From Claveliimonas bilis (GTDB lineage Bacteria; Bacillota; Clostridia; Lachnospirales; Lachnospiraceae): a stretch of DNA of 64,000 nt. A model generated the notes under the pieces. That model saw only the letters and a list, made by a program, of their open reading frames with translations, did no database searches and was not told the DNA's origin. The DNA lies in NCBI RefSeq assembly GCF_030296775.1, contig NZ_AP027742.1, positions 1,922,001-1,986,000 on the forward strand. Reading direction: 5' to 3'. Made by a program: the position numbers and the translations under genes. Shown in pieces: positions 1 to 64,000 of this stretch; position 1 is the first letter of the stretch, and each line of letters begins with the position of its first letter.

Positions 1-411
1 TGCCAGAGGGCCGCCGATGGAATGACTTCCTCCCAGCACAAGAGACACCGTCGGTTTACTTAAGGATGCAATCAGTTCTGCTATAGAAAGACCTGCTTCC
101 ACATCTCCTCCAAGGGTATTTAAAAGGATCAAAAGTCCGTCTATCTCCTGATTGTCCTCGATTTCCGCAAGCATAGGGAGAAGATGCTCGTATTTCGTCG
201 CCTTTGTACTGCCGGACACAGACTCATGCCCCTCAATCTCTCCAATAATCGTAATCAGCTTAATCCTGTGGCAGGAAGAATCTTCCTGAAGATCCAGGCT
301 TCCCATTTCCTTGATCTGTTCATTCTTTTGTTCTGTCTCATTTCCTGTACTGTTTTCTATACGATCGCTTATGTTATTTTGCTTCCCGTTACTTTCGTTC
401 ACATTTTCCAC
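1..411 (-). CDS. tepA: TepA/YmfB-like ClpP-fold serine protease, 3' end missing
   Basis: The minus strand reads a 137-codon open frame that runs off the left edge. Residues about 48-137 match the ClpP/crotonase-fold family of TepA (B. subtilis YmfB): ITIIGEIEGHE, then LLILLNTLGGDVEAGLSIAE, then LVLGGSHSIGGP. The Ser in HSIG (about residue 131) fits the ClpP nucleophile. The catalytic His and Asp would lie beyond the edge. The first 45 residues are polar, Asn/Glu/Lys rich and probably disordered. The start is taken as GTG at 411 because GGAGGTG (421-427) lies at the right distance; an in-frame ATG at 429 overlaps that site. Known TepA proteins are linked to protein export or peptide turnover; the exact role here is inferred. 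A hairpin that can hide this ribosome binding site lies just upstream. Confidence 0.85.
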   Translation of the reverse strand, partial: MENVNESNGKQNNISDRIENSTGNETEQKNEQIKEMGSLDLQEDSSCHRIKLITIIGEIEGHESVSGSTKATKYEHLLPMLAEIEDNQEIDGLLILLNTLGGDVEAGLSIAELIASLSKPTVSLVLGGSHSIGGPLA

Positions 412-414
412 GAC

Positions 415-494
415 AAAAAACACCTCCATACTGCTTTCCCATCAATGTACAGAAGCATTTTCCCATGTACACCGATGTTATTAGTATGGAGGTG
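415..494 (-). terminator. Hairpin with U-run covering the tepA ribosome binding site
   Basis: On the minus strand, 494-483 reads CACCTCCATACT and 432-421 reads AGTATGGAGGTG, a perfect 12-bp stem, followed at once by six Ts (420-415). The 50-nt loop holds a second inverted pair, TGTACA (446-451 and 466-471). It has the form of an intrinsic terminator for metY. Its right arm is also the GGAGGTG Shine-Dalgarno sequence of tepA, so it could act as an attenuator or translational lock. Structure is seen; function is inferred. Confidence 0.6.
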
Positions 495-559
495 GCTTTT
501 CTTTTTATACTTGAAGTTTTATCCGATTTTTCCAGAAAACAGCAAGCAGTTATATCTGC

Positions 560-1840
560 TTATACCTGCGCCAGCGCCTGCTCCAGGTCAGCGATGATAT
601 CGTCTGCGTTCTCGATACCGACGCTGAAACGGATCAGATCCGGCTGAACGCCAGCTTCCAGAAGCTCCTGATCGTTCATCTGGCGGTGGGTATGGCTCGC
701 CGGATGAAGGACGCATGTTCTGGCGTCTGCCACATGAGTTACGATTGCTGCCAGCTTCAGGCTGTCCATCATTTTTACAGAAGCTTCTCTTCCGCCTTTC
801 AGACCGAATGTGATAACGCCGCATGTTCCGTTTGGCATATATTTCTTTGCAAGGTCATAGTAAGGATCTCCTTCCAGAGACGGGCAGTGTACCCATGCAA
901 CCTTTTCATGACCCTTCAGGTAAGAAGCAACTTTTACGGCATTTTCACAATGTCTCGGCACTCTAAGATGGAGTGTCTCCAGCCCGATATTCAAAAGGAA
1001 TGCATTCTGCGGAGACTGAATGGAACCAAGATCTCTCATAAGCTGTGCAGTTGCCTTGGTGATGTAAGCGCCTTTTCCAAACTTCTGGGTATAGACAATT
1101 CCGTGATATGTCTCATCCGGTGTGGTAAGGCCCGGGAATTTTTCTTTATGAGCTTCCCAGTCAAAATTTCCGCTGTCAACAATTGCCCCGCCCACTGCAG
1201 ATGCATGTCCGTCCATATACTTTGTTGTAGAATGAGTCACGATATCAGCCCCCCATTCAAAAGGACGGCAATTGATGGGAGTTGCAAATGTATTGTCAAC
1301 GATCAACGGTACGCCGTGATCATGAGCCGCTTTTGCAAATTTTTCGATATCCAGCACCACCAGCGCCGGGTTGGCGATCGTCTCACCGAATACTGCCTTT
1401 GTATTTTCCTTAAATGCAGCATTGAGTTCTTCCTCACTGCAGTCCGGATCTACAAAAGTAGCTTCCACACCCATTTTCCGAATGGTATGCGCATAAAGGT
1501 TATAAGTTCCTCCGTAAACCGCAGAAGCGCATACGATGTGATCCCCCGCTTCTACAATATTCATAATGGCGTAAAAGCTTGCTGCCTGTCCGGATGAAGT
1601 CAGCATTGCTGCAACTCCGCCTTCCAGATCGCAAATTTTCGCTGCAACCGCGTCGTTCGTCGGATTTTGCAGACGTGTATAGAAATATCCGGAATCTTCC
1701 AGATCAAAAAGACGTCCCATCTGCTCGCTTGTATCGTATTTAAACGTAGTGCTCTGATAGATGGGAACCACTCTTGGTTCGCCTGTTTTCGGTGTGTACC
1801 CGGACTGGATACATTTTGTCTCTATTTTGTAATTGCTCAA
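560..1840 (-). CDS. metY: O-acetylhomoserine sulfhydrylase (PLP, Cys/Met metabolism family)
   Basis: The 426-residue protein belongs to the Cys/Met PLP enzymes that join sulfide or a thiol to O-acetyl-L-homoserine to make homocysteine for methionine synthesis in the cytoplasm. Visible family features are the N-terminal YxRLQNPT stretch (about residues 54-61), the PLP-stacking region SSGQAASFYA, DNTFATP (about 182-188) and the Schiff-base Lys in HSTTKYMDGH (K207). The length is typical of MetY rather than the shorter MetB/MetC. The start is TTG at 1840, set by GGAGGAG five bases before it; no better ATG is near. It follows the CFI-box gene by 14 bases, so the two are probably co-transcribed. 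I see no S-box or T-box leader ahead of it. A cystathionine lyase function is less likely because of length and sequence. Confidence 0.9.
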   Translation of the reverse strand: MSNYKIETKCIQSGYTPKTGEPRVVPIYQSTTFKYDTSEQMGRLFDLEDSGYFYTRLQNPTNDAVAAKICDLEGGVAAMLTSSGQAASFYAIMNIVEAGDHIVCASAVYGGTYNLYAHTIRKMGVEATFVDPDCSEEELNAAFKENTKAVFGETIANPALVVLDIEKFAKAAHDHGVPLIVDNTFATPINCRPFEWGADIVTHSTTKYMDGHASAVGGAIVDSGNFDWEAHKEKFPGLTTPDETYHGIVYTQKFGKGAYITKATAQLMRDLGSIQSPQNAFLLNIGLETLHLRVPRHCENAVKVASYLKGHEKVAWVHCPSLEGDPYYDLAKKYMPNGTCGVITFGLKGGREASVKMMDSLKLAAIVTHVADARTCVLHPASHTHRQMNDQELLEAGVQPDLIRFSVGIENADDIIADLEQALAQV

Positions 1841-1854
1841 TTTGACTCCTCCTT

Positions 1855-2628
1855 CTATGAAAATAAGTATTTTTTCTCCAGCTCTTCTACCATTTCAGCA
1901 TAAATCTCTCCGCATTTTTCCATCCTCCCTGTTTCGATCAGATGGACGCACTTCTGAAGATATTCCTGATAAATGTTCTCGTAAATTTCACCGGCATTTT
2001 CCTCTTTGTTAATACGGTTTACGATAGTGGGCGCCACATTGTAATACTCCTCGATCAACGCCTCTCCTTTTCTGTCTGCCGCAAGATATCTGTCCCGATA
2101 ATCTCTCAAAAGATTCAGTTCATAACAGTCATCCCTCTGATTTCTGCTTGCGCACACAGCAGTTGTGATATAACACAGGCGAGATTTGAAACCGTTTTTC
2201 ATCTTCTCATATTCTGACTTCTGGATTCTCATTGTCATAGGCTTGACATTCCACTTTTTGATCATGAGATCGATCAGCCTGTCGCAGGATTCGTTCCTGC
2301 TGTAGCCAAGAATCGGTATAACAAATGTCACCATGGACATATTGTAATCTACCATGAGGCCTTCCTTTTTACCTCTATTTTTCTGGACATTGATCTGACT
2401 ATGAGCATACTCTGGAATTGCGCCGGACAATTCTTCTAAGACAGCGTCCTTGTCCTCGGCTTTCTCACAGACCTCAATGATCTTGGCAAGCATCTCTCTA
2501 TGATTTTCGTAACATTTCTGAAATGCTTCTTCATAAAGTTTTCTTTTAAAATACTGGCGGTATTCCTGCATCTCTATGAAAAAGTCGACCAATTCTTTTT
2601 TTAATTCTCCGATATATTCCAGTTCCAT
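1855..2628 (-). CDS. CFI-box-type conserved protein of unknown function
   Basis: I do not know a function. The 257-residue protein has an acidic, helix-forming N-terminal half (about 1-130) and a C-terminal CFI-box-like segment: CYITTAVCASRN, then LNLLRDYRDRYL, then a YYNVAPTIVNRI stretch. These follow the order of the CFI-box module found at the C-terminus of many bacterial proteins. There is no signal peptide or membrane segment, so it is probably cytoplasmic. An in-frame GTG at 2637 abuts the yebC stop, but ATG at 2628 is preferred because AGGTGG lies five bases upstream. It sits directly after yebC and 14 bases before metY, suggesting one transcript. The paired Cys residues near the CFI-box could bind a metal or be redox active; this is a guess. 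Confidence 0.7.
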   Translation of the reverse strand: MELEYIGELKKELVDFFIEMQEYRQYFKRKLYEEAFQKCYENHREMLAKIIEVCEKAEDKDAVLEELSGAIPEYAHSQINVQKNRGKKEGLMVDYNMSMVTFVIPILGYSRNESCDRLIDLMIKKWNVKPMTMRIQKSEYEKMKNGFKSRLCYITTAVCASRNQRDDCYELNLLRDYRDRYLAADRKGEALIEEYYNVAPTIVNRINKEENAGEIYENIYQEYLQKCVHLIETGRMEKCGEIYAEMVEELEKKYLFS

Positions 2629-2637
2629 AAAAGCCAC

Positions 2638-3369
2638 CTATGCGTCCCAGTTATGGTAAACGTCCTGTACATCGTCATCGTCATCCAGAAGGTCCAGGGT
2701 TTTCTGAATATTCTGGATATCCTTTTCCTCTGTCAATTCCACCCATGTCTGCGGTATCATTGTCACTTCCGCCTGGGCCATGACAATCCCTGCTTCCTCC
2801 AGAGTAAGACGCACTGCACTGAAATCATCCGGTGCTGTCAGGATTTCATAACTGTCTTCCTCTTCTGCAAAATCTTCTGCTCCGGCATCCAGCGCCTGCA
2901 TCATCAGATCATCTGCATCTCCATCGTAATCTTCCTTTGCTACAATGATCTGTCCCTTTTTGTCAAACATAAAGGAAACACATCCCGGAGTACCTACGTT
3001 TCCGCTTCCCTTTGTAAAGGCGCTCTTTACGTTGGACGCTGTACGATTCTTATTGTCTGTCAGCGCTTCTACAATAATCGCCGTTCCCCCCGGTCCATAT
3101 CCTTCATATGTAATATGTTCATAATTGGCAGAGTTTGCATCTCCATCTGCTTTCTTGATATTTCTTTCGATCGTGTCATTAGGCATATTATTCGCTTTCG
3201 CCTTTGCAATGACATCCCGAAGTCTGCTGTTATTCGCCGGATCGGCGCTTCCGCCCTCTTTAACGGCTACCGCCAGCTCCTTACCGATTTTTGTAAAAAT
3301 CTTTCCTTTTGCCGCATCGTTTTTTTCTTTTTTATGTTTAATATTGGCAAACTTTGAATGTCCTGACAT
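2638..3369 (-). CDS. yebC: YebC/PmpR family protein (translation/transcription factor)
   Basis: The 243-residue protein starts [18 protein letters not shown], the hallmark N-terminus of the YebC/TACO1 family, and is of full family length. It has the expected GPGGTAI, KSAF-KGSGNVG and acidic C-terminal features (the last 25 residues are Asp/Glu rich). Members were first described as DNA-binding regulators; recent work on the family ties some to relief of ribosome stalling at proline stretches. Which applies here cannot be read from sequence. AAGGAGAG precedes the ATG. The stop codon TAG (2638-2640) abuts the alternative GTG of the next gene. A promoter-like sequence lies just inside the end of the upstream CBS gene. 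Confidence 0.93.
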
Positions 3370-3415
3370 GTTTTTCTCTCTCCTTGCATTTATCCTTTTT
3401 ATTCACACTTTTTCT

Positions 3416-3444
3416 ATTTTATCACTCCTTGGATATTTTTTCAA
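3416..3444 (-). promoter_or_regulatory. Candidate promoter for yebC
   Basis: Minus strand TTGAAA (3444-3439), 17 bases, then TAAAAT (3421-3416). The -35 lies within the last codons of the upstream CBS-domain gene. This would allow yebC, the CFI-box gene and metY to be expressed separately from the alr cluster. Confidence 0.45.
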
Positions 3445-4216
3445 TCTTAACTGTCTGAATTGCATTGTTGTCTACAGAAAGAACTGTGAAACAATATCCT
3501 TCATACTCTATCACACAGTGCTCATCTTCTGCCGGTATACGATCCAGCTGATCGATGAGAAAACCATTCAAAGTCTCATACTCCTCTTTATCAAAGCTGA
3601 TTTTTAAACTTTCTTCCAGATCTTCCAGGTCCATAAATCCCTTTGCCAGCATAGAACCATCGGGACTTAAGGTCAGCATTTCCTCTTCCTCATCATATTC
3701 ATCTAAAATATTTCCCACGATCTCTTCCAGAATATCTTCCATGGCAACAAGTCCTGCTGTCTGTCCGTATTCATCCAGTACAATTACCACATGCTGTTTT
3801 CCGGCCTGCATTTCTTTAAACAGTGTGTCAATACTCTTTGTCTCCGGGATAAATGTAACCGGGCGTATGTAATCCTTCAGTTCTTTCACTGACTTTTGCC
3901 GCTGTTCTTCATTAAAGTAGCATCTCATCGCTTCTCTAAGATGCATGGTACCTATGATCCCGTCAATATCTTCCTGATAGATTGGAAACCTGGAATGGCT
4001 CTCTTCCAGCATAAATTTCAGTGCCTCTTCCAGCGTTTCTTCTCCGTCTATTGCAACAATGTCACGCCTGTGGGTCATGATATCTCTTGCATCCTTATCC
4101 ATATACCGGAAAATGTTCCGTATCAGCTCTGCCGCCTCCTGGCCCAAAGCTTCTTTTTCTTCATCATCTCCTTGAAAAATCTGTTTCATTCTCTGAAACA
4201 AACTGCCTTCTTCCAT
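3422..4216 (-). CDS. CBS-pair and CorC_HlyC domain protein without DUF21 membrane part
   Basis: The 264-residue protein carries the cytosolic half of the HlyC/CorC/CNNM family. A CBS pair spans about residues 60-185 (DIMTHRRDIVAID, RFPIYQEDIDGIIG, VVIVLDEYGQTAGLVAMEDI) and a CorC_HlyC transporter-associated domain about 195-262. Full-length relatives begin with a DUF21 membrane domain for Mg or Co export; this one has none and no hydrophobic segment. It resembles E. coli CorC/YbeX, a soluble form linked to Mg homeostasis and ribosome maturation. GGAG precedes ATG by ten bases. It lies 27 bases after the mazF-type gene, in line with alr and nnr. A role in ion transport is therefore uncertain; CBS pairs commonly bind adenine nucleotides. 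Confidence 0.85.
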   Translation of the reverse strand: MEEGSLFQRMKQIFQGDDEEKEALGQEAAELIRNIFRYMDKDARDIMTHRRDIVAIDGEETLEEALKFMLEESHSRFPIYQEDIDGIIGTMHLREAMRCYFNEEQRQKSVKELKDYIRPVTFIPETKSIDTLFKEMQAGKQHVVIVLDEYGQTAGLVAMEDILEEIVGNILDEYDEEEEMLTLSPDGSMLAKGFMDLEDLEESLKISFDKEEYETLNGFLIDQLDRIPAEDEHCVIEYEGYCFTVLSVDNNAIQTVKIEKISKE

Positions 4217-4243
4217 AGCTTTTCTTCTCCTGCTCCTTTGTTA

Positions 4244-4591
4244 TTATGTATGAAGCTCAAAACTGATCTTCAGCGCTTCATCAACTTTATTCATTAGTTC
4301 TTTGTCCAGATGGCATACCATATCTTTCAGCCTTCTTTTATCAATCGTCCTGATTTGTTCCAGTAAGATCACTGAATTTTTGACAATCTGATATTTACCT
4401 GCATCAATTTCCACATGCGTAGGCAGTTTTGCCTTATTCATGCGGGAAGTAATGGCCGCACATATCACAGTAGGACTGTGTCTATTTCCAATATTATTCT
4501 GTATGATCAGTACTGGCCGGACTCCTCCCTGCTCTGATCCCACCACCGGACTTAGATCTGCATAATAAATGTCTCCTCGCTTTACCTGCAC
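4244..4591 (-). CDS. MazF/PemK-family mRNA interferase (NdoA-like toxin)
   Basis: The 115-residue protein matches the MazF/PemK/NdoA endoribonuclease fold: [20 protein letters not shown] at the N-terminus, then [18 protein letters not shown], and the later [14 protein letters not shown]-type motif. The Arg in GGVRPV and Thr/Ser in ITSR are the positions used for RNA cleavage in the family. Known relatives cut single-stranded mRNA at short U-rich sites and are held in check by a MazE-type antitoxin. As in B. subtilis, the gene follows alr, but here no antitoxin frame fits in the 85 bases between them. The start is GTG at 4591, with GGAG about 11 bases upstream, a slightly long spacing. Transcription with nnr and alr is likely. 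Confidence 0.9.
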
Positions 4592-4676
4592 CTTTGTTCA
4601 CACTCCGATTTGCTTAAGATATTTCTAGTATTGCCAGCTTTTTCGGATGTATTCCAAAGTATGCATCACCTGAATT

Positions 4677-5846
4677 CTATGCAAAATAATCCATCTGTTC
4701 CACAACTTTACCGTTCCGGATAAATTCTCTTGGTATTCGTTTTCCAAGATCACATACAAACTCATAATTGAATCTGCCGGAAAGATCACTTAACACTTCC
4801 ACGGGGAGATCCTCTCCTCCGTCCGTCCCTACCAAAGTTACCCTGTCTTGGAAGGTTACCGCATCTATGTCTGTGACATCAACCATAAACTGATCCATAC
4901 ATACCCGTCCCAGAATGGGCGCTTTCTTTCCACGGATCAGGACATATCCTTTATTGGACAGACTCCTTGGATAACCGTCTCCGTAACCTACAGGTATGGT
5001 CGCAATGCGTGTTTTCCTTTTTGTCACGTATGTGCATCCATAGCTTACAGGCGTTCCGCTCTCCACCCATTTTACATGAGCCACATGACTGATCAGCTGA
5101 AGCGCCGGCTTCAGGGGAACATTCTTCTTTTCCACTTCATTGGAAGGATAAAGCCCATAAGTGGAAATTCCCGCACGGACAAGATCCATATTGGCTTCCT
5201 TTACATCAATAATACCCGCACTGTTTGAGCAGTGATAATAAGGAAATGTGACCTTCCGTTTCTCCAGCTTCTCTTTCATCCACAGATAGCGCTCTAACTG
5301 CTTTTTTGTAAATGTCTTATCTGCTTCATCTGCTGTGGCAAAATGAGAGTACATGCCCTCCAATACCAGATTCGGCAAAGAAGCAATCCGGCAGATCTCT
5401 TCCACACTCTCCTCTGTAATCTGAAAGCCCAGCCTGGACATTCCTGTATCCAGTTTAATGTGGATATATGCCTTTTGATTCAATTTTTGTGCCCTCTTGG
5501 AAATATCTTCTGCCATTTCCAATGTATAGCAGGTCATACGTACTTCCTGCTCTATCATAATATCCCGCTGATCCGGGAAAATACAGCCCAGAACCAAAAC
5601 CGGCTTCTTCACCTGATTTTTCTTCAATAGAACAGCCTCATCCAGAGTGGCAACTGCATATCCCCATATATAATCTTTTTCTTCCATTACATATCTGGCA
5701 ATCTGCACGGCGCCATGGCCATATCCGTCCGTCTTGATCACGCCGATCATCTTCGTTTCTTCTTTGATGTTTTGCTTCATCATATCCAGATTATATTCCA
5801 CTGCGTCCAAATCTATTCTGGCGCAGACTCTGCTGTATTTTTTCAT
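4677..5846 (-). CDS. alr: Alanine racemase
   Basis: The 389-residue PLP enzyme interconverts L- and D-alanine for peptidoglycan. The PLP Lys is K38 in VIKTDGYGHG, a small variation on the usual VKADAYGHG. The catalytic Tyr lies in the VSYGCTYV region and the C-terminal domain has IPVGYGDGYPR and GRVCMDQFMVDVT, both typical. Length is normal for the family. GGAGG precedes ATG by nine bases and lies within the last codons of nnr, only four bases separating the two genes, so translation is probably coupled. Downstream comes the MazF-type toxin, an arrangement also seen in Bacillus. I see nothing unusual apart from the Thr-Asp-Gly motif variant. Confidence 0.95.
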   Translation of the reverse strand: MKKYSRVCARIDLDAVEYNLDMMKQNIKEETKMIGVIKTDGYGHGAVQIARYVMEEKDYIWGYAVATLDEAVLLKKNQVKKPVLVLGCIFPDQRDIMIEQEVRMTCYTLEMAEDISKRAQKLNQKAYIHIKLDTGMSRLGFQITEESVEEICRIASLPNLVLEGMYSHFATADEADKTFTKKQLERYLWMKEKLEKRKVTFPYYHCSNSAGIIDVKEANMDLVRAGISTYGLYPSNEVEKKNVPLKPALQLISHVAHVKWVESGTPVSYGCTYVTKRKTRIATIPVGYGDGYPRSLSNKGYVLIRGKKAPILGRVCMDQFMVDVTDIDAVTFQDRVTLVGTDGGEDLPVEVLSDLSGRFNYEFVCDLGKRIPREFIRNGKVVEQMDYFA

Positions 5847-5850
5847 ACGA

Positions 5851-7347
5851 TCATTCCTCCAGTCTTTTCAGAACAGTCCCGATATTTTCCGCCAGGTCTC
5901 TTGCAAGCACACTGTAGCTTCCCTTCTCCCTTTTTGCCTCATCTCCTGCCAGTCCGTGAAGGTAAACACCCAGGACCGCTGCATCAAAACAGGACATTTT
6001 CTGTGCAAGAAGACCTGTGATCACACCTGCAAGAACATCTCCGCTTCCTGCCTTTGCCATAGCCGCATTTCCTGACAAATTCACAAAAGGATGCTCCCCG
6101 GGACTGAAAATACACGTGCGCGCATCTTTCAGTACACATGTAACATCATATTCTCCGGCAAACTGCTTTAATATTTCCATTCGGCTGTTTCGAAGTTCTT
6201 CCACTGATTTCCTTGTTATCCTGGACATTTCTTTCATATGGGGAGTAAAAATAAACTGACCACGGACAAGATTTTTCATATAGCGGCTGTGCGCAGATAA
6301 AAGATTCAATCCGTCCGCATCCACAACACAGGGAACCTCTACATTTTCCAGTGTTGCCTGTAAAATCCTCCGTGATTTGTCGCTGGTTCCAAGCCCGGAA
6401 CCAATACTCACCACATCCGCCCATTTCAGCAGCTGCAAAAGTTCCCGTTCGTCAAAGAAATCATAACAGCGAACGATTGCCTCCGGAAGAAGCGTCTGCA
6501 GTACAGCCCGGTTATCCTCTGACGTATAGATCTGTACCAGACCTGCCCCCGTCTTATAGGCCGCCAGTGCGCCCAGATAAGCTGCTCCGGCCATTCCTTT
6601 GCTTCCGGCGATAATAAGAACCTTTCCATAAGTCCCTTTATGAGAATCCTCTCTGCGCTTCGGCAGCATTTTCGCCGCATCCTCCTGCTCCAGCGCATAG
6701 GCTACATCTCTGTCCCCCGGCATCTCTGAGACATCGACTCCTATATCCGTTACCTTTACTTCTCCGGCAAACTCCTTCCCCGGATAAAGTACACAGCCAA
6801 GTTTTTCACACTGAAAACTGACTGTCAGCTCTGCCCGGAAAGCGTCGGTTACAACCTCTCCGGTAGATGTGGAAACTCCGGAGGGTACATCTACTGCCAC
6901 TTTTTTCCCCTCAGACCGGTTCATCGCCTGAATACATTCCAGGTAATGCCCTTCCACACGCCTGCTAAGCCCTGCCCCGAATATGGCATCGATAAGCAGG
7001 CTGCATTTTCTCTCCGTAAAACCTTCCTCTATGGTTCCTCCTGCCTCCCGGAAAAGCTGAATCTGCCTCTTTGTCTCTTCGGTACAATGATCAGGGTTTC
7101 CCACCATACAGGCTGATACTCCCGCTCCTCTTTCCAGAAGAAGTCTGGCGATAGCAAATCCATCTCCGCCATTATTTCCGGATCCGCATACAACACATAC
7201 ATCTGACAGATCTGCATCTGTTTCACATACCGTTTCTACAAAAGTTCTTGCCGCCCTTTCCATCAGGATAAGAGACGGCATTTTTTTCTCCCGTATCGTA
7301 TACCCATCCGCTGCCTTCATTTGTCTTCCATCCGGCAAATATCTCAT
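5851..7347 (-). CDS. nnr: Bifunctional NAD(P)H-hydrate epimerase/dehydratase
   Basis: The protein fuses two metabolite-repair enzymes. The N-terminal YjeF_N domain (about residues 1-215) has VVCGSGNNGGDGFAIARLL and a VDVPSGV motif and epimerises damaged NAD(P)H hydrates. The C-terminal ribokinase-like domain (about 220-498) has HKGTYGKVLIIAGSKGMAG and NAAMAKAGSGDVLAGVITG, the catalytic Asp motif of ADP-dependent dehydratases that restore NAD(P)H. The frame is open upstream to TTG at 7380, but ATG at 7347 is preferred: the protein then begins MRYLPDGRQMKAADGYTI and GGGGG lies eight bases before it. The gene follows rex and its terminator and runs into alr. Confidence 0.92.
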   Translation of the reverse strand: MRYLPDGRQMKAADGYTIREKKMPSLILMERAARTFVETVCETDADLSDVCVVCGSGNNGGDGFAIARLLLERGAGVSACMVGNPDHCTEETKRQIQLFREAGGTIEEGFTERKCSLLIDAIFGAGLSRRVEGHYLECIQAMNRSEGKKVAVDVPSGVSTSTGEVVTDAFRAELTVSFQCEKLGCVLYPGKEFAGEVKVTDIGVDVSEMPGDRDVAYALEQEDAAKMLPKRREDSHKGTYGKVLIIAGSKGMAGAAYLGALAAYKTGAGLVQIYTSEDNRAVLQTLLPEAIVRCYDFFDERELLQLLKWADVVSIGSGLGTSDKSRRILQATLENVEVPCVVDADGLNLLSAHSRYMKNLVRGQFIFTPHMKEMSRITRKSVEELRNSRMEILKQFAGEYDVTCVLKDARTCIFSPGEHPFVNLSGNAAMAKAGSGDVLAGVITGLLAQKMSCFDAAVLGVYLHGLAGDEAKREKGSYSVLARDLAENIGTVLKRLEE

Positions 7348-7388
7348 ACTGTCAACCCCCTTTTTATTTATATAGAACAAAGAATCCG

Positions 7389-7413
7389 CAACAGGAAACG
7401 AAGTTTTCTATTG
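7389..7413. repeat. Degenerate short palindrome, copy A
   Basis: AACAGGAAAC-GAA-GTTTTCTATT is an imperfect inverted repeat. It matches, in inverse orientation and with two changes, the perfect palindrome at 27345-27375. Both lie between genes just downstream of a terminator, so they look like two members of one short repeat family. Confidence 0.5.
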
Positions 7414-7453
7414 AAAAAGCGTGTAAAGAAAGCCTGTCCTTTCGCACACGCTT
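7414..7453 (-). terminator. Intrinsic terminator of rex
   Basis: Minus strand AAGCGTGT (7453-7446) pairs with ACACGCTT (7424-7417), with an inner GAAAG/CTTTC pair, then a run of Ts. It lies 25 bases after the rex stop codon. Confidence 0.8.
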
Positions 7454-7477
7454 ACTTCACACGCTGTCATATCCCCG

Positions 7478-8137
7478 CTATTTTTCAGCCCTATGTTCCT
7501 CGTTGTAACGGCTGATATTATAGGATAATCTCATCAGACTTTCCGATAAGTGTACATTTTCCACGATCACGTTATCCGGCAAATTCAGATCTGTATGAGC
7601 AAAGTTCCAAATCGCCTTTATCCCATAGTCCACCAGCTGATTTGCCACTTCAATTGCCTTTGCCTTAGGTATGGTGAGGATTCCGATCTCAATATCACTG
7701 TTCTTCATAAAATCTTCCAGCTCATCCATCATATAAATAGGCACTCCACGAATTGTCATTCCCTTTAAAGTAGGATTAACATCAAAAATGCCTTTTAATA
7801 CAAATCCCCGCTTTTCAAATCCTGCATGATTCGCCAGAGCATGACCCAGATTTCCTGCCCCGATGATGATCATTCCATGTTCTTCCTCCAAACCGAGGAT
7901 CTTTCCTATCTCTGTATAAAGATATTTCACATTATATCCATATCCCTGCTGGCCAAATCCGCCGAAATTATTTAAATCCTGCCGAATCTGGGATGCAGTT
8001 ACCTGCATTCTCTTACTCAGATCATTTGAAGAGATACGTTCCACCCCATTTTCAAGCAGTTCTCCTAAATACCTGTAATATCTTGGGAGCCTCCGTATGA
8101 CTGCCTGCGAAATTTCTCTGCTTTCCACTCTTTTCAC
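7478..8137 (-). CDS. rex: Redox-sensing transcriptional repressor Rex
   Basis: The 219-residue protein is a full-length Rex. The N-terminal winged helix (about 1-80) contains SQAVIRRLPRYYRYL and VTASQIRQDLNNFGGFGQQG, the family DNA-recognition region. The Rossmann domain follows, with IIGAGNLGHALANH for NAD(H) binding, and a C-terminal domain-swap helix. Known Rex proteins repress fermentation and NADH-oxidising genes and release DNA when NADH is high. A strong promoter lies 24 bases upstream of the ATG. I looked for the usual TTGTTAA-N4-TTAACAA operator near this promoter and near pta and gapA and did not find one. The ABC-F gene is divergent, as ydiF is near rex (ydiH) in Bacillus. Confidence 0.95.
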   Translation of the reverse strand: MKRVESREISQAVIRRLPRYYRYLGELLENGVERISSNDLSKRMQVTASQIRQDLNNFGGFGQQGYGYNVKYLYTEIGKILGLEEEHGMIIIGAGNLGHALANHAGFEKRGFVLKGIFDVNPTLKGMTIRGVPIYMMDELEDFMKNSDIEIGILTIPKAKAIEVANQLVDYGIKAIWNFAHTDLNLPDNVIVENVHLSESLMRLSYNISRYNEEHRAEK

Positions 8138-8160
8138 CTTCCCAATCTTTTTCTGTCTAC

Positions 8161-8189
8161 ATTATATAGAATTGTTTGTTCAAAGTCAA
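8161..8189 (-). promoter_or_regulatory. Promoter of rex
   Basis: Minus strand TTGACT (8189-8184), 17 bases, TATAAT (8166-8161). The -10 is perfect and the -35 has one mismatch. Confidence 0.8.
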
Positions 8190-8244
8190 ATTTTTGTTCG
8201 GAAAACTTTGGAATATTAGATTTTATATAAAGAATTGCAGAAAA

Positions 8245-8273
8245 TTGACACCTTCACAAATCACCGATATAAT
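8245..8273 (+). promoter_or_regulatory. Promoter of the ABC-F gene
   Basis: TTGACA (8245-8250), 17 bases, TATAAT (8268-8273): a perfect consensus promoter. The predicted start of transcription leaves a leader of only about 14 bases before GGAGG (8280-8284), so no attenuation leader of the antibiotic-resistance ABC-F type is possible. Confidence 0.88.
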
Positions 8274-8293
8274 AGTCCCGGAGGTATATATTT

Positions 8294-10216
8294 ATGATAC
8301 TAGCATGTCATTCAATTGAAAAAGCATTTGGTGAGGATGTCATTGTAAAAAACGGCTCCTTTCACATAGAAGAATATGAAAAAGCAGCACTTGTTGGGAT
8401 CAACGGGGCTGGAAAATCAACAATACTGAAAATGATTGTGGGAGAACTGCCACTTGACGGCGGCAGCATTACTTTATCGAAAGGAAAATCTCTTGGCTAT
8501 CTTTCCCAGCACCAGAATCTCTCCGGAGGAAACACTATTTACGAAGAAGTACGCACTGCCAAAGCGGAGATCATATCACTGGAAAAAGAGATCCGCCGAA
8601 TTGAACAGGAAATTCCCAACCTTGCGGGTGAACAACTTACTGAGCGTCTGAATACTTATCACCGTCTGTCTGACCGGTTTGAACGTGAAAATGGCTATGC
8701 CTACGAAAGTGAAATTGTGGGAGTACTCAAGGGGCTTGGTTTTGACGAAGAAGAATTCTCCAAACCGGTAGACGCTCTTTCCGGTGGTCAAAAAACACGT
8801 GTAGCATTAGGCAAACTTCTTCTTACAAAGCCGGATGTCCTTCTTTTAGATGAGCCTACCAACCATCTGGATCTTAATTCGATCTCCTGGCTGGAAACTT
8901 ATCTTCTGAATTATTCCGGTGCCGTGCTTATCGTCTCCCATGACCGCTATTTTCTCAATAGAGTGGTAACAAAGGTCATTGAAATTGAACAGGGTTCCAT
9001 TATGACCTACCTTGGCAATTACACAGATTACTCCCGTAAAAAGCAGCAAATCCGTGAAGCAAGGATGAAAGAGTATCTCAATCAGCAGCAGGAGATCCGC
9101 CATCAGGAAGCCGTGATCGAAAAGCTCCGCTCTTTTAACAGGGAAAAGTCAATCAAGCGTGCAGAAAGCCGGGAAAAAATGCTGGAAAAAATGGAACGCA
9201 TAGAAAAGCCTGCGGAGCAAAGAACAGATATCCATCTGGTGCTGGAACCTTCCTGTGTCAGCGGAAATGATGTTCTTTCCGTAGATCACTTAAGCAAATC
9301 TTTTCCGTCCCAGCCCCTTTTTGAAAATGTCAGCTTTGAAATCAAAAGAGGCGAACATGTAGCGGTAATCGGAGATAACGGAACCGGCAAGACAACCCTC
9401 CTTAAAATCCTGAACCGGGTTTTGCCTGCTGACAGCGGAAGCTTTACACTTGGGACAAACGTACATATCGGATACTATGACCAGGAACATCATGTTCTTC
9501 ATATGGAAAAAACTATATTTGAAGAAATTTCAGATGCATATCCTTCTCTTACAAACACGGAAATCCGCAATATGCTGGCTGCTTTCCTCTTCACGGGGGA
9601 TGATGTTTTTAAGCTTATCGGAGATTTAAGCGGCGGAGAGAGGGGACGTGTTTCCCTGGCAAAGCTTATGCTTTCGGAAGCAAATTTCCTCATTCTTGAT
9701 GAGCCTACCAACCATCTGGATATCGCCTCCAAAGAAATTCTGGAAAACGCTCTGAATAATTACAAAGGCACCGTCCTCTATGTGTCCCATGACCGATATT
9801 TCATTAACCAAACGGCCACCAGGATCCTGGAACTTGTAAACAAAACATTTGTCAACTATATCGGCAATTATGACTATTATCTGGAAAAGCGGGAGGAATT
9901 GACTGCCGCATACGCGTCAGTTCCATCCTGTGATAATGCCCCGGCTGCCGAAGCAGCCTCCGAAGCCAAGTTAAGCTGGCAGGAGCAAAAAGAAGAAAAG
10001 GCACGGGAACGGAAACGACAGAATGATCTGAAGAAGACAGAGGAACGCATAACTTCTCTGGAGGAACGAGACGGACAGATTGATGAGCTGATGGCGCTGG
10101 AGGAAGTATATACCAATTCTATACGCTGTCAGGAACTTGCAAAAGAAAAAGCCGACATCGCTGCTGAATTGGAGGAACTGTATGAAAAATGGGAGGCTCT
10201 CGCCTCCCAGGAATAA
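8294..10216 (+). CDS. ABC-F family ATPase, YdiF/Uup-like
   Basis: The 640-residue soluble protein has two ABC ATPase domains (about 1-250 and 320-530) joined by a charged P-site-interaction-type linker (about 245-305), and a charged coiled-coil tail (about 555-640). Each ATPase has Walker A (GINGAGKST and GDNGTGKTT), signature (LSGGQKTR and LSGGERGR) and Walker B followed by LLLDEPTNHLD / LILDEPTNHLD. There are no membrane parts. ABC-F proteins act on the ribosome E site to help translation; some give drug resistance. The coiled-coil tail and position beside rex point to the housekeeping YdiF/Uup group rather than a resistance type. GGAGG is nine bases before ATG. It converges on corA with a two-base gap. 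Confidence 0.9.
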   Translation: MILACHSIEKAFGEDVIVKNGSFHIEEYEKAALVGINGAGKSTILKMIVGELPLDGGSITLSKGKSLGYLSQHQNLSGGNTIYEEVRTAKAEIISLEKEIRRIEQEIPNLAGEQLTERLNTYHRLSDRFERENGYAYESEIVGVLKGLGFDEEEFSKPVDALSGGQKTRVALGKLLLTKPDVLLLDEPTNHLDLNSISWLETYLLNYSGAVLIVSHDRYFLNRVVTKVIEIEQGSIMTYLGNYTDYSRKKQQIREARMKEYLNQQQEIRHQEAVIEKLRSFNREKSIKRAESREKMLEKMERIEKPAEQRTDIHLVLEPSCVSGNDVLSVDHLSKSFPSQPLFENVSFEIKRGEHVAVIGDNGTGKTTLLKILNRVLPADSGSFTLGTNVHIGYYDQEHHVLHMEKTIFEEISDAYPSLTNTEIRNMLAAFLFTGDDVFKLIGDLSGGERGRVSLAKLMLSEANFLILDEPTNHLDIASKEILENALNNYKGTVLYVSHDRYFINQTATRILELVNKTFVNYIGNYDYYLEKREELTAAYASVPSCDNAPAAEAASEAKLSWQEQKEEKARERKRQNDLKKTEERITSLEERDGQIDELMALEEVYTNSIRCQELAKEKADIAAELEELYEKWEALASQE

Positions 10217-10218
10217 AA

Positions 10219-11130
10219 TCAGAGAATTTTTTTCTTTTTAAAGATTAAAATACAGACAACAATAACGATCAAACTTAGTGCAATAACGCCGGGATATCCG
10301 TTTTTCAGCTCCGGCATATTTTCAAAATTCATACCGTACCATCCGGTAATTAAGGTGAGGGGGAAGAAAATGGTGGACAACACAGTCAGAAACTGCATAT
10401 TACTATTCTGTTTTGCATCCACCTGTGCCTGATACAGATCTCGCACCTGCTGTGCGTATTCCAGCAAATGGGCAGTCCTCCCCATCAGCCGGTCTGCCCG
10501 ATTGGAAAGTGTCCCGAAATATTTGAGCTGTTTCTTGGCGAAAAATCCATTTTCATTTTCCTCTAGCTCTGTTCCCATATCCATCATTTCATCATAATAG
10601 CCGCGAAGTGTCAGAAGTTTTCTTCGTATCGGCATCAGTTCCCTCTGGAAATTTTCAATTTTCCCCTGCATGACGTCTTCTTCCATGCGCATAAGGATTT
10701 TCTCATACTGCATCAAAATTTCCTGATCTCTGCTCATAAATTCAGCAATAAAATTATATATGAACCGTTCCTTTGTTTCTCCTTGATGGGTCTTTTTTCT
10801 TTTGATCCTTCGGATCAGCCTCATAGAAAAATCTTCATCATCTACAAGTACAACATGATCTTGATTCACAAAAAAGTAAATGCGGTATCTGCTTCCAAGC
10901 ACGTCCAAAAGCCTGGGGATACAAAGTGTACCCGCCAGGCATTCCTGCTGTGTTTCCAGTTTACAAAATCCTATCTTGTTGGTCTGTATTTCATTTTCAT
11001 ACTGTATACCTGCCAATTCCAAATCCCGGCGGGCATTTTTGGAATCAGTGAGAAATACAGCCGGAGGCCTTGTCTCCTTCCATGTTTCTGTCTCAATCTG
11101 CTCCAGCCTCTCTCCGAGTTTCCATATCAT
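10219..11130 (-). CDS. CorA-family divalent cation transporter
   Basis: The 303-residue protein has the CorA plan: an N-terminal cytosolic domain (about 1-150), a long helical stalk (about 150-240), and two C-terminal membrane helices (about 243-263 and 278-297) separated by the pore-loop motif YGMN, here in TGWYGMNFENMPE. Relatives form pentamers carrying Mg, Co or Ni across the inner membrane. The ending is rich in Lys (cytoplasmic tail). It follows ppk by 18 bases and is probably part of the PstS-like - ppk - corA operon. Polyphosphate binds Mg strongly, so co-expression with a cation channel is plausible, though this is inference. The N-terminal domain is divergent, so the substrate is not certain. 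Confidence 0.88.
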   Translation of the reverse strand: MIWKLGERLEQIETETWKETRPPAVFLTDSKNARRDLELAGIQYENEIQTNKIGFCKLETQQECLAGTLCIPRLLDVLGSRYRIYFFVNQDHVVLVDDEDFSMRLIRRIKRKKTHQGETKERFIYNFIAEFMSRDQEILMQYEKILMRMEEDVMQGKIENFQRELMPIRRKLLTLRGYYDEMMDMGTELEENENGFFAKKQLKYFGTLSNRADRLMGRTAHLLEYAQQVRDLYQAQVDAKQNSNMQFLTVLSTIFFPLTLITGWYGMNFENMPELKNGYPGVIALSLIVIVVCILIFKKKKIL

Positions 11131-11148
11131 TCTACCACCACTCTTATC

Positions 11149-13206
11149 TTACATTTGTCCTGCCTTTTCGTAAGCCTCCTCATAAAAGTATTCCTGTGAG
11201 TTTACTTTAACTGTGTCAGGATCCTCGATGCGAACAAAAAGGTAACTGCCGTCAGCCGTTTCGTGCCGGGCCTTCTGATTGTCCCTCAACATAAGATCAA
11301 ACATAGCCTGAAGTCGTTCTTTCAGATTCTGCTGCTGCACAGGCGCCGCCACTTCTACCCGGCGCACAGTATTCCGAGTCATAAAATCTGCAGAGGCAAT
11401 GTAATATCTGGCCCGCTCACCGCATCCGAAAATATAGATTCTGGAGTGTTCCAGAAATCTTCCGACAATACTGATGACACGGATATTTTCTGTTTTTCCC
11501 TCTACCTGTGGAACCAGACAGCAGATACCGCGAATCACCATATCGATCTTCACTCCTGCTTCCGACGCTTCTATCAGTTTATCAATAATTTTTTTATCTG
11601 TCAAAGAATTTAACTTTAATCCGATATAAGCCGGCTGTCCTTCTTTTGCCTGCCTTATCTCTTCGTCCATCATTTCCAGGACCCGGGACTGAAGGCATTT
11701 TGGCGCTACTAAGAGGTGACCGGAACTTTCCACAGTCTCACCTTTTGACAACGCCTGGAATACAGCTGATGCTTCCATGCCAATATCCGGATCTGCCGTC
11801 ATAAGAGAAAGGTCTGTATACAGTCTGGAGGTCTTTTCATTGTAATTTCCTGTTCCGATTTGAGTGATATATTCAATCTTTCCTTCATTTTTTCTCGTGA
11901 TGAGACAGAGTTTGGAGTGCACCTTATAGCCTTCCAGACCATAGATCACCTGACAGCCTGCCTCTTCCAGACGTCTTGACCATTCGATGTTATTTTCCTC
12001 ATCAAATCTGGCACGCAGCTCTACCAAAACAACAACTTCTTTTCCGTTTTCCGCTGCTTCCACCAATGCCTCAACAACCTTACTTTGTTTTGCCAGACGA
12101 TAGAGTGTCATTTTAATGGAAATCACGTTTTCATCCTCTGCCGCCTCATTTAGCATCCGGAGGAACGGACGAATGGATTCATAGGGATAGGAAAGCATTT
12201 TATCCGACTCTCTTATCTGCTCTATAATTCCTCTTCCATCTTCAAAAGAGGAAGATTTCTGTGGCGTGCGCTTTTCAAAAAACAATTCCGGGTTCTTTCT
12301 TAGCATATCCTGGATTTTAGAAGAAAAAGACAGATCAAGGGGTGTGCTTTGACGAAATACTCTGGCTTCCTCTAAATCAAGGTATTTACAGAGAATACCT
12401 ACGATATCTCCGTCCATCTCCCTGGACAGTTCCAGCCGGACCGGAGAAAGTTTTTTTCTTTTTTTAATTAAATCTGCCATAAATTCCCTATAATCCAAAT
12501 CTTCATCATATAAGGCGTCAGCATCTATATCTGCATTTCTCGTTACGCGGATCAAGGATTTGGCCCTGATCTGATAGCCTTTAAAAACTCTCGGCATGTA
12601 ATGCAGAATCAGTTCTTCAGCCAGCATATATGTTCCTGACCTGTCCGGAACTGCAATCAGCCTTTCTACCATGCTATTTGTACAGGGAATGATACCGATC
12701 CTCTGCTTCTTACTCTTTGTTTCCAAAACAGCTACCGCGTAAATTTCTTTATTTCTAAGAAACGGAAATGGCTGACGCTTTCCTACTACGGTAGGTGATA
12801 TTAAAGGCTCAATCTCCATGGCAAAATATCTTTCCATATACTCACTTTCGCTTTTTTCCATACTTCTGAAATCTGTAAGGGAAAATCCCCACTCTTTCAG
12901 ACGTGACATCAGTTCTTCATAAACTTTGTCACGGCGTTCATTTAATATATGAACTCTTCTCAAAATTTCCTCAATCTGCTCCTTTGCAGTCATATTGGTC
13001 TTATTATCTTTGATTTTTTTGCCAAGAAGGCTTTGGTCCTGCAAAGAACCAACCCGGACCATAAAAAATTCATCCAGATTAGTCTGATAGATAGACGCAA
13101 AAGAGAGCCTTTCACACAAAGGGACCTCTTTATTCTCCGCTTCCTCCAGCACTCTTTCATTAAATTTCAGCCAAGATAACTCTCGATTCATATATACATT
13201 ATCCAT
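11149..13206 (-). CDS. ppk1: Polyphosphate kinase 1
   Basis: The 685-residue protein is full length for PPK1, which moves the terminal phosphate of ATP onto polyphosphate. It begins YMNRELSWLKFNERVLEEA, as in the family N-domain. The head domain follows, then two phospholipase D-like catalytic domains. The catalytic His is in YKVHSKLCLI (about residue 425) and the second domain has SRIYIFG near 595. The Arg-rich VELRARFDEENNI stretch forms part of the active site. It lies 13 bases after the PstS-like gene, in the operon that carries a Pho-box-like promoter, so induction by phosphate limitation is likely. GAGAA lies just before ATG. Confidence 0.95.
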   Translation of the reverse strand: MDNVYMNRELSWLKFNERVLEEAENKEVPLCERLSFASIYQTNLDEFFMVRVGSLQDQSLLGKKIKDNKTNMTAKEQIEEILRRVHILNERRDKVYEELMSRLKEWGFSLTDFRSMEKSESEYMERYFAMEIEPLISPTVVGKRQPFPFLRNKEIYAVAVLETKSKKQRIGIIPCTNSMVERLIAVPDRSGTYMLAEELILHYMPRVFKGYQIRAKSLIRVTRNADIDADALYDEDLDYREFMADLIKKRKKLSPVRLELSREMDGDIVGILCKYLDLEEARVFRQSTPLDLSFSSKIQDMLRKNPELFFEKRTPQKSSSFEDGRGIIEQIRESDKMLSYPYESIRPFLRMLNEAAEDENVISIKMTLYRLAKQSKVVEALVEAAENGKEVVVLVELRARFDEENNIEWSRRLEEAGCQVIYGLEGYKVHSKLCLITRKNEGKIEYITQIGTGNYNEKTSRLYTDLSLMTADPDIGMEASAVFQALSKGETVESSGHLLVAPKCLQSRVLEMMDEEIRQAKEGQPAYIGLKLNSLTDKKIIDKLIEASEAGVKIDMVIRGICCLVPQVEGKTENIRVISIVGRFLEHSRIYIFGCGERARYYIASADFMTRNTVRRVEVAAPVQQQNLKERLQAMFDLMLRDNQKARHETADGSYLFVRIEDPDTVKVNSQEYFYEEAYEKAGQM

Positions 13207-13219
13207 TTCTCTTCATCCT

Positions 13220-14110
13220 CTATTCTTGTGTATTTTCCCATTTACTGATCTTCCCAGTGTAAATTTTCTCCACTGTATCCATTGAAATATCTTCTGTCGG
13301 ATTTTCTTCATTTACGATTACACGGATCCCGTCTTTTGCAACTGCTTCTGCTTCTAATACTTCTGTCTCATATTGATACAGCTGCCGGGATACCATAGCA
13401 ATATCACATTTTCCTGTCAGTACATCTGTAATTCCTTTTGAAGAATCTGATACTTCCACCTCAATCTGTGCATTGGAATTTTCTTTCTCATAGTCATCTG
13501 CCAACTGCTCTATCACCGGTGCCAGAGTTGTGGAGCCGTGTATTTTTAAAGTACCGGATGCCTGATTAGATAAAAAGACTTCTTTACCTCCTATGGGCAC
13601 AAAAAACTCTGATACGGTTTCCTGTCCCTTCCCCGTCACATAGTTTATAAAATCTGTTTCCAGATCCTTGTCTTCACTTGTGTGGGCAAGATAAAGCGTT
13701 CGTGTAAGCGGATAGCTGTCTTCTTCAATAGTTTCATCCTCTGCTTTTTGTCCATCTATCGTAATTTCTTTTGCTCCATCCCCTTCCTGAAGATCCGTAC
13801 TGTAAGTGACATAGCCGATACCATTCTTTTCTCCTGCAACAGCACGGAGCATATCTTCTCCGGATGTCTCTGTCTGCGCAGATTCTGTGATCTCATCCTG
13901 GTCATCTACCCCTTCTATATTCAGACCAAGTGCCTCTGCAAAGCTGCTTCTGGTACCTGATCCATTCTCCCTCGTTATCGGAATCACTTCGCCCATTTCC
14001 TGCCATTTTGACGAATCAGATGAACCGGATCCAGACGTACTTCCACATCCTCCTATCACTCCGGCAATGCAGGCAGCCGCCAAAAAGTATACTACATTCT
14101 TTCGTTTCAT
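13220..14110 (-). CDS. PstS-like phosphate-binding lipoprotein with swapped halves
   Basis: The 296-residue lipoprotein has a signal peptide (about 1-21) and lipobox VIGGC with Cys22. The mature protein looks like PstS with its halves in reversed order. Residues about 41-175 match the usual C-terminal half: EVIPITRENGSGTRSSF, GIGYVTYS, EITIDG and SYPLTRTLYL. Residues about 187-293 match the usual N-terminal half: KIHGSTTLAPVIEQLADDY, SDSSKGITDVLTGKCDIAMV, then VNEENP and IYTGKISKW. Both ends carry a similar SKW stretch (35-36 and 290-291). The phosphate-contact motifs GSTT, SSKG and GSGTR are all present, so binding is plausible. No pstCAB is in the window, so it may serve a distant transporter or sensing. 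It heads the ppk-corA operon and has a Pho-box-like promoter. Confidence 0.85.
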   Translation of the reverse strand: MKRKNVVYFLAAACIAGVIGGCGSTSGSGSSDSSKWQEMGEVIPITRENGSGTRSSFAEALGLNIEGVDDQDEITESAQTETSGEDMLRAVAGEKNGIGYVTYSTDLQEGDGAKEITIDGQKAEDETIEEDSYPLTRTLYLAHTSEDKDLETDFINYVTGKGQETVSEFFVPIGGKEVFLSNQASGTLKIHGSTTLAPVIEQLADDYEKENSNAQIEVEVSDSSKGITDVLTGKCDIAMVSRQLYQYETEVLEAEAVAKDGIRVIVNEENPTEDISMDTVEKIYTGKISKWENTQE

Positions 14111-14145
14111 GATTTCCCTGTCCTTCTTTACTTATATTCCATTTT

Positions 14146-14200
14146 ATTATAAAGGAGTTATGTAAAAATAGTTTTCATCTTTTTGTTAAATTTATGTAAA
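14146..14200 (-). promoter_or_regulatory. Pho-box-like repeats and -10 upstream of the PstS-like gene
   Basis: On the minus strand TTTACA (14200-14195), TTAACA (14189-14184), ATGAAA (14178-14173) and TTTTAC (14167-14162) follow at 11-base steps, then TATAAT (14151-14146). No good -35 exists at 17 bases. Firmicute PhoP boxes are TT(A/T)ACA-type repeats with 11-base spacing over the -35 region, so a PhoP-activated promoter is the best reading. Confidence 0.6.
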
Positions 14201-14235
14201 AATACCCGGGGTTTTGCGCAGTTTTACCCACCACT

Positions 14236-14290
14236 AAAAGCAATCTGGGACGTAACAAAGTTAAACTTTGTTACGTCCCAGATTGCTTTT
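14236..14290. repeat. Perfect 27-bp inverted repeat after icd, likely terminator
   Basis: Positions 14236-14262 and 14264-14290 are perfect inverted copies around a single base. The arms begin AAAAGCAATCTGGGACG and meet at CAAAGTT-A-AACTTTG. The outer A and T runs make it terminator-like in both directions; it overlaps the icd stop codon. The TGGGACGTA core recurs at 48305, so it may be a mobile or dispersed palindrome used as a terminator. Confidence 0.75.
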
Positions 14291-15488
14291 ATGCCAGCTT
14301 CTCGGCAATTGCTTTAATGAAGTTTTCGCTGTTGAGTACAGTCGGATTTTCTATTGTTGTAATGAGTGCCAGGTCTTTTGTCATTTTGCCTTCCTCGATC
14401 GTATCGATAGTGGCTTTTTCCAATTTATCTGCAAAATCCTGAAGTTCTTTATTTCCGTCCAGTTCACCTCTCTTGCGAAGCGCTCCTGTCCATGCAAAGA
14501 TAGTTGCCACAGAATTTGTAGAAGTTTCCTCACCTTTCAGGTGCTTATAGTAATGACGCTGTACTGTTCCATGTGCTGCCTCGTACTCATAATAGCCTTC
14601 CGGGGATACGAGAACAGAGGTCATCATAGCAAGGGAACCAAATGCAGAAGATACCATATCGCTCATGACATCACCGTCATAGTTTTTGCAGGCCCAGATA
14701 TAGCCGCCTTCTGATTTCATTACACGTGCCACAGCATCATCGATCAGAGTGTAGAAATATTCAATGCCTTCTTCCTTGAATTTTGATTCAAATTCTTTCT
14801 CATAAATTTCCTGAAAAATATCTTTAAATGTATGGTCATATTTTTTGGAAATTGTATCTTTTGTCGCAAACCAGAGATCCTGATGAGTGTCCAGCGCATA
14901 ACTAAAACAGCTCCTTGCAAAACTTGCGATAGAATCATCGATATTGTGCATTCCCTGTACAATACCTGCACCGGTAAAGTTATGTACAAGCTCTCTTGTC
15001 TCGCTTCCATCTTCTGCTGTATACACAAGCTCTACTTTTCCGGCTCCCGGAATCTTCATCTCTGCCCCTTTATAGACGTCACCATAAGCATGTCTTGCGA
15101 TGGTGATCGGTTTCTTCCAATTTTTCACACAGGGTTCAATCCCCTTTACAACAATAGGTGCTCTGAATACAGTGCCGTCCAGGATTGCACGAATGGTTCC
15201 GTTAGGACTTTTCCACATTTCCTTCAGATCATATTCCTTCATACGCGCTGCATTAGGTGTGATTGTCGCACACTTTACGGCAACTTTATATTTTTTTGTC
15301 GCGTTGGCAGAATCCACAGTCACCTGATCATTTGTTTCATTGCGGTGCTCAAGACCCAGATCATAATACTCGGTGTTCAGTTCAATAAATGGTTCCAAAA
15401 GATTCTCCTTGATCATTTTCCAGAGAATCCTTGTCATCTCATCTCCATCCATCTCTACAATAGGGGTGGTCATTTTGATTTTTTCCAT
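14289..15488 (-). CDS. icd: Isocitrate dehydrogenase (NADP-type, dimeric subgroup)
   Basis: The 399-residue protein belongs to the eukaryote-like dimeric isocitrate dehydrogenases that make 2-oxoglutarate from isocitrate. Visible motifs are [19 protein letters not shown] (N-terminus), KSPNGTIR for substrate phosphate/carboxylate binding, the metal-site Asp in [12 protein letters not shown], and [11 protein letters not shown] near the cofactor pocket. Length is typical (about 400). The start has GGAG ten bases upstream. It is the third gene of the Re-citrate synthase - GntR - icd operon and supplies carbon for glutamate. NADP preference is assumed from the subgroup. Its TAA lies within the long palindrome that probably ends the transcript. 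Confidence 0.93.
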
Positions 15489-15556
15489 TTTTTGTATTCT
15501 CCTTTTCTTCTTTCTGGTTTACATTTGCTTTCCCATCTCCACTGCTCTTCTGTCAG

Positions 15557-16210
15557 CTATTCTTCAATATGAAGATTTTCCATCGCTTTCATTACATGAG
15601 CATTGGCAAGTCTTTCTGCCTGATCTTCGTCTTTCCCTTTGATGGCTTCCAGAATGGCCCTGTGCTCCTCGATAGATTTTTCTGCACGTTCCCTGGATTC
15701 CACGGAATGTGTACGGGCCATTTGTACATATTTGTGAAAATCAGATAATACATGTTCCAGTATACGACTATTGGAAGCCTCATACAAGACCTTGTGAAAT
15801 TTTCCGTCCAGTTCAGATACCTGCACTGCCTTCTCTTCATTTTTCCGTTTCAAATGAAATTCTGACAGAAGGATAACTTCTTCCAGCTCTCCAATCTGTT
15901 CCGGCGTAATATATCTTGTCGCCCACCTGGCACACATCCCTTCCAGCATGGAACGGATCTTATAAATATCATGCACATCTTTTTTGGAAATCCCTGTCAC
16001 ATAAGCACCTTTATTTGGAACAATCGTTACAAGTCCTTCCAGTTCCAGCTGGCGGAGCGCCTCCCGGACCGGAGTTCTGCTGACCCCCAGCTCTTCGCCT
16101 ATGGTAGTCTCGCGCAGCTCATCGTGTTCCTTGTAAACTCCTGATAAAATGTCATTTCTAAGCCTTCGGAACACTCTCCCCCTAAGAGACTGATCCTGAT
16201 ATTCCTCCAT
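15557..16210 (-). CDS. GntR/FadR-family regulator of the citrate-icd operon
   Basis: The 217-residue protein has a GntR winged helix (about 8-75: LRGRVFRRLRNDILSGVY, GEELGVSRTPVREALRQLE, GLVTIVPNKGAYVTG) and an FCD ligand domain (about 80-215) with the Arg/His metal-ligand pattern of FadR-like proteins. FCD domains often bind organic acids, so citrate, isocitrate or 2-oxoglutarate are candidate effectors by context. ATG at 16210 is preferred over an in-frame start 45 bases upstream because GGAGGAATAAAG directly precedes it; the SD overlaps the citrate synthase stop, so the two are coupled. A perfect ATTGTATACAAT palindrome over the operon promoter is the likely operator, which would give autoregulation. 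Confidence 0.88.
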   Translation of the reverse strand: MEEYQDQSLRGRVFRRLRNDILSGVYKEHDELRETTIGEELGVSRTPVREALRQLELEGLVTIVPNKGAYVTGISKKDVHDIYKIRSMLEGMCARWATRYITPEQIGELEEVILLSEFHLKRKNEEKAVQVSELDGKFHKVLYEASNSRILEHVLSDFHKYVQMARTHSVESRERAEKSIEEHRAILEAIKGKDEDQAERLANAHVMKAMENLHIEE

Positions 16211-16212
16211 CT

Positions 16213-17616
16213 TTATTCCTCCTGTGCAGTCAGAGTAGTTCCTGTCTTCCGGCATGCATCATCAATTACCTTCAAAAGTTCTTCGTCTGTCAATACAGTA
16301 ACACGGCCGCTTTCATATTCCTGATCCACCCATGTTTTTACCATAGCCACAACTTCTGAATTTTTATCTACCTGCTTTGCCTCCGGCAAGTGGAAATATG
16401 TATTGATCCAGTGGGCGATTCCTGCCAGTCCGGATGTATTGGATACTGCCACAAGAGGCGGACGGTTCAGGAATTTATCTGTATCAAACACATTATAGAT
16501 CTCTTCATTTTTCAGAAGTCCGTCTGCATGGATCCCGGCTCGGGTTACATTAAAATTTTTCCCTACAAAAGGTGTTCGGGAAGGAATGTGGTAACCGATT
16601 TCCTTCTCATAATATTCAGCAAGCTCAGTGATCACTGTCGTGTCCATACCATCCAGTGTTCCTCTAAGCTGGGCATATTCAAATACCATTGCCTCCAGAG
16701 GCGTATTGCCGGTTCTCTCCCCGATTCCAAAGAGAGAACAGTTGACTGCACTTGCTCCGTACAGCCACGCTGTAGAAGAATTGCTGACTGCCTTATAAAA
16801 GTCATTGTGCCCGTGAAATTCAATCAGTTCACTGGGTACCCCTGCATGAACTCTAAGTCCGTAGATAATGCCCGGGATCGATCTTGGAATCACAGCCCCC
16901 GGGTAATTCACTCCATATCCCATGGTATCACAGACTCTGATCTTGACCGGAATCTGATACTCTTCCATCAGATTCATAAGTTCCAGACAAAACGGGATCA
17001 CAAATCCATAAATGTCTGATCTGGTAATGTCCTCTAAATGGCACCTGGGACTGACTCCTGTCTCCAGACATTCTCTTATGACAGAAAGATAGTGCTCCAT
17101 CGCCTGCTTTCTTGTCATTTTCAGCTTGTAAAAAATGTGATAATCCGAACAGCTTACAAGGATTCCCGTTTCTTTCATGCCGATTTCCTTTACCAGCTCA
17201 AAATCTTTCTTACTGGCCCGGATCCAGCTTGTGATCTCCGGAAATTTGTATCCTTTTTCCATACACTGATACACGGCATCTCTGTCCTTCTTACTGTACA
17301 AAAAGAACTCACACTGCCGGATCTTTCCGTTTGGGCCTCCCAGTCTGTGAAAATAATCGTAAATATCTACAATCTGTTTTGTACTGTAAGGCGCCCGGGA
17401 CTGCTGTCCGTCCCGGAAGGTTGTATCTGTGATCCAGATCTCTTCCGGCATACTGTGGGGCACAATCCTGTCATTAAATGCAATTTTCGGTATCTCATCA
17501 TAATGGAACAGATTTCTGAACACATTGGGTTTCTCCACATCTACAAGGGGATACATGTGCTCTTCCAGCTGTAGCAAATTCGTATGTCTGTCCAAATAAA
17601 CCTTCCTGTCTTCCAT
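16213..17616 (-). CDS. Re-type citrate synthase (homocitrate/isopropylmalate synthase family)
   Basis: The 467-residue protein is of the DRE-TIM aldol family (IPMS, homocitrate synthase, Re-citrate synthase). It has an unusual DTTFRDGQQSRAP in place of the DTTLRDGEQ common in IPMS, then FHGHNDFYKAV with metal-binding His residues, NCSLFGIGERTGNTPLE, and NVTRAGIHADG. There is no C-terminal leucine-regulation domain like that of IPMS. The family identity is clear. Re-citrate synthase is the favoured function because the operon continues with isocitrate dehydrogenase and has no leucine or lysine genes, and because the long extension (about 55 residues before the barrel) resembles known clostridial Re-citrate synthases. 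A biochemical alternative is homocitrate synthase. The promoter is strong and overlapped by a palindrome. Confidence 0.8.
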   Translation of the reverse strand: MEDRKVYLDRHTNLLQLEEHMYPLVDVEKPNVFRNLFHYDEIPKIAFNDRIVPHSMPEEIWITDTTFRDGQQSRAPYSTKQIVDIYDYFHRLGGPNGKIRQCEFFLYSKKDRDAVYQCMEKGYKFPEITSWIRASKKDFELVKEIGMKETGILVSCSDYHIFYKLKMTRKQAMEHYLSVIRECLETGVSPRCHLEDITRSDIYGFVIPFCLELMNLMEEYQIPVKIRVCDTMGYGVNYPGAVIPRSIPGIIYGLRVHAGVPSELIEFHGHNDFYKAVSNSSTAWLYGASAVNCSLFGIGERTGNTPLEAMVFEYAQLRGTLDGMDTTVITELAEYYEKEIGYHIPSRTPFVGKNFNVTRAGIHADGLLKNEEIYNVFDTDKFLNRPPLVAVSNTSGLAGIAHWINTYFHLPEAKQVDKNSEVVAMVKTWVDQEYESGRVTVLTDEELLKVIDDACRKTGTTLTAQEE

Positions 17617-17648
17617 TTTTCATCTCTCCTCCAGAATATTCTTGTATA

Positions 17649-17677
17649 ATTGTATACAATCATACATTTAAAGTCAA
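17649..17677 (-). promoter_or_regulatory. Promoter with ATTGTATACAAT operator
   Basis: Minus strand TTGACT (17677-17672), 17 bases, TACAAT (17654-17649). A perfect 12-base palindrome, ATTGTATACAAT (17649-17660), covers the -10. A further TTGTATAA half lies at 17642-17649. This fits binding by a GntR/FCD-type repressor, most simply the one in the operon. Confidence 0.72.
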
Positions 17678-17679
17678 GC

Positions 17680-17731
17680 AAAAACACTCTGAAGTAACAA
17701 AATCTTCCTGATTTCTTGTCACTTCAGAGTG
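17680..17731 (-). terminator. Intrinsic terminator of ilvA
   Basis: Minus strand CACTCTGAAGT (17731-17721) pairs with ACTTCAGAGTG (17695-17685), with further imperfect pairing inward (about 20 pairs), then TTTTT (17684-17680). Confidence 0.85.
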
Positions 17732-17785
17732 CTCTCTTATATGCTGCGGCCTGGATGTAGGCTCCTGCACCCAGGCTTTTGCCAC

Positions 17786-19006
17786 TTAATATAATTTTGC
17801 TCCAATCTCCTTCGGACTGTATCCTACATCTTCCAGCGCTTTGATAATCTCACGCTTATGTTCTGTACCAAAAGCCTCTAATGTGATACGAAGTTCTACT
17901 GCGGCATTACGGTTTGTGCTGACAAACTGATTATGCTCCAATTTAATAACATTTCCCTGGGCATTTGCAACGGCTGTCGCCACATTCACCAGTTCTCCCG
18001 GCTTATCCGGAAGCAGAACAGAGATAGAGAAAATTCTGTCTCTCTGGATAAGTCCATGCTGGACGATAGAGGACATAGTAATCACATCCATGTTACCGCC
18101 GCTCAAAACAGACACCGCCTTTTTGTTCTTAAGATCCATTTTCTTTAAGGCTGCAACTGTGAGCAGGCCGGAATTTTCCACGATCATCTTATGATTTTCC
18201 ACCATATCGAGAAATGCGCCGATCAGCTCATCGTCCTCTACTGTAATGATGTCATCTACATTTTCCTGTATATATGGAAATACTTTTTCTCCCACACGCT
18301 TAACAGCCGTGCCATCTGCAATAGTATTAGCGCTTGGCAGCGTTACCGGCTCACCTGCTTCCAGCGCCGCCTTCAGGCTTGCTGCAGCTGCAGGCTCAAC
18401 GCCGATCACTTTGATCTTGGGATTCAGCATTTTTGCAAGAGTAGATACACCAGTGATGAGTCCGCCCCCGCCTACAGGTACCAGAATATAATCTACTGTA
18501 GGAAGTTCCTGGATGATCTCCATAGCAATCGTCCCCTGTCCTGTTGCTACTTCAAGATCATCGAACGGATGAACGAATGTCAGTCCTTCTTCCTCTGCCA
18601 ACTTCAGTGCATATGCGCAGGCATCATCATAGACATCCCCATGGAGTACCACCTCTGCGCCATAACTCTTGGTCCGGTTTACCTTGATAAGCGGCGTTAC
18701 TGTCGGCATTACAATGGTTGCCCTGCAGCCGAATTTCTGTGCTGCAAAAGCAACACCCTGTGCGTGATTTCCGGCAGAAGCTGTAATCAGGCCCCTCTCT
18801 CTTTCCTCTTCCGACATTGTACTGATCTTATAATAAGCACCTCTCACTTTATAAGCCCCGGTATACTGCATATTTTCCGGCTTCAGGTAAATCCTGCCGC
18901 CTGTCTGCCGGCTTAAATACTCGCTGTACACCAGCTCTGTAGGAAGAGTTACCTTTTTTACCAGTTCGCTTGCCTGCTCAAAATTTTCCAGTGTCAGTTT
19001 TTCCAT
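17786..19006 (-). CDS. ilvA: Threonine ammonia-lyase with C-terminal ACT domain
   Basis: The 406-residue PLP enzyme deaminates L-threonine to 2-oxobutyrate. The PLP Lys is in YTGAYKVRGAYYKI, the phosphate-binding loop in PVGGGGLITG, and the SAGNHAQG motif is present. A single ACT domain follows (about 330-406: SISVLLPDKPGELVNVATAV). The short form with one ACT domain resembles catabolic or clostridial enzymes more than the long, two-ACT IlvA of E. coli, so control by isoleucine is possible but not certain. ATG at 19006 is chosen since GGAGAG lies four bases upstream; the open frame extends 15 codons further. The gene sits 19 bases after ftsY. Confidence 0.9.
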   Translation of the reverse strand: MEKLTLENFEQASELVKKVTLPTELVYSEYLSRQTGGRIYLKPENMQYTGAYKVRGAYYKISTMSEEERERGLITASAGNHAQGVAFAAQKFGCRATIVMPTVTPLIKVNRTKSYGAEVVLHGDVYDDACAYALKLAEEEGLTFVHPFDDLEVATGQGTIAMEIIQELPTVDYILVPVGGGGLITGVSTLAKMLNPKIKVIGVEPAAAASLKAALEAGEPVTLPSANTIADGTAVKRVGEKVFPYIQENVDDIITVEDDELIGAFLDMVENHKMIVENSGLLTVAALKKMDLKNKKAVSVLSGGNMDVITMSSIVQHGLIQRDRIFSISVLLPDKPGELVNVATAVANAQGNVIKLEHNQFVSTNRNAAVELRITLEAFGTEHKREIIKALEDVGYSPKEIGAKLY

Positions 19007-19025
19007 TTTTCTCTCCTGCCTTTCT

Positions 19026-19964
19026 TTATTCATTGTCATTTGGTGATGCAAAAAGCGCGTCTACAAAAGTATCAGCGTCAAATTTCTGAAGATCCTCAAT
19101 CGTTTCTCCCACTCCGATATATTTTACAGGGATACCAAGCTCCGCCTGAATAGCCACTGCAATGCCGCCTTTGGCAGTGCCGTCCATTTTTGTGAGAATA
19201 ATTCCGGTAATATCAGCTACTTCTTTGAACTCTCTGGCCTGCTGAAGTGCATTCTGTCCGGTCGTGGCGTCCAGAACCACCAAAGTCTCACGAAATGCTT
19301 CCGGATATTCCCGATCTACAATGCGGTTCATCTTGCGCAGCTCTTCCATCAGATTTTTCTTGTTGTGAAGCCGTCCTGCCGTATCGCAAAGAAGCACATC
19401 CGCATGTCTTGCCTTCGCTGCCTGAACAGCGTCATAGACAACTGCCGCCGGATCAGATCCTTCCTGGCCTCCGATCAGCTCTGCCTGGGCACGGTTTGCC
19501 CATTCTTTCAGCTGTTCTCCAGCCGCTGCACGAAAAGTATCGGCGGCAGCCAGCACAACTTTCTTATTCTGTGCCCGGAGCTTTCCTGCCAGTTTTCCTA
19601 TGGTAGTGGTCTTTCCCACTCCATTAACTCCTACCACCATAACTACGGAAGTCTTTTCCTCAAACTCATAGGCAGTCTCTCCTACATCCATCTGTTCCTT
19701 AATACTGTCAATTAAAATCTGTCGGCATTCCTGCGGTTCTTTAATGTGGCGCTCTTTAACTTTGGCTCGCAGATCATCCAGAATTTCTTCTGTGGCCTGT
19801 ACGCCCAGATCACCCATAATCAGAACTTCCTCTAATTCTTCATAGAAATCCTCATCAATATGGGAAAAGCCATGAAATATACTGTCCATCCCGGATACGA
19901 TATTTTCTCTTGTCTTGGCAAGCCCGGATACCAGCCGTTTAAAAAATCCCTTTTCCTCTGCCAT
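19026..19964 (-). CDS. ftsY: Signal recognition particle receptor FtsY
   Basis: The 312-residue GTPase docks SRP-bound ribosomes at the membrane. It has a short N-terminal amphipathic start (EKGFFKRLVSGLAKTREN), the N domain (to about 100) and the G domain with GVNGVGKTTTIGKLAG (about 112-127), DTFRAAA, DTAGR and TKMDGTAKGG. It lacks the long acidic A domain, as is usual in Firmicutes. It lies 20 bases after smc in the conserved rnc-smc-ftsY order. Confidence 0.96.
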   Translation of the reverse strand: MAEEKGFFKRLVSGLAKTRENIVSGMDSIFHGFSHIDEDFYEELEEVLIMGDLGVQATEEILDDLRAKVKERHIKEPQECRQILIDSIKEQMDVGETAYEFEEKTSVVMVVGVNGVGKTTTIGKLAGKLRAQNKKVVLAAADTFRAAAGEQLKEWANRAQAELIGGQEGSDPAAVVYDAVQAAKARHADVLLCDTAGRLHNKKNLMEELRKMNRIVDREYPEAFRETLVVLDATTGQNALQQAREFKEVADITGIILTKMDGTAKGGIAVAIQAELGIPVKYIGVGETIEDLQKFDADTFVDALFASPNDNE

Positions 19965-19984
19965 TTCTTTCCTCCTTTTCCCTT

Positions 19985-22900
19985 TTATCCCGCCTTATGC
20001 TGTTTCTCCATCTCTGCCAGCTCATTTTCAAGAAGACTGACTGAAACCATAGTAGAGACGCCCTTTTCCTGCATGGTGATTCCATACAGACGGTCCGCTG
20101 CTGTCATTGTTCCACGGCGGTGGGTAATCACAATAAACTGTGTATTCTTTGTCAGCTTATGAAGATATTTTGCAAATCGGGTCACGTTAGAATCATCCAG
20201 CGCTGCTTCAATTTCATCCAACAGGCAGAAGGGTGACGGTTTCAGATTCTGTATTGCAAACAGAAGCGAAATTGCCGTCAGAGCCTTTTCCCCTCCCGAT
20301 AACTGCATCATATTTTGCAGCTTCTTGCCCGGCGGTTGTGCAATGATCTTAATTCCCGCCTCCAGAATATCTTCATCTTCCATCAATTCCAGCGTACCTT
20401 TCCCTCCGCCAAACAGCTCTTTAAATACTTTATCAAACTCTGCGGCAATCCTGCCGAACTGTTCGGTAAACTGTCTGCGCATTGCCTCATCCAGCTCTGC
20501 AATGATCTTTTCTAAGGTTGCTTCTGCTGTCGTCAGATCATCGTGCTGGCCTTTGAGAAATTCGTACCGCTCTGATACATTTTTGTAATCCTCGATCGCG
20601 TTGACATTAACAGAACCAAGTGCACGGATCTCATTTTTCAGCGTCTGTATCCTCTTTTTCATAAAGGCAAGATCTGTCAGATTCTTATCTCTAAGTTCCA
20701 GTGCATGATTGTAGGTGATTTCATATTCTTCCCACATATAATTGATCTGTCTCTCTGAAGACTGTTCATAATCTTCCTTTCGGCTTTCCAGACGGAAAAT
20801 TTCTTTATCCAGGTCTGACATATGTCTGGAAAGTTCTTCCCTTTTGCTAAGAAAGGTCTTATGCTGTCTGTTCAGCTCATCCCTTTGGAGGACATCCGCT
20901 CGTATCTGTTCTTCAATTTCTTCAAAAAGTTCTTTGGAATCTTCTATTGTTTTACGGATATCTGCAATCTGCTCTTCCTTTTCCCGAATTTCTCTGGACG
21001 TATCTTCCTTACTCTCGCCAAGTCCGCTTTTCTCTTCTTCGAACTTTGCAATTTCCTCCTGAATACGTTCAATATTTTCCAGTATAAATGTATTTTTCTG
21101 TTCCAGAGAGGCATATGCCAGATGTACTTCCTCCGAGATTTTCTGGCACCTTGTCTCTTCTTCCTTTACTGCTTCAAGCTGTTCCTGTGCTTTTTCCGTT
21201 TTTCTTGTAAGCTCCTCTTCCAGACTGGTAGACGTATCCAGTTCTACCGTAATAGACTCCTGATTATTGCTGATATCTGTAATCTGCTGATCCAGTTCGT
21301 CTGTTTCCCGCCGGACGCTCTCCGAAGTCTCTCTAAGTATCCGGATTCGGTTTTCTGCCTGATCCAGATTCATCTTTTCTGTATTTTCAATCACATAAGC
21401 CTTCTGAAGCTTCTGCTGGATTTCATCTACAGCTGCATAACAGACTGCTCTTTCTTTTCGCAGTGCCTCGCAGTACTGTTCCATTTCCTCCATTTCCTTT
21501 TTCAGCTGCTTCACGGTTTTTTCAAATTCTTCAATCTCCCGGCGCCTGCTCAAAAGATTGCTGGAATTCCGGAACGCCCCTCCTGTCATGGACCCTCCCG
21601 GACTTAAAAGTTCCCCTTCTGTCGTAACAAGCCTAAGACTCTGATGATATTTTCTTGCAATGGCGATCCCATGATCAATAGTATCCACCACGATAGTCCT
21701 TCCAAGCAGATGGTCTGCAATTCCCCGGTACTTTTCTTCCACCTGTACAAGGCTGCTGGCAAGTCCGATCACTCCCGGTTCTTTCAATGCCTCAGGCCGT
21801 GAAAATCTCTGTCCTGAACTGACGCTGGTCAGAGGGAGGAATGTTGCCCGTCCAAACCGGTTTTTCTTTAAAAAGGCAATCATTTTCTTGGCAGTTTCCT
21901 CACTGTCAGTGACAATATTCTGAATACTGCCTCCAAGTGCAGTCTCAACCGCCACTTCATATGCCTTTTCTACTTTAATAATATCCGCTACCACCCCAAG
22001 AAGTCCCTGTTCCTGTTCCTTATGCTCCATAACCTTGCGGATGCTGTTTCCATACCCATCATACCGCTCGGTAATATTTTTCAGAGATTCCAGGCGTGAC
22101 TCCTCACGGTGATAGGCGGTCTGCCCGATCCGGAGTTTCTCTGTCTGCCCGGCAAGCTCTTTTTGCAGTATTTCAATCCGCTGCTCATGTCCCCTGCTCT
22201 CTTCCTCAAGAGTCCTGATATGGTCGGAGATTTCTTTTAACTTCTCTTCATGCTCCTTCTTATTCTGTATCTGGAGCGCCGCTTCGCTTTCTGATGAGAT
22301 GAGCCGCTTGTGCATCTGGGATTTCTGCACCTGGATCTGTTCCATCATCGTATCATAGCGCTGTATTTTCGCCCGGGTTGAAGCGCGGTTATTCAGAATC
22401 TCTATAATATCGTTTTTATTCTTTTCAATTTCATCGGTAAGAGCGGCAATCCTGCTCTGTACATGTATCAGTGCTTGCCCTGCCTCTTCCTCTGATTTTC
22501 TTTTTTCCTTCAGCTCTCCGGAAATTGCGTCCTTTTCCCGCTGAAACTCTTCCAGCTGGCGGGTTCTTTCCCCTATTTCAATCTGAATAGCATGAAAACG
22601 CTGGCCGTAATGTTCATCTGACATTTTTGCACTGTTGATCTGTTCTTTCAGAAGCTCGATCTGGTTTTCCAGCTGCTGTTTCAGAAGATTTGTTTCATTC
22701 AGCTGGCCTTTTGATTTTTCAATCGCCGCATCAATCTCATCTACCTGCTTTTCAATCGCCTCGTATTCCTCTTTCATATCATCGTACGAAGTTCCGGCCA
22801 CCTTAAGCTCTTCTTTTGCAGTGTCTAAATTTTGCTGGATCTGCTGAATCTGCTCTTTCAGTCGTTCTGTCTCCAGCAGAAACATGTTGATATCAAATGT

Positions 22901-23569
22901 TTTCAGCTCTTCCTTTTTATTCAGATATTCCCTGGCTGTTTCCGACTGACGCTTCAAAGGTCCGATCTGCTTTTCCAATTCCGCAAGAATATCATTCACC
23001 CGGAGAAGGTTTGCCCTTTCATCCTCCAGCTTTTTGACCGACATATTTTTCCGCCTTTTAAATTTGACAATCCCGGCCGCTTCATCAAAAAGTTCTCTTC
23101 GCTCCTCCGGTTTTCCGCTTAAGATCTTGTCAATCTGTCCCTGTCCGATAATGGAATAGCCTTCTTTTCCAATCCCGGTATCATAAAAAAGCTCATTGAT
23201 ATCTTTCAGCCGGCATGTCGATCCGTTCAGAAGATATTCGCTTTCTCCGGAACGATACAGTTTTCTTGTAACCGTCACTTCCTCAAAATCAACAGCAAGC
23301 TGATGATCTGAATTATCTAAAGTGATGGCAACTGAAGCATAGCTTAGCGGTTTACGGTTCTCTGTCCCGGAAAAGATCACATCCTGCATGTTTCCGCCAC
23401 GCAGCTGCTTTACGCGCTGCTCGCCAAGCACCCAGCGCACTGCGTCAGCCACATTGCTCTTTCCGCTGCCGTTTGGCCCTACAATACCTGTAATCCCATT
23501 ATGAAAATCGAATACAATCTTATTGGCAAAGGACTTAAATCCCTGCACTTCAATGCTCTTTAAATACAT
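19985..23569 (-). CDS. smc: Chromosome segregation protein SMC
   Basis: The 1194-residue protein is a full-length SMC ATPase, which with ScpA/ScpB forms the bacterial condensin. The N-terminal head has IVGPNGSGKSNVADAVRW (Walker A) near residue 32. Long coiled coils (about 170-500 and 670-1020) flank the hinge (about 520-650, with GGSIQNIVTDSEETAKKMI and GSMTGGAFR). The C-terminal head holds the signature LSGGEKALTAISLLFAI and Walker B CLLDEIEAALDDSN. The start follows the rnc stop by seven bases, so translation is probably coupled. Nothing unusual is seen. Confidence 0.97.
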   Translation of the reverse strand: MYLKSIEVQGFKSFANKIVFDFHNGITGIVGPNGSGKSNVADAVRWVLGEQRVKQLRGGNMQDVIFSGTENRKPLSYASVAITLDNSDHQLAVDFEEVTVTRKLYRSGESEYLLNGSTCRLKDINELFYDTGIGKEGYSIIGQGQIDKILSGKPEERRELFDEAAGIVKFKRRKNMSVKKLEDERANLLRVNDILAELEKQIGPLKRQSETAREYLNKKEELKTFDINMFLLETERLKEQIQQIQQNLDTAKEELKVAGTSYDDMKEEYEAIEKQVDEIDAAIEKSKGQLNETNLLKQQLENQIELLKEQINSAKMSDEHYGQRFHAIQIEIGERTRQLEEFQREKDAISGELKEKRKSEEEAGQALIHVQSRIAALTDEIEKNKNDIIEILNNRASTRAKIQRYDTMMEQIQVQKSQMHKRLISSESEAALQIQNKKEHEEKLKEISDHIRTLEEESRGHEQRIEILQKELAGQTEKLRIGQTAYHREESRLESLKNITERYDGYGNSIRKVMEHKEQEQGLLGVVADIIKVEKAYEVAVETALGGSIQNIVTDSEETAKKMIAFLKKNRFGRATFLPLTSVSSGQRFSRPEALKEPGVIGLASSLVQVEEKYRGIADHLLGRTIVVDTIDHGIAIARKYHQSLRLVTTEGELLSPGGSMTGGAFRNSSNLLSRRREIEEFEKTVKQLKKEMEEMEQYCEALRKERAVCYAAVDEIQQKLQKAYVIENTEKMNLDQAENRIRILRETSESVRRETDELDQQITDISNNQESITVELDTSTSLEEELTRKTEKAQEQLEAVKEEETRCQKISEEVHLAYASLEQKNTFILENIERIQEEIAKFEEEKSGLGESKEDTSREIREKEEQIADIRKTIEDSKELFEEIEEQIRADVLQRDELNRQHKTFLSKREELSRHMSDLDKEIFRLESRKEDYEQSSERQINYMWEEYEITYNHALELRDKNLTDLAFMKKRIQTLKNEIRALGSVNVNAIEDYKNVSERYEFLKGQHDDLTTAEATLEKIIAELDEAMRRQFTEQFGRIAAEFDKVFKELFGGGKGTLELMEDEDILEAGIKIIAQPPGKKLQNMMQLSGGEKALTAISLLFAIQNLKPSPFCLLDEIEAALDDSNVTRFAKYLHKLTKNTQFIVITHRRGTMTAADRLYGITMQEKGVSTMVSVSLLENELAEMEKQHKAG

Positions 23570-23576
23570 GTAACAC

Positions 23577-24281
23577 CTACTTTATATTCTTCTTATGCAG
23601 CATAAGGATCGTCTGGTAGGCCGCCTCCTGTTCCGCCGCCTTCTTGGCCCTTCCTTTTCCCTGGCCGAATGCCTGCTCTCCTATATACACCATGACCCGG
23701 AATGATTTATCATGATCCGGACCTTCTTCTCCCAGCAATCGGTATTCCACAGGATCCTGAAAATTAGCCTGCACGATTTCCTGCAGGATAGTCTTGCTAT
23801 CATAAAAGAGTTTTTTATGCTCCAGATCATTTAAAACAACCCGATGGATAAACTCTTTTGCATTAGCAAAACCACCATCCATATAAATTGCGCCTATAAG
23901 AGCCTCCAGAGCATCCGATGTAATCGAATCTCTCTTCCTTCCTCCGGTGGCGTCCTCTCCTTTGCCCAGCAAAAGATAATCTCCCAGACCGATCTGACGT
24001 GCGCAGAACGCCAGAGCCTGTTCACAGACCATGCTGGCTCTTGTTTTAGTCAGCTCGCCTTCCGGCATCTTCTTATCCTCATGAAACAAAAATTCACTTG
24101 ATACAAGTTCCAGGACCGCATCACCCAGAAATTCCAGCCTCTCGTTACACTCATATTTCTGAAGATGATTTTCATTGGCATAGGAGCTATGTATCATTGC
24201 CTGCCGAAGGATCTGCGGATCTTGAAAATGGTATTTAATTTTTTCCTGCAATTCTTTCAATTCTTTTACTTTATGATTCAT
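23577..24281 (-). CDS. rnc: Ribonuclease III
   Basis: The protein (234 residues from the chosen start) cuts double-stranded RNA in rRNA and mRNA processing. The nuclease signature NERLEFLGDAVLELV carries the catalytic acidic residues, with a second set in SDALEALIGAIYMDGG. A double-stranded RNA-binding domain forms the C-terminal 75 residues (ILQEIVQANFQDPVEYRL to GRAKKAAEQEAA). ATG at 24281 is preferred to the ATG at 24293 since GAGG lies six bases before it and the upper ATG lies inside the acpP terminator U-run. It starts the rnc-smc-ftsY run. Confidence 0.95.
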   Translation of the reverse strand: MNHKVKELKELQEKIKYHFQDPQILRQAMIHSSYANENHLQKYECNERLEFLGDAVLELVSSEFLFHEDKKMPEGELTKTRASMVCEQALAFCARQIGLGDYLLLGKGEDATGGRKRDSITSDALEALIGAIYMDGGFANAKEFIHRVVLNDLEHKKLFYDSKTILQEIVQANFQDPVEYRLLGEEGPDHDKSFRVMVYIGEQAFGQGKGRAKKAAEQEAAYQTILMLHKKNIK

Positions 24282-24293
24282 ATTTTTCCTCAT

Positions 24294-24329
24294 AAAAGGA
24301 AAAAGCCCAAACCTGGGCTTTTCCTTTTT
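24294..24329 (-). terminator. Intrinsic terminator between acpP and rnc
   Basis: A near-perfect hairpin with arms rich in AAAAGGA and AAAAGCCCA around loop AACC (24310-24313). The run of Ts on the minus strand ends the acpP transcript; some read-through must feed rnc unless rnc has its own promoter, which I do not see. Confidence 0.75.
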
Positions 24330-24333
24330 CCGC

Positions 24334-24564
24334 CTAGTTAGTTGCGTTTTTAATCTGCTCTACTGCATCCCCTACAGTTACGATCTTCTCTGCATCATCG
24401 TTGTCGATCTCGATATCAAATGCTTCTTCAATTCCCATAATAATCTGGAAAATATCCAGGGAATCCGCTCCCAGATCATCTACAAAGGTAGACTCCATTG
24501 TAATTTCATCTTTGTTTACGTTCAGAACATCTGAAACGATTTCCTGTAATTTTTCAAATTCCAT
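24334..24564 (-). CDS. acpP: Acyl carrier protein
   Basis: The 76-residue acidic protein carries growing acyl chains in fatty acid synthesis on a phosphopantetheine arm attached to the Ser of DDLGADSLD (S35 from this start). The helical pattern and the ending [10 protein letters not shown] are typical. The start is taken at ATG 24564 since AGGAG lies nine bases upstream; an upstream ATG at 24573 abuts that site. It is paired with plsX in the conserved order plsX-acpP-rnc. Confidence 0.95.
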
Positions 24565-24594
24565 AGCTTTCATCTCCTTTTTGTTGCTTAATAT

Positions 24595-25617
24595 CTATTC
24601 ATCGGACCCCTGATCCGCCTGAATACACTCCTGAATCTTTTCGTTGATTCGCTGTTCCTTGAAGGTAAGGCATTGAATGATCGAATTGGAAACCTCTTTT
24701 GCCGTAGAACTTCCATGTGTCTTCACCACAAGACCTTTCAGCCCAAGCAGTGGCGCCCCGCCATATTCGCTTGTATCAAATCCTTTCAACGTCTCTTTCA
24801 GAGCCGGTTTTACAAGCAGCGCGCCGATCTTGCTTCTCAGACTTGTCATCATCCCCTCTTTTACCTTGCTGATGAGCACTGCGCCTACTCCTTCAAAAAG
24901 CTTCAGAATAATATTCCCTGCAAATGCTTCACATACAATGACATCTGCCTGTCCATGAGGAATTTCCCTTGCCTCAATACTTCCGGTAAAGTTAATCCCA
25001 TCTGCCTCTTTCAGAAGCGGAAATGTTTCTTTGACAAGTGCATTTCCCTTCTCTTCCTCAGCTCCAATGTTCACAATTGCCACTTTGGGATTTCTTACTC
25101 CCATAACGTGTTCCATATAAATAGAACCCATCTTGGCAAACTGTACCAGATGTGAGGGTCTTGCATCTACATTGGCTCCACAGTCAATCAGAAGAGACAC
25201 CCCTTTCTCTGTAGGGATCAACGGCGCCAGCGGAGGTCTTTCCACTCCTTTGATCCTGCCGACAATGGTCTGTCCTCCTACAAGCACAGCACCGGAGCTT
25301 CCTGCAGAAACAAAGGCGTCTGCCTCTCCGTTTTTTACCATCTTCATTCCCACTACGATTGAGGAATCTTTCTTTTTGCGGATCGCGTTCACCGGCGGTT
25401 CCGCAGTCTCTATCACTTCTGAAGCATGGACAATTTCTATCTGCTGAGAACTGTAAGTATATTTTTCCAGCTCTTTCTTTATGACATCTTCCTGTCCTAC
25501 CAGAAATACTTTGATAGATTTTTCTCTTCCAACTGCATCAACTGCACCTTTTACCATTTCTTCCGGGGCATTATCCCCTCCCATGGCATCCAGTGCTATT
25601 TTTGTCAATTCTGCCAT
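24595..25617 (-). CDS. plsX: Phosphate acyltransferase PlsX
   Basis: The 340-residue enzyme turns acyl-ACP into acyl-phosphate for phospholipid synthesis. The N-terminus ALDAMGGDNAPEEMV and the SAGSSGAVL and DCGANVDARP stretches are family marks. ATG at 25617 is chosen since GGAGGAG lies just before it; the open frame extends 19 codons further without a ribosome site. A near-palindrome lies in the leader and may be an operator. No fapR is next to it, unlike in many Firmicutes. Confidence 0.95.
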   Translation of the reverse strand: MAELTKIALDAMGGDNAPEEMVKGAVDAVGREKSIKVFLVGQEDVIKKELEKYTYSSQQIEIVHASEVIETAEPPVNAIRKKKDSSIVVGMKMVKNGEADAFVSAGSSGAVLVGGQTIVGRIKGVERPPLAPLIPTEKGVSLLIDCGANVDARPSHLVQFAKMGSIYMEHVMGVRNPKVAIVNIGAEEEKGNALVKETFPLLKEADGINFTGSIEAREIPHGQADVIVCEAFAGNIILKLFEGVGAVLISKVKEGMMTSLRSKIGALLVKPALKETLKGFDTSEYGGAPLLGLKGLVVKTHGSSTAKEVSNSIIQCLTFKEQRINEKIQECIQADQGSDE

Positions 25618-25634
25618 TTTTATCTCCTCCAACG

Positions 25635-25655
25635 CTACTAGAATCATTCTACTAG
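25635..25655 (-). promoter_or_regulatory. Candidate operator ahead of plsX
   Basis: A 21-base inverted repeat with one mismatched pair, centred on GAATCATTC and flanked by CTACTA and TACTAG. It lies 18 bases before the plsX ATG. Fatty-acid regulators such as FapR bind TAGTA-type palindromes in the plsX leader of other Firmicutes. The match to that consensus is only partial. Confidence 0.4.
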
Positions 25656-25800
25656 ACATTGTAATAAAAATCAATATTGTTTTTCTTCTCTTCCGTCAAA
25701 GCACCTCGCCTTTGTCCTCTGACAATTTTCCGGGATTTCACATTTGCGCCACACTTTTTCTGTATAATATCAGCAGAAAAAACAAAGGAGTACTACAGAC

Positions 25801-26316
25801 ATGAAAAAAGAAAACCGGAAAATGGCTCAGGAACGAAGAGCCCGCGAACGTGCAAGAAAAGCCCACAGGGCACGTGTAAAAAATATTCTCAAAATCGCTG
25901 TCCCCATACTGGCCATTGTGATTTTGGCCGCTGTCATCATATGGGATGCGCTCCGGTCAGAAAATGATGATTCTTCTTCAGATACCCAGCAGTCAGAAAA
26001 CCAGCAGACCGAAGAGCAGTCTGAAACTTACCAGACGGATACTTCTTTGACTGTTGAAGATGGGGACACTGTCAATATTGACTACGTCGGCACTGTGGAC
26101 GGCGTTGAATTTGAAGGGGGAAGCACAGACGGAAACGGAACAGATCTGGTGATCGGTTCCGGCGACTATATTGACGATTTTGAAGATCAGCTGATCGGCT
26201 CCCATCCCGGGGATACGGTAGAAGTACAGGTAACCTTCCCGGATGATTACGGCAATGAGGAGCTAAATGGAAAAGACGCCGTTTTTACTGTTACAGTAAA
26301 CGGAATCTATGAATAA
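25801..26316 (+). CDS. Membrane-anchored FKBP-type peptidyl-prolyl isomerase
   Basis: The 171-residue protein begins with a very basic cytosolic stretch (about 1-28), then one membrane helix (about 29-50: AVPILAIVILAAVIIWDAL), a Ser/Gln/Glu-rich linker (about 52-82) and an FKBP domain (about 84-170: DTVNIDYVGTVDGVEFEGG, HPGDTVEVQVTFPDDYG, VFTVTVNGI). The enzyme domain therefore lies outside the cell, where it would speed proline isomerisation in exported proteins. The domain looks like the trigger-factor-type FKBP. The active-site Asp usual after Phe (FD) reads FE here. TATAAT (25763-25768) and AAAGGAG precede it; the -35 is weak. It is a single-gene plus-strand unit between plsX and pfkB. 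Confidence 0.88.
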   Translation: MKKENRKMAQERRARERARKAHRARVKNILKIAVPILAIVILAAVIIWDALRSENDDSSSDTQQSENQQTEEQSETYQTDTSLTVEDGDTVNIDYVGTVDGVEFEGGSTDGNGTDLVIGSGDYIDDFEDQLIGSHPGDTVEVQVTFPDDYGNEELNGKDAVFTVTVNGIYE

Positions 26317-26327
26317 CGCTCTCTCGG

Positions 26328-26347
26328 CGCCGGCCATCAGGCCGGCG
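26328..26347 (+). terminator. Terminator-like hairpin after the FKBP gene
   Basis: CGCCGGCC-ATCA-GGCCGGCG is a perfect 8-bp stem followed by TCATTTCTTTT. Its right part overlaps the last codons and stop of pfkB on the other strand. Confidence 0.55.
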
Positions 26348-27251
26348 TCATTTCTTTTGCAGGAAGGGCGTAAATTTCTTCTTTTTTTGCCAGCCAGCTT
26401 GTAAAAGCGGTCGCGCTTCCGGCAGCAACGCCCAGTTCAAGCGCTTTTTCATAATCTCCTGTCTGCAGATACCCTGCCAGAAATCCGGCAACCATGGAAT
26501 CTCCGGCGCCAACAGAGTTTACCACTCTTCCCTTCGGGGCGTTCCTCTGATAAATCTCTCCTGATCCTGTCGCCAGAACTGCCCCCTCTGCATCCATAGA
26601 AACCAGTACATTGACCGCCCCCATTTCCTGGAGCAATCTGGCATGTCTAATAATTTCTTCCTGTGTTTTCAGTTCTTTTCCAAACATTTCTTCCAGTTCG
26701 TGATGATTTGGCTTTATAAGAAATGGCTTATATTTCAGAACATCCATCAAAAGCTCTTTTTCTGCATCCACAATACAATGGACACCCTTTTTGTACAGTC
26801 TTTCTATGATCCTCTCATACACATCACGGGGCACTGATCCTGGAATGCTGCCGGCAAGGACCAGCCAGTCTCCCCTCTGAAGAATATCCAGTTTTTGGTA
26901 GAGCTTTTCCATATCCTGACCTGTGATCGTCGGACCCTGTCCGTTAATCTCTGTCTCTTCCCCGGCATTCAGCTTTACATTGATTCTTGTCTGTCCCTCT
27001 TTCACCTCTATGAAGTCCGGAGGACAGCCGTGATACTTCAGCATATCCTGCAGGCTTCTCCCGGTAAATCCCGCTGAAAATCCCAGGATCCGGCTCTCGT
27101 ATCCCAAGTGGGAAAGCATAACCGAAACATTGATTCCTTTTCCTCCCGGATAAATATGCTCGCTGGCTGCCCGGTTCACCGTCCCCGGGATAAATTTGTC
27201 CAATCCGACCACATAATCCAGGGAAGGATTAAATGTCACCGTATAAATCAT
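26337..27251 (-). CDS. 1-phosphofructokinase family sugar kinase (PfkB type)
   Basis: The 304-residue protein is of the PfkB/ribokinase family and closest in pattern to 1-phosphofructokinase or tagatose-6-phosphate kinase (TVTFNPSLDYVV at the N-terminus, YPGGKGINVSVMLSHLG for substrate binding, catalytic Asp in NSVGAGDSMVAGFLAGY). FruK would phosphorylate fructose-1-phosphate to fructose-1,6-bisphosphate. No fruA transporter or fruR regulator is beside it, so the substrate is uncertain. The start is ATG 27251, given GGAGG eight bases before it; the open frame continues 26 codons upstream through GC-rich repeat sequence. Confidence 0.85.
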   Translation of the reverse strand: MIYTVTFNPSLDYVVGLDKFIPGTVNRAASEHIYPGGKGINVSVMLSHLGYESRILGFSAGFTGRSLQDMLKYHGCPPDFIEVKEGQTRINVKLNAGEETEINGQGPTITGQDMEKLYQKLDILQRGDWLVLAGSIPGSVPRDVYERIIERLYKKGVHCIVDAEKELLMDVLKYKPFLIKPNHHELEEMFGKELKTQEEIIRHARLLQEMGAVNVLVSMDAEGAVLATGSGEIYQRNAPKGRVVNSVGAGDSMVAGFLAGYLQTGDYEKALELGVAAGSATAFTSWLAKKEEIYALPAKEMTPA

Positions 27252-27274
27252 CTCTCTTACCTCCTTAAGGAACT

Positions 27275-27375
27275 CCCGCGCCGAGCGCGGTCGCTTTAGC
27301 GGCAAATTTCCATTTGCGCGAGTGCGCATCCCGCGGAGCGTTTTATTTAACAGGAAACTTCGTTTCCTGTTAAAT
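27275..27375. repeat. GC-rich intergenic segment with 14-bp perfect palindrome, copy B
   Basis: Positions 27345-27358 and 27362-27375 form a perfect 14-bp inverted repeat around TTC (ATTTAACAGGAAAC and its complement). It is a cleaner copy of the palindrome at 7389-7413. Beside it, 27280-27340 is much richer in G and C than its surroundings and holds short repeats such as GCGCGAGTGCGC. I see no gene here. Confidence 0.6.
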
Positions 27376-27409
27376 GAAAAAGGAGATCCTGAAACAACAG
27401 AATCTCCTT
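27376..27409 (-). terminator. Intrinsic terminator of rpmF operon
   Basis: Minus strand AAGGAGATTCTG (27409-27398), loop TTGTTT, CAGGATCTCCTT (27391-27380), then TTTTC. It closes the pta-ackA-yceD-rpmF transcript. Confidence 0.85.
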
Positions 27410-27426
27410 ACTTCCAATTTCTCCAA

Positions 27427-27606
27427 TTAATCCTGAGCAATGATCTCCTTCTTATTGTAAGATCCGCATGCTTTGCACACTCTATGAGGCATCATCAGTT
27501 CGCCGCATTTGCTGCATTTTACCAGATTTGGTGCGCTCATTTTCCAGTTTGCTCTTCTTTTATCTCTTCTAGCTTTGGATGATTTATTCTTTGGACAGAT
27601 GGACAT
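27427..27606 (-). CDS. rpmF: 50S ribosomal protein L32
   Basis: A 59-residue basic protein, read from the minus strand: it starts MSICPKNKSSKARRDKRRA and ends KKEIIAQD. It has a zinc ribbon with Cys at spacing C-x2-C-x9-C-x2-C (CSKCGE and VCKACG), the zinc-binding form of L32. L32 belongs to the large ribosomal subunit. It sits three bases after yceD, the usual yceD-rpmF pairing. GGAGG lies just before the ATG. Confidence 0.96.
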   Translation of the reverse strand: MSICPKNKSSKARRDKRRANWKMSAPNLVKCSKCGELMMPHRVCKACGSYNKKEIIAQD

Positions 27607-27609
27607 ACT

Positions 27610-28137
27610 TTACACCTCCTTAAACTTGCTGAATATATCGCTAAAGGCTGCCATTCGCGGGTCTAATACCTGTCTGTCACAGCCACATTCACCATGATTC
27701 AGATTAGCACCACAATTGCTGCAGATTCCTTTACAGTCCTCTTGGCACAGCACTCGAATCGGCCAGTTGATCAGAAGCTCGTTTTGTATCAGCGTGTCTG
27801 TATTGATGCACATTTCTTCCAGGAAATTGTATTCCTCATCTGATCCCTTCCGCTCTTCTTCCGTAAGCTTCATATCCGCTTCCCGCTCAAAATTGAGTTC
27901 GAACACATAGGGGACATCTTCCAGACATCTGTCACATGGAATGATAGTTCTCACTTTTGCACTTCCTGTAATCCGGATTACTTTCTTTCCCAGATTCGTG
28001 ATTTCCAATTGTATCGGCTCCAATTCCTGAAGCTTATACGGATTCCCGAATATTCGGATATCTTCCAGTTCAAGATGCGCTTCCCGGCGAATGGTCTTCC
28101 CATCCTGTTCCAGGAGTTTCGTTAATTCTATCAGCAT
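27610..28137 (-). CDS. yceD: YceD family (DUF177) protein
   Basis: The 175-residue protein matches DUF177, with the paired Cys motif IPCDRCLEDV (about 68-77) and a second cluster LCQEDCKGICSNCGANLN (about 130-147) that resembles a zinc-binding ribbon. YceD is almost always beside rpmF; relatives in plants and E. coli are linked to 23S rRNA or large-subunit biogenesis. AGGAG precedes ATG. It comes 44 bases after ackA and is probably in the same transcript. Confidence 0.93.
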   Translation of the reverse strand: MLIELTKLLEQDGKTIRREAHLELEDIRIFGNPYKLQELEPIQLEITNLGKKVIRITGSAKVRTIIPCDRCLEDVPYVFELNFEREADMKLTEEERKGSDEEYNFLEEMCINTDTLIQNELLINWPIRVLCQEDCKGICSNCGANLNHGECGCDRQVLDPRMAAFSDIFSKFKEV

Positions 28138-28181
28138 GACGTTCTCCTAACCACACTTTTTAAAGTATATCTTTTCTGTTC

Positions 28182-29387
28182 TTATTTGTCAAGGCTTTTC
28201 TGTACGAGTTCTACTGTTTCTTCACAGATCGCAATTTCCTCATTTGTAGGAATGACACAAGCCATAATCTTGGATTCCGGTTTGGTAATGATCATTTCCT
28301 TGCCGCGGCAGTTATTTGCCTCATCATCAAATACCAGTCCCATATATCCGAAAGCTTCACAGATTGTCTTACGCAGCGGAATTGCGTTTTCTCCCAGACC
28401 TGCTGTAAATGTGATCACATCTACTCCGCCCATAGCTGCAATATAGGAGCCGATATATTTGATAATACGGTAAGCATATGCTTCCAGACAGTTGATGGCA
28501 TCCTGATTTCCTTCTTCTGCAGCTGCAGCCACGTCACGATAATCGCTGGAGATTCCTGTCATTCCAAGCATACCGGATTTCTTATTTAAAATGTTCAGTA
28601 CTTCGGATACGGAAAGGTTTTCCTTGTTGCAAAGGTACTCAACAAAAGCAGGATCAATATCTCCGGAACGTGTTCCCATGATCACACCTTCCAAAGGTGT
28701 CAGTCCCATGGATGTATCCACACATTTGCCGTCTTTTACTGCGGACAAAGATGCTCCGTTGCCCATGTGGCATACGATGATCTTAAGATCCTTGATATCT
28801 TTTCCAAGAAAATCTGCTGTTCTCTTGGAAACATATTTGTGAGAAGTTCCATGGAAGCCGTATTTACGGATCGCATATTTCTCATAATATTCTTTCGGGA
28901 TTCCATACATATAAGCTTTTGGCGGCATTGTCTGATGAAATGCGGTGTCAAATACAGCCACATTAGGAACGCCCGACATCAGCTTCATACATGCATTGAT
29001 TCCCATAAGGTTTGCAGGATTGTGAAGAGGTCCAAGATCCGCGCACTCTTCAATAACCTTGATCACTTCCTCGTCGATAATAACAGAATTTGTGATCTTC
29101 ATTCCTCCGTGAAGTACACGGTGACCGATGGCATCAATTTCACTTAATGATTTTACAACGCCGGATTTTTCATTTACAAGAGCGTCCAGCACCATCTGGA
29201 TCGCTGTTGTATGATCCGGCATTGCTGCCTCTGTTACTTCTTTTTCTCCTCCCTTTGGCTCATACACAAGGCGTCCGTCAATTCCGATACGTTCGCAGAT
29301 TCCTTTTGCCATAACATCTCTGTTATCATAGTTAATAAGCTGAAATTTCAGAGAAGAACTTCCACAGTTTACTACTAATACATTCAT
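28182..29387 (-). CDS. ackA: Acetate kinase
   Basis: The 401-residue enzyme turns acetyl-phosphate and ADP into acetate and ATP, the last step of acetate fermentation. N-terminal VNCGSSSLKFQLI, the HRVLHGG region, RKYGFHGTSHKYVS, and CHMGNGASL are all diagnostic ASKHA acetate kinase motifs. GGAGG lies before ATG. It follows pta by 45 bases in one operon. TmcAL, which uses acetate, lies nearby but is in another transcript. Confidence 0.97.
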   Translation of the reverse strand: MNVLVVNCGSSSLKFQLINYDNRDVMAKGICERIGIDGRLVYEPKGGEKEVTEAAMPDHTTAIQMVLDALVNEKSGVVKSLSEIDAIGHRVLHGGMKITNSVIIDEEVIKVIEECADLGPLHNPANLMGINACMKLMSGVPNVAVFDTAFHQTMPPKAYMYGIPKEYYEKYAIRKYGFHGTSHKYVSKRTADFLGKDIKDLKIIVCHMGNGASLSAVKDGKCVDTSMGLTPLEGVIMGTRSGDIDPAFVEYLCNKENLSVSEVLNILNKKSGMLGMTGISSDYRDVAAAAEEGNQDAINCLEAYAYRIIKYIGSYIAAMGGVDVITFTAGLGENAIPLRKTICEAFGYMGLVFDDEANNCRGKEMIITKPESKIMACVIPTNEEIAICEETVELVQKSLDK

Positions 29388-29432
29388 TTCTTTTTCCTCC
29401 GGAATTATTATTTTTATCCTGTTTTCCTCGTC

Positions 29433-30428
29433 TTATTGATTCTGTGCCTGTACTGCTGTAATCGCAACCACACCCACAATATCATCAGCAGAGCATCCGC
29501 GGGAAAGGTCATTAACCGGCGCTGCAATTCCCTGTGTCATTGGTCCGTATGCTTCTGCCTTTGCAAGTCTCTGCACTAATTTATAGCCGATATTTCCGGC
29601 ATCAAGATCAGGGAAGATCAATACGTTGGCATGTCCTGCCACTTTGCTGCCCGGAGCTTTGGATTCTCCTACACTCGGAACAATTGCAGCATCCAGCTGA
29701 AGTTCTCCGTCAAGCTCAAGATCCGGATTTGCCTCTTTTGCGATTCGCACTGCCTCTGTCACCTTATCAACATCTGCATGTTTTGCGCTTCCTTTGGAAG
29801 AATGACTAAGGAGTGCAACTTTTGGCTCTTTTCCCACCAGCATGCGGAAAGATTCTGCAGAAGACTCTGCAATAGCAGCCAGCTCTTCCGGCGTTGGATT
29901 CTGGTTCAGCCCGCAGTCACCGAATACAAATACTCCGTCCTCTCCAAACTCACAGTCCGGAACGCACATAACAAAGAAAGCAGATACCAGCTTTGTTCCC
30001 GGTTTTGTTTTAAGAATCTGCAGACACGGCCGCAGGGTATCTGCTGTAGAATGGCATGCTCCGGAAACCATTCCGTCTGCATCCTGCATTTTTACCATCA
30101 TAACGCCGTAGTACAGATAATTTGTCAGAAGGATTTCTCTTGCCTGTTCCTCTGTCATTCCTTTTTTCTGACGAAGTTCTACAAGTTTTGCAATATAGCT
30201 TTCTGTTTTCTCACTTTTTGCAGGATCTACGATCTTTGCTCCGCTGATATCGAAGTTTCCTTTATTCTTTGCAACTTCCTCTTCGCTCCCGACAATGACA
30301 ACATCTGCAATTCCCTCTTTTAATACAGCCTGTGCAGCTTCATAAGTACGGATATCCTCGGATTCCGGAAGCACAATTGTCTTTTTGTCGGCTTTTGCCT
30401 TTGCTTTGATTTCATCTATAAATCCCAT
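29433..30428 (-). CDS. pta: Phosphate acetyltransferase
   Basis: The 331-residue protein is the short, single-domain Pta that makes acetyl-phosphate from acetyl-CoA. It shows KKTIVLPESEDIRTYEAA, MVSGACHSTADTLRP, CGLNQNPTPEELA and the C-terminal DLSRGCSADDIVGV. No N-terminal regulatory domains are present, as is normal in Firmicutes. It is the first gene of pta-ackA-yceD-rpmF, with its promoter overlapping the terminator of mgtE. Confidence 0.97.
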   Translation of the reverse strand: MGFIDEIKAKAKADKKTIVLPESEDIRTYEAAQAVLKEGIADVVIVGSEEEVAKNKGNFDISGAKIVDPAKSEKTESYIAKLVELRQKKGMTEEQAREILLTNYLYYGVMMVKMQDADGMVSGACHSTADTLRPCLQILKTKPGTKLVSAFFVMCVPDCEFGEDGVFVFGDCGLNQNPTPEELAAIAESSAESFRMLVGKEPKVALLSHSSKGSAKHADVDKVTEAVRIAKEANPDLELDGELQLDAAIVPSVGESKAPGSKVAGHANVLIFPDLDAGNIGYKLVQRLAKAEAYGPMTQGIAAPVNDLSRGCSADDIVGVVAITAVQAQNQ

Positions 30429-30466
30429 GATTTAAAGACTCCTTTCCATTTTTTCTCACTATTTTT

Positions 30467-30495
30467 ATTATAATACAAAGAGACCTTACAAACAA
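30467..30495 (-). promoter_or_regulatory. Promoter of pta-ackA operon
   Basis: Minus strand TTGTTT (30495-30490), 17 bases, TATAAT (30472-30467). The -35 is the loop of the mgtE terminator hairpin. Confidence 0.7.
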
Positions 30496-30504
30496 GGTCT
30501 CTTT
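30477..30504 (-). terminator. Intrinsic terminator of mgtE
   Basis: Minus strand AAAGAGACCTT (30504-30494), loop GTTTGT, AAGGTCTCTTT (30487-30477). A perfect 11-bp stem followed by a T-rich tract. Confidence 0.8.
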
Positions 30505-30561
30505 TGGGAATCAAATGTCTCTTTTTCCGTACAATTTCAGCCTTTTGCAGCTGTCTGGCAG

Positions 30562-31947
30562 CTATATTTTAAACACAGCGCTGACAATAGCAAAATAAAC
30601 AGTAACTGTGCTGATATCCACCAGCGTGGAGATCAGAGGCGTCGCCATGATCGCCGGATCCAGACCGACTTTTTTTGCCACAAGCGGTAACGTACAACCG
30701 ACAATTTTAGCTAAAATAATCGTGCACGCCATCGTCATACCAATAGTAAGCGCCACCAGGATATCTCCCTGCCCCATAATAAGAATGCGTATGCCGTTTA
30801 CCGTAGATAAGATCAAACTGATCAAAACTGCAACACGAACTTCTTTAAAGATCACTTTAAACAGATCTCCGAACTCGATTTCTCCTACAGCCAGTCCTCG
30901 TATCATCAAAGTTGAACTCTGTGATCCGCAGTTTCCACCAGTTCCCATCAGCATAGGAATGAAGCCTGCCAACTGCGGCATCACAGCCAGGGCGCTCTCA
31001 TAGTGATTCATGATCATCTGCGTCACCGTTGCAGAAAGCATCAGGAACAAAAGCCAGGGGAGACGGCTTTTCACATGCTCCAGTACTGTTGTACCGAAAT
31101 AGGACTCATCATTGGGACTGACACCGGCCATGATGCTGATGTCCTCTGTCGTTTCCTCCTGCAGGACTTCCATTGCGTCGTCTACTGTTACAATACCAAC
31201 CATGCACATCTCATGATCTACGATTGGAAGGGCAATCAGTCCGTATTTCGTAATGATGTTGGCAACATCTTCCTGGTCGTCTGTAGTATGGGCGTAGAGC
31301 ATATTAGTATCCATGATCTCTTCAATCGTCTTGGACTCACTGGTCGTCAAAAGTTCCTTGACATCCACAACACCGATCAGCTTTCTTTTTTCTGTGACAT
31401 AGCAAGTGTATATCGTCTCTTTATTCAATCCCACCTGCCGTATCTTCAAAATGGACTCTGCCACCGTCATCTCTCTTCTAAGCGCAATATACTCTACATT
31501 CATTACGCTTCCGGCACTGTCCTCCGGATATTGAAGAAGCTGGTTGATCTGCTGACGCTTCTCTTCATCTGTTGCCATCAAAAGACGGTCTACTACATTG
31601 GCCGGCATCTCCTCCAGGACGTCAACGGTATCATCCAGATACATTTCTTCCATAACTTCTTCCAGCTCGGAATCTGTCAGGCCATTGATAAGCATTTCTC
31701 TTAAGTCGCTGTCCATATAGGTAAAAGTTTCTGCCGCCTCTTCCTTGGCCAGAAGCCGGAATACCATCACCAGCTGTTTCTGGTTGAAATCTTCCATCAG
31801 ATCCGCCAGATCCACCGGATACATATTATTTTCCAGCTCTTCTTTAAGCTCCTTAAACCGACGCTCCTCCAGCATTTCGAGGATACGTTCTTCTGTCAGC
31901 TCTTCCCGCTCTTCGTATTCCTTTTCATACATTTCTTTTTCTTCCAT
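30562..31947 (-). CDS. mgtE: Magnesium transporter MgtE
   Basis: The 461-residue protein has the full MgtE layout: acidic N domain (about 1-140), two CBS domains (about 145-270), a plug helix and five membrane helices (about 290-461), with the membrane motifs FIPMLMGTGGNCGSQSSTLM and the conserved Asp-containing last helices (LDPAIMATPLISTLVDIST) that line the pore. MgtE is a dimeric Mg channel gated by cytosolic Mg. There is no M-box leader: the 90 bases before it hold only a promoter. The -10 overlaps that of the divergent tmcAL. Confidence 0.96.
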   Translation of the reverse strand: MEEKEMYEKEYEEREELTEERILEMLEERRFKELKEELENNMYPVDLADLMEDFNQKQLVMVFRLLAKEEAAETFTYMDSDLREMLINGLTDSELEEVMEEMYLDDTVDVLEEMPANVVDRLLMATDEEKRQQINQLLQYPEDSAGSVMNVEYIALRREMTVAESILKIRQVGLNKETIYTCYVTEKRKLIGVVDVKELLTTSESKTIEEIMDTNMLYAHTTDDQEDVANIITKYGLIALPIVDHEMCMVGIVTVDDAMEVLQEETTEDISIMAGVSPNDESYFGTTVLEHVKSRLPWLLFLMLSATVTQMIMNHYESALAVMPQLAGFIPMLMGTGGNCGSQSSTLMIRGLAVGEIEFGDLFKVIFKEVRVAVLISLILSTVNGIRILIMGQGDILVALTIGMTMACTIILAKIVGCTLPLVAKKVGLDPAIMATPLISTLVDISTVTVYFAIVSAVFKI

Positions 31948-31978
31948 TGAAACGTACCCTCCTTTCCTCTTTTGTCCG

Positions 31979-32007
31979 TTGCCGGAAATATTCTAATATA
32001 GTATAAT
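31979..32007 (+). promoter_or_regulatory. Promoter of tmcAL
   Basis: TTGCCG (31979-31984), 17 bases, TATAAT (32002-32007). AAGGAG lies before the ATG. Confidence 0.65.
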
Positions 32008-32028
32008 CAATTCCAGAAAGATATACAA
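32000..32028 (-). promoter_or_regulatory. Promoter of mgtE
   Basis: Minus strand TTGTAT (32028-32023), 17 bases, TATACT (32005-32000). It shares its -10 bases with the opposite tmcAL promoter, so the two probably exclude each other. Confidence 0.65.
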
Positions 32029-32038
32029 GGAGATTTTC

Positions 32039-33322
32039 ATGAAAATTGTCGGATTAATCACAGAATATAACCCCTTTCACAATGGACATTTGTACCATCT
32101 GCAAAAGACAAAAGAAATTACCGGAGCCGACGCTGTTATTGCCGTTATGAGCGGAAATTATGTGCAAAGAGGTGCACCGGCCATTATGCCGAAACATATC
32201 CGAGCCGAGGTTGCTCTGGAAGCAGGCGTCCCCCTTGTTTTGGAACTCCCGGTATGTTATGCCTGCGGCAGTGCAGAATATTTTGCTGAAGGCGCTATCT
32301 CCATTTTGGAAAAACTGGGCTGCATTGATGCCATCTGCTTCGGAAGCGAGTGTGGTGATCTCAACATTCTGGAGAGGATTGCTTCCATTACCGCTGACGA
32401 ACCTGCCGAATACCGCGCCTTTCTTCAGGAGGAATTGAAAAATGGGCTTTCTTATCCCAAAGCCAGACAAAATGCCCTGAAACGTTATACAAAAGATGAA
32501 GAAATTGATCTTATCCTGTCTGAACCCAACAATATCCTTGGCATTGAATACATCAAAGCGCTGATGCGCCGCAAAAGCGGTATGGCGGTTTATACCATCA
32601 AACGCCGCGTATCCGGCTATCACGATGAGGAGCTTTCTGAAAATTACAGCTCCGCCTCCGCTATCCGCCGGCTTTTGTGGCACGCCAGCAACGCCATCCA
32701 TCTGGAAGGAGAACGGCTGTATGATGAGCCCCCTCTTTCCGATGCCCTGACCCGCCTGGAAGGCCAGGTCCCTTCCGCCTGTATTCGCATGCTGGAGGAA
32801 ACACATCGGACAAGATATCCTGTATACGCCAATGATTTTTCTCTTCTTTTGAAGTATCAGCTGATGTGTGAAACAAAAGAAAGCCTGACACAGTATGCAG
32901 ATGTCACCCCGGATCTTGCCAACCGGATCTTAAACAGACTGAATGATTTTGTCACTTTCGATCAATTCTGTGATCTTCTCAAAACAAGAGAGGTCACTTA
33001 TACAAGAATCAGCAGAGCCCTGTTCCACATTCTTCTTCATATAAAAAAGGAAGATATGGAACTGTACCGGCACCATGACGACTGCGGCTATGCCCGCATT
33101 CTTGGCTTCCGCAAAGACGCTGCTCCTCTTCTGAAACATTTAAAAAGACATACCGAGATCCCCCTCATCACAAAGCTGACGCAGCAGGAAAATCTTGATA
33201 TGTCCGCAAAAAAAATGCTGGAAAATGAAATTTTCGCATCTAATCTTTACGAATCTGTCATAACCGAAAAATTCCGTCTTCCATTTATTCATGAATATCA
33301 GCAGCAGCTTGTTCTCATATAA
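32039..33322 (+). CDS. tmcAL: tRNA(Met) cytidine acetate ligase
   Basis: The 427-residue protein is of the YlbM/TmcAL family, which uses ATP and acetate to make N4-acetylcytidine at the wobble base of elongator tRNA-Met. The nucleotidyltransferase motif is GLITEYNPFHNGHLYHL (HNGH as HxGH), followed by VMSGNYVQRGAPAI and LELPVCYACGSAEYFA. A later SASAIRRLL stretch matches the ISTSxxR-like adenylate motif. Length is normal. It is alone on the plus strand between mgtE and degV and ends in a terminator that includes its stop codon. Confidence 0.92.
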   Translation: MKIVGLITEYNPFHNGHLYHLQKTKEITGADAVIAVMSGNYVQRGAPAIMPKHIRAEVALEAGVPLVLELPVCYACGSAEYFAEGAISILEKLGCIDAICFGSECGDLNILERIASITADEPAEYRAFLQEELKNGLSYPKARQNALKRYTKDEEIDLILSEPNNILGIEYIKALMRRKSGMAVYTIKRRVSGYHDEELSENYSSASAIRRLLWHASNAIHLEGERLYDEPPLSDALTRLEGQVPSACIRMLEETHRTRYPVYANDFSLLLKYQLMCETKESLTQYADVTPDLANRILNRLNDFVTFDQFCDLLKTREVTYTRISRALFHILLHIKKEDMELYRHHDDCGYARILGFRKDAAPLLKHLKRHTEIPLITKLTQQENLDMSAKKMLENEIFASNLYESVITEKFRLPFIHEYQQQLVLI

Positions 33323-33335
33323 GCTGCTGCTTTTT
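33301..33335 (+). terminator. Intrinsic terminator of tmcAL
   Basis: GCAGCAGCTT (33301-33310), ten-base loop, AAGCTGCTGC (33321-33330), TTTTT. The TAA stop lies at the foot of the right arm. Confidence 0.85.
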
Positions 33336-33365
33336 ACATTTGCCCGTAAAATACTCTCTTCCTGG

Positions 33366-34223
33366 TTATCGTTCTACCACTCTGGTGCAGGCAACAGCCA
33401 AAGATCCGGGACCGATATGGCAGGATACACTCAGCGACAGAGCATCCATGTGGATGTCGTATCCCGGAAAATGCTCTTCCAACTCTCTTTTCCATTGCTC
33501 TGCCACTTCCGCTTCACAGGTGTGAGCTGCCTGCAGGCAGACTTTATGCCCTTTAAATCTTTCTGTAATATCTTTTTCCATGGCTTTCATCATAACCTTT
33601 TTTGCAGCCTTCATTCCTCTGACTTTGGAAAAAGCATCCAGTTTTTCTCCCTGGATCGTAAGTACCGGCTTTAAGTTGAGCACTGTGCCAAGAGCCGCTG
33701 CCGCCGGAGTGATCCTTCCGCCCTTTTTCAGATATTTCAGTGTATCCACTGTAATATAAATGCTGGCTTCCAGCTTTTCCCGCATAAGAACATCATAGAT
33801 CTCTTTTCCGCTCATTCCGTCCGCCGCCATCTCTAATGCATCCAGAACTGACTGTCTCTGTGTAATAGAAATACGCTGGTTATTTACCACAAAAACTTTT
33901 CCATCAAAATCTTACGCCAGCATCATTGCCGTCTGGCAAGAACCGGAAAGACCGCTGGACATAGGAATATATATCACCTCATCCGCTTCCTGCAGGGCTT
34001 CCTCCCATAATTCCATCACATCAGCCGGCGCCGGCTGTGAAGTGGAAATATCTGCATCATCTGTCAGCCTCTCATAAAATTCTTTCTGTGTCAGAGTAAT
34101 ATCTTCATAATAGACCTCACCGTCAATATAAAACGGCATAGGAAGTACTCTGATCCCCAGTTCTTTTGCTTCTTTTTGTGTAATACCGCTGTTGCTGTCT
34201 GTAATTACCGCCACTTTTCCCAT
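33366..34223 (-). pseudogene. DegV family fatty-acid-binding protein broken by a TAA codon
   Basis: Two adjacent frames in the same phase together give a normal 285-residue DegV protein. The first (34223-33912) has VAVITDSNSGITQKEA, DISTSQPAP and SSGLSGSCQTAMML and stops at TAA (33914-33912). After that stop the same phase continues DFDGKVFVVNNQRIS and then the DegV C-terminal half (DTLKYLKKGGRIT, LNLKPVL, SLSVSCHIGPGSLAVA). Relatives usually have Glu here (GAA to TAA is one change). DegV proteins hand fatty acids to the FakA kinase. No other damage is seen, so the change is recent, an assembly error, or read through. Confidence 0.85.
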
Positions 34224-34252
34224 ATCATTTTATTCCTCTCAATTTCATAATT

Positions 34253-35050
34253 TTAAACAGTAACAATATCAGAGACCGCATCCCGTCTGGCTACCATTAA
34301 AGGAATGTCTTCTCCCCTGTATGGGTTGTCCCCCACGGTCACTTCAAGCTTCACCGTTTCATAAGCCAGCTCTGCGTAATTATTTTCCTTGCTTAAATGC
34401 CCCAAAACGACCTGTTTTAGATTGTCGTGGAGAATATCACACAAAAGTCTTCCGGACACTTCGTTGGATAAATGGCCCTTTTCCCCCATAACCCTTCGTT
34501 TCAGTGGATAGGGGTAAGGCCCGACCTCCAGCATATGGATATCATGATTTGCCTCCAAAAGCACAGCGTCCAGTCCTTTCAGATTGTCTACTGTATAATC
34601 ATCATAAACGCCCAGATCAGTAGCCACAGCCACAGACCGTTTGCCACATGCGATCCGGTATCCGGATGGTTCATAAGCATCATGAGAAATTGCAAACGGA
34701 TGAATGGTCAGATCTCCCAGAAGAAAATCGGTATCAATTTCAATTTCATGAAGGAGCCCGTCCGGCATCTTCCCCAGGCTTTTGTATTCCCGTATCCCCT
34801 TTAGTGTTCCTTTCGTTGCATACACCGGAATACCATATTTACGGCTGAAAACCCCCAGCCCTTGTATATGATCGGAATGTTCATGCGTGATCAAAATGCC
34901 AGAGAGCTCTTCACCCTTCATTCCCAGTGTATGTAATCCTTCATCAATCCGTTTTTTGCTGATTCCTGTATCCACAAGCAGGTGGGTATGATCGCTCCCC
35001 ACATAAATACAGTTTCCGCTGCTTCCGCTTGCTATGCTGCATAATCTCAT
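34253..35050 (-). CDS. WalJ/YycJ-like metallo-beta-lactamase-fold hydrolase
   Basis: The 265-residue protein has the MBL fold: SIASGSSGNCIYVG at the N-terminus, the metal motif THEHSDHIQGL (HxHxDH), further His in ISHDAYEP, Asp in ATDLGVYDD, and a last His in LGHLSKENN. This pattern fits YycJ/WalJ proteins, 5' exonuclease-like enzymes often near walRK, though no walRK is present. The position between coaE and degV suggests a polA-coaE-walJ-degV run. The exact substrate is unknown. Confidence 0.87.
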   Translation of the reverse strand: MRLCSIASGSSGNCIYVGSDHTHLLVDTGISKKRIDEGLHTLGMKGEELSGILITHEHSDHIQGLGVFSRKYGIPVYATKGTLKGIREYKSLGKMPDGLLHEIEIDTDFLLGDLTIHPFAISHDAYEPSGYRIACGKRSVAVATDLGVYDDYTVDNLKGLDAVLLEANHDIHMLEVGPYPYPLKRRVMGEKGHLSNEVSGRLLCDILHDNLKQVVLGHLSKENNYAELAYETVKLEVTVGDNPYRGEDIPLMVARRDAVSDIVTV

Positions 35051-35096
35051 ATTCTCTTCTCCTAATTTTGGTTTTTTGCATCAGTATACGCCAATG

Positions 35097-35702
35097 CTAT
35101 CCCTTTTTCAGGCCTAATTGCGTCATAATATCATCAATCTGCTGGCATGCTTCCTCAAAGGAGTTGCAATTATCAATCGCCCGGTCACAATGCTCAAAAA
35201 AGACAGATGAGGGAAGCTGGGAAGAAAAGATCCCCTGAATCTTCTTCTCATCATATCCTCTGGATGCGATCAGACGCTTTTTCCTCGTTTCATCATCCGT
35301 ATAAATGTACCATAGTTCATCGCAAAAAGCATCATAATGGTCTTCAATAAGAAGAGCCGCCTCAAGCACAAACACAGGACTTTCCTTTTTCTCTTCCCGG
35401 CGGATCTGTTCTTTTATTTTTTCTTTGACCGCCGGATGGACGATTTCATTAAGGATCCGGAGTTCTGCAGGATTTGAAAAAACAATCCCGGCAAGGCGAG
35501 ATCGATTCAGCCTGCCTTCCTCGTCCAGGATCCCTTCTCCGAAATGCTCTACAATCCTTTTATAGCATTTCGTTCCCTTTCTCTGCAGGCGCTTTGCCAC
35601 TTCGTCTGCCTGACAGCAGACCGCTCCATAGGATTCTTTCAGATAATCCAATACAAGACTTTTTCCTGTTCCGATTCCACCGGTAATTCCAATTATTTTC
35701 AT
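35097..35702 (-). CDS. coaE: Dephospho-CoA kinase
   Basis: The 201-residue kinase does the last step of coenzyme A synthesis. It starts MKIIGITGGIGTGKSLV, with the P-loop GGIGTGKS, and contains the CoaE marks QADEVAKRL and VHPAVKEKI, and a later RLIASRGYDEKK lid region. ATG 35702 is chosen over the open frame that extends 24 codons into the polA end, because the family starts here and AGAGGTG lies eight bases upstream. It follows polA by 13 bases; polA-coaE is a common pair in Firmicutes. Confidence 0.94.
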   Translation of the reverse strand: MKIIGITGGIGTGKSLVLDYLKESYGAVCCQADEVAKRLQRKGTKCYKRIVEHFGEGILDEEGRLNRSRLAGIVFSNPAELRILNEIVHPAVKEKIKEQIRREEKKESPVFVLEAALLIEDHYDAFCDELWYIYTDDETRKKRLIASRGYDEKKIQGIFSSQLPSSVFFEHCDRAIDNCNSFEEACQQIDDIMTQLGLKKG

Positions 35703-35715
35703 CTTACTCGCACCT

Positions 35716-38328
35716 CTATTTTGCCTCATACCAGCTTTTTCCGGTATGCATATCAATTTCCAGCGGTACCGCAAGGGATGCCGCCTGCTCCATTTCTTCC
35801 TTCAGTATCTTTTTGACTTCTTCTGCCTCACTCTCCCAGGCTTCCACCAAAAGTTCATCATGCACCTGCAAAACAAGCCGGGATTTCATATTCCCGGATT
35901 TCAGCCGGTCATTTACACCGATCATGGCAATTTTCATAATATCCGCCGCCGTTCCCTGGATAGGTGAGTTCATTGCCACCCTCTCTCCAAAGGAACGCTG
36001 CATGAAATTGCTGGAAGAAAGTTCCGGCACAGGCCTTCTCCTTCCAAAAAGAGTGACGGCATATCCTTTGTCTTTTGCCTGTTTCACAGCATCATCCAGG
36101 AAAATTTTGATTCCCGGATAAGTGTGAAAATATTGTTCTATATACTGTGCCGCTTCTTTCCGCGTAATGCTCAGATCCTGGCTTAACCCAAAAGAGCTGA
36201 TTCCATATACAATCCCAAAATTGACTGCCTTGGCATTTCTTCTCTGGAGATCCGTCACCTGGTCAAAAGGGGTATGGAATACCTGGGAAGCGGTAATTCT
36301 GTGGATATCCTTTTCCTCTCTGTAAGCCTCAATAAGCTGCTTATCCCCCGAACAATGGGCCAGCACTCTAAGTTCAATCTGGGAATAGTCTGCATCCACA
36401 AAGACAAATCCCTCTTCCGGAACAAATACTTTCCTTATCAGCCTTCCCAGCTCCATCCGAACCGGAATGTTCTGTAGATTCGGTTCAGTACTGCTGATCC
36501 GCCCGGTCGCTGTAATGGTCTGATTAAATTTCCCGTGAATCCTTCCATCTTCCGAGATAAAGGCTGCAAGGCCGTCGGCGTAGGTGGATTTCAGTTTTGC
36601 CAGTTGCCTGTATTCCAGGATTTTAGCTACAACAGGATAATCCGGCGCCAGCTTTTCCAGCACATCCGCTGCAGTAGAATATCCGGTTTTTGTCTTCTTT
36701 CCGCCTTTAAGTCCCATTTTTTCAAAAAGGATGACTCCAAGCTGTTTCGGAGAATTAATGTTGAACTCTTCTCCCGCCTCCTGCCAGATTTCCTGTTCCA
36801 GCCTGCTGATCTGAACTGCAAGTCTGTTTCCGTAATCTTTCAGTTCGTCCGCTTCTACCCGGACTCCATTTTGTTCCATATCAAAAAGCGTAAATACAAG
36901 CGGCATTTCTATTTCTTTGAAAAGCTTCCACATTCCCGCCTCTTCCAGCTTATCCTGTAAAGGAGCAGCTGACGCATAGGCGGTATAAGCTTCATAGCAT
37001 GCTTTCTTTTCATCTTCCATCTTCTCTTCCAAAAGAAGATCCAGCTGTTCTCTTGCCACATCCTCAAATCCATAATCATTTTTAAGAGGATTCAAAAGAT
37101 ATGCTGCAATAATCCCGTCGAAACAATTGTCTTTGACAGATGGCGTAAAATATTTCATTGTTTCTTTCAGATGAAAGACAGACAACGTCTTCGGGCCGGC
37201 AGATAATTTTTCCAGTTTCTCCAGGAGTTCCGCTATCTCCATCTTCTCTTCCGGAATACAGTAAATTTCCTTTTCTCCGAAGCAAAGAGCAACTCCTCCA
37301 ATCCGTGCCTCTCCTGCAAAAAGCGGAAGTGCCTCTGCTGTTCTCCGAAAGACAGCCACACCCAGAGTTTCTGCTTCCGACGCTTCTTCGAGAATGCGTT
37401 CCGCCTCCTCGCGGCTTCCGGCAGTCCGGAAGGAATCTTCCACCGCATGGGAAGGGCCTTTCACCTCAAAACGGCTCAAAAGATTTTTGAACTGCAGTTT
37501 CTGAAAAAGGGTATATGCCTCTTCCGTGAAAATATTTCCAAGTCTTGCGCTTTCAATATCATAATCCAGCGATGCATCTACACAGATTGCTGCCAGCTTC
37601 TTGCTCATCACTGCCATATCCCAGTATTCTACAATAGCTTTGGATGCACGGGGCGGCTTCAGCTCCCCGGCATGCTGGTACGCGTTTTCTATACTGTGGT
37701 ATTCTGTAATGATCTTCGCCGCAGTTTTCTCCCCAATTCCGGGAACTCCGGGAATATTATCTGAGGTATCTCCCATAAGCGCTTTCATATCAATAAATTC
37801 CAGAGGAGTCACCTGATAACGCTCTTTTACATCAGCCGCATAATAGTCCTCCACTTCTGTTCTTCCCTGCTTCGTCTTAGGGATACGGATCTTTACCTTG
37901 TCCGTGGCAAGCTGCAGAAGATCCCGATCTCCGCTGATGATGGTCACATCCATGCCTTCGCTCTCACATCGTTTTGAGAGCGTCCCCAGAAGATCATCCG
38001 CTTCCAGGCCTTCCTGTTCTATGATCCTGATTCCCATGGACCGGAGGACTTCCTTCATTACAGGGACCTGCTGTCGCAGCTCGTCCGCCATAGGTTTTCT
38101 TGTCCCTTTATATTCTTCATACATTTGATGCCGGAAGGTTGGCGCATGTACATCAAAAGCTACCGTAAGATACTCCGGCTTCTCCTCATCCAGCAGTTTT
38201 AACATAATGTTAAGGAAACCGTAAATGGCATTCGTATGAAGTCCCTCCGAATTTGTAAGATCCGGAAGGCCAAAAAAGGCTCTGTTCAAAATACTGTGTC
38301 CGTCAATCAATACAATTTTTTCCGCCAT
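35716..38328 (-). CDS. polA: DNA polymerase I with degenerate proofreading domain
   Basis: The 870-residue enzyme has a 5' nuclease domain (about 1-290: LIDGHSILNRAFFGLP, ISGDRDLLQLATDKV, GVPGIGEKTA), a 3'-5' exonuclease-fold domain (about 300-470) and the polymerase domain (about 480-870). Motif A is VDADYSQIELRVLAHCSGD and motif C VLQVHDELLVEA. The proofreading domain lacks the metal-binding Asp-x-Glu at its expected start (the segment reads LGVAVFRRTAEALPL), so proofreading is probably lost, as in several Gram-positive PolA proteins. ATG 38328 is chosen since GGAG lies seven bases upstream; the frame extends 15 codons further. Confidence 0.95.
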   Translation of the reverse strand: MAEKIVLIDGHSILNRAFFGLPDLTNSEGLHTNAIYGFLNIMLKLLDEEKPEYLTVAFDVHAPTFRHQMYEEYKGTRKPMADELRQQVPVMKEVLRSMGIRIIEQEGLEADDLLGTLSKRCESEGMDVTIISGDRDLLQLATDKVKIRIPKTKQGRTEVEDYYAADVKERYQVTPLEFIDMKALMGDTSDNIPGVPGIGEKTAAKIITEYHSIENAYQHAGELKPPRASKAIVEYWDMAVMSKKLAAICVDASLDYDIESARLGNIFTEEAYTLFQKLQFKNLLSRFEVKGPSHAVEDSFRTAGSREEAERILEEASEAETLGVAVFRRTAEALPLFAGEARIGGVALCFGEKEIYCIPEEKMEIAELLEKLEKLSAGPKTLSVFHLKETMKYFTPSVKDNCFDGIIAAYLLNPLKNDYGFEDVAREQLDLLLEEKMEDEKKACYEAYTAYASAAPLQDKLEEAGMWKLFKEIEMPLVFTLFDMEQNGVRVEADELKDYGNRLAVQISRLEQEIWQEAGEEFNINSPKQLGVILFEKMGLKGGKKTKTGYSTAADVLEKLAPDYPVVAKILEYRQLAKLKSTYADGLAAFISEDGRIHGKFNQTITATGRISSTEPNLQNIPVRMELGRLIRKVFVPEEGFVFVDADYSQIELRVLAHCSGDKQLIEAYREEKDIHRITASQVFHTPFDQVTDLQRRNAKAVNFGIVYGISSFGLSQDLSITRKEAAQYIEQYFHTYPGIKIFLDDAVKQAKDKGYAVTLFGRRRPVPELSSSNFMQRSFGERVAMNSPIQGTAADIMKIAMIGVNDRLKSGNMKSRLVLQVHDELLVEAWESEAEEVKKILKEEMEQAASLAVPLEIDMHTGKSWYEAK

Positions 38329-38411
38329 ATTTTTTCTCCATCTTATAAAGCTACTGAATCTACTATACAACAATCTTTCCCATTTTAAAAGAAAAAATTT
38401 GTTGAAAAATC

Positions 38412-38440
38412 TTGTAATTCAAATATCAATATGCTATACT
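38412..38440 (+). promoter_or_regulatory. Promoter of tRNA-Leu
   Basis: TTGTAA (38412-38417), 17 bases, TATACT (38435-38440), 28 bases before the tRNA. Confidence 0.65.
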
Positions 38441-38468
38441 TACATTCGGTTCTTACAAAAGACCACCT

Positions 38469-38551
38469 GCGGATGTGGCGGAATGGCAGACGCACAAGAC
38501 TCAAAATCTTGCGGAGGTGACTTCGTGTGGGTTCAAGTCCCACCATCCGCA
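38469..38551 (+). tRNA. tRNA-Leu (anticodon CAA)
   Basis: An 83-base class II tRNA with acceptor GCGGATG/CATCCGC and discriminator A. The anticodon stem CAAGA/TCTTG encloses loop CTCAAAA, giving anticodon CAA (38502-38504), which reads UUG. A long variable arm (CGGAGGTGACTTCGT) and the T arm GTGGG-TTCAAGT-CCCAC complete the leucine pattern. The 3' CCA is not encoded. It is a single, isolated tRNA gene with its own promoter and terminator. Confidence 0.97.
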
Positions 38552-38574
38552 TCTTCTATTTTCAGACGCAAAAG

Positions 38575-38606
38575 TGCAGTTTTCTAAATCAGAAAACTGC
38601 ATTTTT
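38575..38606 (+). terminator. Intrinsic terminator after tRNA-Leu
   Basis: TGCAGTTTTCT, loop AAATC, AGAAAACTGCA, then TTTTT: a perfect 11-bp stem with U-run. Confidence 0.88.
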
Positions 38607-38655
38607 AATATACAAAAATAAAATTTGCAAAGATAGCATTATCTAAAGGAAAGGA

Positions 38656-39381
38656 ATGTCTCTTATGAACAGTAAAATAGCAGAAGCAATTAAACTAACC
38701 CGTCAGCCGGTGGCCGTATTTACATCAAAAGAAATCCCGGAAAATGCCATGCAGTTTCGAAAAGGCGTATGGGGATGTGTGATCGCCATGATGCATGCAG
38801 TCTCTAAAGGCAAAACAGCTGCATTTGACAGGGAAACCGTTGTCTGCGCGGGAGGAAAGGCGGGACTGGGTATTCGAAAGTTTGAGCTTGGAACCATTGA
38901 ATACTTTCTTTCCATCGGCGGAAAGGGACCGAAAAAAGGGGAATTTTATAAAAAAAGTCCGGACATTGCACGAAATTATATCGAAACAATGCCGGACATT
39001 GAAACAGATGAATATGTTATTATGAAACCTCTCAATGAATTAAAAGAAAATGAAACGCCGGAAATCGTCATTTTTCTGGTAAATGCCGACCAGCTTTCCG
39101 GTCTTGCAACATTGGCAAATTACGACCGGGAAACACAGGACAATGTGAAGCTTTCGTTTGGATCCGGATGCGCACAGTCAGTCCTTTACGGCCTTGATGC
39201 GGCACGGAACAATCCCACTGCCTGTTATATCGGTCTGACAGATCCTTCCGCCAGGAAATGTATACCAAGCGATCTCCTTTCCTTTACAATTCCTTTTCAT
39301 CGTTTTCTGGAGATGGAGGAATGTGTGGAAAGCAGCTTTTTTCACACAGATACCTGGAAGGTCATTGCAAGAAGAATCTAA
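38656..39381 (+). CDS. DUF169 family protein
   Basis: The 241-residue protein resembles the DUF169 family: an N-terminal KLTRQPVAVFTSKEIPEN, a Cys-containing WGCVIAMMHAVSKGKTAAF and VVCAGGKAGLG region, and a C-terminal LSFGSGCAQSVLYGLD. Function is unknown. The spaced Cys residues may bind a metal or cluster. No membrane segment or signal peptide is seen. ATG 38656 follows AAGGAAAGGA closely; ATG 38665, three codons later, is an alternative with better spacing. Its stop overlaps, tail to tail, that of the lipoprotein gene. Confidence 0.8.
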   Translation: MSLMNSKIAEAIKLTRQPVAVFTSKEIPENAMQFRKGVWGCVIAMMHAVSKGKTAAFDRETVVCAGGKAGLGIRKFELGTIEYFLSIGGKGPKKGEFYKKSPDIARNYIETMPDIETDEYVIMKPLNELKENETPEIVIFLVNADQLSGLATLANYDRETQDNVKLSFGSGCAQSVLYGLDAARNNPTACYIGLTDPSARKCIPSDLLSFTIPFHRFLEMEECVESSFFHTDTWKVIARRI

Positions 39382-40028
39382 AATCCTTCCGTCGGAAACA
39401 GAATTTGATCTAAAGCCGTCAGATCAGACTCCGCGACAGAATATACGTTGTCAGAATCAGCCGCTACATGAAGATCTACCTGCTGCGGCTCCCCGTAAGT
39501 GGGCGATTCCATCCGGCTTTGAAGCCCTTCATACATCTTTTGGAATACCATCTGATTAATTTCATCTTCTCCCGGGATCTGGGAAACATCGGTGATACCC
39601 GCCAGTTCTGCCTGCACTGCCTCTGTAACTTCAGCTTCCAAACCTTCAAAAGCTGTGAGCGGCTTTGCCGTAACAGCTACTGTGAAGCTTCCATCCTCTT
39701 CTTCTGTTACCTCTCCCACTTCATACTCCGCCAGCGCCAACATGTCTTTAAAAAGCTGGCGGTAGTTGTCCAGCAATTCGTCTGACAATCCTGCCGAATC
39801 ATAACCGGCAATGGTCATCATCTGATCAATATTGTTCTCATAAAGGTTTTCTGCTTCTTCCTTTGTGGAATCTGTCTGTTCCGTGTACTCGTCAAAATCC
39901 GCCTTATAACTGGCATCCAGAATCGATTGTGCATAAGTTCCAACTTCTTCCGGACTCATTTTGCAGGCTGTCAGCAGCATAACAGCCGCCGCCACGAGAA
40001 GACCAACTGCCTTTTTCCTTCTTTTCAT
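39378..40028 (-). CDS. Putative lipoprotein, DUF5105-like
   Basis: The 216-residue protein has a basic N-terminus and hydrophobic signal (KRRKKAVGLLVAAAVMLLTAC) with lipobox LTAC and Cys22, so it is anchored outside the membrane. The mature part is acidic and helical, with a VAVTAKPLTAF segment (about 120-130) and repeated Glu/Asp-rich stretches; it resembles clostridial DUF5105-type lipoproteins. No enzyme motif is visible. It has its own promoter and GGAGG. The last two bases of its stop lie in the stop of the DUF169 gene. Confidence 0.75.
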   Translation of the reverse strand: MKRRKKAVGLLVAAAVMLLTACKMSPEEVGTYAQSILDASYKADFDEYTEQTDSTKEEAENLYENNIDQMMTIAGYDSAGLSDELLDNYRQLFKDMLALAEYEVGEVTEEEDGSFTVAVTAKPLTAFEGLEAEVTEAVQAELAGITDVSQIPGEDEINQMVFQKMYEGLQSRMESPTYGEPQQVDLHVAADSDNVYSVAESDLTALDQILFPTEGF

Positions 40029-40060
40029 ACTTTTTCCTCCTCAATAAAGTAATTTTCTAT

Positions 40061-40089
40061 ATTTTACCTCATTAAGGACATATTATCAA
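40061..40089 (-). promoter_or_regulatory. Promoter of the lipoprotein gene
   Basis: Minus strand TTGATA (40089-40084), 17 bases, TAAAAT (40066-40061), directly after the lysA stop codon. Confidence 0.6.
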
Positions 40090-41361
40090 TTATTTCAGCA
40101 GTTTTTTCCCTATTTCAAAACAGTCAAATGTAGCGAAATAGTCTTTCGGCGTCTCTGCACGGCGGATCAGCTCTGTACTTCCATCTTCTTTTAAAAGTAC
40201 TTCTGCTGACTTCAGCTTTCCATTATAATTATATCCCATAGCAAAACCGTGTGCTCCGGTATCATGAATGACAAGCAAATCTCCGGCGTCAATTTTCGGC
40301 AAGTGCCGGTCGATCGCAAACTTATCGTTATTCTCGCAGAGGGATCCTGTCACATCATACAGATGATCGCATGGCTCATTTTCTTTTCCCATCACAGTGA
40401 TGTGGTGATAAGCGCCGTACATCGCCGGACGCATCAGATTCACCGCACACGCATCCACTCCGATATATTCTTTGTGAGTATGTTTTTCATGGATAGCCTT
40501 TGTCACCAGACAGCCATAGGGTCCCATCATAAATCTGCCAAGTTCCGTATAAATTGCCACATCACCCATTCCGGCAGGAACCAGCACCTCTTCGTACACC
40601 CGCCGCACGCCTTCTCCGATGGCGCGAATATCATTAGGCTCCTGATCCGGTTTATAAGGAATACCGATTCCGCCTGACAGATTAATAAATTTAATGTGTG
40701 CTCCGGTTTCCTTCTGAAGTTTCACTGCCAGTTCAAAAAGCACCTTTGCCAGCATCGGATAGTATTCATTTGTTACAGTATTGCTTGCAAGGAAAGCGTG
40801 AATGCCAAATTCTTTCGCACCTTTTTCCTTTAGGATCTTAAAGGCTTCAAAAATCTGCTCTGTTGTCATGCCATATTTTGCATCGCCCGGATTGTCCATA
40901 ATATCATTACTGATCTTAAACAAGCCTCCCGGATTGTATCTGCAGCTGATTGTCTCCGGTATGTACCCAATCGCCTTCTCCAGGAAATCAATGTGTGTGA
41001 TATCATCCAGATTGATGATCGCCCCAAGCTTTTCGGCCAATTTAAAATCTTCTGCCGGAGTATCATTGGAAGAAAACATAATATCGTCTCCTGTGGCTCC
41101 AATGGCTTCTGAAAGAAGCAGCTCTGTGTACGAGGAACAATCACATCCGCATCCATATTCTCTTAAAATCTGTATCAGGAAGGGATTAGGCGTTGCCTTT
41201 ACCGCAAAATACTCTTTGTATCCTTTATTCCACGCAAAAGCTTCCTTCAGCGCTTCCGCATTCTTTCGGATCCCTTTCTCGTCATAAAGATGAAAAGGAG
41301 TGGGATACTTCTTTACAATTTCATCCAGCTGTTCTTTTGTCACAAATGTCTCTTTTTTCAT
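40090..41361 (-). CDS. lysA: Diaminopimelate decarboxylase-like enzyme
   Basis: The 423-residue PLP enzyme is of the alanine-racemase-fold decarboxylase family. PLP Lys lies in YKEYFAVKATPNP (about residue 53), with CDCSSYTELLL, GGIGIPYKPDQ, TELGRFMMGPYG and VDACAVNLMRPAMYGAYHH following. LysA decarboxylates meso-diaminopimelate to lysine. The active-site Cys region here reads GSLCENNDKFA, as in LysA (usual GPLCES). Some changes from the classical family (CRYNPGGLFKISNDIMDN in place of the usual substrate loop) place it in a divergent clostridial subgroup, so another basic amino acid is possible. It follows pyk by 39 bases. Confidence 0.85.
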   Translation of the reverse strand: MKKETFVTKEQLDEIVKKYPTPFHLYDEKGIRKNAEALKEAFAWNKGYKEYFAVKATPNPFLIQILREYGCGCDCSSYTELLLSEAIGATGDDIMFSSNDTPAEDFKLAEKLGAIINLDDITHIDFLEKAIGYIPETISCRYNPGGLFKISNDIMDNPGDAKYGMTTEQIFEAFKILKEKGAKEFGIHAFLASNTVTNEYYPMLAKVLFELAVKLQKETGAHIKFINLSGGIGIPYKPDQEPNDIRAIGEGVRRVYEEVLVPAGMGDVAIYTELGRFMMGPYGCLVTKAIHEKHTHKEYIGVDACAVNLMRPAMYGAYHHITVMGKENEPCDHLYDVTGSLCENNDKFAIDRHLPKIDAGDLLVIHDTGAHGFAMGYNYNGKLKSAEVLLKEDGSTELIRRAETPKDYFATFDCFEIGKKLLK

Positions 41362-41400
41362 AGGTACGTTACTCCTTATATCTGTACAGATTTTAATTTA

Positions 41401-42867
41401 TTATTCAATCACAGCAATTCTCATCATATTGCTGACACCTTCTTTTGCACGGTTTACATTCGGGGAGGGAATGCCTGCTGTCAGCACCACAACATCTCCC
41501 GGATCAGCCATTTGCTTTGCACATACCAGCTCGATCGCCCCGGAACAAATATCCTCCGTCGTATTGAACTGAATAGATTTGATTGGCTTTACTCCCCAGT
41601 AAATCTGCATTCTGCGAAGAGAACGCTCATTAGGAGTCACGCCAATAATCGGCATTTTAGGCTTAAATTTAGAAACAACTCTGGTAGTAGCACCCGATAC
41701 AGACGGAGTGATGATACACTTCGCTCCCAGATTGTATGCTGTCGTAACAGAAGCATGGCCAATGGCACTGGAAATTCCTTTCATACGGTGTTCCTCTGCC
41801 TTTTTGAGCATAAGATCATAATCCAGATGCTCCTCTGTATTCTCCACAATATGCACCATCATCTGAAGCGCTTCTAATGGATATTTTCCCTGTGCAGTTT
41901 CTCCAGACAGCATGACTGCATCCGTTCCGTCATAAACTGCATTCGCCACATCCGTCACTTCTGCCCGTGTCGGACGAGGATTGCGGATCATGGAATCCAG
42001 CATCTGTGTTGCTGTAATAACCGGTTTATAATAATAATTACATTTCTGAATGATCATTTTCTGAAGATAAGGCACTTCCTCTGCCGGAATCTCCACGCCA
42101 AGATCTCCTCTGGCTACCATAATACCGTCTGCACAGCGAATGATCTCGTCAATATTCTTAATTCCTTCTGCATTTTCAATCTTTGCGATGATCGGAATGT
42201 ATGGAGCATCACATTCTTTCAGAAAAGCGCGGATCTCTACAATACACTCTGCATTGCGCACAAAGGATGCCGCAATAAAATCAATACCCTGTTCCACGCC
42301 GAAACGGATATCTTCTCTGTCCTTGTCTGTGATAGCCGGAAGTCTTACAGGCACATTAGGCACATTCACGCCCTTGCGCTCTCCCAACTCTCCTCCGTTC
42401 ACAATCTCGCAGACAATATCCGTTACTGTTTTGCTGATCACCCTAAGACCAATCAACCCGTCATCTATCAAGATCGTGCTTCCAACAGATACATCGTCTA
42501 CAAGTCCGCTATAGGAAATGGATACTTTCGTTTCATCCCCTGTAATATCCTCAGAGGTCAGTGTAAACTTTCTGCCTGTCTCCAGCATTACCTTTTTTCC
42601 ATCTTTCAGGATACCGGTACGGATCTCCGGACCTTTTGTATCCAGCAGGATCGCTGTTGGCATATGTTCTTCATCCCGGATACGCTTCAGCATATCCATT
42701 CTGCCCTTCTGTTCTTCATGACTTCCGTGTGAAAAATTGAATCTTGCAATATCCATCCCATTCTTCACAAGCGCTCTCATCAGATTTTCATCATTTGTGT
42801 TAGGTCCCATTGTACAGACTATTTTTGTTTTCTTTTTCTTCATTTTTTTCACCAATTCCTTTTTCAT
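41401..42867 (-). CDS. pyk: Pyruvate kinase
   Basis: The 488-residue enzyme makes pyruvate and ATP from phosphoenolpyruvate. Motifs: TKIVCTMGPNTND, ARFNFSHGSHEEQ, DTKGPEIRTG, the catalytic IAKIENAEGIKNIDEII, VARGDLGVEIP and TATQMLDSMIRNPRPTRAE. It ends after the allosteric domain (GDVVVLTAGIP) and lacks the extra PEP-utiliser domain of Bacillus enzymes. A second ATG at 42843 (GGTG six bases before it) is an equally good start and would give 480 residues. It is the middle gene of rhomboid-like - pyk - lysA, apart from the other glycolytic genes at 49-55 kb. Confidence 0.95.
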   Translation of the reverse strand: MKKELVKKMKKKKTKIVCTMGPNTNDENLMRALVKNGMDIARFNFSHGSHEEQKGRMDMLKRIRDEEHMPTAILLDTKGPEIRTGILKDGKKVMLETGRKFTLTSEDITGDETKVSISYSGLVDDVSVGSTILIDDGLIGLRVISKTVTDIVCEIVNGGELGERKGVNVPNVPVRLPAITDKDREDIRFGVEQGIDFIAASFVRNAECIVEIRAFLKECDAPYIPIIAKIENAEGIKNIDEIIRCADGIMVARGDLGVEIPAEEVPYLQKMIIQKCNYYYKPVITATQMLDSMIRNPRPTRAEVTDVANAVYDGTDAVMLSGETAQGKYPLEALQMMVHIVENTEEHLDYDLMLKKAEEHRMKGISSAIGHASVTTAYNLGAKCIITPSVSGATTRVVSKFKPKMPIIGVTPNERSLRRMQIYWGVKPIKSIQFNTTEDICSGAIELVCAKQMADPGDVVVLTAGIPSPNVNRAKEGVSNMMRIAVIE

Positions 42868-42916
42868 ATTTTTATTTCCAAAGTTTCAGGACAAATGCCC
42901 TGCTCTTTCCACGTTA

Positions 42917-43777
42917 CTATTTTACATGTATATGGGAAAAGAGATGATCCTGACAGTACTCATAATTCCCATTACATCTGGAACAATACCGGAACTCCAG
43001 GGACGGATCGTCCAGCTCTGTGCGTCCGCACACGGCACAGCGGTGTCTGGCTCCGCCTGCATAATGATTTTCCGGCCGGATCTTCTGCTGAAATTCTCTT
43101 TTTCTCTTTCTCTGTTTTGGAGAATAAGGCTTCATATTTCTTGAACCCAGGAAAAAGATCACAAAATTCAAAATGGAAACTGCCGCCGCAATCGCGTTTG
43201 CCTGGTACACAACTCCCACCAGAGGATTTCCTCCATAGGAGGGCAGAAAAGCCTGCAATATGGTGTAGAGGAAATAAACGCCATCCAGGATTCCCAACCA
43301 TTTTGCCTTGACCGGGATCGCAAAAAACAGATAGAACTGCATATCCGGATAAACAGCTGCAAATGCAAGAAACAATGACATGTTCAAATACCATGTCCCC
43401 AGCGGGAAGGATACCCCCACCAGGAAATAGGCGGCAAATGCCGCGATCACATGAAATAACATACCCGAAAAGAAATAAAGGTTAAACCGAAACGCACCCC
43501 AGGTATTTTCCAGTTCCCTTCCCAGCATATAATACAGATAAAGGGCAAAAATCATAAAGAGATATCCGGTCTGAGGCGGCTGTATAATGAAGGTTACGAT
43601 CCTCCAGATCTGTCCGCGCAGAATTGCGCTGACATCAAGACTCAAATACTGATAATAAAAAGAAGGAACCAAAAGCTGCAGAACCAGCCCCACAACATAA
43701 AGGATAATAATGTAATACATCAGATTGTGGATGGCATATCTGCCGAATTTCCGTTCCATTTTTTCCAACCAATTCAT
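42917..43777 (-). CDS. Rhomboid-like membrane protein with zinc-ribbon tail, probably inactive
   Basis: The 286-residue protein has about six membrane helices (about 17-37, 68-88, 98-120, 130-145, 150-170, 190-212) with the rhomboid/derlin-like RGQIWRIVTFIIQPP after helix 1. The GxSG Ser motif and the late His of active rhomboids are missing; the matching stretch reads GTWYLNMSLFLAFAAV. After a basic linker a C-terminal domain (about 245-286) has paired Cys and His: CAVCGRTELDD, YCSRCNG, YCQDHLFSH, a zinc-ribbon pattern. An inactive, substrate-holding or scaffold role is likely. It is first in the operon with pyk and lysA and has a consensus promoter. Confidence 0.75.
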   Translation of the reverse strand: MNWLEKMERKFGRYAIHNLMYYIIILYVVGLVLQLLVPSFYYQYLSLDVSAILRGQIWRIVTFIIQPPQTGYLFMIFALYLYYMLGRELENTWGAFRFNLYFFSGMLFHVIAAFAAYFLVGVSFPLGTWYLNMSLFLAFAAVYPDMQFYLFFAIPVKAKWLGILDGVYFLYTILQAFLPSYGGNPLVGVVYQANAIAAAVSILNFVIFFLGSRNMKPYSPKQRKRKREFQQKIRPENHYAGGARHRCAVCGRTELDDPSLEFRYCSRCNGNYEYCQDHLFSHIHVK

Positions 43778-43820
43778 AGAAAAAATACCTGCTTTCCCAT
43801 ATTACTCTAATACTGTAGTC

Positions 43821-43849
43821 ATTCTACCTTTTTAGGAAGTCTTTGTCAA
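43821..43849 (-). promoter_or_regulatory. Promoter of the rhomboid-like - pyk - lysA operon
   Basis: Minus strand TTGACA (43849-43844), 17 bases, TAGAAT (43826-43821). Confidence 0.75.
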
Positions 43850-43899
43850 TTACACCGGATAACTTTACCGTATTTTAATATTTCTATTACATTTGTTGA

Positions 43900-43928
43900 T
43901 TGTCTTTTCAATTTTTTTGTCGTATAAT
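43900..43928 (+). promoter_or_regulatory. Promoter of the giant activase gene, with a long leader
   Basis: TTGTCT (43900-43905), 17 bases, TATAAT (43923-43928). About 110 bases of leader follow. It contains the inverted repeat ATATGTA-GAAT-TACATAT (43955-43972) and CTTTGT/ACAAAG (43994-43999, 44021-44026), then AAGGAG. Confidence 0.7.
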
Positions 43929-44043
43929 GTTACCGTTTAGGAAAACAACATTTAATATGTAGAATTACATATATTCCCAGACAGGATTTTTATCTTTGTC
44001 ATACTGAAATCTATACTATTACAAAGACAAGGAGTACATATTT

Positions 44044-47000
44044 ATGAATCAACAAGAATTATTTACCCTGGGGATCGATATCGGATCCACCACAGTAAAG
44101 ATCGCCATTCTGGATGATCAAAATGATGTGCTTTTCTCTGATTATGAAAGACATTTTGCAAATATCCAGGAAACCCTTTCTGACCTTTTGGGAAGGGCTA
44201 TCTATAAACTCGGTTCTATCCGGGTGTCTCCTGTTATAACAGGATCCGGAGGACTGACTCTTGCAAAACATCTGGGGGTTCCCTTTGTGCAGGAAGTTGT
44301 AGCCGTATCCACTGCTCTTCAGGACTATGCGCCTCAGACAGATGTGGCAATTGAGCTTGGAGGGGAAGATGCAAAGATTATTTACTTTGAAGGCGGCAAT
44401 ATTGAGCAGAGAATGAATGGTGTCTGCGCCGGCGGAACCGGCTCTTTCATCGACCAGATGGCTTCTCTTCTGCAGACCGACGCCTCCGGATTGAATGAAT
44501 ACGCAAAAAATTATAAAGCTCTGTATTCTATCGCTGCCAGATGCGGCGTATTTGCGAAATCAGATATTCAGCCGCTGATCAATGAGGGGGCTTCCAAAGA
44601 AGATCTGGCCGCCTCTATTTTCCAGGCAGTTGTAAACCAGACCATCAGCGGACTTGCCTGCGGTAAACCGATTCGCGGACACGTAGCATTTCTGGGAGGA
44701 CCTCTTCATTTCCTTTCAGAGCTTAGAGAAGCGTTTGTCCGCACACTGAAGTTGGATGAGGAGCACACTATTGCTCCAAATCATTCTCACCTTTTTGCAG
44801 CCATTGGTTCTGCCTTAAACTCTACCAAGGAACCCATCGTGCCTATCCGTGAGCTCCAGGAACGCCTGGCAAAACGGATACAGATGGAGTTTGAAGTAGA
44901 GAGAATGGAACCTCTTTTTGCAACCGAAGCAGAATATAAGGAATTTACAGAGCGCCACGCAAAACATCAGGTTCCGGTTAAGGATCTTGCCTCTTATAAA
45001 GGCAAAGCATTTCTTGGTATCGACGCCGGTTCCACTACAACTAAAGCGGCTCTTGTAGGAGAAGACGGAACCCTTCTGTATTCTTTTTACCATAATAATG
45101 AAGGAGATCCTCTCGGTACCACAATCTCAGCAATCAAAGACATTTATTCTCAGCTTCCCGAGGATGTGGAGATTGTTCATTCCTGCTCCACCGGATATGG
45201 CGAAGCACTGATCAAAGCTGCTCTTCTTCTTGATGAAGGAGAAGTAGAAACCGTTTCTCACTATTATGCCGCCTCTTTCTTTGAACCGGATGTAGACTGT
45301 ATTCTGGACATCGGCGGGCAGGATATGAAATGTATTAAGATCAAAAACCAGACTGTTGACAGTGTACAGCTGAACGAAGCCTGCTCTTCAGGCTGTGGTT
45401 CCTTTATCGAAACCTTTGCCAAATCGCTCAACTATTCTGTAGAAGATTTTGCGCACGAAGCTTTATTTGCCCATAATCCGATTGACCTTGGAACCCGCTG
45501 TACTGTATTTATGAACTCTAAGGTAAAACAGGCACAGAAAGAGGGAGCTGCCGTGTCCGACATTTCTGCCGGACTGGCCTACTCTGTCATTAAGAATGCT
45601 CTTTTCAAAGTAATTAAAGTATCTGATGCAACAGAACTGGGACAGCACATTGTTGTGCAGGGCGGTACTTTCTATAATAATGCTGTTCTAAGAAGTTTTG
45701 AGAAAATTGCAGGCTGCCACGCAATCCGCCCGGACATTGCCGGCATCATGGGAGCGTTCGGTGCTGCCCTGATCGCAAGGGAACGCTATGTGGAATGCGA
45801 AGGTACTACCATGCTCTCCATCGAAGATATCGAAGCGCTGGAATACCGGACAACGATGACAAAGTGCCGCGGATGTACCAATAACTGCCGTCTGACGATC
45901 AACCATTTCAGCGGCGGAAGAAAGTTTATCACCGGAAACCGCTGTGAAAAGGGACTTGGAAAAGAAAAATCGAAGAACAACCTTCCCAACCTTTTTGAGT
46001 ATAAGAGTCAGCGGTATTTCGGCTATACGCCTCTTTCAGAGGAGGAAGCTTCCCGCGGCGTGATCGGTATACCCAGAGTTCTGAATATGTACGATAACTA
46101 TCCGTTCTGGTTCACATTCTTCACGGATCTTGGATTTCGTGTAGTTCTCTCTCCCGCTTCCACAAGGAAGATTTATGAGCTGGGAATTGAGTCTATCCCA
46201 AGTGAATCTGAATGTTATCCCGCCAAACTTGCCCACGGGCATGTACAATGGCTGATCAATGAAGGCATCCGGCATATCTTTTACCCTTCTATTCCTTATG
46301 AAAGAAATGAATTTGCCGATGCCAACAACCACTATAACTGTCCGATTGTTACCTCCTATCCGGAGAACATCAAAAATAATATTGATGCCATCGTAAACGG
46401 CAACGTGGATTTCATCCATCCTTTCATGTCCTTTGCCAGCGAGGAAACCCTTTCTTCCCGCCTGATCGAAGAACTTGCTCCAAAGTTTGATCTCACAGCA
46501 GAAGAAATTAAAACTGCTGTTCATAAAGCCTGGGTTGAGCTTGAAGCGTGCCGGAACGATATGCGCAAAAAAGGTGAGGAAACCGTTGCTTTCCTCGACA
46601 AAACAGGAAACCGGGGAATTGTTCTTGCCGGACGTCCCTATCATATTGACCCCGAGGTAAACCATGGACTTCCGGAGCTGATCAATTCCTACAATATCGC
46701 CGTATTGACAGAAGATTCCGTATCACACCTTCACCCGGTAGAGCGGCCTTTAAATGTTATGGATCAGTGGATGTATCACTCCCGCCTCTATGCGGCAGCA
46801 AATTATGTAAAGACAAAAGATAATCTGGATCTGATCCAGCTCAATTCTTTCGGATGCGGACTGGATGCCGTCACCACAGATCAGGTTGCCGATATCCTGA
46901 CTCGCTCCGATAAGATCTACACCTCTTTAAAAATCGATGAGGTCAATAACCTGGGAGCTGCAAGAATCCGTGTCCGCTCTCTGCTTGCTGCAATCCGCGT

Positions 47001-48297
47001 CAGAGAACAAAGGGAACAGAAACGGCATATTGAGCCATCTTCCATAAAAAAGGTACCTTTTACAAAGGAGATGCGCAAAGAGTACACCATCCTCTGCCCG
47101 CAGATGTCTCCAATGCATTTTGAACTTCTGGAACCTGCTTTCAACGCTTCGGGTTATAAAGTGGAAGTCCTTCCAAACGACAATAAGCAAGCCGTTGATG
47201 TGGGACTGAAATATGTTAATAACGATGCCTGCTACCCTTCTCTTATGGTTGTAGGACAGATTATGGAAGCTATTTTATCCGGAAAATACGATACAGATAA
47301 GATTGCTGTCATTATCAGTCAGACCGGAGGCGGATGCCGTGCTTCCAACTATATCGGATTCATCCGCCGCGCATTGAAGAAAGCCGGCTATGAACATATT
47401 CCGGTTATTTCTATCAACTTAAGCGGGCTGGAAGGAAATCCCGGCTTTAAGATTACACCGGCATTAGCGCTTCGCGGAATCTATGCTGCTGTTTTCGGAG
47501 ACATTTTCATGAAATGTGTTTACCGCCTCCGTCCATACGAGGCAGTGCCCGGTTCGGTTGACGCTATGCATCGCAAATGGGTAAAAGTTTGTGCTGATTT
47601 TGTTTCCCAGGGCTACCCTTCCCGAAGAAAATTCAAAAAACTGTGCCGGAATATTATTGAAGACTTCGACAACAATATTGAACTTTTAGATATCAAGAAA
47701 CCCCGCGTAGGTGTAGTTGGAGAAATTCTGGTAAAATTCCTCCCTGCCGCCAATAATCATCTGGTGGAGCTTTTGGAGAGTGAAGGCGCCGAAGCTGTCG
47801 TTCCAGATCTTTTGGACTTCCTTCTGTACTGCTTCTACAATCAGAATTTCAAGGTATCCCATCTTGGTTTTGCCAAGTCAAAGGCTACTATTGCAAACCT
47901 TGGAATCAAAGCGCTGGAATGGTTCCGCTCTCCTGCCAGCAAGGCATTTAAAGAGAGCAAGCACTTCGATCCTCCGGCTGATATCCGGGATCTGGGCAAA
48001 ATGGCATCTGAGATTGTTTCCCTCGGAAACCAGACTGGCGAAGGTTGGTTCCTCACCGGAGAGATGCTGGAGCTGATCCACAGCGGTGCCACAAACATCG
48101 TCTGCACACAGCCTTTTGCCTGCCTTCCGAACCATGTAGTGGGCAAGGGGGTTATCAAAGAGCTGCGACGACGCCATCCGCTGGCAAATATTGTTGCCAT
48201 CGACTATGACCCGGGTGCAAGTGAGGTAAATCAGCTGAACCGTATTAAACTAATGCTGTCAACAGCGAATAAAAATCTGGCAAAAACGGAAGGATAG
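44044..48297 (+). CDS. Giant acyl-CoA dehydratase activase-type protein (double BcrAD plus DUF2229 and HgdB-like)
   Basis: The 1417-residue protein has two ASKHA activase domains of the HgdC/BcrAD type: about 7-265 ([40 protein letters not shown]) and 322-590 ([45 protein letters not shown]). The Cys residues of each match those that hold the shared Fe-S cluster in HgdC dimers. A Cys group follows (about 606-640: [14 protein letters not shown]), then DUF2229 (about 670-900) and a C-terminal HgdB-like part (about 1010-1400, with [18 protein letters not shown]). Activases use ATP to drive low-potential electron transfer to 2-hydroxyacyl-CoA dehydratases or double-cubane proteins. No dehydratase genes are beside it, so the partner or substrate is unknown. 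Confidence 0.9.
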
Positions 48298-48303
48298 TAA
48301 AAT

Positions 48304-48340
48304 TTGGGACGTAGTAACATTTAAATTCAATGTCATTAAG
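48304..48340. repeat. Diverged copy of the TGGGACGTA palindrome
   Basis: TTGGGACGTAGTAACATTTAAA begins like the arm at 14246 (TGGGACGTAACAAAG), but the second arm (TTCAATGTCATTAAG) is badly decayed. It lies right after the activase stop codon, as the intact copy lies right after icd. Confidence 0.4.
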
Positions 48341-48357
48341 TTTAGAAATTAGGATTC

Positions 48358-48392
48358 AAAAAAGCATGGAACGAAAAATTCCATGCTTTTTT
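48358..48392. terminator. Bidirectional intrinsic terminator
   Basis: AAAAAAGCATGGAA, loop CGAAAAA, TTCCATGCTTTTTT: a perfect 14-bp stem with A and T runs, serving the activase gene and probably the convergent orphan gene. Confidence 0.9.
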
Positions 48393-48481
48393 AGTAAAAA
48401 CACTTGACAAATCATACAAATCTGCGACAAAGCTATATGAATATATAGTTTTTTGAAGGTCTTAAATCACGGATTATTCCC

Positions 48482-49153
48482 TTATTCTTCTCGATCCATA
48501 CAATTTCCTTTTTTATCGATCCAATATCGGACAGTATGATGTTTAGACGCACCAGAACCACATTTAGGACATCGGGATATATCTCGCATCTGATTAATAG
48601 CATATGTGGACATGGAGAGTGCATTATGAACATTTTTTGCTCGATCCATGCTATTAGAATACCAGATAGCACCGCAAACGGTACACCGGTACTTTTCTTC
48701 TGTCTTTTCTTTGCATCCGGATCGCCTTCTTTGTTTCTCTAATCGAATGGCAGCCTGTTTCCCTCTTTCAAGCTTCAATTGTTTCTTTTCTTCTTCCTTT
48801 TGCTGTTTAAGGAGTGCTTTCTCTTCCTGTTTTTTCTGGATATCTGAAGAATGTTGCGCCATTCCTGCTTTCATAGCTCCCATAATTATTTCTTTAGCGC
48901 CATACTGCACCAAGTAATCATGCAGCCTTCTAATCTCTCCCTTATCTTTCCGATTAGTACAAAGGTATGCCGAATTCATGCCAGGAGCAACAAAATATAC
49001 ACCAGGCACTCTGGAAAAAGTTGCTTCAGGTTGATAGAAAGTAATTTCTATTTCTCTGATATTCATCCTATAAACTTCCTTATCTTTCTTCATGATAGTC
49101 AACACTTCATCATCTATGCTTTGATACATAAATTTCCCAATTGTTATCTCCAC
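48482..49153 (-). CDS. Unrecognised protein with coiled coil and zinc ribbon
   Basis: I do not recognise this 223-residue protein. It has an N-terminal beta-rich part (about 1-90), a Lys/Glu/Gln-rich helical stretch (about 100-150) that would form a coiled coil, and a C-terminal zinc-ribbon-like part with CTVCGAIW and CPKCGSGASKHH. It has no signal or membrane segment. The start is GTG at 49153 with GAGGGGG seven bases upstream; TATAAT on the minus strand (49192-49187) is a likely -10. The gene and its flanks are richer in A and T than the neighbours and it stands alone, so it may have arrived by transfer. A nucleic-acid-binding or signalling role is a guess. Confidence 0.65.
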   Translation of the reverse strand: MEITIGKFMYQSIDDEVLTIMKKDKEVYRMNIREIEITFYQPEATFSRVPGVYFVAPGMNSAYLCTNRKDKGEIRRLHDYLVQYGAKEIIMGAMKAGMAQHSSDIQKKQEEKALLKQQKEEEKKQLKLERGKQAAIRLEKQRRRSGCKEKTEEKYRCTVCGAIWYSNSMDRAKNVHNALSMSTYAINQMRDISRCPKCGSGASKHHTVRYWIDKKGNCMDREE

Positions 49154-49245
49154 TAAATGTCCCCCTCTCGAAATAGGAATAGAGACATTATACTGGATTT
49201 AAACACCAAAAAACAGGAAATAGAAAAAATACCTTGGTTTAATGC

Positions 49246-49289
49246 AAAAAAGACCGAAGATTAGGGGGAATCCCCTCAATCCAAGGTCC
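49246..49289 (-). terminator. Intrinsic terminator of gpmI
   Basis: Minus strand GGACC (49289-49285) pairs with GGTC (49255-49252) around an inner GGGG/CCCC pair, followed by TTTTTT (49251-49246). The middle of the stem is imperfect. Confidence 0.7.
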
Positions 49290-49358
49290 TTTTTGGTTAT
49301 TTTTATTTGCCTTTTTTAAGAATAATTGTTGTTGCCCTTACTCACCATATATTTCTCA

Positions 49359-50897
49359 TTATTTTACAAGCAATGATCTTCCTGTCATCTCTTTTGGCTG
49401 TTTCATTCCCATCAGTTCGATCAATGTAGGAGCGATATCCGCCAAACATCCACCTTCTCTTAATTTGTAAGCCGGATCAGCATTTACAAGAATAAACGGT
49501 ACCGGATTCGTTGTGTGGGCAGTGAACGGCTCTCCTGTCTCTTCATCGATGAGCTGCTCTGCATTTCCGTGGTCTGCACAGATAAACATCTGACCTCCCA
49601 CTTCTTTGATAGCCTCTACAGTCTTTCCAACACACTCATCCACTGCCTCGATCGCCTTAATGGCTGCCGCCTCTACTCCGGTATGCCCTACCATATCCGG
49701 ATTCGCAAAGTTAATGATAATAACGTCATACTTTCCAGAACGAATAGCTTCCGTCAGTTTATCGCAAACTTCGTAAGCGCTCATCTCCGGTTTCAGGTCG
49801 TAAGTAGCAACCTTTGGAGATTTTACAAGAATACGGTCTTCTCCTTCATTTGGTTCTTCTACACCGCCGTTAAAGAAGAATGTCACATGCGCGTATTTTT
49901 CTGTCTCTGCGATACGTGCCTGCTTCATACCGTTAGCAGCAAGAAATTCTCCGAATGTATTTGTAATTTCCTCTTTCACAAACGCAACCAGTTTATTTTC
50001 AATCGTCACATCATATTCTGTAAAGCATACAAAGACCGTCTTGATCCGCTCTCCTCTTTCAAATCCGGCAAAGTCATCATCGCAAAATGTTCTTGTGATC
50101 TCTCTTGCACGGTCCGGACGGAAGTTAAAGAAAATAATGGAATCCTGATCTTTGATTGTCGCCACAGGAGCGCCGTCTTTCTCTACAATTGTAGGAAGTA
50201 CAAATTCGTCTGTTGTATCCTTATCATAGGAAACCTGGATTCCTTCCGGGCCTGACGCTGCCTTTTCGCCCTCTCCAAATACCATTGCACGGTATGCTTT
50301 CTCCACACGATCCCAGCGATTGTCCCGATCCATTGCATAGTAACGTCCCATTACAGTAGCAACCTGACCTACGCCGATTTCTTTCATCTTGGCTTCCAAC
50401 TCTTCTACATATTCTTTTCCAGATGCCGGAGGAGTGTCTCGTCCATCCAGGAAGCAGTGTACATATACCTTTTCAATTCCCTGTCTCTTTGCAAGCTCCA
50501 AAAGTCCGTAAATGTGAGTATTATGGCTGTGCACGCCGCCGTCAGATACCAGTCCCATAAGATGGAGCGCTGAATCATGTTTCTTCACATTTTCACATGC
50601 TGCAAGAAGAGCTTTGTTTTCAAAGAAATCACCATCCTGAATTGCTTTTGTAATCTTAGTCAGATCCTGATACACAATGCGGCCGGCACCCATGTTCAGA
50701 TGTCCTACTTCAGAGTTACCCATCTGACCATCCGGAAGTCCTACCGCCATTCCGCTTGCATTTCCCTTTACAAAGGGATACTCTGCCATCAGCTTATCCA
50801 TAACAGGAGTTTTCCCTTCTGCTACCGCATTGCCTTCTTTCTTTTCATTTAATCCATAACCATCCAAAATCATCAGTACTGTTGGTTTTTTACTCAT
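49359..50897 (-). CDS. gpmI: 2,3-bisphosphoglycerate-independent phosphoglycerate mutase
   Basis: The 512-residue Mn-dependent enzyme converts 3- to 2-phosphoglycerate in glycolysis. It belongs to the alkaline phosphatase superfamily. N-terminal LMILDGYGLNEKKEGNAV, the phosphate-accepting Ser in QMGNSEVGHLNMGAGR, HSHNTHIYGL, HCFLDGRDTPP, NFRPDRAREITR, and the C-terminal metal motif ICADHGNAEQL are all present at full length. It ends the gapA - pgk - tpiA - esterase - gpmI gene run and closes with a terminator. Confidence 0.97.
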   Translation of the reverse strand: MSKKPTVLMILDGYGLNEKKEGNAVAEGKTPVMDKLMAEYPFVKGNASGMAVGLPDGQMGNSEVGHLNMGAGRIVYQDLTKITKAIQDGDFFENKALLAACENVKKHDSALHLMGLVSDGGVHSHNTHIYGLLELAKRQGIEKVYVHCFLDGRDTPPASGKEYVEELEAKMKEIGVGQVATVMGRYYAMDRDNRWDRVEKAYRAMVFGEGEKAASGPEGIQVSYDKDTTDEFVLPTIVEKDGAPVATIKDQDSIIFFNFRPDRAREITRTFCDDDFAGFERGERIKTVFVCFTEYDVTIENKLVAFVKEEITNTFGEFLAANGMKQARIAETEKYAHVTFFFNGGVEEPNEGEDRILVKSPKVATYDLKPEMSAYEVCDKLTEAIRSGKYDVIIINFANPDMVGHTGVEAAAIKAIEAVDECVGKTVEAIKEVGGQMFICADHGNAEQLIDEETGEPFTAHTTNPVPFILVNADPAYKLREGGCLADIAPTLIELMGMKQPKEMTGRSLLVK

Positions 50898-50911
50898 TTT
50901 CTATTCTCCTT

Positions 50912-51736
50912 CTATTGGTCTTTGCAGATGTTTTCCATCCACTTGTATGCCAGATCCATCCAGCATTGACATTCCTCCTGAACGCCGCTTCCATCAGCAC
51001 GCCTGGATTCTTCTCCTGCGCTCCCCAGTCCATGAGAGCCTTTCTGAAACAAATGAAGCTCTGTCCTGATCCCTTTCTCGTGCAGCGCTTCTGCCATTCT
51101 GACAGAATTTTGAACCGGAACGGTTCTGTCTTCAAAGGTATGCCATATAAAGCAGGGAACTGTATATTCTGTCACCTGTCTTTCTAAGGACAGCATCTCT
51201 TTCTTTTCTTCATATTCATCCTGAAGAAGATTTAGGAAACTTCCCTTATGGGAAATATTTTCATCAGAACTTATCACCGGATAACTGAGCAGCAGTCCCG
51301 CCGGTCTTAATTTCTCTGATGGGATTCCAAGCTTTTTGGAAAGAAATGTACTGTTCCAGAAAACTCCAAGACACCCTGCCAGATGTCCTCCCGCTGATGA
51401 ACCCTGAACAAAAATCTGCCTTTCGTCCACCTTCCATTCTTCAGAATGTCCTTTAACAATTCCCATTGCCATTCCAAGTTCCAGAAGCGCTGTGGGATAT
51501 TTTGCCGGGGCAGTGGAATATCGCAGAATCCCTACATGATACCCTTTTTGCAGAAAGTACATTGCAATAGGCTCTCCTTCCCGAAAACTGGTTCTCTCAT
51601 ATCCGCCTCCCGGACATAAAATAACCATGGGACGCTTTTTTATATGCAGATCTCCCGGCGTATCTAATACATAAGCGATAAAATGAGCATCCGGAAGGGA
51701 ACCTTCCGTCTGCAGTTTCATTCTTTCAATAATCAC
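50912..51736 (-). CDS. Alpha/beta hydrolase, BD-FAE/acetyl-esterase-like
   Basis: The 274-residue protein is a serine hydrolase of the lipase/esterase type. The nucleophile Ser lies in FVQGSSAGGHLAG (about residue 115), the oxyanion-type ILCPGGGYERTS near 42-53, Asp in HTFEDRTVPVQNS and His in QKGSHGLGS. This fits carbohydrate acetyl-xylan or feruloyl esterase-like cytosolic enzymes; no signal peptide is seen. The substrate is not known. GTG 51736 is preferred (GGGAG six bases before it) to GTG 51745. It stands, oddly, between tpiA and gpmI in the glycolytic gene run, behind a terminator-like hairpin. Confidence 0.85.
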   Translation of the reverse strand: MIIERMKLQTEGSLPDAHFIAYVLDTPGDLHIKKRPMVILCPGGGYERTSFREGEPIAMYFLQKGYHVGILRYSTAPAKYPTALLELGMAMGIVKGHSEEWKVDERQIFVQGSSAGGHLAGCLGVFWNSTFLSKKLGIPSEKLRPAGLLLSYPVISSDENISHKGSFLNLLQDEYEEKKEMLSLERQVTEYTVPCFIWHTFEDRTVPVQNSVRMAEALHEKGIRTELHLFQKGSHGLGSAGEESRRADGSGVQEECQCWMDLAYKWMENICKDQ

Positions 51737-51758
51737 ACTCTTCACTCCCGAAACTCAA

Positions 51759-51792
51759 AAGCCCGCAGGAACTGTCTTGCAAGCCCCTGCGG
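51759..51792 (-). terminator. Hairpin between tpiA and the esterase
   Basis: Minus strand CCGCAGG (51792-51786), 16-base loop, CCTGCGG (51769-51763), then GCTTTTG. It may cut expression of the esterase and gpmI relative to tpiA. Confidence 0.6.
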
Positions 51793-51805
51793 TTCAATCT
51801 GGTTC

Positions 51806-52555
51806 TTACTTATAATTTACAATCTTTCCGAAGTCTGCCTTCAAAGAAGCTCCTCCGACAAGTCCTCCGTCAATGTCAGCCTGTGCAAATAACTCTGCAG
51901 CATTTCCTGCATTAACAGAACCGCCGTACTGAATACGGATAGCTTCCGCTGTTGCTTCGTCATAAATCTCTGCAATACATGCACGGATTCCGGCACACAC
52001 TTCTTCTGCCTGTTCTGTTGTTGCTGTTTTTCCTGTTCCAATCGCCCAGATCGGTTCATATGCGATCACAGCTGTCTTTGCCTGATCTGCTGTAATTCCC
52101 TGGAATCCAACCTTAACCTGCTGACGAATGAAATCCATGGTAACGCCCTGTTCTCTCTGCTCCAGAGATTCTCCACAGCACATGATAGGCGTAATGCCAT
52201 GTTCAAATGCCTTGTGCATTTTCTTGTTGACATCCTCGCTTGTCTCGCCAAAGTAATCTCTTCTCTCTGAATGTCCCAGAACTACATATTTTACACCCGC
52301 ATCTGTAAGCATTGCCGGAGAAATTTCTCCTGTGTATGCTCCGCTTTCCTCGTAATACATGTTTTCTGCTCCAACCTGGATGTTTGTCCCCTTGCACGCT
52401 TCCACTACCGGAATAATATCAATTGCCGGAACACAGAATACAACGTCTGCATCCTCTGTTGCAACTAAAGGCTTTAATTCTTCTACCAGCGCAACTGCCT
52501 CGCTGGGAGTTTTATTCATCTTCCAGTTTCCTGCTATAATCTTTCTTCTTGCCAT
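51806..52555 (-). CDS. tpiA: Triose-phosphate isomerase
   Basis: The 249-residue TIM-barrel enzyme converts dihydroxyacetone phosphate to glyceraldehyde-3-phosphate. It starts [14 protein letters not shown], with catalytic Lys in NWKMNK, His in VLGHSERR, Glu in [11 protein letters not shown] and the phosphate-binding GGSVN and [12 protein letters not shown] 52555 is chosen; an in-frame GTG three codons upstream is possible. It is separated from pgk by a 198-base segment that contains a structured repeat. Confidence 0.97.
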
Positions 52556-52590
52556 TGTTTTCACTCTTTCCTTTATATATTCTTTAAAAT

Positions 52591-52753
52591 CTGCATTCGT
52601 TACTAAGTCCCCTGCTTAAGCCCGTCAGGAAGGGGGGGATGTTCACCTTACTAAACTCACCTGTGCCCTAACGGGCTTGGTTCGCTAAGTGCGGTGAACT
52701 AAGTGCGCACTAGAATTCGTCCGGCGTCCTTCGGACTTGGACTCATTAAGTGC
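52591..52753. repeat. Structured intergenic repeat between pgk and tpiA
   Basis: The segment holds interleaved inverted pairs: AAGCCCGT (52618-52625) with ACGGGCTT (52671-52678), and GTTCACC (52641-52647) with GGTGAAC (52693-52699), a pseudoknot arrangement. CTAAGTGCG occurs twice (52685 and 52699), GTGCGCAC is self-complementary (52703-52710), and GTCC-TTC-GGAC forms a small hairpin (52726-52736). It looks like a dispersed palindromic repeat or a structured RNA in the operon transcript. No gene is seen. Confidence 0.55.
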
Positions 52754-53947
52754 TTACTTATCGTTAGCTGCTGCTACGCCCGGAAGTTCTTTTCCTTCCA
52801 AAAATTCCAAAGATGCGCCGCCACCTGTAGAGATATGTGTCATCTTGTCACCGTATCCCAACTGATTTACAGCTGCTGCAGAATCTCCTCCTCCGATGAT
52901 CGTCACAGCATCTGTTTCCGCAAGCGCTTTCGCAACTGCCTCCGTTCCGTGAGCAAAATTCGGCATTTCAAAACATCCCATAGGACCATTCCATACAACT
53001 GTCTTTGCATCTTTCACTGCATCTGTAAAAATCTTCTCTGTTTCCGGTCCGATATCCATTCCTTCCCAGCCATCCGGGATTTCTCCTGTCGGTACAATCT
53101 GGATATTTGCATCGTTAGAAAATTCATCTCCGATACGATTATCAACCGGAAGAAGCAGTCTTACACCTTTTTCCTCTGCTTTCTTTACCATGTTCTCTGC
53201 ATATTCCAGATAATCGTCCTCACAAAGAGATGTTCCGATCTTTCCTCCCTTGGATTTTGCGAAAGTATATGCCATTCCTCCGCCGATGATCAAAACGTCC
53301 ACTTTATCGATCAGGTTTTCAATAACAGAAATCTTGCTGGAAACTTTTGCACCGCCCAGAATTGCCACAAATGGTCTCTCCGGATTGTTGACTGCATTTC
53401 CGAGGAAATCAATTTCTTTTTGCATAAGATAACCAACTACTGCAGTATCTACATATTTTGTCACTCCAACATTTGAGCAGTGTGCTCTATGAGCAGTACC
53501 AAAAGCGTCATTTACAAATACGTCGCACAGGGAAGCAAGCTCTTTTGAAAATGTATCTTCATTTTTCGTTTCTTCCGCTCTGTAACGTGTATTCTCCAAA
53601 AGAACAACTTCTCCATCTTTCATGGCTTCAACAGCAGCTTTTGCATTTGGTCCTACAACCTCCGGATCAGCCGCAAATTTCACTTCCTGTCCTAACAGCT
53701 CTGACAAACGCTTTGCAACCGGTGCAAGAGACAGTTCCGGCACTGCCTGTCCCTTCGGTTTACCCAAATGAGAACAAAGAATCACCTTTCCGCCGTCTCC
53801 GATCAGCTTCTTAATTGTCGGAAGGGCTGCAACAAGACGATTCTCATCCGTAATCTTTCCATCGATAAGCGGTACATTGAAATCACATCTTACAAGGACC
53901 TTTTTCCCTTTTACATTGATATCATCTACAGATTTTTTATTAAGCAT
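52754..53947 (-). CDS. pgk: Phosphoglycerate kinase
   Basis: The 397-residue enzyme makes ATP and 3-phosphoglycerate from 1,3-bisphosphoglycerate. It shows [69 protein letters not shown] and GGGDSAAAV, all diagnostic. GGAGG precedes the ATG. It follows gapA, separated by a strong hairpin, and precedes the structured repeat and tpiA. Confidence 0.97.
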
Positions 53948-54005
53948 TTAAGTGCCTCCTTTCATTTTCCGATACTTTTGAAAAAAGTCGAAATTCTCTC
54001 ATAAT

Positions 54006-54046
54006 GCCAAAAACGGATCCGGTCCCAACAAGACCGGACCCGTTTT
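54006..54046 (-). terminator. Intrinsic terminator after gapA
   Basis: Minus strand AAAACGGGTCCGGTC (54046-54032), loop TTGTTGG, GACCGGATCCGTTTT (54024-54010), then a T-run. One G-T pair in 15. Partial termination would make gapA expression exceed that of pgk onward. Confidence 0.85.
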
Positions 54047-54055
54047 GAGTCTTAA

Positions 54056-55069
54056 TTATGCTAATTCAGAGAAGTATTTGATTGTTCTTACCATCTGGCT
54101 TGTGTATGAATTTTCATTGTCATACCAGGAAACAACCTGTACTTCTGTTGTTCCATTCTCTAATGGAAGTACCATTGTCTGTGTTGCATCAAACAGAGAA
54201 CCATATCTCATTCCTACGATATCGCTGGATACGATTTCATCTGTGTTGTATCCGAAGGATTCTGTAGCAGCAGCTTTCATTGCAGCGTTGATCTGATCAA
54301 CTGTTACATTTCCTTCTACAACTGCTGTCAGGATTGTTGTGGATCCTGTCGGGGTTGGAACTCTCTGTGCAGCTCCGATCAGTTTTCCGTTCAGTTCCGG
54401 AATAACAAGACCGATTGCCTTAGCAGCTCCTGTGCTGTTTGGAACGATATTGCATGCAGCAGCACGTGATCTTCTTAAGTCACCTTTTCTCTGTGGTCCG
54501 TCCAGTGTCATCTGATCGCCTGTGTAAGCGTGGATTGTACACATAATACCGGATTTGATCGGTGCAAGATCATTCAGAGCCTTAGCCATTGGTGCAAGAC
54601 AGTTTGTTGTACAGGAAGCTGCAGAAATAACTGTATCTTCCGGTTTCAGTGTTTCATGGTTTACATTATATACGATAGTCGGCAGATCGTTTCCTGCTGG
54701 TGCAGAAATAACAACCTTTCTAGCTCCTGCTTTAATATGAGCAGATGCTTTATCTTTAGATGTATAGAAGCCTGTACATTCCAGAACAACGTCTACTCCG
54801 ATCTCTCCCCATGGAAGCTCTTCTGCATTTGCTTTTGCGTAGATCTTGATCTCTTTTCCATCAACAATGATAGAATCATCTGTAGCTTCTACTTTATCAG
54901 CCAGAGCATATTTTCCCTGTGAAGAGTCATATTTCAACAGGTGAGCTAACATTTTTGGGCTTGTCAGGTCATTGATCGCAACTACTTCATACCCTTCAGC
55001 TCCAAACATCTGTCTGAAAGCAAGACGTCCGATACGTCCAAAACCATTGATTGCTACTTTTACTGCCAT
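54056..55069 (-). CDS. gapA: Glyceraldehyde-3-phosphate dehydrogenase
   Basis: The 337-residue NAD enzyme has [15 protein letters not shown] for cofactor binding, the catalytic Cys in [12 protein letters not shown], and the later [15 protein letters not shown]. Length is standard. It is first in the glycolytic gene run and has a clear promoter. No cggR is next to it. A 40-base leader holds a short inverted repeat TTAACGAAGTTAA. Confidence 0.98.
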
Positions 55070-55155
55070 GATTAATTCCTCCTAAAGTCTTTTCACTGTT
55101 TCACAGCTTTTATTTTTGCTCCTTAACTTCGTTAAAGAACCATCAACCATTAACA

Positions 55156-55184
55156 ATTGTACTAAATCTCATACAAAAATTCAA
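55156..55184 (-). promoter_or_regulatory. Promoter of gapA
   Basis: Minus strand TTGAAT (55184-55179), 17 bases, TACAAT (55161-55156), about 75 bases of leader before the gapA start. Confidence 0.75.
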
Positions 55185-55199
55185 GAGCCTTTTCCAATT

Positions 55200-56003
55200 T
55201 TATGTAAGTACTTTGAAAACAGGCTTTCTTTCCTTAAATTCCGTGTAATACCGGAATCCGCAGGATTTCAGGATATCGTCTGCCTTATGGAAATCATAGG
55301 CTATATGTTCCGGGCAGTGTCCGTCTGCCCCTACTGTGATGATTTCTCCGCCAAGTTCCCGGTAACGCTTCAGAATATCCGGGTGGGGGTGGGCAAAAGG
55401 CAGCCCGTATTTCAGTCCCGCCATGTTCAATTCTATTCCTTTCCCCCGCTCTATAACCGCTTTCAGGATTTCATCGATCTCATCTGCGTATTTTTGATAA
55501 GAATATCCCTCTGCTTTGCCGTTTCCGTATCTCACCACATAATCAATATGTCCAAGCACATCGAAATCCGGGGTGCTGCGTATATCTTCCAGCATCTCCA
55601 CAAAAGCTCTCCGGTATACTTCTTCATCACTTTTTCCGTTAAAAAGCGTCCCAAGCGCCGGATCTTCCCCGTCGATCACATGCAGGGAGCCTATCACAAA
55701 GTCAAACGGGTACTGCTTTGTCAACTCTGTAAAAAATCCGCCCAGATGGGGCTGCATTCCAAGTTCTACCCCAATCCGTATATCCAGCCTGTCTCTGTAT
55801 TTTTCCCTAAGAGGTTCCAGTACTTTAAAATATTTTTCTACATCGAAAACGCTTTCCTCTCCCCATCCGAGATAGTCCTTGTCATAGTGATCTGTAAAGC
55901 AGATCACCTCCAGCCCCTTTTCGATGGATTTTTGTATCATCTCTTCCGGAGCGCTCTTAGAATCATGGGAAAAGGAAGTATGCATGTGTACATCCGCCCT
56001 CAT
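55200..56003 (-). CDS. PHP-domain phosphatase, HisJ/HisK-like
   Basis: The 267-residue protein is of the PHP family of histidinol-phosphatases. Metal-binding motifs are visible: ADVHMHTSFSHDS, VICFTDHYD, GVELGMQPH, VIGSLHVIDG, VLGHIDYVVR and TVGADGHCPEHI. It would act on histidinol-phosphate in histidine synthesis, but no other his genes are near, so another phosphate ester is possible. It follows mnmA by 22 bases and is probably last in the isc-type operon. Confidence 0.87.
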   Translation of the reverse strand: MRADVHMHTSFSHDSKSAPEEMIQKSIEKGLEVICFTDHYDKDYLGWGEESVFDVEKYFKVLEPLREKYRDRLDIRIGVELGMQPHLGGFFTELTKQYPFDFVIGSLHVIDGEDPALGTLFNGKSDEEVYRRAFVEMLEDIRSTPDFDVLGHIDYVVRYGNGKAEGYSYQKYADEIDEILKAVIERGKGIELNMAGLKYGLPFAHPHPDILKRYRELGGEIITVGADGHCPEHIAYDFHKADDILKSCGFRYYTEFKERKPVFKVLT

Positions 56004-56025
56004 TTTCTTTCACATCCTCACTGGT

Positions 56026-57111
56026 TTATTGATTGTTTATGATCGTCCCGCCTCCCAGGACATATTCTCCGTCATAGAGCACTACCGCCTGTCCGGGCGC
56101 CGCGGCGCGAAGAGGCTCGTCAAAAGTACAAAGGATCTCATCTTCCCCTGTCCTTTCTACAGTACACCAGGCCCCTTTATGATTGTAGCGTATTTTTGCC
56201 CAGACTTTTTTTGGCTCCTTTAAATCTTCCACTGACATAAAATTGATCCGGTCAGCCCTTACGTATCTGGAAAGCGACTCTTCTGCCTTTCCCAGCACCA
56301 CTTCATTGGTTTCCGGGCGGATAGCCAGCACAAAGACCGGATAGCCCATAGCTACTCCCAGTCCTTTCCTTTGCCCTACTGTATAATGAATGATCCCGTT
56401 ATGACGCCCTACAATTGTTCCGTCTGCCAAAACAAAATTTCCCTGCGGGAATGTCTGGTCTGCCGTTTTCTCAATAAAGGAAGCATAATCTCCATCCGGC
56501 ACAAAACAAATGTCCTGGCTGTCCGGCTTATGCGCCACGGGCAGGTTCATTTTTGCGGCCATTTCCCGAATTTCTTCCTTTGTATATCCGCCCACCGGCA
56601 TCAGCGTCCTCTTAAGCTGCTCCTGCGTCAGATTATAGAGCGCGTATGTCTGATCCTTCCTTCCGGTAGCGGAAGTACGCACTGCATAGCGTCCGTTGGG
56701 AAGCTGCTCGACTCTGGCATAATGCCCTGTGGCAATATAGTCTACTCCAATATCCATGCTTCTTTTCAGAAGAGACTCCCATTTCACAAAACGATTGCAG
56801 GCGATACAGGGATTCGGAGTCCTGCCGCCAATATATTCATCTACAAAATAGTCGATCACATTCTCTTTAAATTCTCTTTTAAAATTCATGACATAATAAG
56901 GAATGTCAAGGCTGGCCGCTACCCTCCTTGCATCATCCACCGCCGTAAGACCGCAGCAGCCGCCGTTCTCCTCCTGAAGTTTCTCCTCTTCATCCTGCCA
57001 GATCTGCATGGTGACTCCGATCACGTCATATCCCTGTTCTTTTAAAAGCCAGGCAGCCACGGAGGAATCCACTCCTCCCGACATGCCTACTACAACCCTC
57101 TTCTTCTCCAT
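56026..57111 (-). CDS. mnmA: tRNA 2-thiouridylase MnmA
   Basis: The 361-residue enzyme thiolates the wobble uridine of tRNAs for Lys, Glu and Gln. The PP-loop GMSGGVDSSVAAWLL, the first catalytic Cys in NPCIACNRFVK, the second in HKPDSQDICFVPDG, and GQRKGLGVAMG are seen. Length is standard. It lies 18 bases after nifU and would receive sulfur from the NifS two genes up. Confidence 0.96.
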   Translation of the reverse strand: MEKKRVVVGMSGGVDSSVAAWLLKEQGYDVIGVTMQIWQDEEEKLQEENGGCCGLTAVDDARRVAASLDIPYYVMNFKREFKENVIDYFVDEYIGGRTPNPCIACNRFVKWESLLKRSMDIGVDYIATGHYARVEQLPNGRYAVRTSATGRKDQTYALYNLTQEQLKRTLMPVGGYTKEEIREMAAKMNLPVAHKPDSQDICFVPDGDYASFIEKTADQTFPQGNFVLADGTIVGRHNGIIHYTVGQRKGLGVAMGYPVFVLAIRPETNEVVLGKAEESLSRYVRADRINFMSVEDLKEPKKVWAKIRYNHKGAWCTVERTGEDEILCTFDEPLRAAAPGQAVVLYDGEYVLGGGTIINNQ

Positions 57112-57129
57112 TTTCGCTCTTTCCCCGGC

Positions 57130-57573
57130 CTAGTATTCCTCTTCTTCCTCTTCCTCTCCTTCGTGGATATCGGATTTCGGCTTTTCCAGTCCTTCTATTT
57201 TAATACCATTCTTTTCCGCGTAATCCCAAAGCGCTGCATGAATGGCTTCCTCCGCCAGAAGAGAACAGTGTACCTTCACCGGCGGAAGCCCGTCCAGAGC
57301 TTCCATTACCGCTTTATTCGTTACTTCCATGGCCTCCTGGATGTTCTTTCCTTTCACCAGCTCTGTAGCCATACTGCTTGTGGCAACTGCCGCTCCGCAG
57401 CCGAATGTCTTAAACTTGACATCCCGGATGATCTGGTTCTCATCAATATCCAGGTAGATTCTCATGATATCTCCGCACTTTGCGTTTCCTACTGTTCCAA
57501 CGCCGCTGGCGTTCTCAATTTCTCCCATATTTCTTGGATGCTGAAAATGATCCATTACCTTTTCTGTATACAT
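57130..57573 (-). CDS. nifU: Fe-S cluster scaffold NifU/IscU-type
   Basis: The 147-residue protein has the three scaffold Cys in VGNAKCGDIMRIY, FKTFGCGAAVATSSM and VKVHCSLLAEEAIHAAL, with the DHFQHPRNMGEI start of the family. It assembles clusters from sulfur delivered by NifS. The C-terminal end has seven Glu in a row, an unusual acidic tail. It is between nifS and mnmA. Confidence 0.96.
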   Translation of the reverse strand: MYTEKVMDHFQHPRNMGEIENASGVGTVGNAKCGDIMRIYLDIDENQIIRDVKFKTFGCGAAVATSSMATELVKGKNIQEAMEVTNKAVMEALDGLPPVKVHCSLLAEEAIHAALWDYAEKNGIKIEGLEKPKSDIHEGEEEEEEEY

Positions 57574-57591
57574 AGTCCATTCCTCCTGCTC

Positions 57592-58773
57592 TTATTTGTT
57601 TTTCTTTACAAAATCTTCGTACAGAGGAGACATATCTCTCAATTTAGATACGATCTCCTTTAAAGCATCTACTACATAGTCAATATCTTCCTTTGTCGTT
57701 TCATCACTTAAGGTCAGTCGAAGTGATCCGTGAGCGATCTCATGCGGCAGTCCGATCGCCAGAAGCACATGAGACGGATCCAGTGAGCCGGATGTGCAGG
57801 CAGAACCGCTGGAAGCGCAGATTCCCTTCATATCCAGCATGATCAAAAGGGATTCCCCTTCAATAAACCGGAAGCTGAAGTTGGCATTGTTAGGCAGACG
57901 CTTTGTCCTCTCCCCGTTCAGCTTTGTATACGGAATTTCATCCAAAACACGGCCGATCAGATAATCACGAAGTTCTGTTTCCTTCCGCGCTCTTACATCC
58001 ATCGTGTTCACTGCTCTTTCCACTGCTTTTCCAAGTCCGATGATGCCTGGTACATTTTCTGTTCCGGCGCGGCGTTTTCTCTCCTGTCCTCCTCCGTGGA
58101 TGAAAGAACGGATTTTTACTCCCTTCCGGATATAGAGAAAACCGATTCCTTTCGGGCCGTTCAGCTTATGGCCGCTGGCACTTAACATATCAATGTGGCA
58201 CTCATCTACATTGATGGGAACCTGTCCGAAAGCCTGCACAGCGTCTGTATGGAATAAAATGCCGTGTTCACTGGCAATCTTCCCGATTTCCTTAATAGGT
58301 TCAATCGTTCCGATCTCATTATTTGCAAACATAACAGAAATAAGGATGGTATCCGGGCGGATAGCCTTCTCAACTTCTTCCGGATGCACGGTTCCATTTT
58401 CATCCACATCCAGATAAGTCACTTCAAATCCTTTTCTTTCCAGATACTCTGCCGTATGGAGAATAGCATGATGCTCTATTTTTGTAGTAATAATGTGTTT
58501 TCCTTTTTCTCCATATGCTTCCGCCGTTGCTTTCAGGGCCCAGTTGTCGGATTCCGAACCACCGGCTGTAAAGTAAATCTCATTGCTCTTCGCTCCCAGC
58601 GCTTCAGCGATGATCTCTCTTTGCCTTGTCACTGCATCCTTGTTTTTGGAAGCAAAACTGTATACACTGGACGGATTTCCATAATTCTCCGTAAAATAAG
58701 GAAGCATAGCCTCCACTACTTCCGGCGCTGTTTTTGTTGTTGCTGCATTATCTAAATAAATCAGTTTTTCCAT
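57592..58773 (-). CDS. nifS: Cysteine desulfurase NifS
   Basis: The 393-residue PLP enzyme takes sulfur from cysteine. It begins YLDNAATTKTAPEV and has PLP Lys in SASGHKLNGPKGIGFL, EHHAILH, and the sulfur-carrying Cys in SSGSACTSGSLDPSHVL. That loop with SACTSGS is the long-loop, NifS/IscS type. It follows the Rrf2 regulator by 30 bases and leads nifU and mnmA. Confidence 0.97.
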   Translation of the reverse strand: MEKLIYLDNAATTKTAPEVVEAMLPYFTENYGNPSSVYSFASKNKDAVTRQREIIAEALGAKSNEIYFTAGGSESDNWALKATAEAYGEKGKHIITTKIEHHAILHTAEYLERKGFEVTYLDVDENGTVHPEEVEKAIRPDTILISVMFANNEIGTIEPIKEIGKIASEHGILFHTDAVQAFGQVPINVDECHIDMLSASGHKLNGPKGIGFLYIRKGVKIRSFIHGGGQERKRRAGTENVPGIIGLGKAVERAVNTMDVRARKETELRDYLIGRVLDEIPYTKLNGERTKRLPNNANFSFRFIEGESLLIMLDMKGICASSGSACTSGSLDPSHVLLAIGLPHEIAHGSLRLTLSDETTKEDIDYVVDALKEIVSKLRDMSPLYEDFVKKNK

Positions 58774-58803
58774 TTTCTCCTCCTATCTGCAGTCATTTTC
58801 TAT

Positions 58804-59265
58804 CTATTTTCTGCTGCATGCTTTCTCTGTATTCTCCTCATTCTCGCCAAGAACTTTGCTCTCCTCCACCAGTTCATTCAGATGGATTTCATCTACAGTC
58901 TGATTGATACTGTCATTGATCTTTTGCCAGACATATTTCGTTACACAGTTGGCAGAAGCCTTGCACCCCTTTTCAGGATGGAAAGCAGCGCATTCAGCCG
59001 GTTCCAACTTTCCCTCCAGAGCACGAAGCACATCTCCTACAGAAATCTCTTTTGCAGACTTTGCCAGCACATATCCTCCTGCCGCTCCCCGAATACTCTT
59101 TACAAGACCGGCTCTTTTCATGAGCGCCATCAGCTGTTCCAGATATCCTTCCGAAATATCCTGGCGCGCCGCAATACTGCTTATGGAAACAGGCTCTTCC
59201 TCGCTGTATCTTGCCAGATCAATAAGAGCGCGAAGCCCGTATCTTCCTTTTGTTGAAAGCTTCAT
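58804..59265 (-). CDS. Rrf2-family regulator (IscR/CymR-like)
   Basis: The 153-residue protein starts MKLSTKGRYGLRALIDLA, the Rrf2 signature, followed by a winged helix (SSIAARQDISEGYLEQLM). Three Cys at spacing C-x8-C-x5-C (about residues 93-108) match the IscR-type Fe-S ligand set. IscR senses cluster supply; CymR senses cysteine. The three Cys favour the first. It heads the nifS-nifU-mnmA operon and has a promoter with two operator-like palindromes, so autoregulation is likely. Confidence 0.92.
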   Translation of the reverse strand: MKLSTKGRYGLRALIDLARYSEEEPVSISSIAARQDISEGYLEQLMALMKRAGLVKSIRGAAGGYVLAKSAKEISVGDVLRALEGKLEPAECAAFHPEKGCKASANCVTKYVWQKINDSINQTVDEIHLNELVEESKVLGENEENTEKACSRK

Positions 59266-59286
59266 TTTTCCACCTTCTTCCCAATC

Positions 59287-59345
59287 CCTAGTATTTTACT
59301 CGGAATTTCTATCAGTAGAATATCACCCGCCGGGTGTTCTGTCAA
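59287..59345 (-). promoter_or_regulatory. Promoter and two operator-like palindromes of the isc-type operon
   Basis: Minus strand TTGACA (59345-59340), 17 bases, TATTCT (59322-59317). The spacer holds the perfect palindrome CACCCGCCGGGTG (59324-59336). Just past the start of transcription, CCTAGTATTTTACTCGG (59287-59303) is an inverted repeat with one mismatched pair, built like IscR-type sites (GA-T, five A/T bases, A-T-). Confidence 0.75.
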
Positions 59346-59391
59346 GGAGAAAATCGGAATATGCTGTAACAAGGCTACCTGGGAGTTTTCT

Positions 59392-60756
59392 ATGGATCAG
59401 AAACACGCCATTATCAAAGGCGCATTTATTCTTACATTAACCGGTTTTGCTACCCGGTTTATCGGCTTTTTTTACCGTATCTTTTTAAGTCAGTCTTTCG
59501 GAGAGGAAAGCGTGGGGCTCTATCAGCTGATCTTTCCGGTTTATGCGCTTTGCTTTTCCCTGTGCTGTGCCGGTATTGAAACTGCCGTTGCAAGGAACGT
59601 GGCTGCAAGTTCTTCTCTGGGAGATAAAAAAAGGGCGGTTATATTTTTATACTGTGGCCTTTTTTTATCTTTCCTCCCCTCTTGTATCATGATGCTTCTT
59701 ATGCAAAAGGAAGCAGATTTTATCGCTTCCTTCTTTTTAGGAGAACCGAGGTGTGCCCCTTTGCTTATTATCATCTCCTACGCCATGCCCTTTGCCGCTG
59801 TCCACAGCTGCATATGCGGGTACTATATCGGATTAAAAAAGACAAGGATACCAGCCATTTCACAGCTGGTTGAACAGATTGCCAGGGTGTGCTCTGTCTT
59901 CTTTCTTTACCGTTATTTTATGGAGCGCTCTTTGTCAGCCGGCATCTCTCTTGCTGCTGTCGGACTGGTAATGGGGGAAATATTTTCCTCCCTTTTTTCT
60001 CTCCACGCTTTTCGTAAAGAAAAAAGGCAGACGCTTCTTCCTGCTTCTGCAGTTCTTCCTCAAAAGCCGGGCAGCTGGAGAAATGGAATGAGGGGCATCC
60101 TTCAGACTTCTCTTCCTCTGACCGGCAACCGTGTACTTTTAAATATCCTCCAAAGCACAGAAGCCGTTTCCATCCCTGCAAAGCTCCAGATCTTCGGATT
60201 TTCTGTCAGTGACTCCTTAAGTATCTATGGGGTTCTGACCGGTATGGCTCTTCCCTGCATCCTCTTTCCATCAGCCATCACCAATTCCATCTCCACCATG
60301 CTCCTTCCCGCAGTTGCTGAAATCCAGGCTGGCGGAAGCATAAAAAAGCTTCGGGAAGTGATCCGGAAAGTCTTCTTCTGCTGTTTTGCCCTGGGGCTTG
60401 CCTGTTGCTTTGCCTTTCTCCTTTTTGGACAGCTGGCAGGCGAACTTCTTTTTCACAGTCAAATGGCCGGACAGTTTATCATAACTCTGGCCTGGATATG
60501 TCCCTTCCTCTATACAAACAGCACTCTTCTTAGCGTCATCAACGGACTAGGAAAGGCCAACATTTCTTTTCTGCTTAATACAGCCGGACTGCTTCTTAGG
60601 ATTGCCAGCGTCTTTTTCATGATTCCTCTTTCGGGAATCCGCGGATACTTGTGGGGACTTCTTATCAGCCAGGGAACTGTCTTTTTGTTGTGTCTTATGT
60701 ATCTCGGACTTTACATAGCGTCAATATGCAAAAAGGAAAACAGGGGAGTAAAGTAA
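59392..60756 (+). CDS. SpoVB/MurJ-like MOP-superfamily flippase
   Basis: The 454-residue protein has 12-14 membrane helices and a polysaccharide-biosynthesis/MATE-like fold. It starts AFILTLTGFATRFIGFFYRIFLS and has CGYYIGLKKTRIPAISQLVEQIARV, typical of SpoVB proteins of spore formers, which move lipid-linked cell-wall precursors. The rest is divergent. GGGAG lies six bases before the ATG, and no clear promoter is seen. It stands alone on the plus strand and converges with the CLC gene. Confidence 0.85.
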   Translation: MDQKHAIIKGAFILTLTGFATRFIGFFYRIFLSQSFGEESVGLYQLIFPVYALCFSLCCAGIETAVARNVAASSSLGDKKRAVIFLYCGLFLSFLPSCIMMLLMQKEADFIASFFLGEPRCAPLLIIISYAMPFAAVHSCICGYYIGLKKTRIPAISQLVEQIARVCSVFFLYRYFMERSLSAGISLAAVGLVMGEIFSSLFSLHAFRKEKRQTLLPASAVLPQKPGSWRNGMRGILQTSLPLTGNRVLLNILQSTEAVSIPAKLQIFGFSVSDSLSIYGVLTGMALPCILFPSAITNSISTMLLPAVAEIQAGGSIKKLREVIRKVFFCCFALGLACCFAFLLFGQLAGELLFHSQMAGQFIITLAWICPFLYTNSTLLSVINGLGKANISFLLNTAGLLLRIASVFFMIPLSGIRGYLWGLLISQGTVFLLCLMYLGLYIASICKKENRGVK

Positions 60757-60778
60757 TCATTCCCCTGTTCTCCTTTTT
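60731..60778. terminator. Bidirectional terminator between flippase and CLC genes
   Basis: AAAAGGAAAACAGGGGA (60731-60747) and TTCCCCTGTTCTCCTTTT (60760-60777) pair with one bulge. The left arm lies in the last codons of the flippase gene. Confidence 0.85.
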
Positions 60779-62363
60779 AATTCACATGAAAATCTGTCAG
60801 ATTTTCACTGCATATTTTCCGGATTTCTCCGATTACCGCCGGACTGTCTGCTTCATCGGTCAAAAAGGCAAGACAGTCCCCTGTTTGTATTTTTGTGCTT
60901 CCCCTTGGGATAATTTCTTCTTCTCCCCTTCGCACGGACACAAGCAGGCACCGCTCCGGCCATTCCACTTCCCGGATTCTCCTTCCTGCCGCACAGGAGC
61001 CAAGCATAACCGTACATTCTGTCAGTACTTTTTCTCCTCTCCTCTCAAGTACTTTTTCTCCTCTCTTTTTCAGAAGATTTCTAAGAAGGCTTTCATAAAT
61101 CGGCTCTGAGCGCATTAAAGTCGCTACAATATAAGCCATGATAGACACAAGCGCCAGGGAGAGCATCTGATTGACAGAACCTGTCATTTCAAAAATAAGT
61201 ATAATACCGGTCAGAGGCGCACGGACAATTGCCGTAAAATAGCCGGCCATGGCAAGAAGAACGAAGTTATTCAGGTAAATTTCCTCCAATCCGAAAAAGA
61301 CATGACCTGCCTCCGCAAAAATACCTCCGATAAACGCACCGATGATCAGCATAGGAAAAAAGATTCCTCCCGGCGCACCGGAGCCAAAACTGACGGCGGA
61401 GAACAGAAATCTTCCCACCAGAAAAAATACCATGGTTCCAAGGGCCATCTCTCCTGCTGTCAACTCTTCAATAAGCATATGCCCTGTTCCCAGCATTTCA
61501 GGAGCAAAAAGCCCAATGACTCCCGCACACAAAAAGGGGATCAGGATTTTTCCTGTGTTTCCCATCCTTGTCATGCAGCTGTACAATGCCTGGATCTTCA
61601 GGGTAAACCAGTTATAAAACGCACCAAGAACGCCAAGCAGGACGCCAAGGGCAAGGATCATTCCATAATACTCTGTAGGCAGAACTTTCAGAAGTTCAAA
61701 AGAAAATACAGATTCTCTCCCCAGAATTGTTGTGGCAAGAAAATCTGCTGTAAGAGAAGCCGACATGACAGAAATCAGCACAGACACAGAGAAATTCTTA
61801 TGAACTTCCTCCAAAGAGAACATAACTCCGGCAAGAGGCGCATGAAAGGCAGCGGCCAAACCTGCACTGGCGCCGCAGGTGAGCAGAAATTTTTCCTCCG
61901 TCTTTCCCCGGTCAAGAAGGCGTGACACAACTTTTCCCGCCATGGCCCCCAGCTGAATGGACGGACCTTCCCGTCCAAGAGCCAGACCGCCAAAAATGCA
62001 GAGAAATCCTCCTGCAAATTTTGCCGGAAGCACCCGCCACCAGGCCTGATCGATCTTCCCGGCAATCTCCCCTTCCAACTGCGGGATGCCGCTTCCTGAA
62101 ATCAACGGTTCATATGAGACAAGTGCTGCTGTCAGCAGCGCCATTAAAACCAAAACCATGAACCAGCCGGCAATCAACAGCGGATGTCCGGTTATGAAGC
62201 TTAAAATCCTATTTAGCCAGTCCCCGGCGCATCCAAGGATCATTCGATATAAGATCACTACAAGTCCGCCAATCCCCCCGACGATTATCCCCTCGCCGAT
62301 CAGAATAACCTGAAATCGTTCTGCACGACGGATTGTGGCGGAAATATTTTTATTTTCTTCCAT
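60777..62363 (-). CDS. CLC-type chloride/proton antiporter with TrkA-C domain
   Basis: The 528-residue protein has a full CLC membrane core (about 15-435): GSGIPQLEG, the gating Glu in LGREGPSIQLG, GGIFFPMLIIGAF, and the proton Glu in FSLEEVHKNF. These suggest a proton-coupled antiporter rather than a channel. A TrkA-C domain (about 450-525) with SVRRGEEEIIPRGSTKIQ follows; it often binds nucleotides. Between them the residues RGEKVLER and RGEKVLTE are a tandem repeat. GGAGG precedes ATG. Substrate could be chloride or fluoride; the motifs fit chloride better. Confidence 0.92.
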   Translation of the reverse strand: MEENKNISATIRRAERFQVILIGEGIIVGGIGGLVVILYRMILGCAGDWLNRILSFITGHPLLIAGWFMVLVLMALLTAALVSYEPLISGSGIPQLEGEIAGKIDQAWWRVLPAKFAGGFLCIFGGLALGREGPSIQLGAMAGKVVSRLLDRGKTEEKFLLTCGASAGLAAAFHAPLAGVMFSLEEVHKNFSVSVLISVMSASLTADFLATTILGRESVFSFELLKVLPTEYYGMILALGVLLGVLGAFYNWFTLKIQALYSCMTRMGNTGKILIPFLCAGVIGLFAPEMLGTGHMLIEELTAGEMALGTMVFFLVGRFLFSAVSFGSGAPGGIFFPMLIIGAFIGGIFAEAGHVFFGLEEIYLNNFVLLAMAGYFTAIVRAPLTGIILIFEMTGSVNQMLSLALVSIMAYIVATLMRSEPIYESLLRNLLKKRGEKVLERRGEKVLTECTVMLGSCAAGRRIREVEWPERCLLVSVRRGEEEIIPRGSTKIQTGDCLAFLTDEADSPAVIGEIRKICSENLTDFHVN

Positions 62364-62402
62364 TTTCTCATTCCTCCGAATCTATTTCTCCTGCAGAAAA
62401 AA

Positions 62403-62431
62403 AGAGGGTATTCTCTAGAAAAATACCCTCT
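62403..62431 (-). terminator. Intrinsic terminator of rseP
   Basis: Minus strand AGAGGGTATT (62431-62422), 9-base loop, AATACCCTCT (62412-62403), then TTTTTTT. The stop codon of rseP lies in the loop. Confidence 0.88.
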
Positions 62432-63446
62432 GAATGTCATTGAACAGGACAACAACCATCAGCACCATCAAAACAACAATACCGGCAAAGTGTACATCCC
62501 CCTCTTTTTCCGGCGAAATCCTCTTCCTCCGCACAGCCTCAATGGCGAGAAACACGAGTCGCCCTCCATCAAGTGCCGGAAGAGGAAGCAGATTCATTAC
62601 CCCCAGGTTGGCTGATATCAGGATCGCAATGTTCAGCATGTTCACGGTCACTGTCAGCGCTCCATAATCTCTTGTCTCCTTATAGGTGGAATCTACCACA
62701 TCCACAATTCCTACCGGCCCGGAGAGCTGGTCTATTCCAATCCGCCCTGTAACAAGCATTTTCAGACTGGACAAAGTCGTGTCGATCCAGTATTTCACCT
62801 CGTAAGCACTGTACTGCAATGTTTTAAGAGGCGTTGCCCTGGTATTTCCCGCTCCGTTGATTCCAAGAAGATAATAGGATATCTCTTCATTATACTTTGG
62901 CTGCAGGATCACTCCCCGCTCTATTCCGTCCCTCTCAAAGATAATCTCCACTTCTTCCCCCTGGTGGAACTGATTGTAAGTCTTCACCTCTCGGAAAAGA
63001 TGGATATTCTTTCCATTGATCTCCACTATCCGGTCTCCGGGCTGCAGACCTGCCTCTTGTGCCGGATATCCTTCGTCGAGAGATCCGATCACCGGCTCGT
63101 CATATCCCACGAAAGCGATCAGCACTATCGCACAGACAAAGGCCAGGATAAAGTTAAAGACAGGACCTGCAGCAATGACGGAAATCCTTGCCCACACTGA
63201 TTTATTATTGAAATTGGCAGGTGAATCCGTTGCCTCGTCATCTTCCCCCATTGCACAGTATCCTCCGATCGGAAGGATCCTGACCGCATAGAGTGTTCCA
63301 TGATACTCCTTTGCAAAAAGGGCCGGCCCCATTCCGATCGCAAATTCCTGTACCTCAATGCCATTGAGCTTTGCCAGAACAAAATGTCCCAGCTCGTGAA
63401 AAAATATGATAAAACTGAAGATTAAAATTGCAATGATGATTCCCAA
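62415..63446 (-). CDS. rseP: Site-2 membrane metalloprotease RseP/YluC
   Basis: The 343-residue membrane protease has zinc motif FFHELGHFVLAKLNG (HExxH) near residue 16, a PDZ domain (about 115-195: AGLQPGDRIVEING), and the second active-site motif LLPLPALDGGRLVFL. It cleaves within membrane helices of anti-sigma factors. The start is TTG at 63446, with GGAGG six bases upstream. It follows dxr by 13 bases, the usual dxr-rseP order. Confidence 0.95.
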   Translation of the reverse strand: MGIIIAILIFSFIIFFHELGHFVLAKLNGIEVQEFAIGMGPALFAKEYHGTLYAVRILPIGGYCAMGEDDEATDSPANFNNKSVWARISVIAAGPVFNFILAFVCAIVLIAFVGYDEPVIGSLDEGYPAQEAGLQPGDRIVEINGKNIHLFREVKTYNQFHQGEEVEIIFERDGIERGVILQPKYNEEISYYLLGINGAGNTRATPLKTLQYSAYEVKYWIDTTLSSLKMLVTGRIGIDQLSGPVGIVDVVDSTYKETRDYGALTVTVNMLNIAILISANLGVMNLLPLPALDGGRLVFLAIEAVRRKRISPEKEGDVHFAGIVVLMVLMVVVLFNDIQRVFF

Positions 63447-63459
63447 ATTCTACCTCCTG

Positions 63460-64000
63460 CTATTTCCTGCTGTTGATATATTCATATACCCCCTCTTCCG
63501 TATCCAATATCTCTTCAAGAGACGGCTGTTCCACATTTTTGTGTCTTTCCATACATTCCTTTATAATCTTCGGGATTTCCAGATAACCGATTTTCCGCTC
63601 CAGGAAAAGCTGCACTGCCCGCTCATTTGCCGCATTAAACACCGTAGGCAGGCTGCCGCCTCTTCTTCCTGCTTCGTATGCAAGGGCAAGACCGTAAAAT
63701 GTATCGGTATCCGGCTTTTCAAAGTCCAGTTTTCCCAGATTCCAGAAATCCAGCCGTTCGCCCGGCAGATACCTCCGCTCCGGATAGTAAAGAGCATACT
63801 GTATAGGAAGCTTCATATCCGGAGTGCCAAGCTGAGCAATCACCGCTCCGTCCTCATATTCCACCATGGAGTGAATGACGCTCTGGGGCTGAACCACAAC
63901 CTGAATCTGACTGACATCCACATCAAAAAGCCACTTTGCCTCGATCACTTCCAAGCCTTTGTTTACCATGGTAGAGGAATCAATGGTAATCTTCCTTCCC
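63460..64000 (-). CDS. dxr: 1-deoxy-D-xylulose 5-phosphate reductoisomerase, 5' end missing
   Basis: The C-terminal 180 residues of Dxr/IspC are visible; the N-terminal NADPH domain lies beyond the right edge. The frame is open to the edge, reading ITIDSSTMVNKGLEVIEA, then VVQPQSVIHSMVEYEDGAV and PTVFNAANERAVQLFLE, all family marks. The enzyme makes MEP, the committed step of isoprenoid synthesis. It leads directly into rseP. Confidence 0.93.
   Translation of the reverse strand, partial: GRKITIDSSTMVNKGLEVIEAKWLFDVDVSQIQVVVQPQSVIHSMVEYEDGAVIAQLGTPDMKLPIQYALYYPERRYLPGERLDFWNLGKLDFEKPDTDTFYGLALAYEAGRRGGSLPTVFNAANERAVQLFLERKIGYLEIPKIIKECMERHKNVEQPSLEEILDTEEGVYEYINSRK

Follow-up and report, generated by a model that had tools for sequence, protein, structure and literature searches.

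Natural circular permutations of binding proteins have, to our knowledge, rarely been documented. One of them is found in TpMglB-2 (Tp0684), from Treponema pallidum. This binding lipoprotein retains its ligand binding despite the permutation, and its authors propose the term 'Type Ic' for such proteins; it is unlike the protein described here in having a Type I fold, a different ligand (glucose) and another cut site (PMC4990184, excerpted text). The canonical phosphate-binding protein PstS (PF12849, TIGR02136; PDB 4Q8R, 4GD5) shares both of its halves, the phosphate-site residues and lipoprotein export with our protein, yet differs from it in the order of the halves, the position of the lipid anchor and the positions of both chain ends. 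The closest described system is 4H1X (SP_2084, 'PstS 2', from Streptococcus pneumoniae TIGR4, released 2012), which shares with our protein both the permuted order and the fold, and a permuted PstS has therefore had a solved structure since 2012. At two loci from other Streptococcus species (L153, L160) the permuted gene heads a pst operon, whereas the clade of the protein described here lacks pstC. Our assignment of SP_2084 to one of the two pneumococcal Pst systems is presumptive, and draws on the phoB/phoR-like genes that precede the permuted gene at L153 and L160.

For the Na+/Pi cotransporters with a PhoU domain (PF02690 + PF01895), which are gene neighbours of our protein's clade, we know of no binding protein that forms part of the system, and a literature search returned no paper on a pairing of the two. 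Within the open-access literature, which covers few subscription papers or preprints, we found no paper naming 4H1X and 10 naming SP_2084, and no mention of permuted PstS in the titles or the opening parts of abstracts among the matches listed. Both pneumococcal Pst systems have been implicated in phosphate uptake, and the string 'permut' is absent from the main text of the report concerned, as excerpted (PMC4913102).

Order of the halves and fold of the window lipoprotein

The lipoprotein gene in the window (the whole stretch of 64,000 nucleotides that was analysed) encodes a PstS in which the second half precedes the first (Table 1). PF12849 matches the protein in two stretches (E 5.9e-34, 118.5 bits against a cut-off of 27), the better of which places profile positions 5-125 at aa 181-293, while a six-frame search with this profile locates positions 122-264 in the front half of that frame; both halves of the profile are present, in the order B then A rather than the canonical A then B. 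TIGR02136 (ptsS_2) likewise gives a match split in two, and at 151.9 bits it falls below the subfamily cut-off of 206.6. Half-profiles built from relatives read the window protein as B then A and 38 canonical relatives as A then B, with RENGSGTR in the window B half and GSTT, SDSSKG and IYTGKI-SKW in the A half, so that the cut separates the Trp that follows IYTGKI from the I-x-I-x-RE strand. The original prediction had described just such a permutation and cut, with all phosphate motifs kept and with halves at about 41-175 and 187-293, and it is borne out on each point, the half boundaries being right to within a few residues.

Table 1 Positions, within the window, of the permuted lipoprotein gene, its parts and the features around it
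Feature	Position	Strand	Details
CorA-family transporter gene	10219..11130	-	303 aa; final gene of the run; PF01544 E 7e-43
ppk1, polyphosphate kinase gene	11149..13206	-	685 aa; 13-nt gap to the lipoprotein gene upstream
Circularly permuted PstS-like lipoprotein gene	13220..14110	-	296 aa, ATG start; PF12849, TIGR02136, half-profiles
A half, aa 180-296 (canonical PstS first half)	13223..13573	-	G192-S193-T194-T195, S223-S224, D236, W291; half-profile, PF12849
B half, aa 40-177 (canonical PstS second half)	13580..13993	-	R47-E48-x-G50-S51-G52-T53-R54; half-profile, PF12849
Signal peptide (aa 1-21) and lipobox Cys22	14045..14110	-	judged by eye from sequence
Perfect inverted repeat	14235..14291	.	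28 nt, 1-nt spacer; between the isocitrate dehydrogenase and lipoprotein genes

The signal peptide and lipobox cysteine, both read by eye, mark the protein as a lipoprotein, and the cysteine is present in 44 of 48 aligned relatives and in all 22 sequences of the alignment of the protein's own clade. The phosphate-site positions, which we take from Escherichia coli PstS with equivalences set by eye, are strongly conserved: R47, S51, G52, T53, S193 and S223 occur in 31/31 rows of the clade and D236 in 29/31. Furthermore, when 12 permuted relatives are combined into a profile, PDB 4H1X aligns with it over a single collinear stretch (6e-88, profile positions 35-297), whereas 4Q8R and 4GD5 align in two swapped stretches, as inspection of the alignments confirmed, and the five chains ranked next after these likewise in two stretches. 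Given this collinear match and the strength of the PF12849 match, the permuted order is not a chance match.

An AlphaFold2 single-chain model, made from an alignment of 48 permuted proteins (that of the window and 47 from 80 named-genome loci), has a mean pLDDT of 90.0 and a pTM of 0.82. A Foldseek search of the PDB with this model places 4H1X first (E 6e-29, TM 0.72/0.82, 36% identity over 259 alignment columns), far ahead of the second match (E 4.5e-7, TM 0.33). No canonical PstS is among the 50 best matches, as expected of an order-dependent search. The evidence supports a fold and a phosphate site as in PstS, and to judge from sequence and model the protein would bind phosphate. The chain would start and end in a surface loop between IYTGKI-x-x-W and I-x-I-x-RE, the former N- and C-termini being joined by a short linker; we take the chain ends and lipid anchor to lie accordingly in the loop after IYTGKI..W, in the second lobe rather than the first, with the hinge strands uncut.

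The original prediction had allowed for either a working rewired fold or a half-swapped dimer. The crystal structure of 4H1X, which no other PDB entry approaches as a match to the model, indicates that the fold works and that half-swapping is unneeded. Permuted constructs of ribose-binding protein did show swapped elements (PMC10601554, excerpted text), but the high-confidence single-chain model and its 259-column match to 4H1X need no partner, and we regard a half-swapped dimer as very improbable.

We attach a negligible probability to the reversed order being an assembly error or gene debris, the former of which had been named in advance as a possible undoing of the permutation. The source genome is a single contig of 3.11 Mb, 99.99% complete, in which PF12849 exceeds its cut-off in four stretches; these fall in pairs on two genes, each of which is permuted. 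Moreover, 175 permuted rows come from many assemblies and one permuted protein has a crystal structure. The second permuted gene (L007:7188-8108) heads an operon read as pstC, pstA, pstB, phoU, phoB and phoR, genes that were named from sequence and order and later served as queries in the neighbour searches. Two further PF12849 matches fall short of the cut-off, and their sequences are those of LysR-type regulators, not of PstS. The profile search of the whole genome found no canonical PstS, and the organism's Pst pump appears to rely on a permuted binding protein as well.

Distribution and origins of the permuted form

That the permuted form might be rare, as the original prediction implied, turned out to be wrong, and the window protein is far from unique: permuted PstS is common in gut Firmicutes. 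In a set of 41 genomes, made up of the source and 40 relatives, matches were obtained in 27, of which 9 are permuted and 18 canonical. Profile A1, of 12 permuted proteins, was used on family, order and phylum samples that overlap. In the family sample it matched 177/250 genomes at E <= 0.001 and 79/250 at E <= 1e-60; these 79, picked by eye from the search table, are taken as carrying the permuted form, and in one of them (G195) the gene has an internal stop. The level of 1e-40 was reached in 79/245 genomes of the order-level sample, including one canonical half match (G333), and in 11/299 of the phylum-level sample, including one ABAB fusion (G776). Among named genomes, a biased sample, the best 80 of at least 575 relatives are all permuted, and include Blautia, Anaerostipes, Ruminococcus bromii, Intestinimonas, Mordavella and Streptococcus. 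Permuted PstS is also present in records assigned to Spirochaetia (two) and Synergistaceae (one) (L178, L186, L187), reflecting either phylum-crossing transfer or binning error.

For phylogenetic analysis a cut ORF (L117), a broken gene (L200) and repeats of the same locus were left out. In a tree of 74 rows, built with the halves rearranged into a common order, a single clade (support 98/97) takes in 42 of 44 permuted rows, and inside it the window protein belongs to a clade of 21 rows (100/99); in a FastTree analysis covering 215 rows (175 permuted, 38 canonical and 2 ABAB units) the latter clade comprises 31 rows (SH 0.997). A profile of this clade reached 1e-70 in 70 of 295 genomes of an order-level search and 1e-98 in only 4 (the source genome G000, G477, G454 and G478), the other genomes scoring 1.7e-88 or weaker and, where placed in trees, falling in the other permuted clade, so that the window protein's clade appears uncommon in this sample.

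The permutation arose at least twice, at what by eye is the same site, a result that looks new. L227 (G309), a permuted protein from another family of the order, has halves 63% and 64% identical to those of the canonical L267 (G328) from its own family, while its best match to another permuted protein in the same search is 42%. Once L267 is added, 44 of the 45 permuted rows fall to the same side of a single branch (97/96), L227 and L267 pair with full support (100/100), and a single origin of all permuted PstS is rejected (lnL difference 103.6, AU p 9e-10; excluding L036, L035 and L033). The first tree, three of whose rows had been flagged as long, did not lead to rejection of a single origin (p 0.344); dropping those three rows and L033, a choice made after the tree was seen, gave p 0.005. 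L219 was placed apart from the main clade by the first tree and, on a long branch, on the main permuted side by the last; the latter tree puts the very divergent permuted PstS-like protein L280:1486-2433 (-) on that side too, again on a long branch. L280 adjoins a long PstC-like frame (470 aa).

The most likely route to the permutation is a tandem duplication followed by fusion and then loss of the outer halves, a route that would have been taken at least twice. This route, already envisaged in the original prediction along with a search for tandem genes in relatives, is plausible and supported by living intermediates: a tandem canonical pair directly before pstC (L276:190-1101 and 1420-2286, +), and fused ABAB proteins of 527 aa, likewise encoded immediately ahead of pstC, in a pair of species from the same genus (L106:1099-2682, -; L286:1498-3081, -). 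The two units of the L106 protein are 73% identical and pair with each other among canonical proteins; they therefore illustrate the path rather than represent the direct ancestor of the main permuted clade. Tandem pairs of permuted genes before pstC also occur (L221:6873-7760 and 7880-8770, -; L073:395-1246 and 1498-2385, -).

A repeated SKW at the two ends of the protein had likewise been read as a sign of tandem duplication. The repeat is there (aa 34-36 and 289-291), but the N-terminal W occurs in 1 of 22 aligned clade members, namely the window protein, with L in 18/22, which makes the repeat weak evidence for duplication and leaves it unsupported as an ancestral scar in this clade. Over the whole permuted set an aromatic residue occupies that place in 76/163 proteins, W in 32. 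Counting back from the RE motif, a W stands at 11 residues in 32 permuted proteins (163 scored of 166) and at 15 residues in all 31 canonical proteins scored (of 38); a duplication scar in the whole set is possible, with a register that differs by 4.

Gene neighbourhood and proposed role

In the window the lipoprotein is encoded with ppk1 and corA rather than with pstC, pstA and pstB. Ten genomes of the genus, the source included, were searched, of which five have the lipoprotein gene, three only canonical PstS and two no match, and the order lipoprotein - ppk1 - corA is found in all five. The inverted repeat upstream touches the last codon of the isocitrate dehydrogenase gene and would form a very stable hairpin (minimum free energy -52 kcal/mol, z -9.6); it is possibly a terminator, which would set pstS-ppk1-corA apart as its own unit.

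Elsewhere in the clade the prevailing neighbour is a Na+/Pi cotransporter gene. With neighbour genes located by one query each, it lies within 400 nt in 22 of the 31 clade rows, always on the same strand (downstream in 16, upstream in 6; in 21 the two genes overlap or lie no more than 30 nt apart), and the four cotransporter genes checked by Pfam combine PF02690 with a PhoU domain (PF01895). Within the same distance ppk1 is found in 7 rows (in L114 and L216 it lies at 2852 nt), corA in 1 and pstC in 0/31. Many rows are close kin (e.g. L126/L133, L114/L216, L115/L116/L120, L010-L014), and these counts are accordingly not 31 independent cases. By comparison, pstC lies downstream within 400 nt in 133/144 other permuted rows, some of the 11 exceptions sitting near a contig end (L085, L105, L155), and within 400 nt in 36/38 canonical rows, whereas the Na+/Pi gene adjoins two of the former (L051, L134) and one of the latter (L191). 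The order cotransporter - lipoprotein - ppk1 - corA in L126 and L133 links the arrangement at the window with the rest of the clade, and L120 reads lipoprotein - cotransporter - corA - ppx - ppk1. One row, L218, has none of the Na+/Pi, ppk1, corA or pstC genes within 5 kb. A permuted lipoprotein gene with an internal stop adjoins a Na+/Pi cotransporter gene at L200:2006-2737 (+). The separation of the clade from the pst operon and its cotransporter neighbourhood look new.

We consider it likely that the window protein is a permuted, lipid-anchored, two-lobed PstS-type protein, of duplication origin at least twice, that serves a phosphate storage module. The clade would have left the pst operon, and its genes now sit with ppk1 and with those for a Na+/phosphate cotransporter and a CorA transporter; the lipoprotein may capture phosphate at the cell surface and raise or report the supply to a polyphosphate-storage module, phosphate would enter through the cotransporter or through a Pst pump encoded elsewhere, Ppk1 would polymerise it and CorA would import Mg2+ as counter-ion. 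The cotransporter gene of the source genome lies elsewhere, and any partnership with the lipoprotein there is conjectural. Two further considerations count against this role, namely that PhoU-domain Na+/Pi proteins can be exporters, and that we know of no precedent for a binding protein of the PstS kind working with a Na+/Pi-type transporter.

The existence of a pst operon with a permuted PstS in the same genome, together with the retained phosphate-site residues, also suits a less probable reading, in which the lipoprotein is a second substrate-binding subunit for PstCAB encoded elsewhere and its adjacency to ppk1 reflects co-regulation only; however, the clade is well separated (100/99), has no pstC within 400 nt in any of its 31 rows and adjoins the cotransporter gene in 22. 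That tight pairing, on either side of the gene, could alternatively mean that the lipoprotein is a phosphate sensor or regulator that gates import or export by the cotransporter from outside and delivers nothing. The lipobox and two-lobed fold, the usual architecture of delivery, are nonetheless kept, and we think this unlikely, more so than the subunit reading. Capture of phosphate for polyphosphate storage is the role we favour.

Permuted PstS is thus a common protein with a solved structure whose permutation has apparently not been remarked on, which arose at least twice at one site and whose intermediates are still alive. It offers a natural experiment in how duplication yields permutation, and in what permutation does to a hinge-bending protein. 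Order-dependent sequence and structure searches split or miss it, with consequences for how phosphate uptake is annotated in gut Firmicutes. Should the link with the cotransporter prove functional, this binding protein and secondary transporter would form a pairing that is new.
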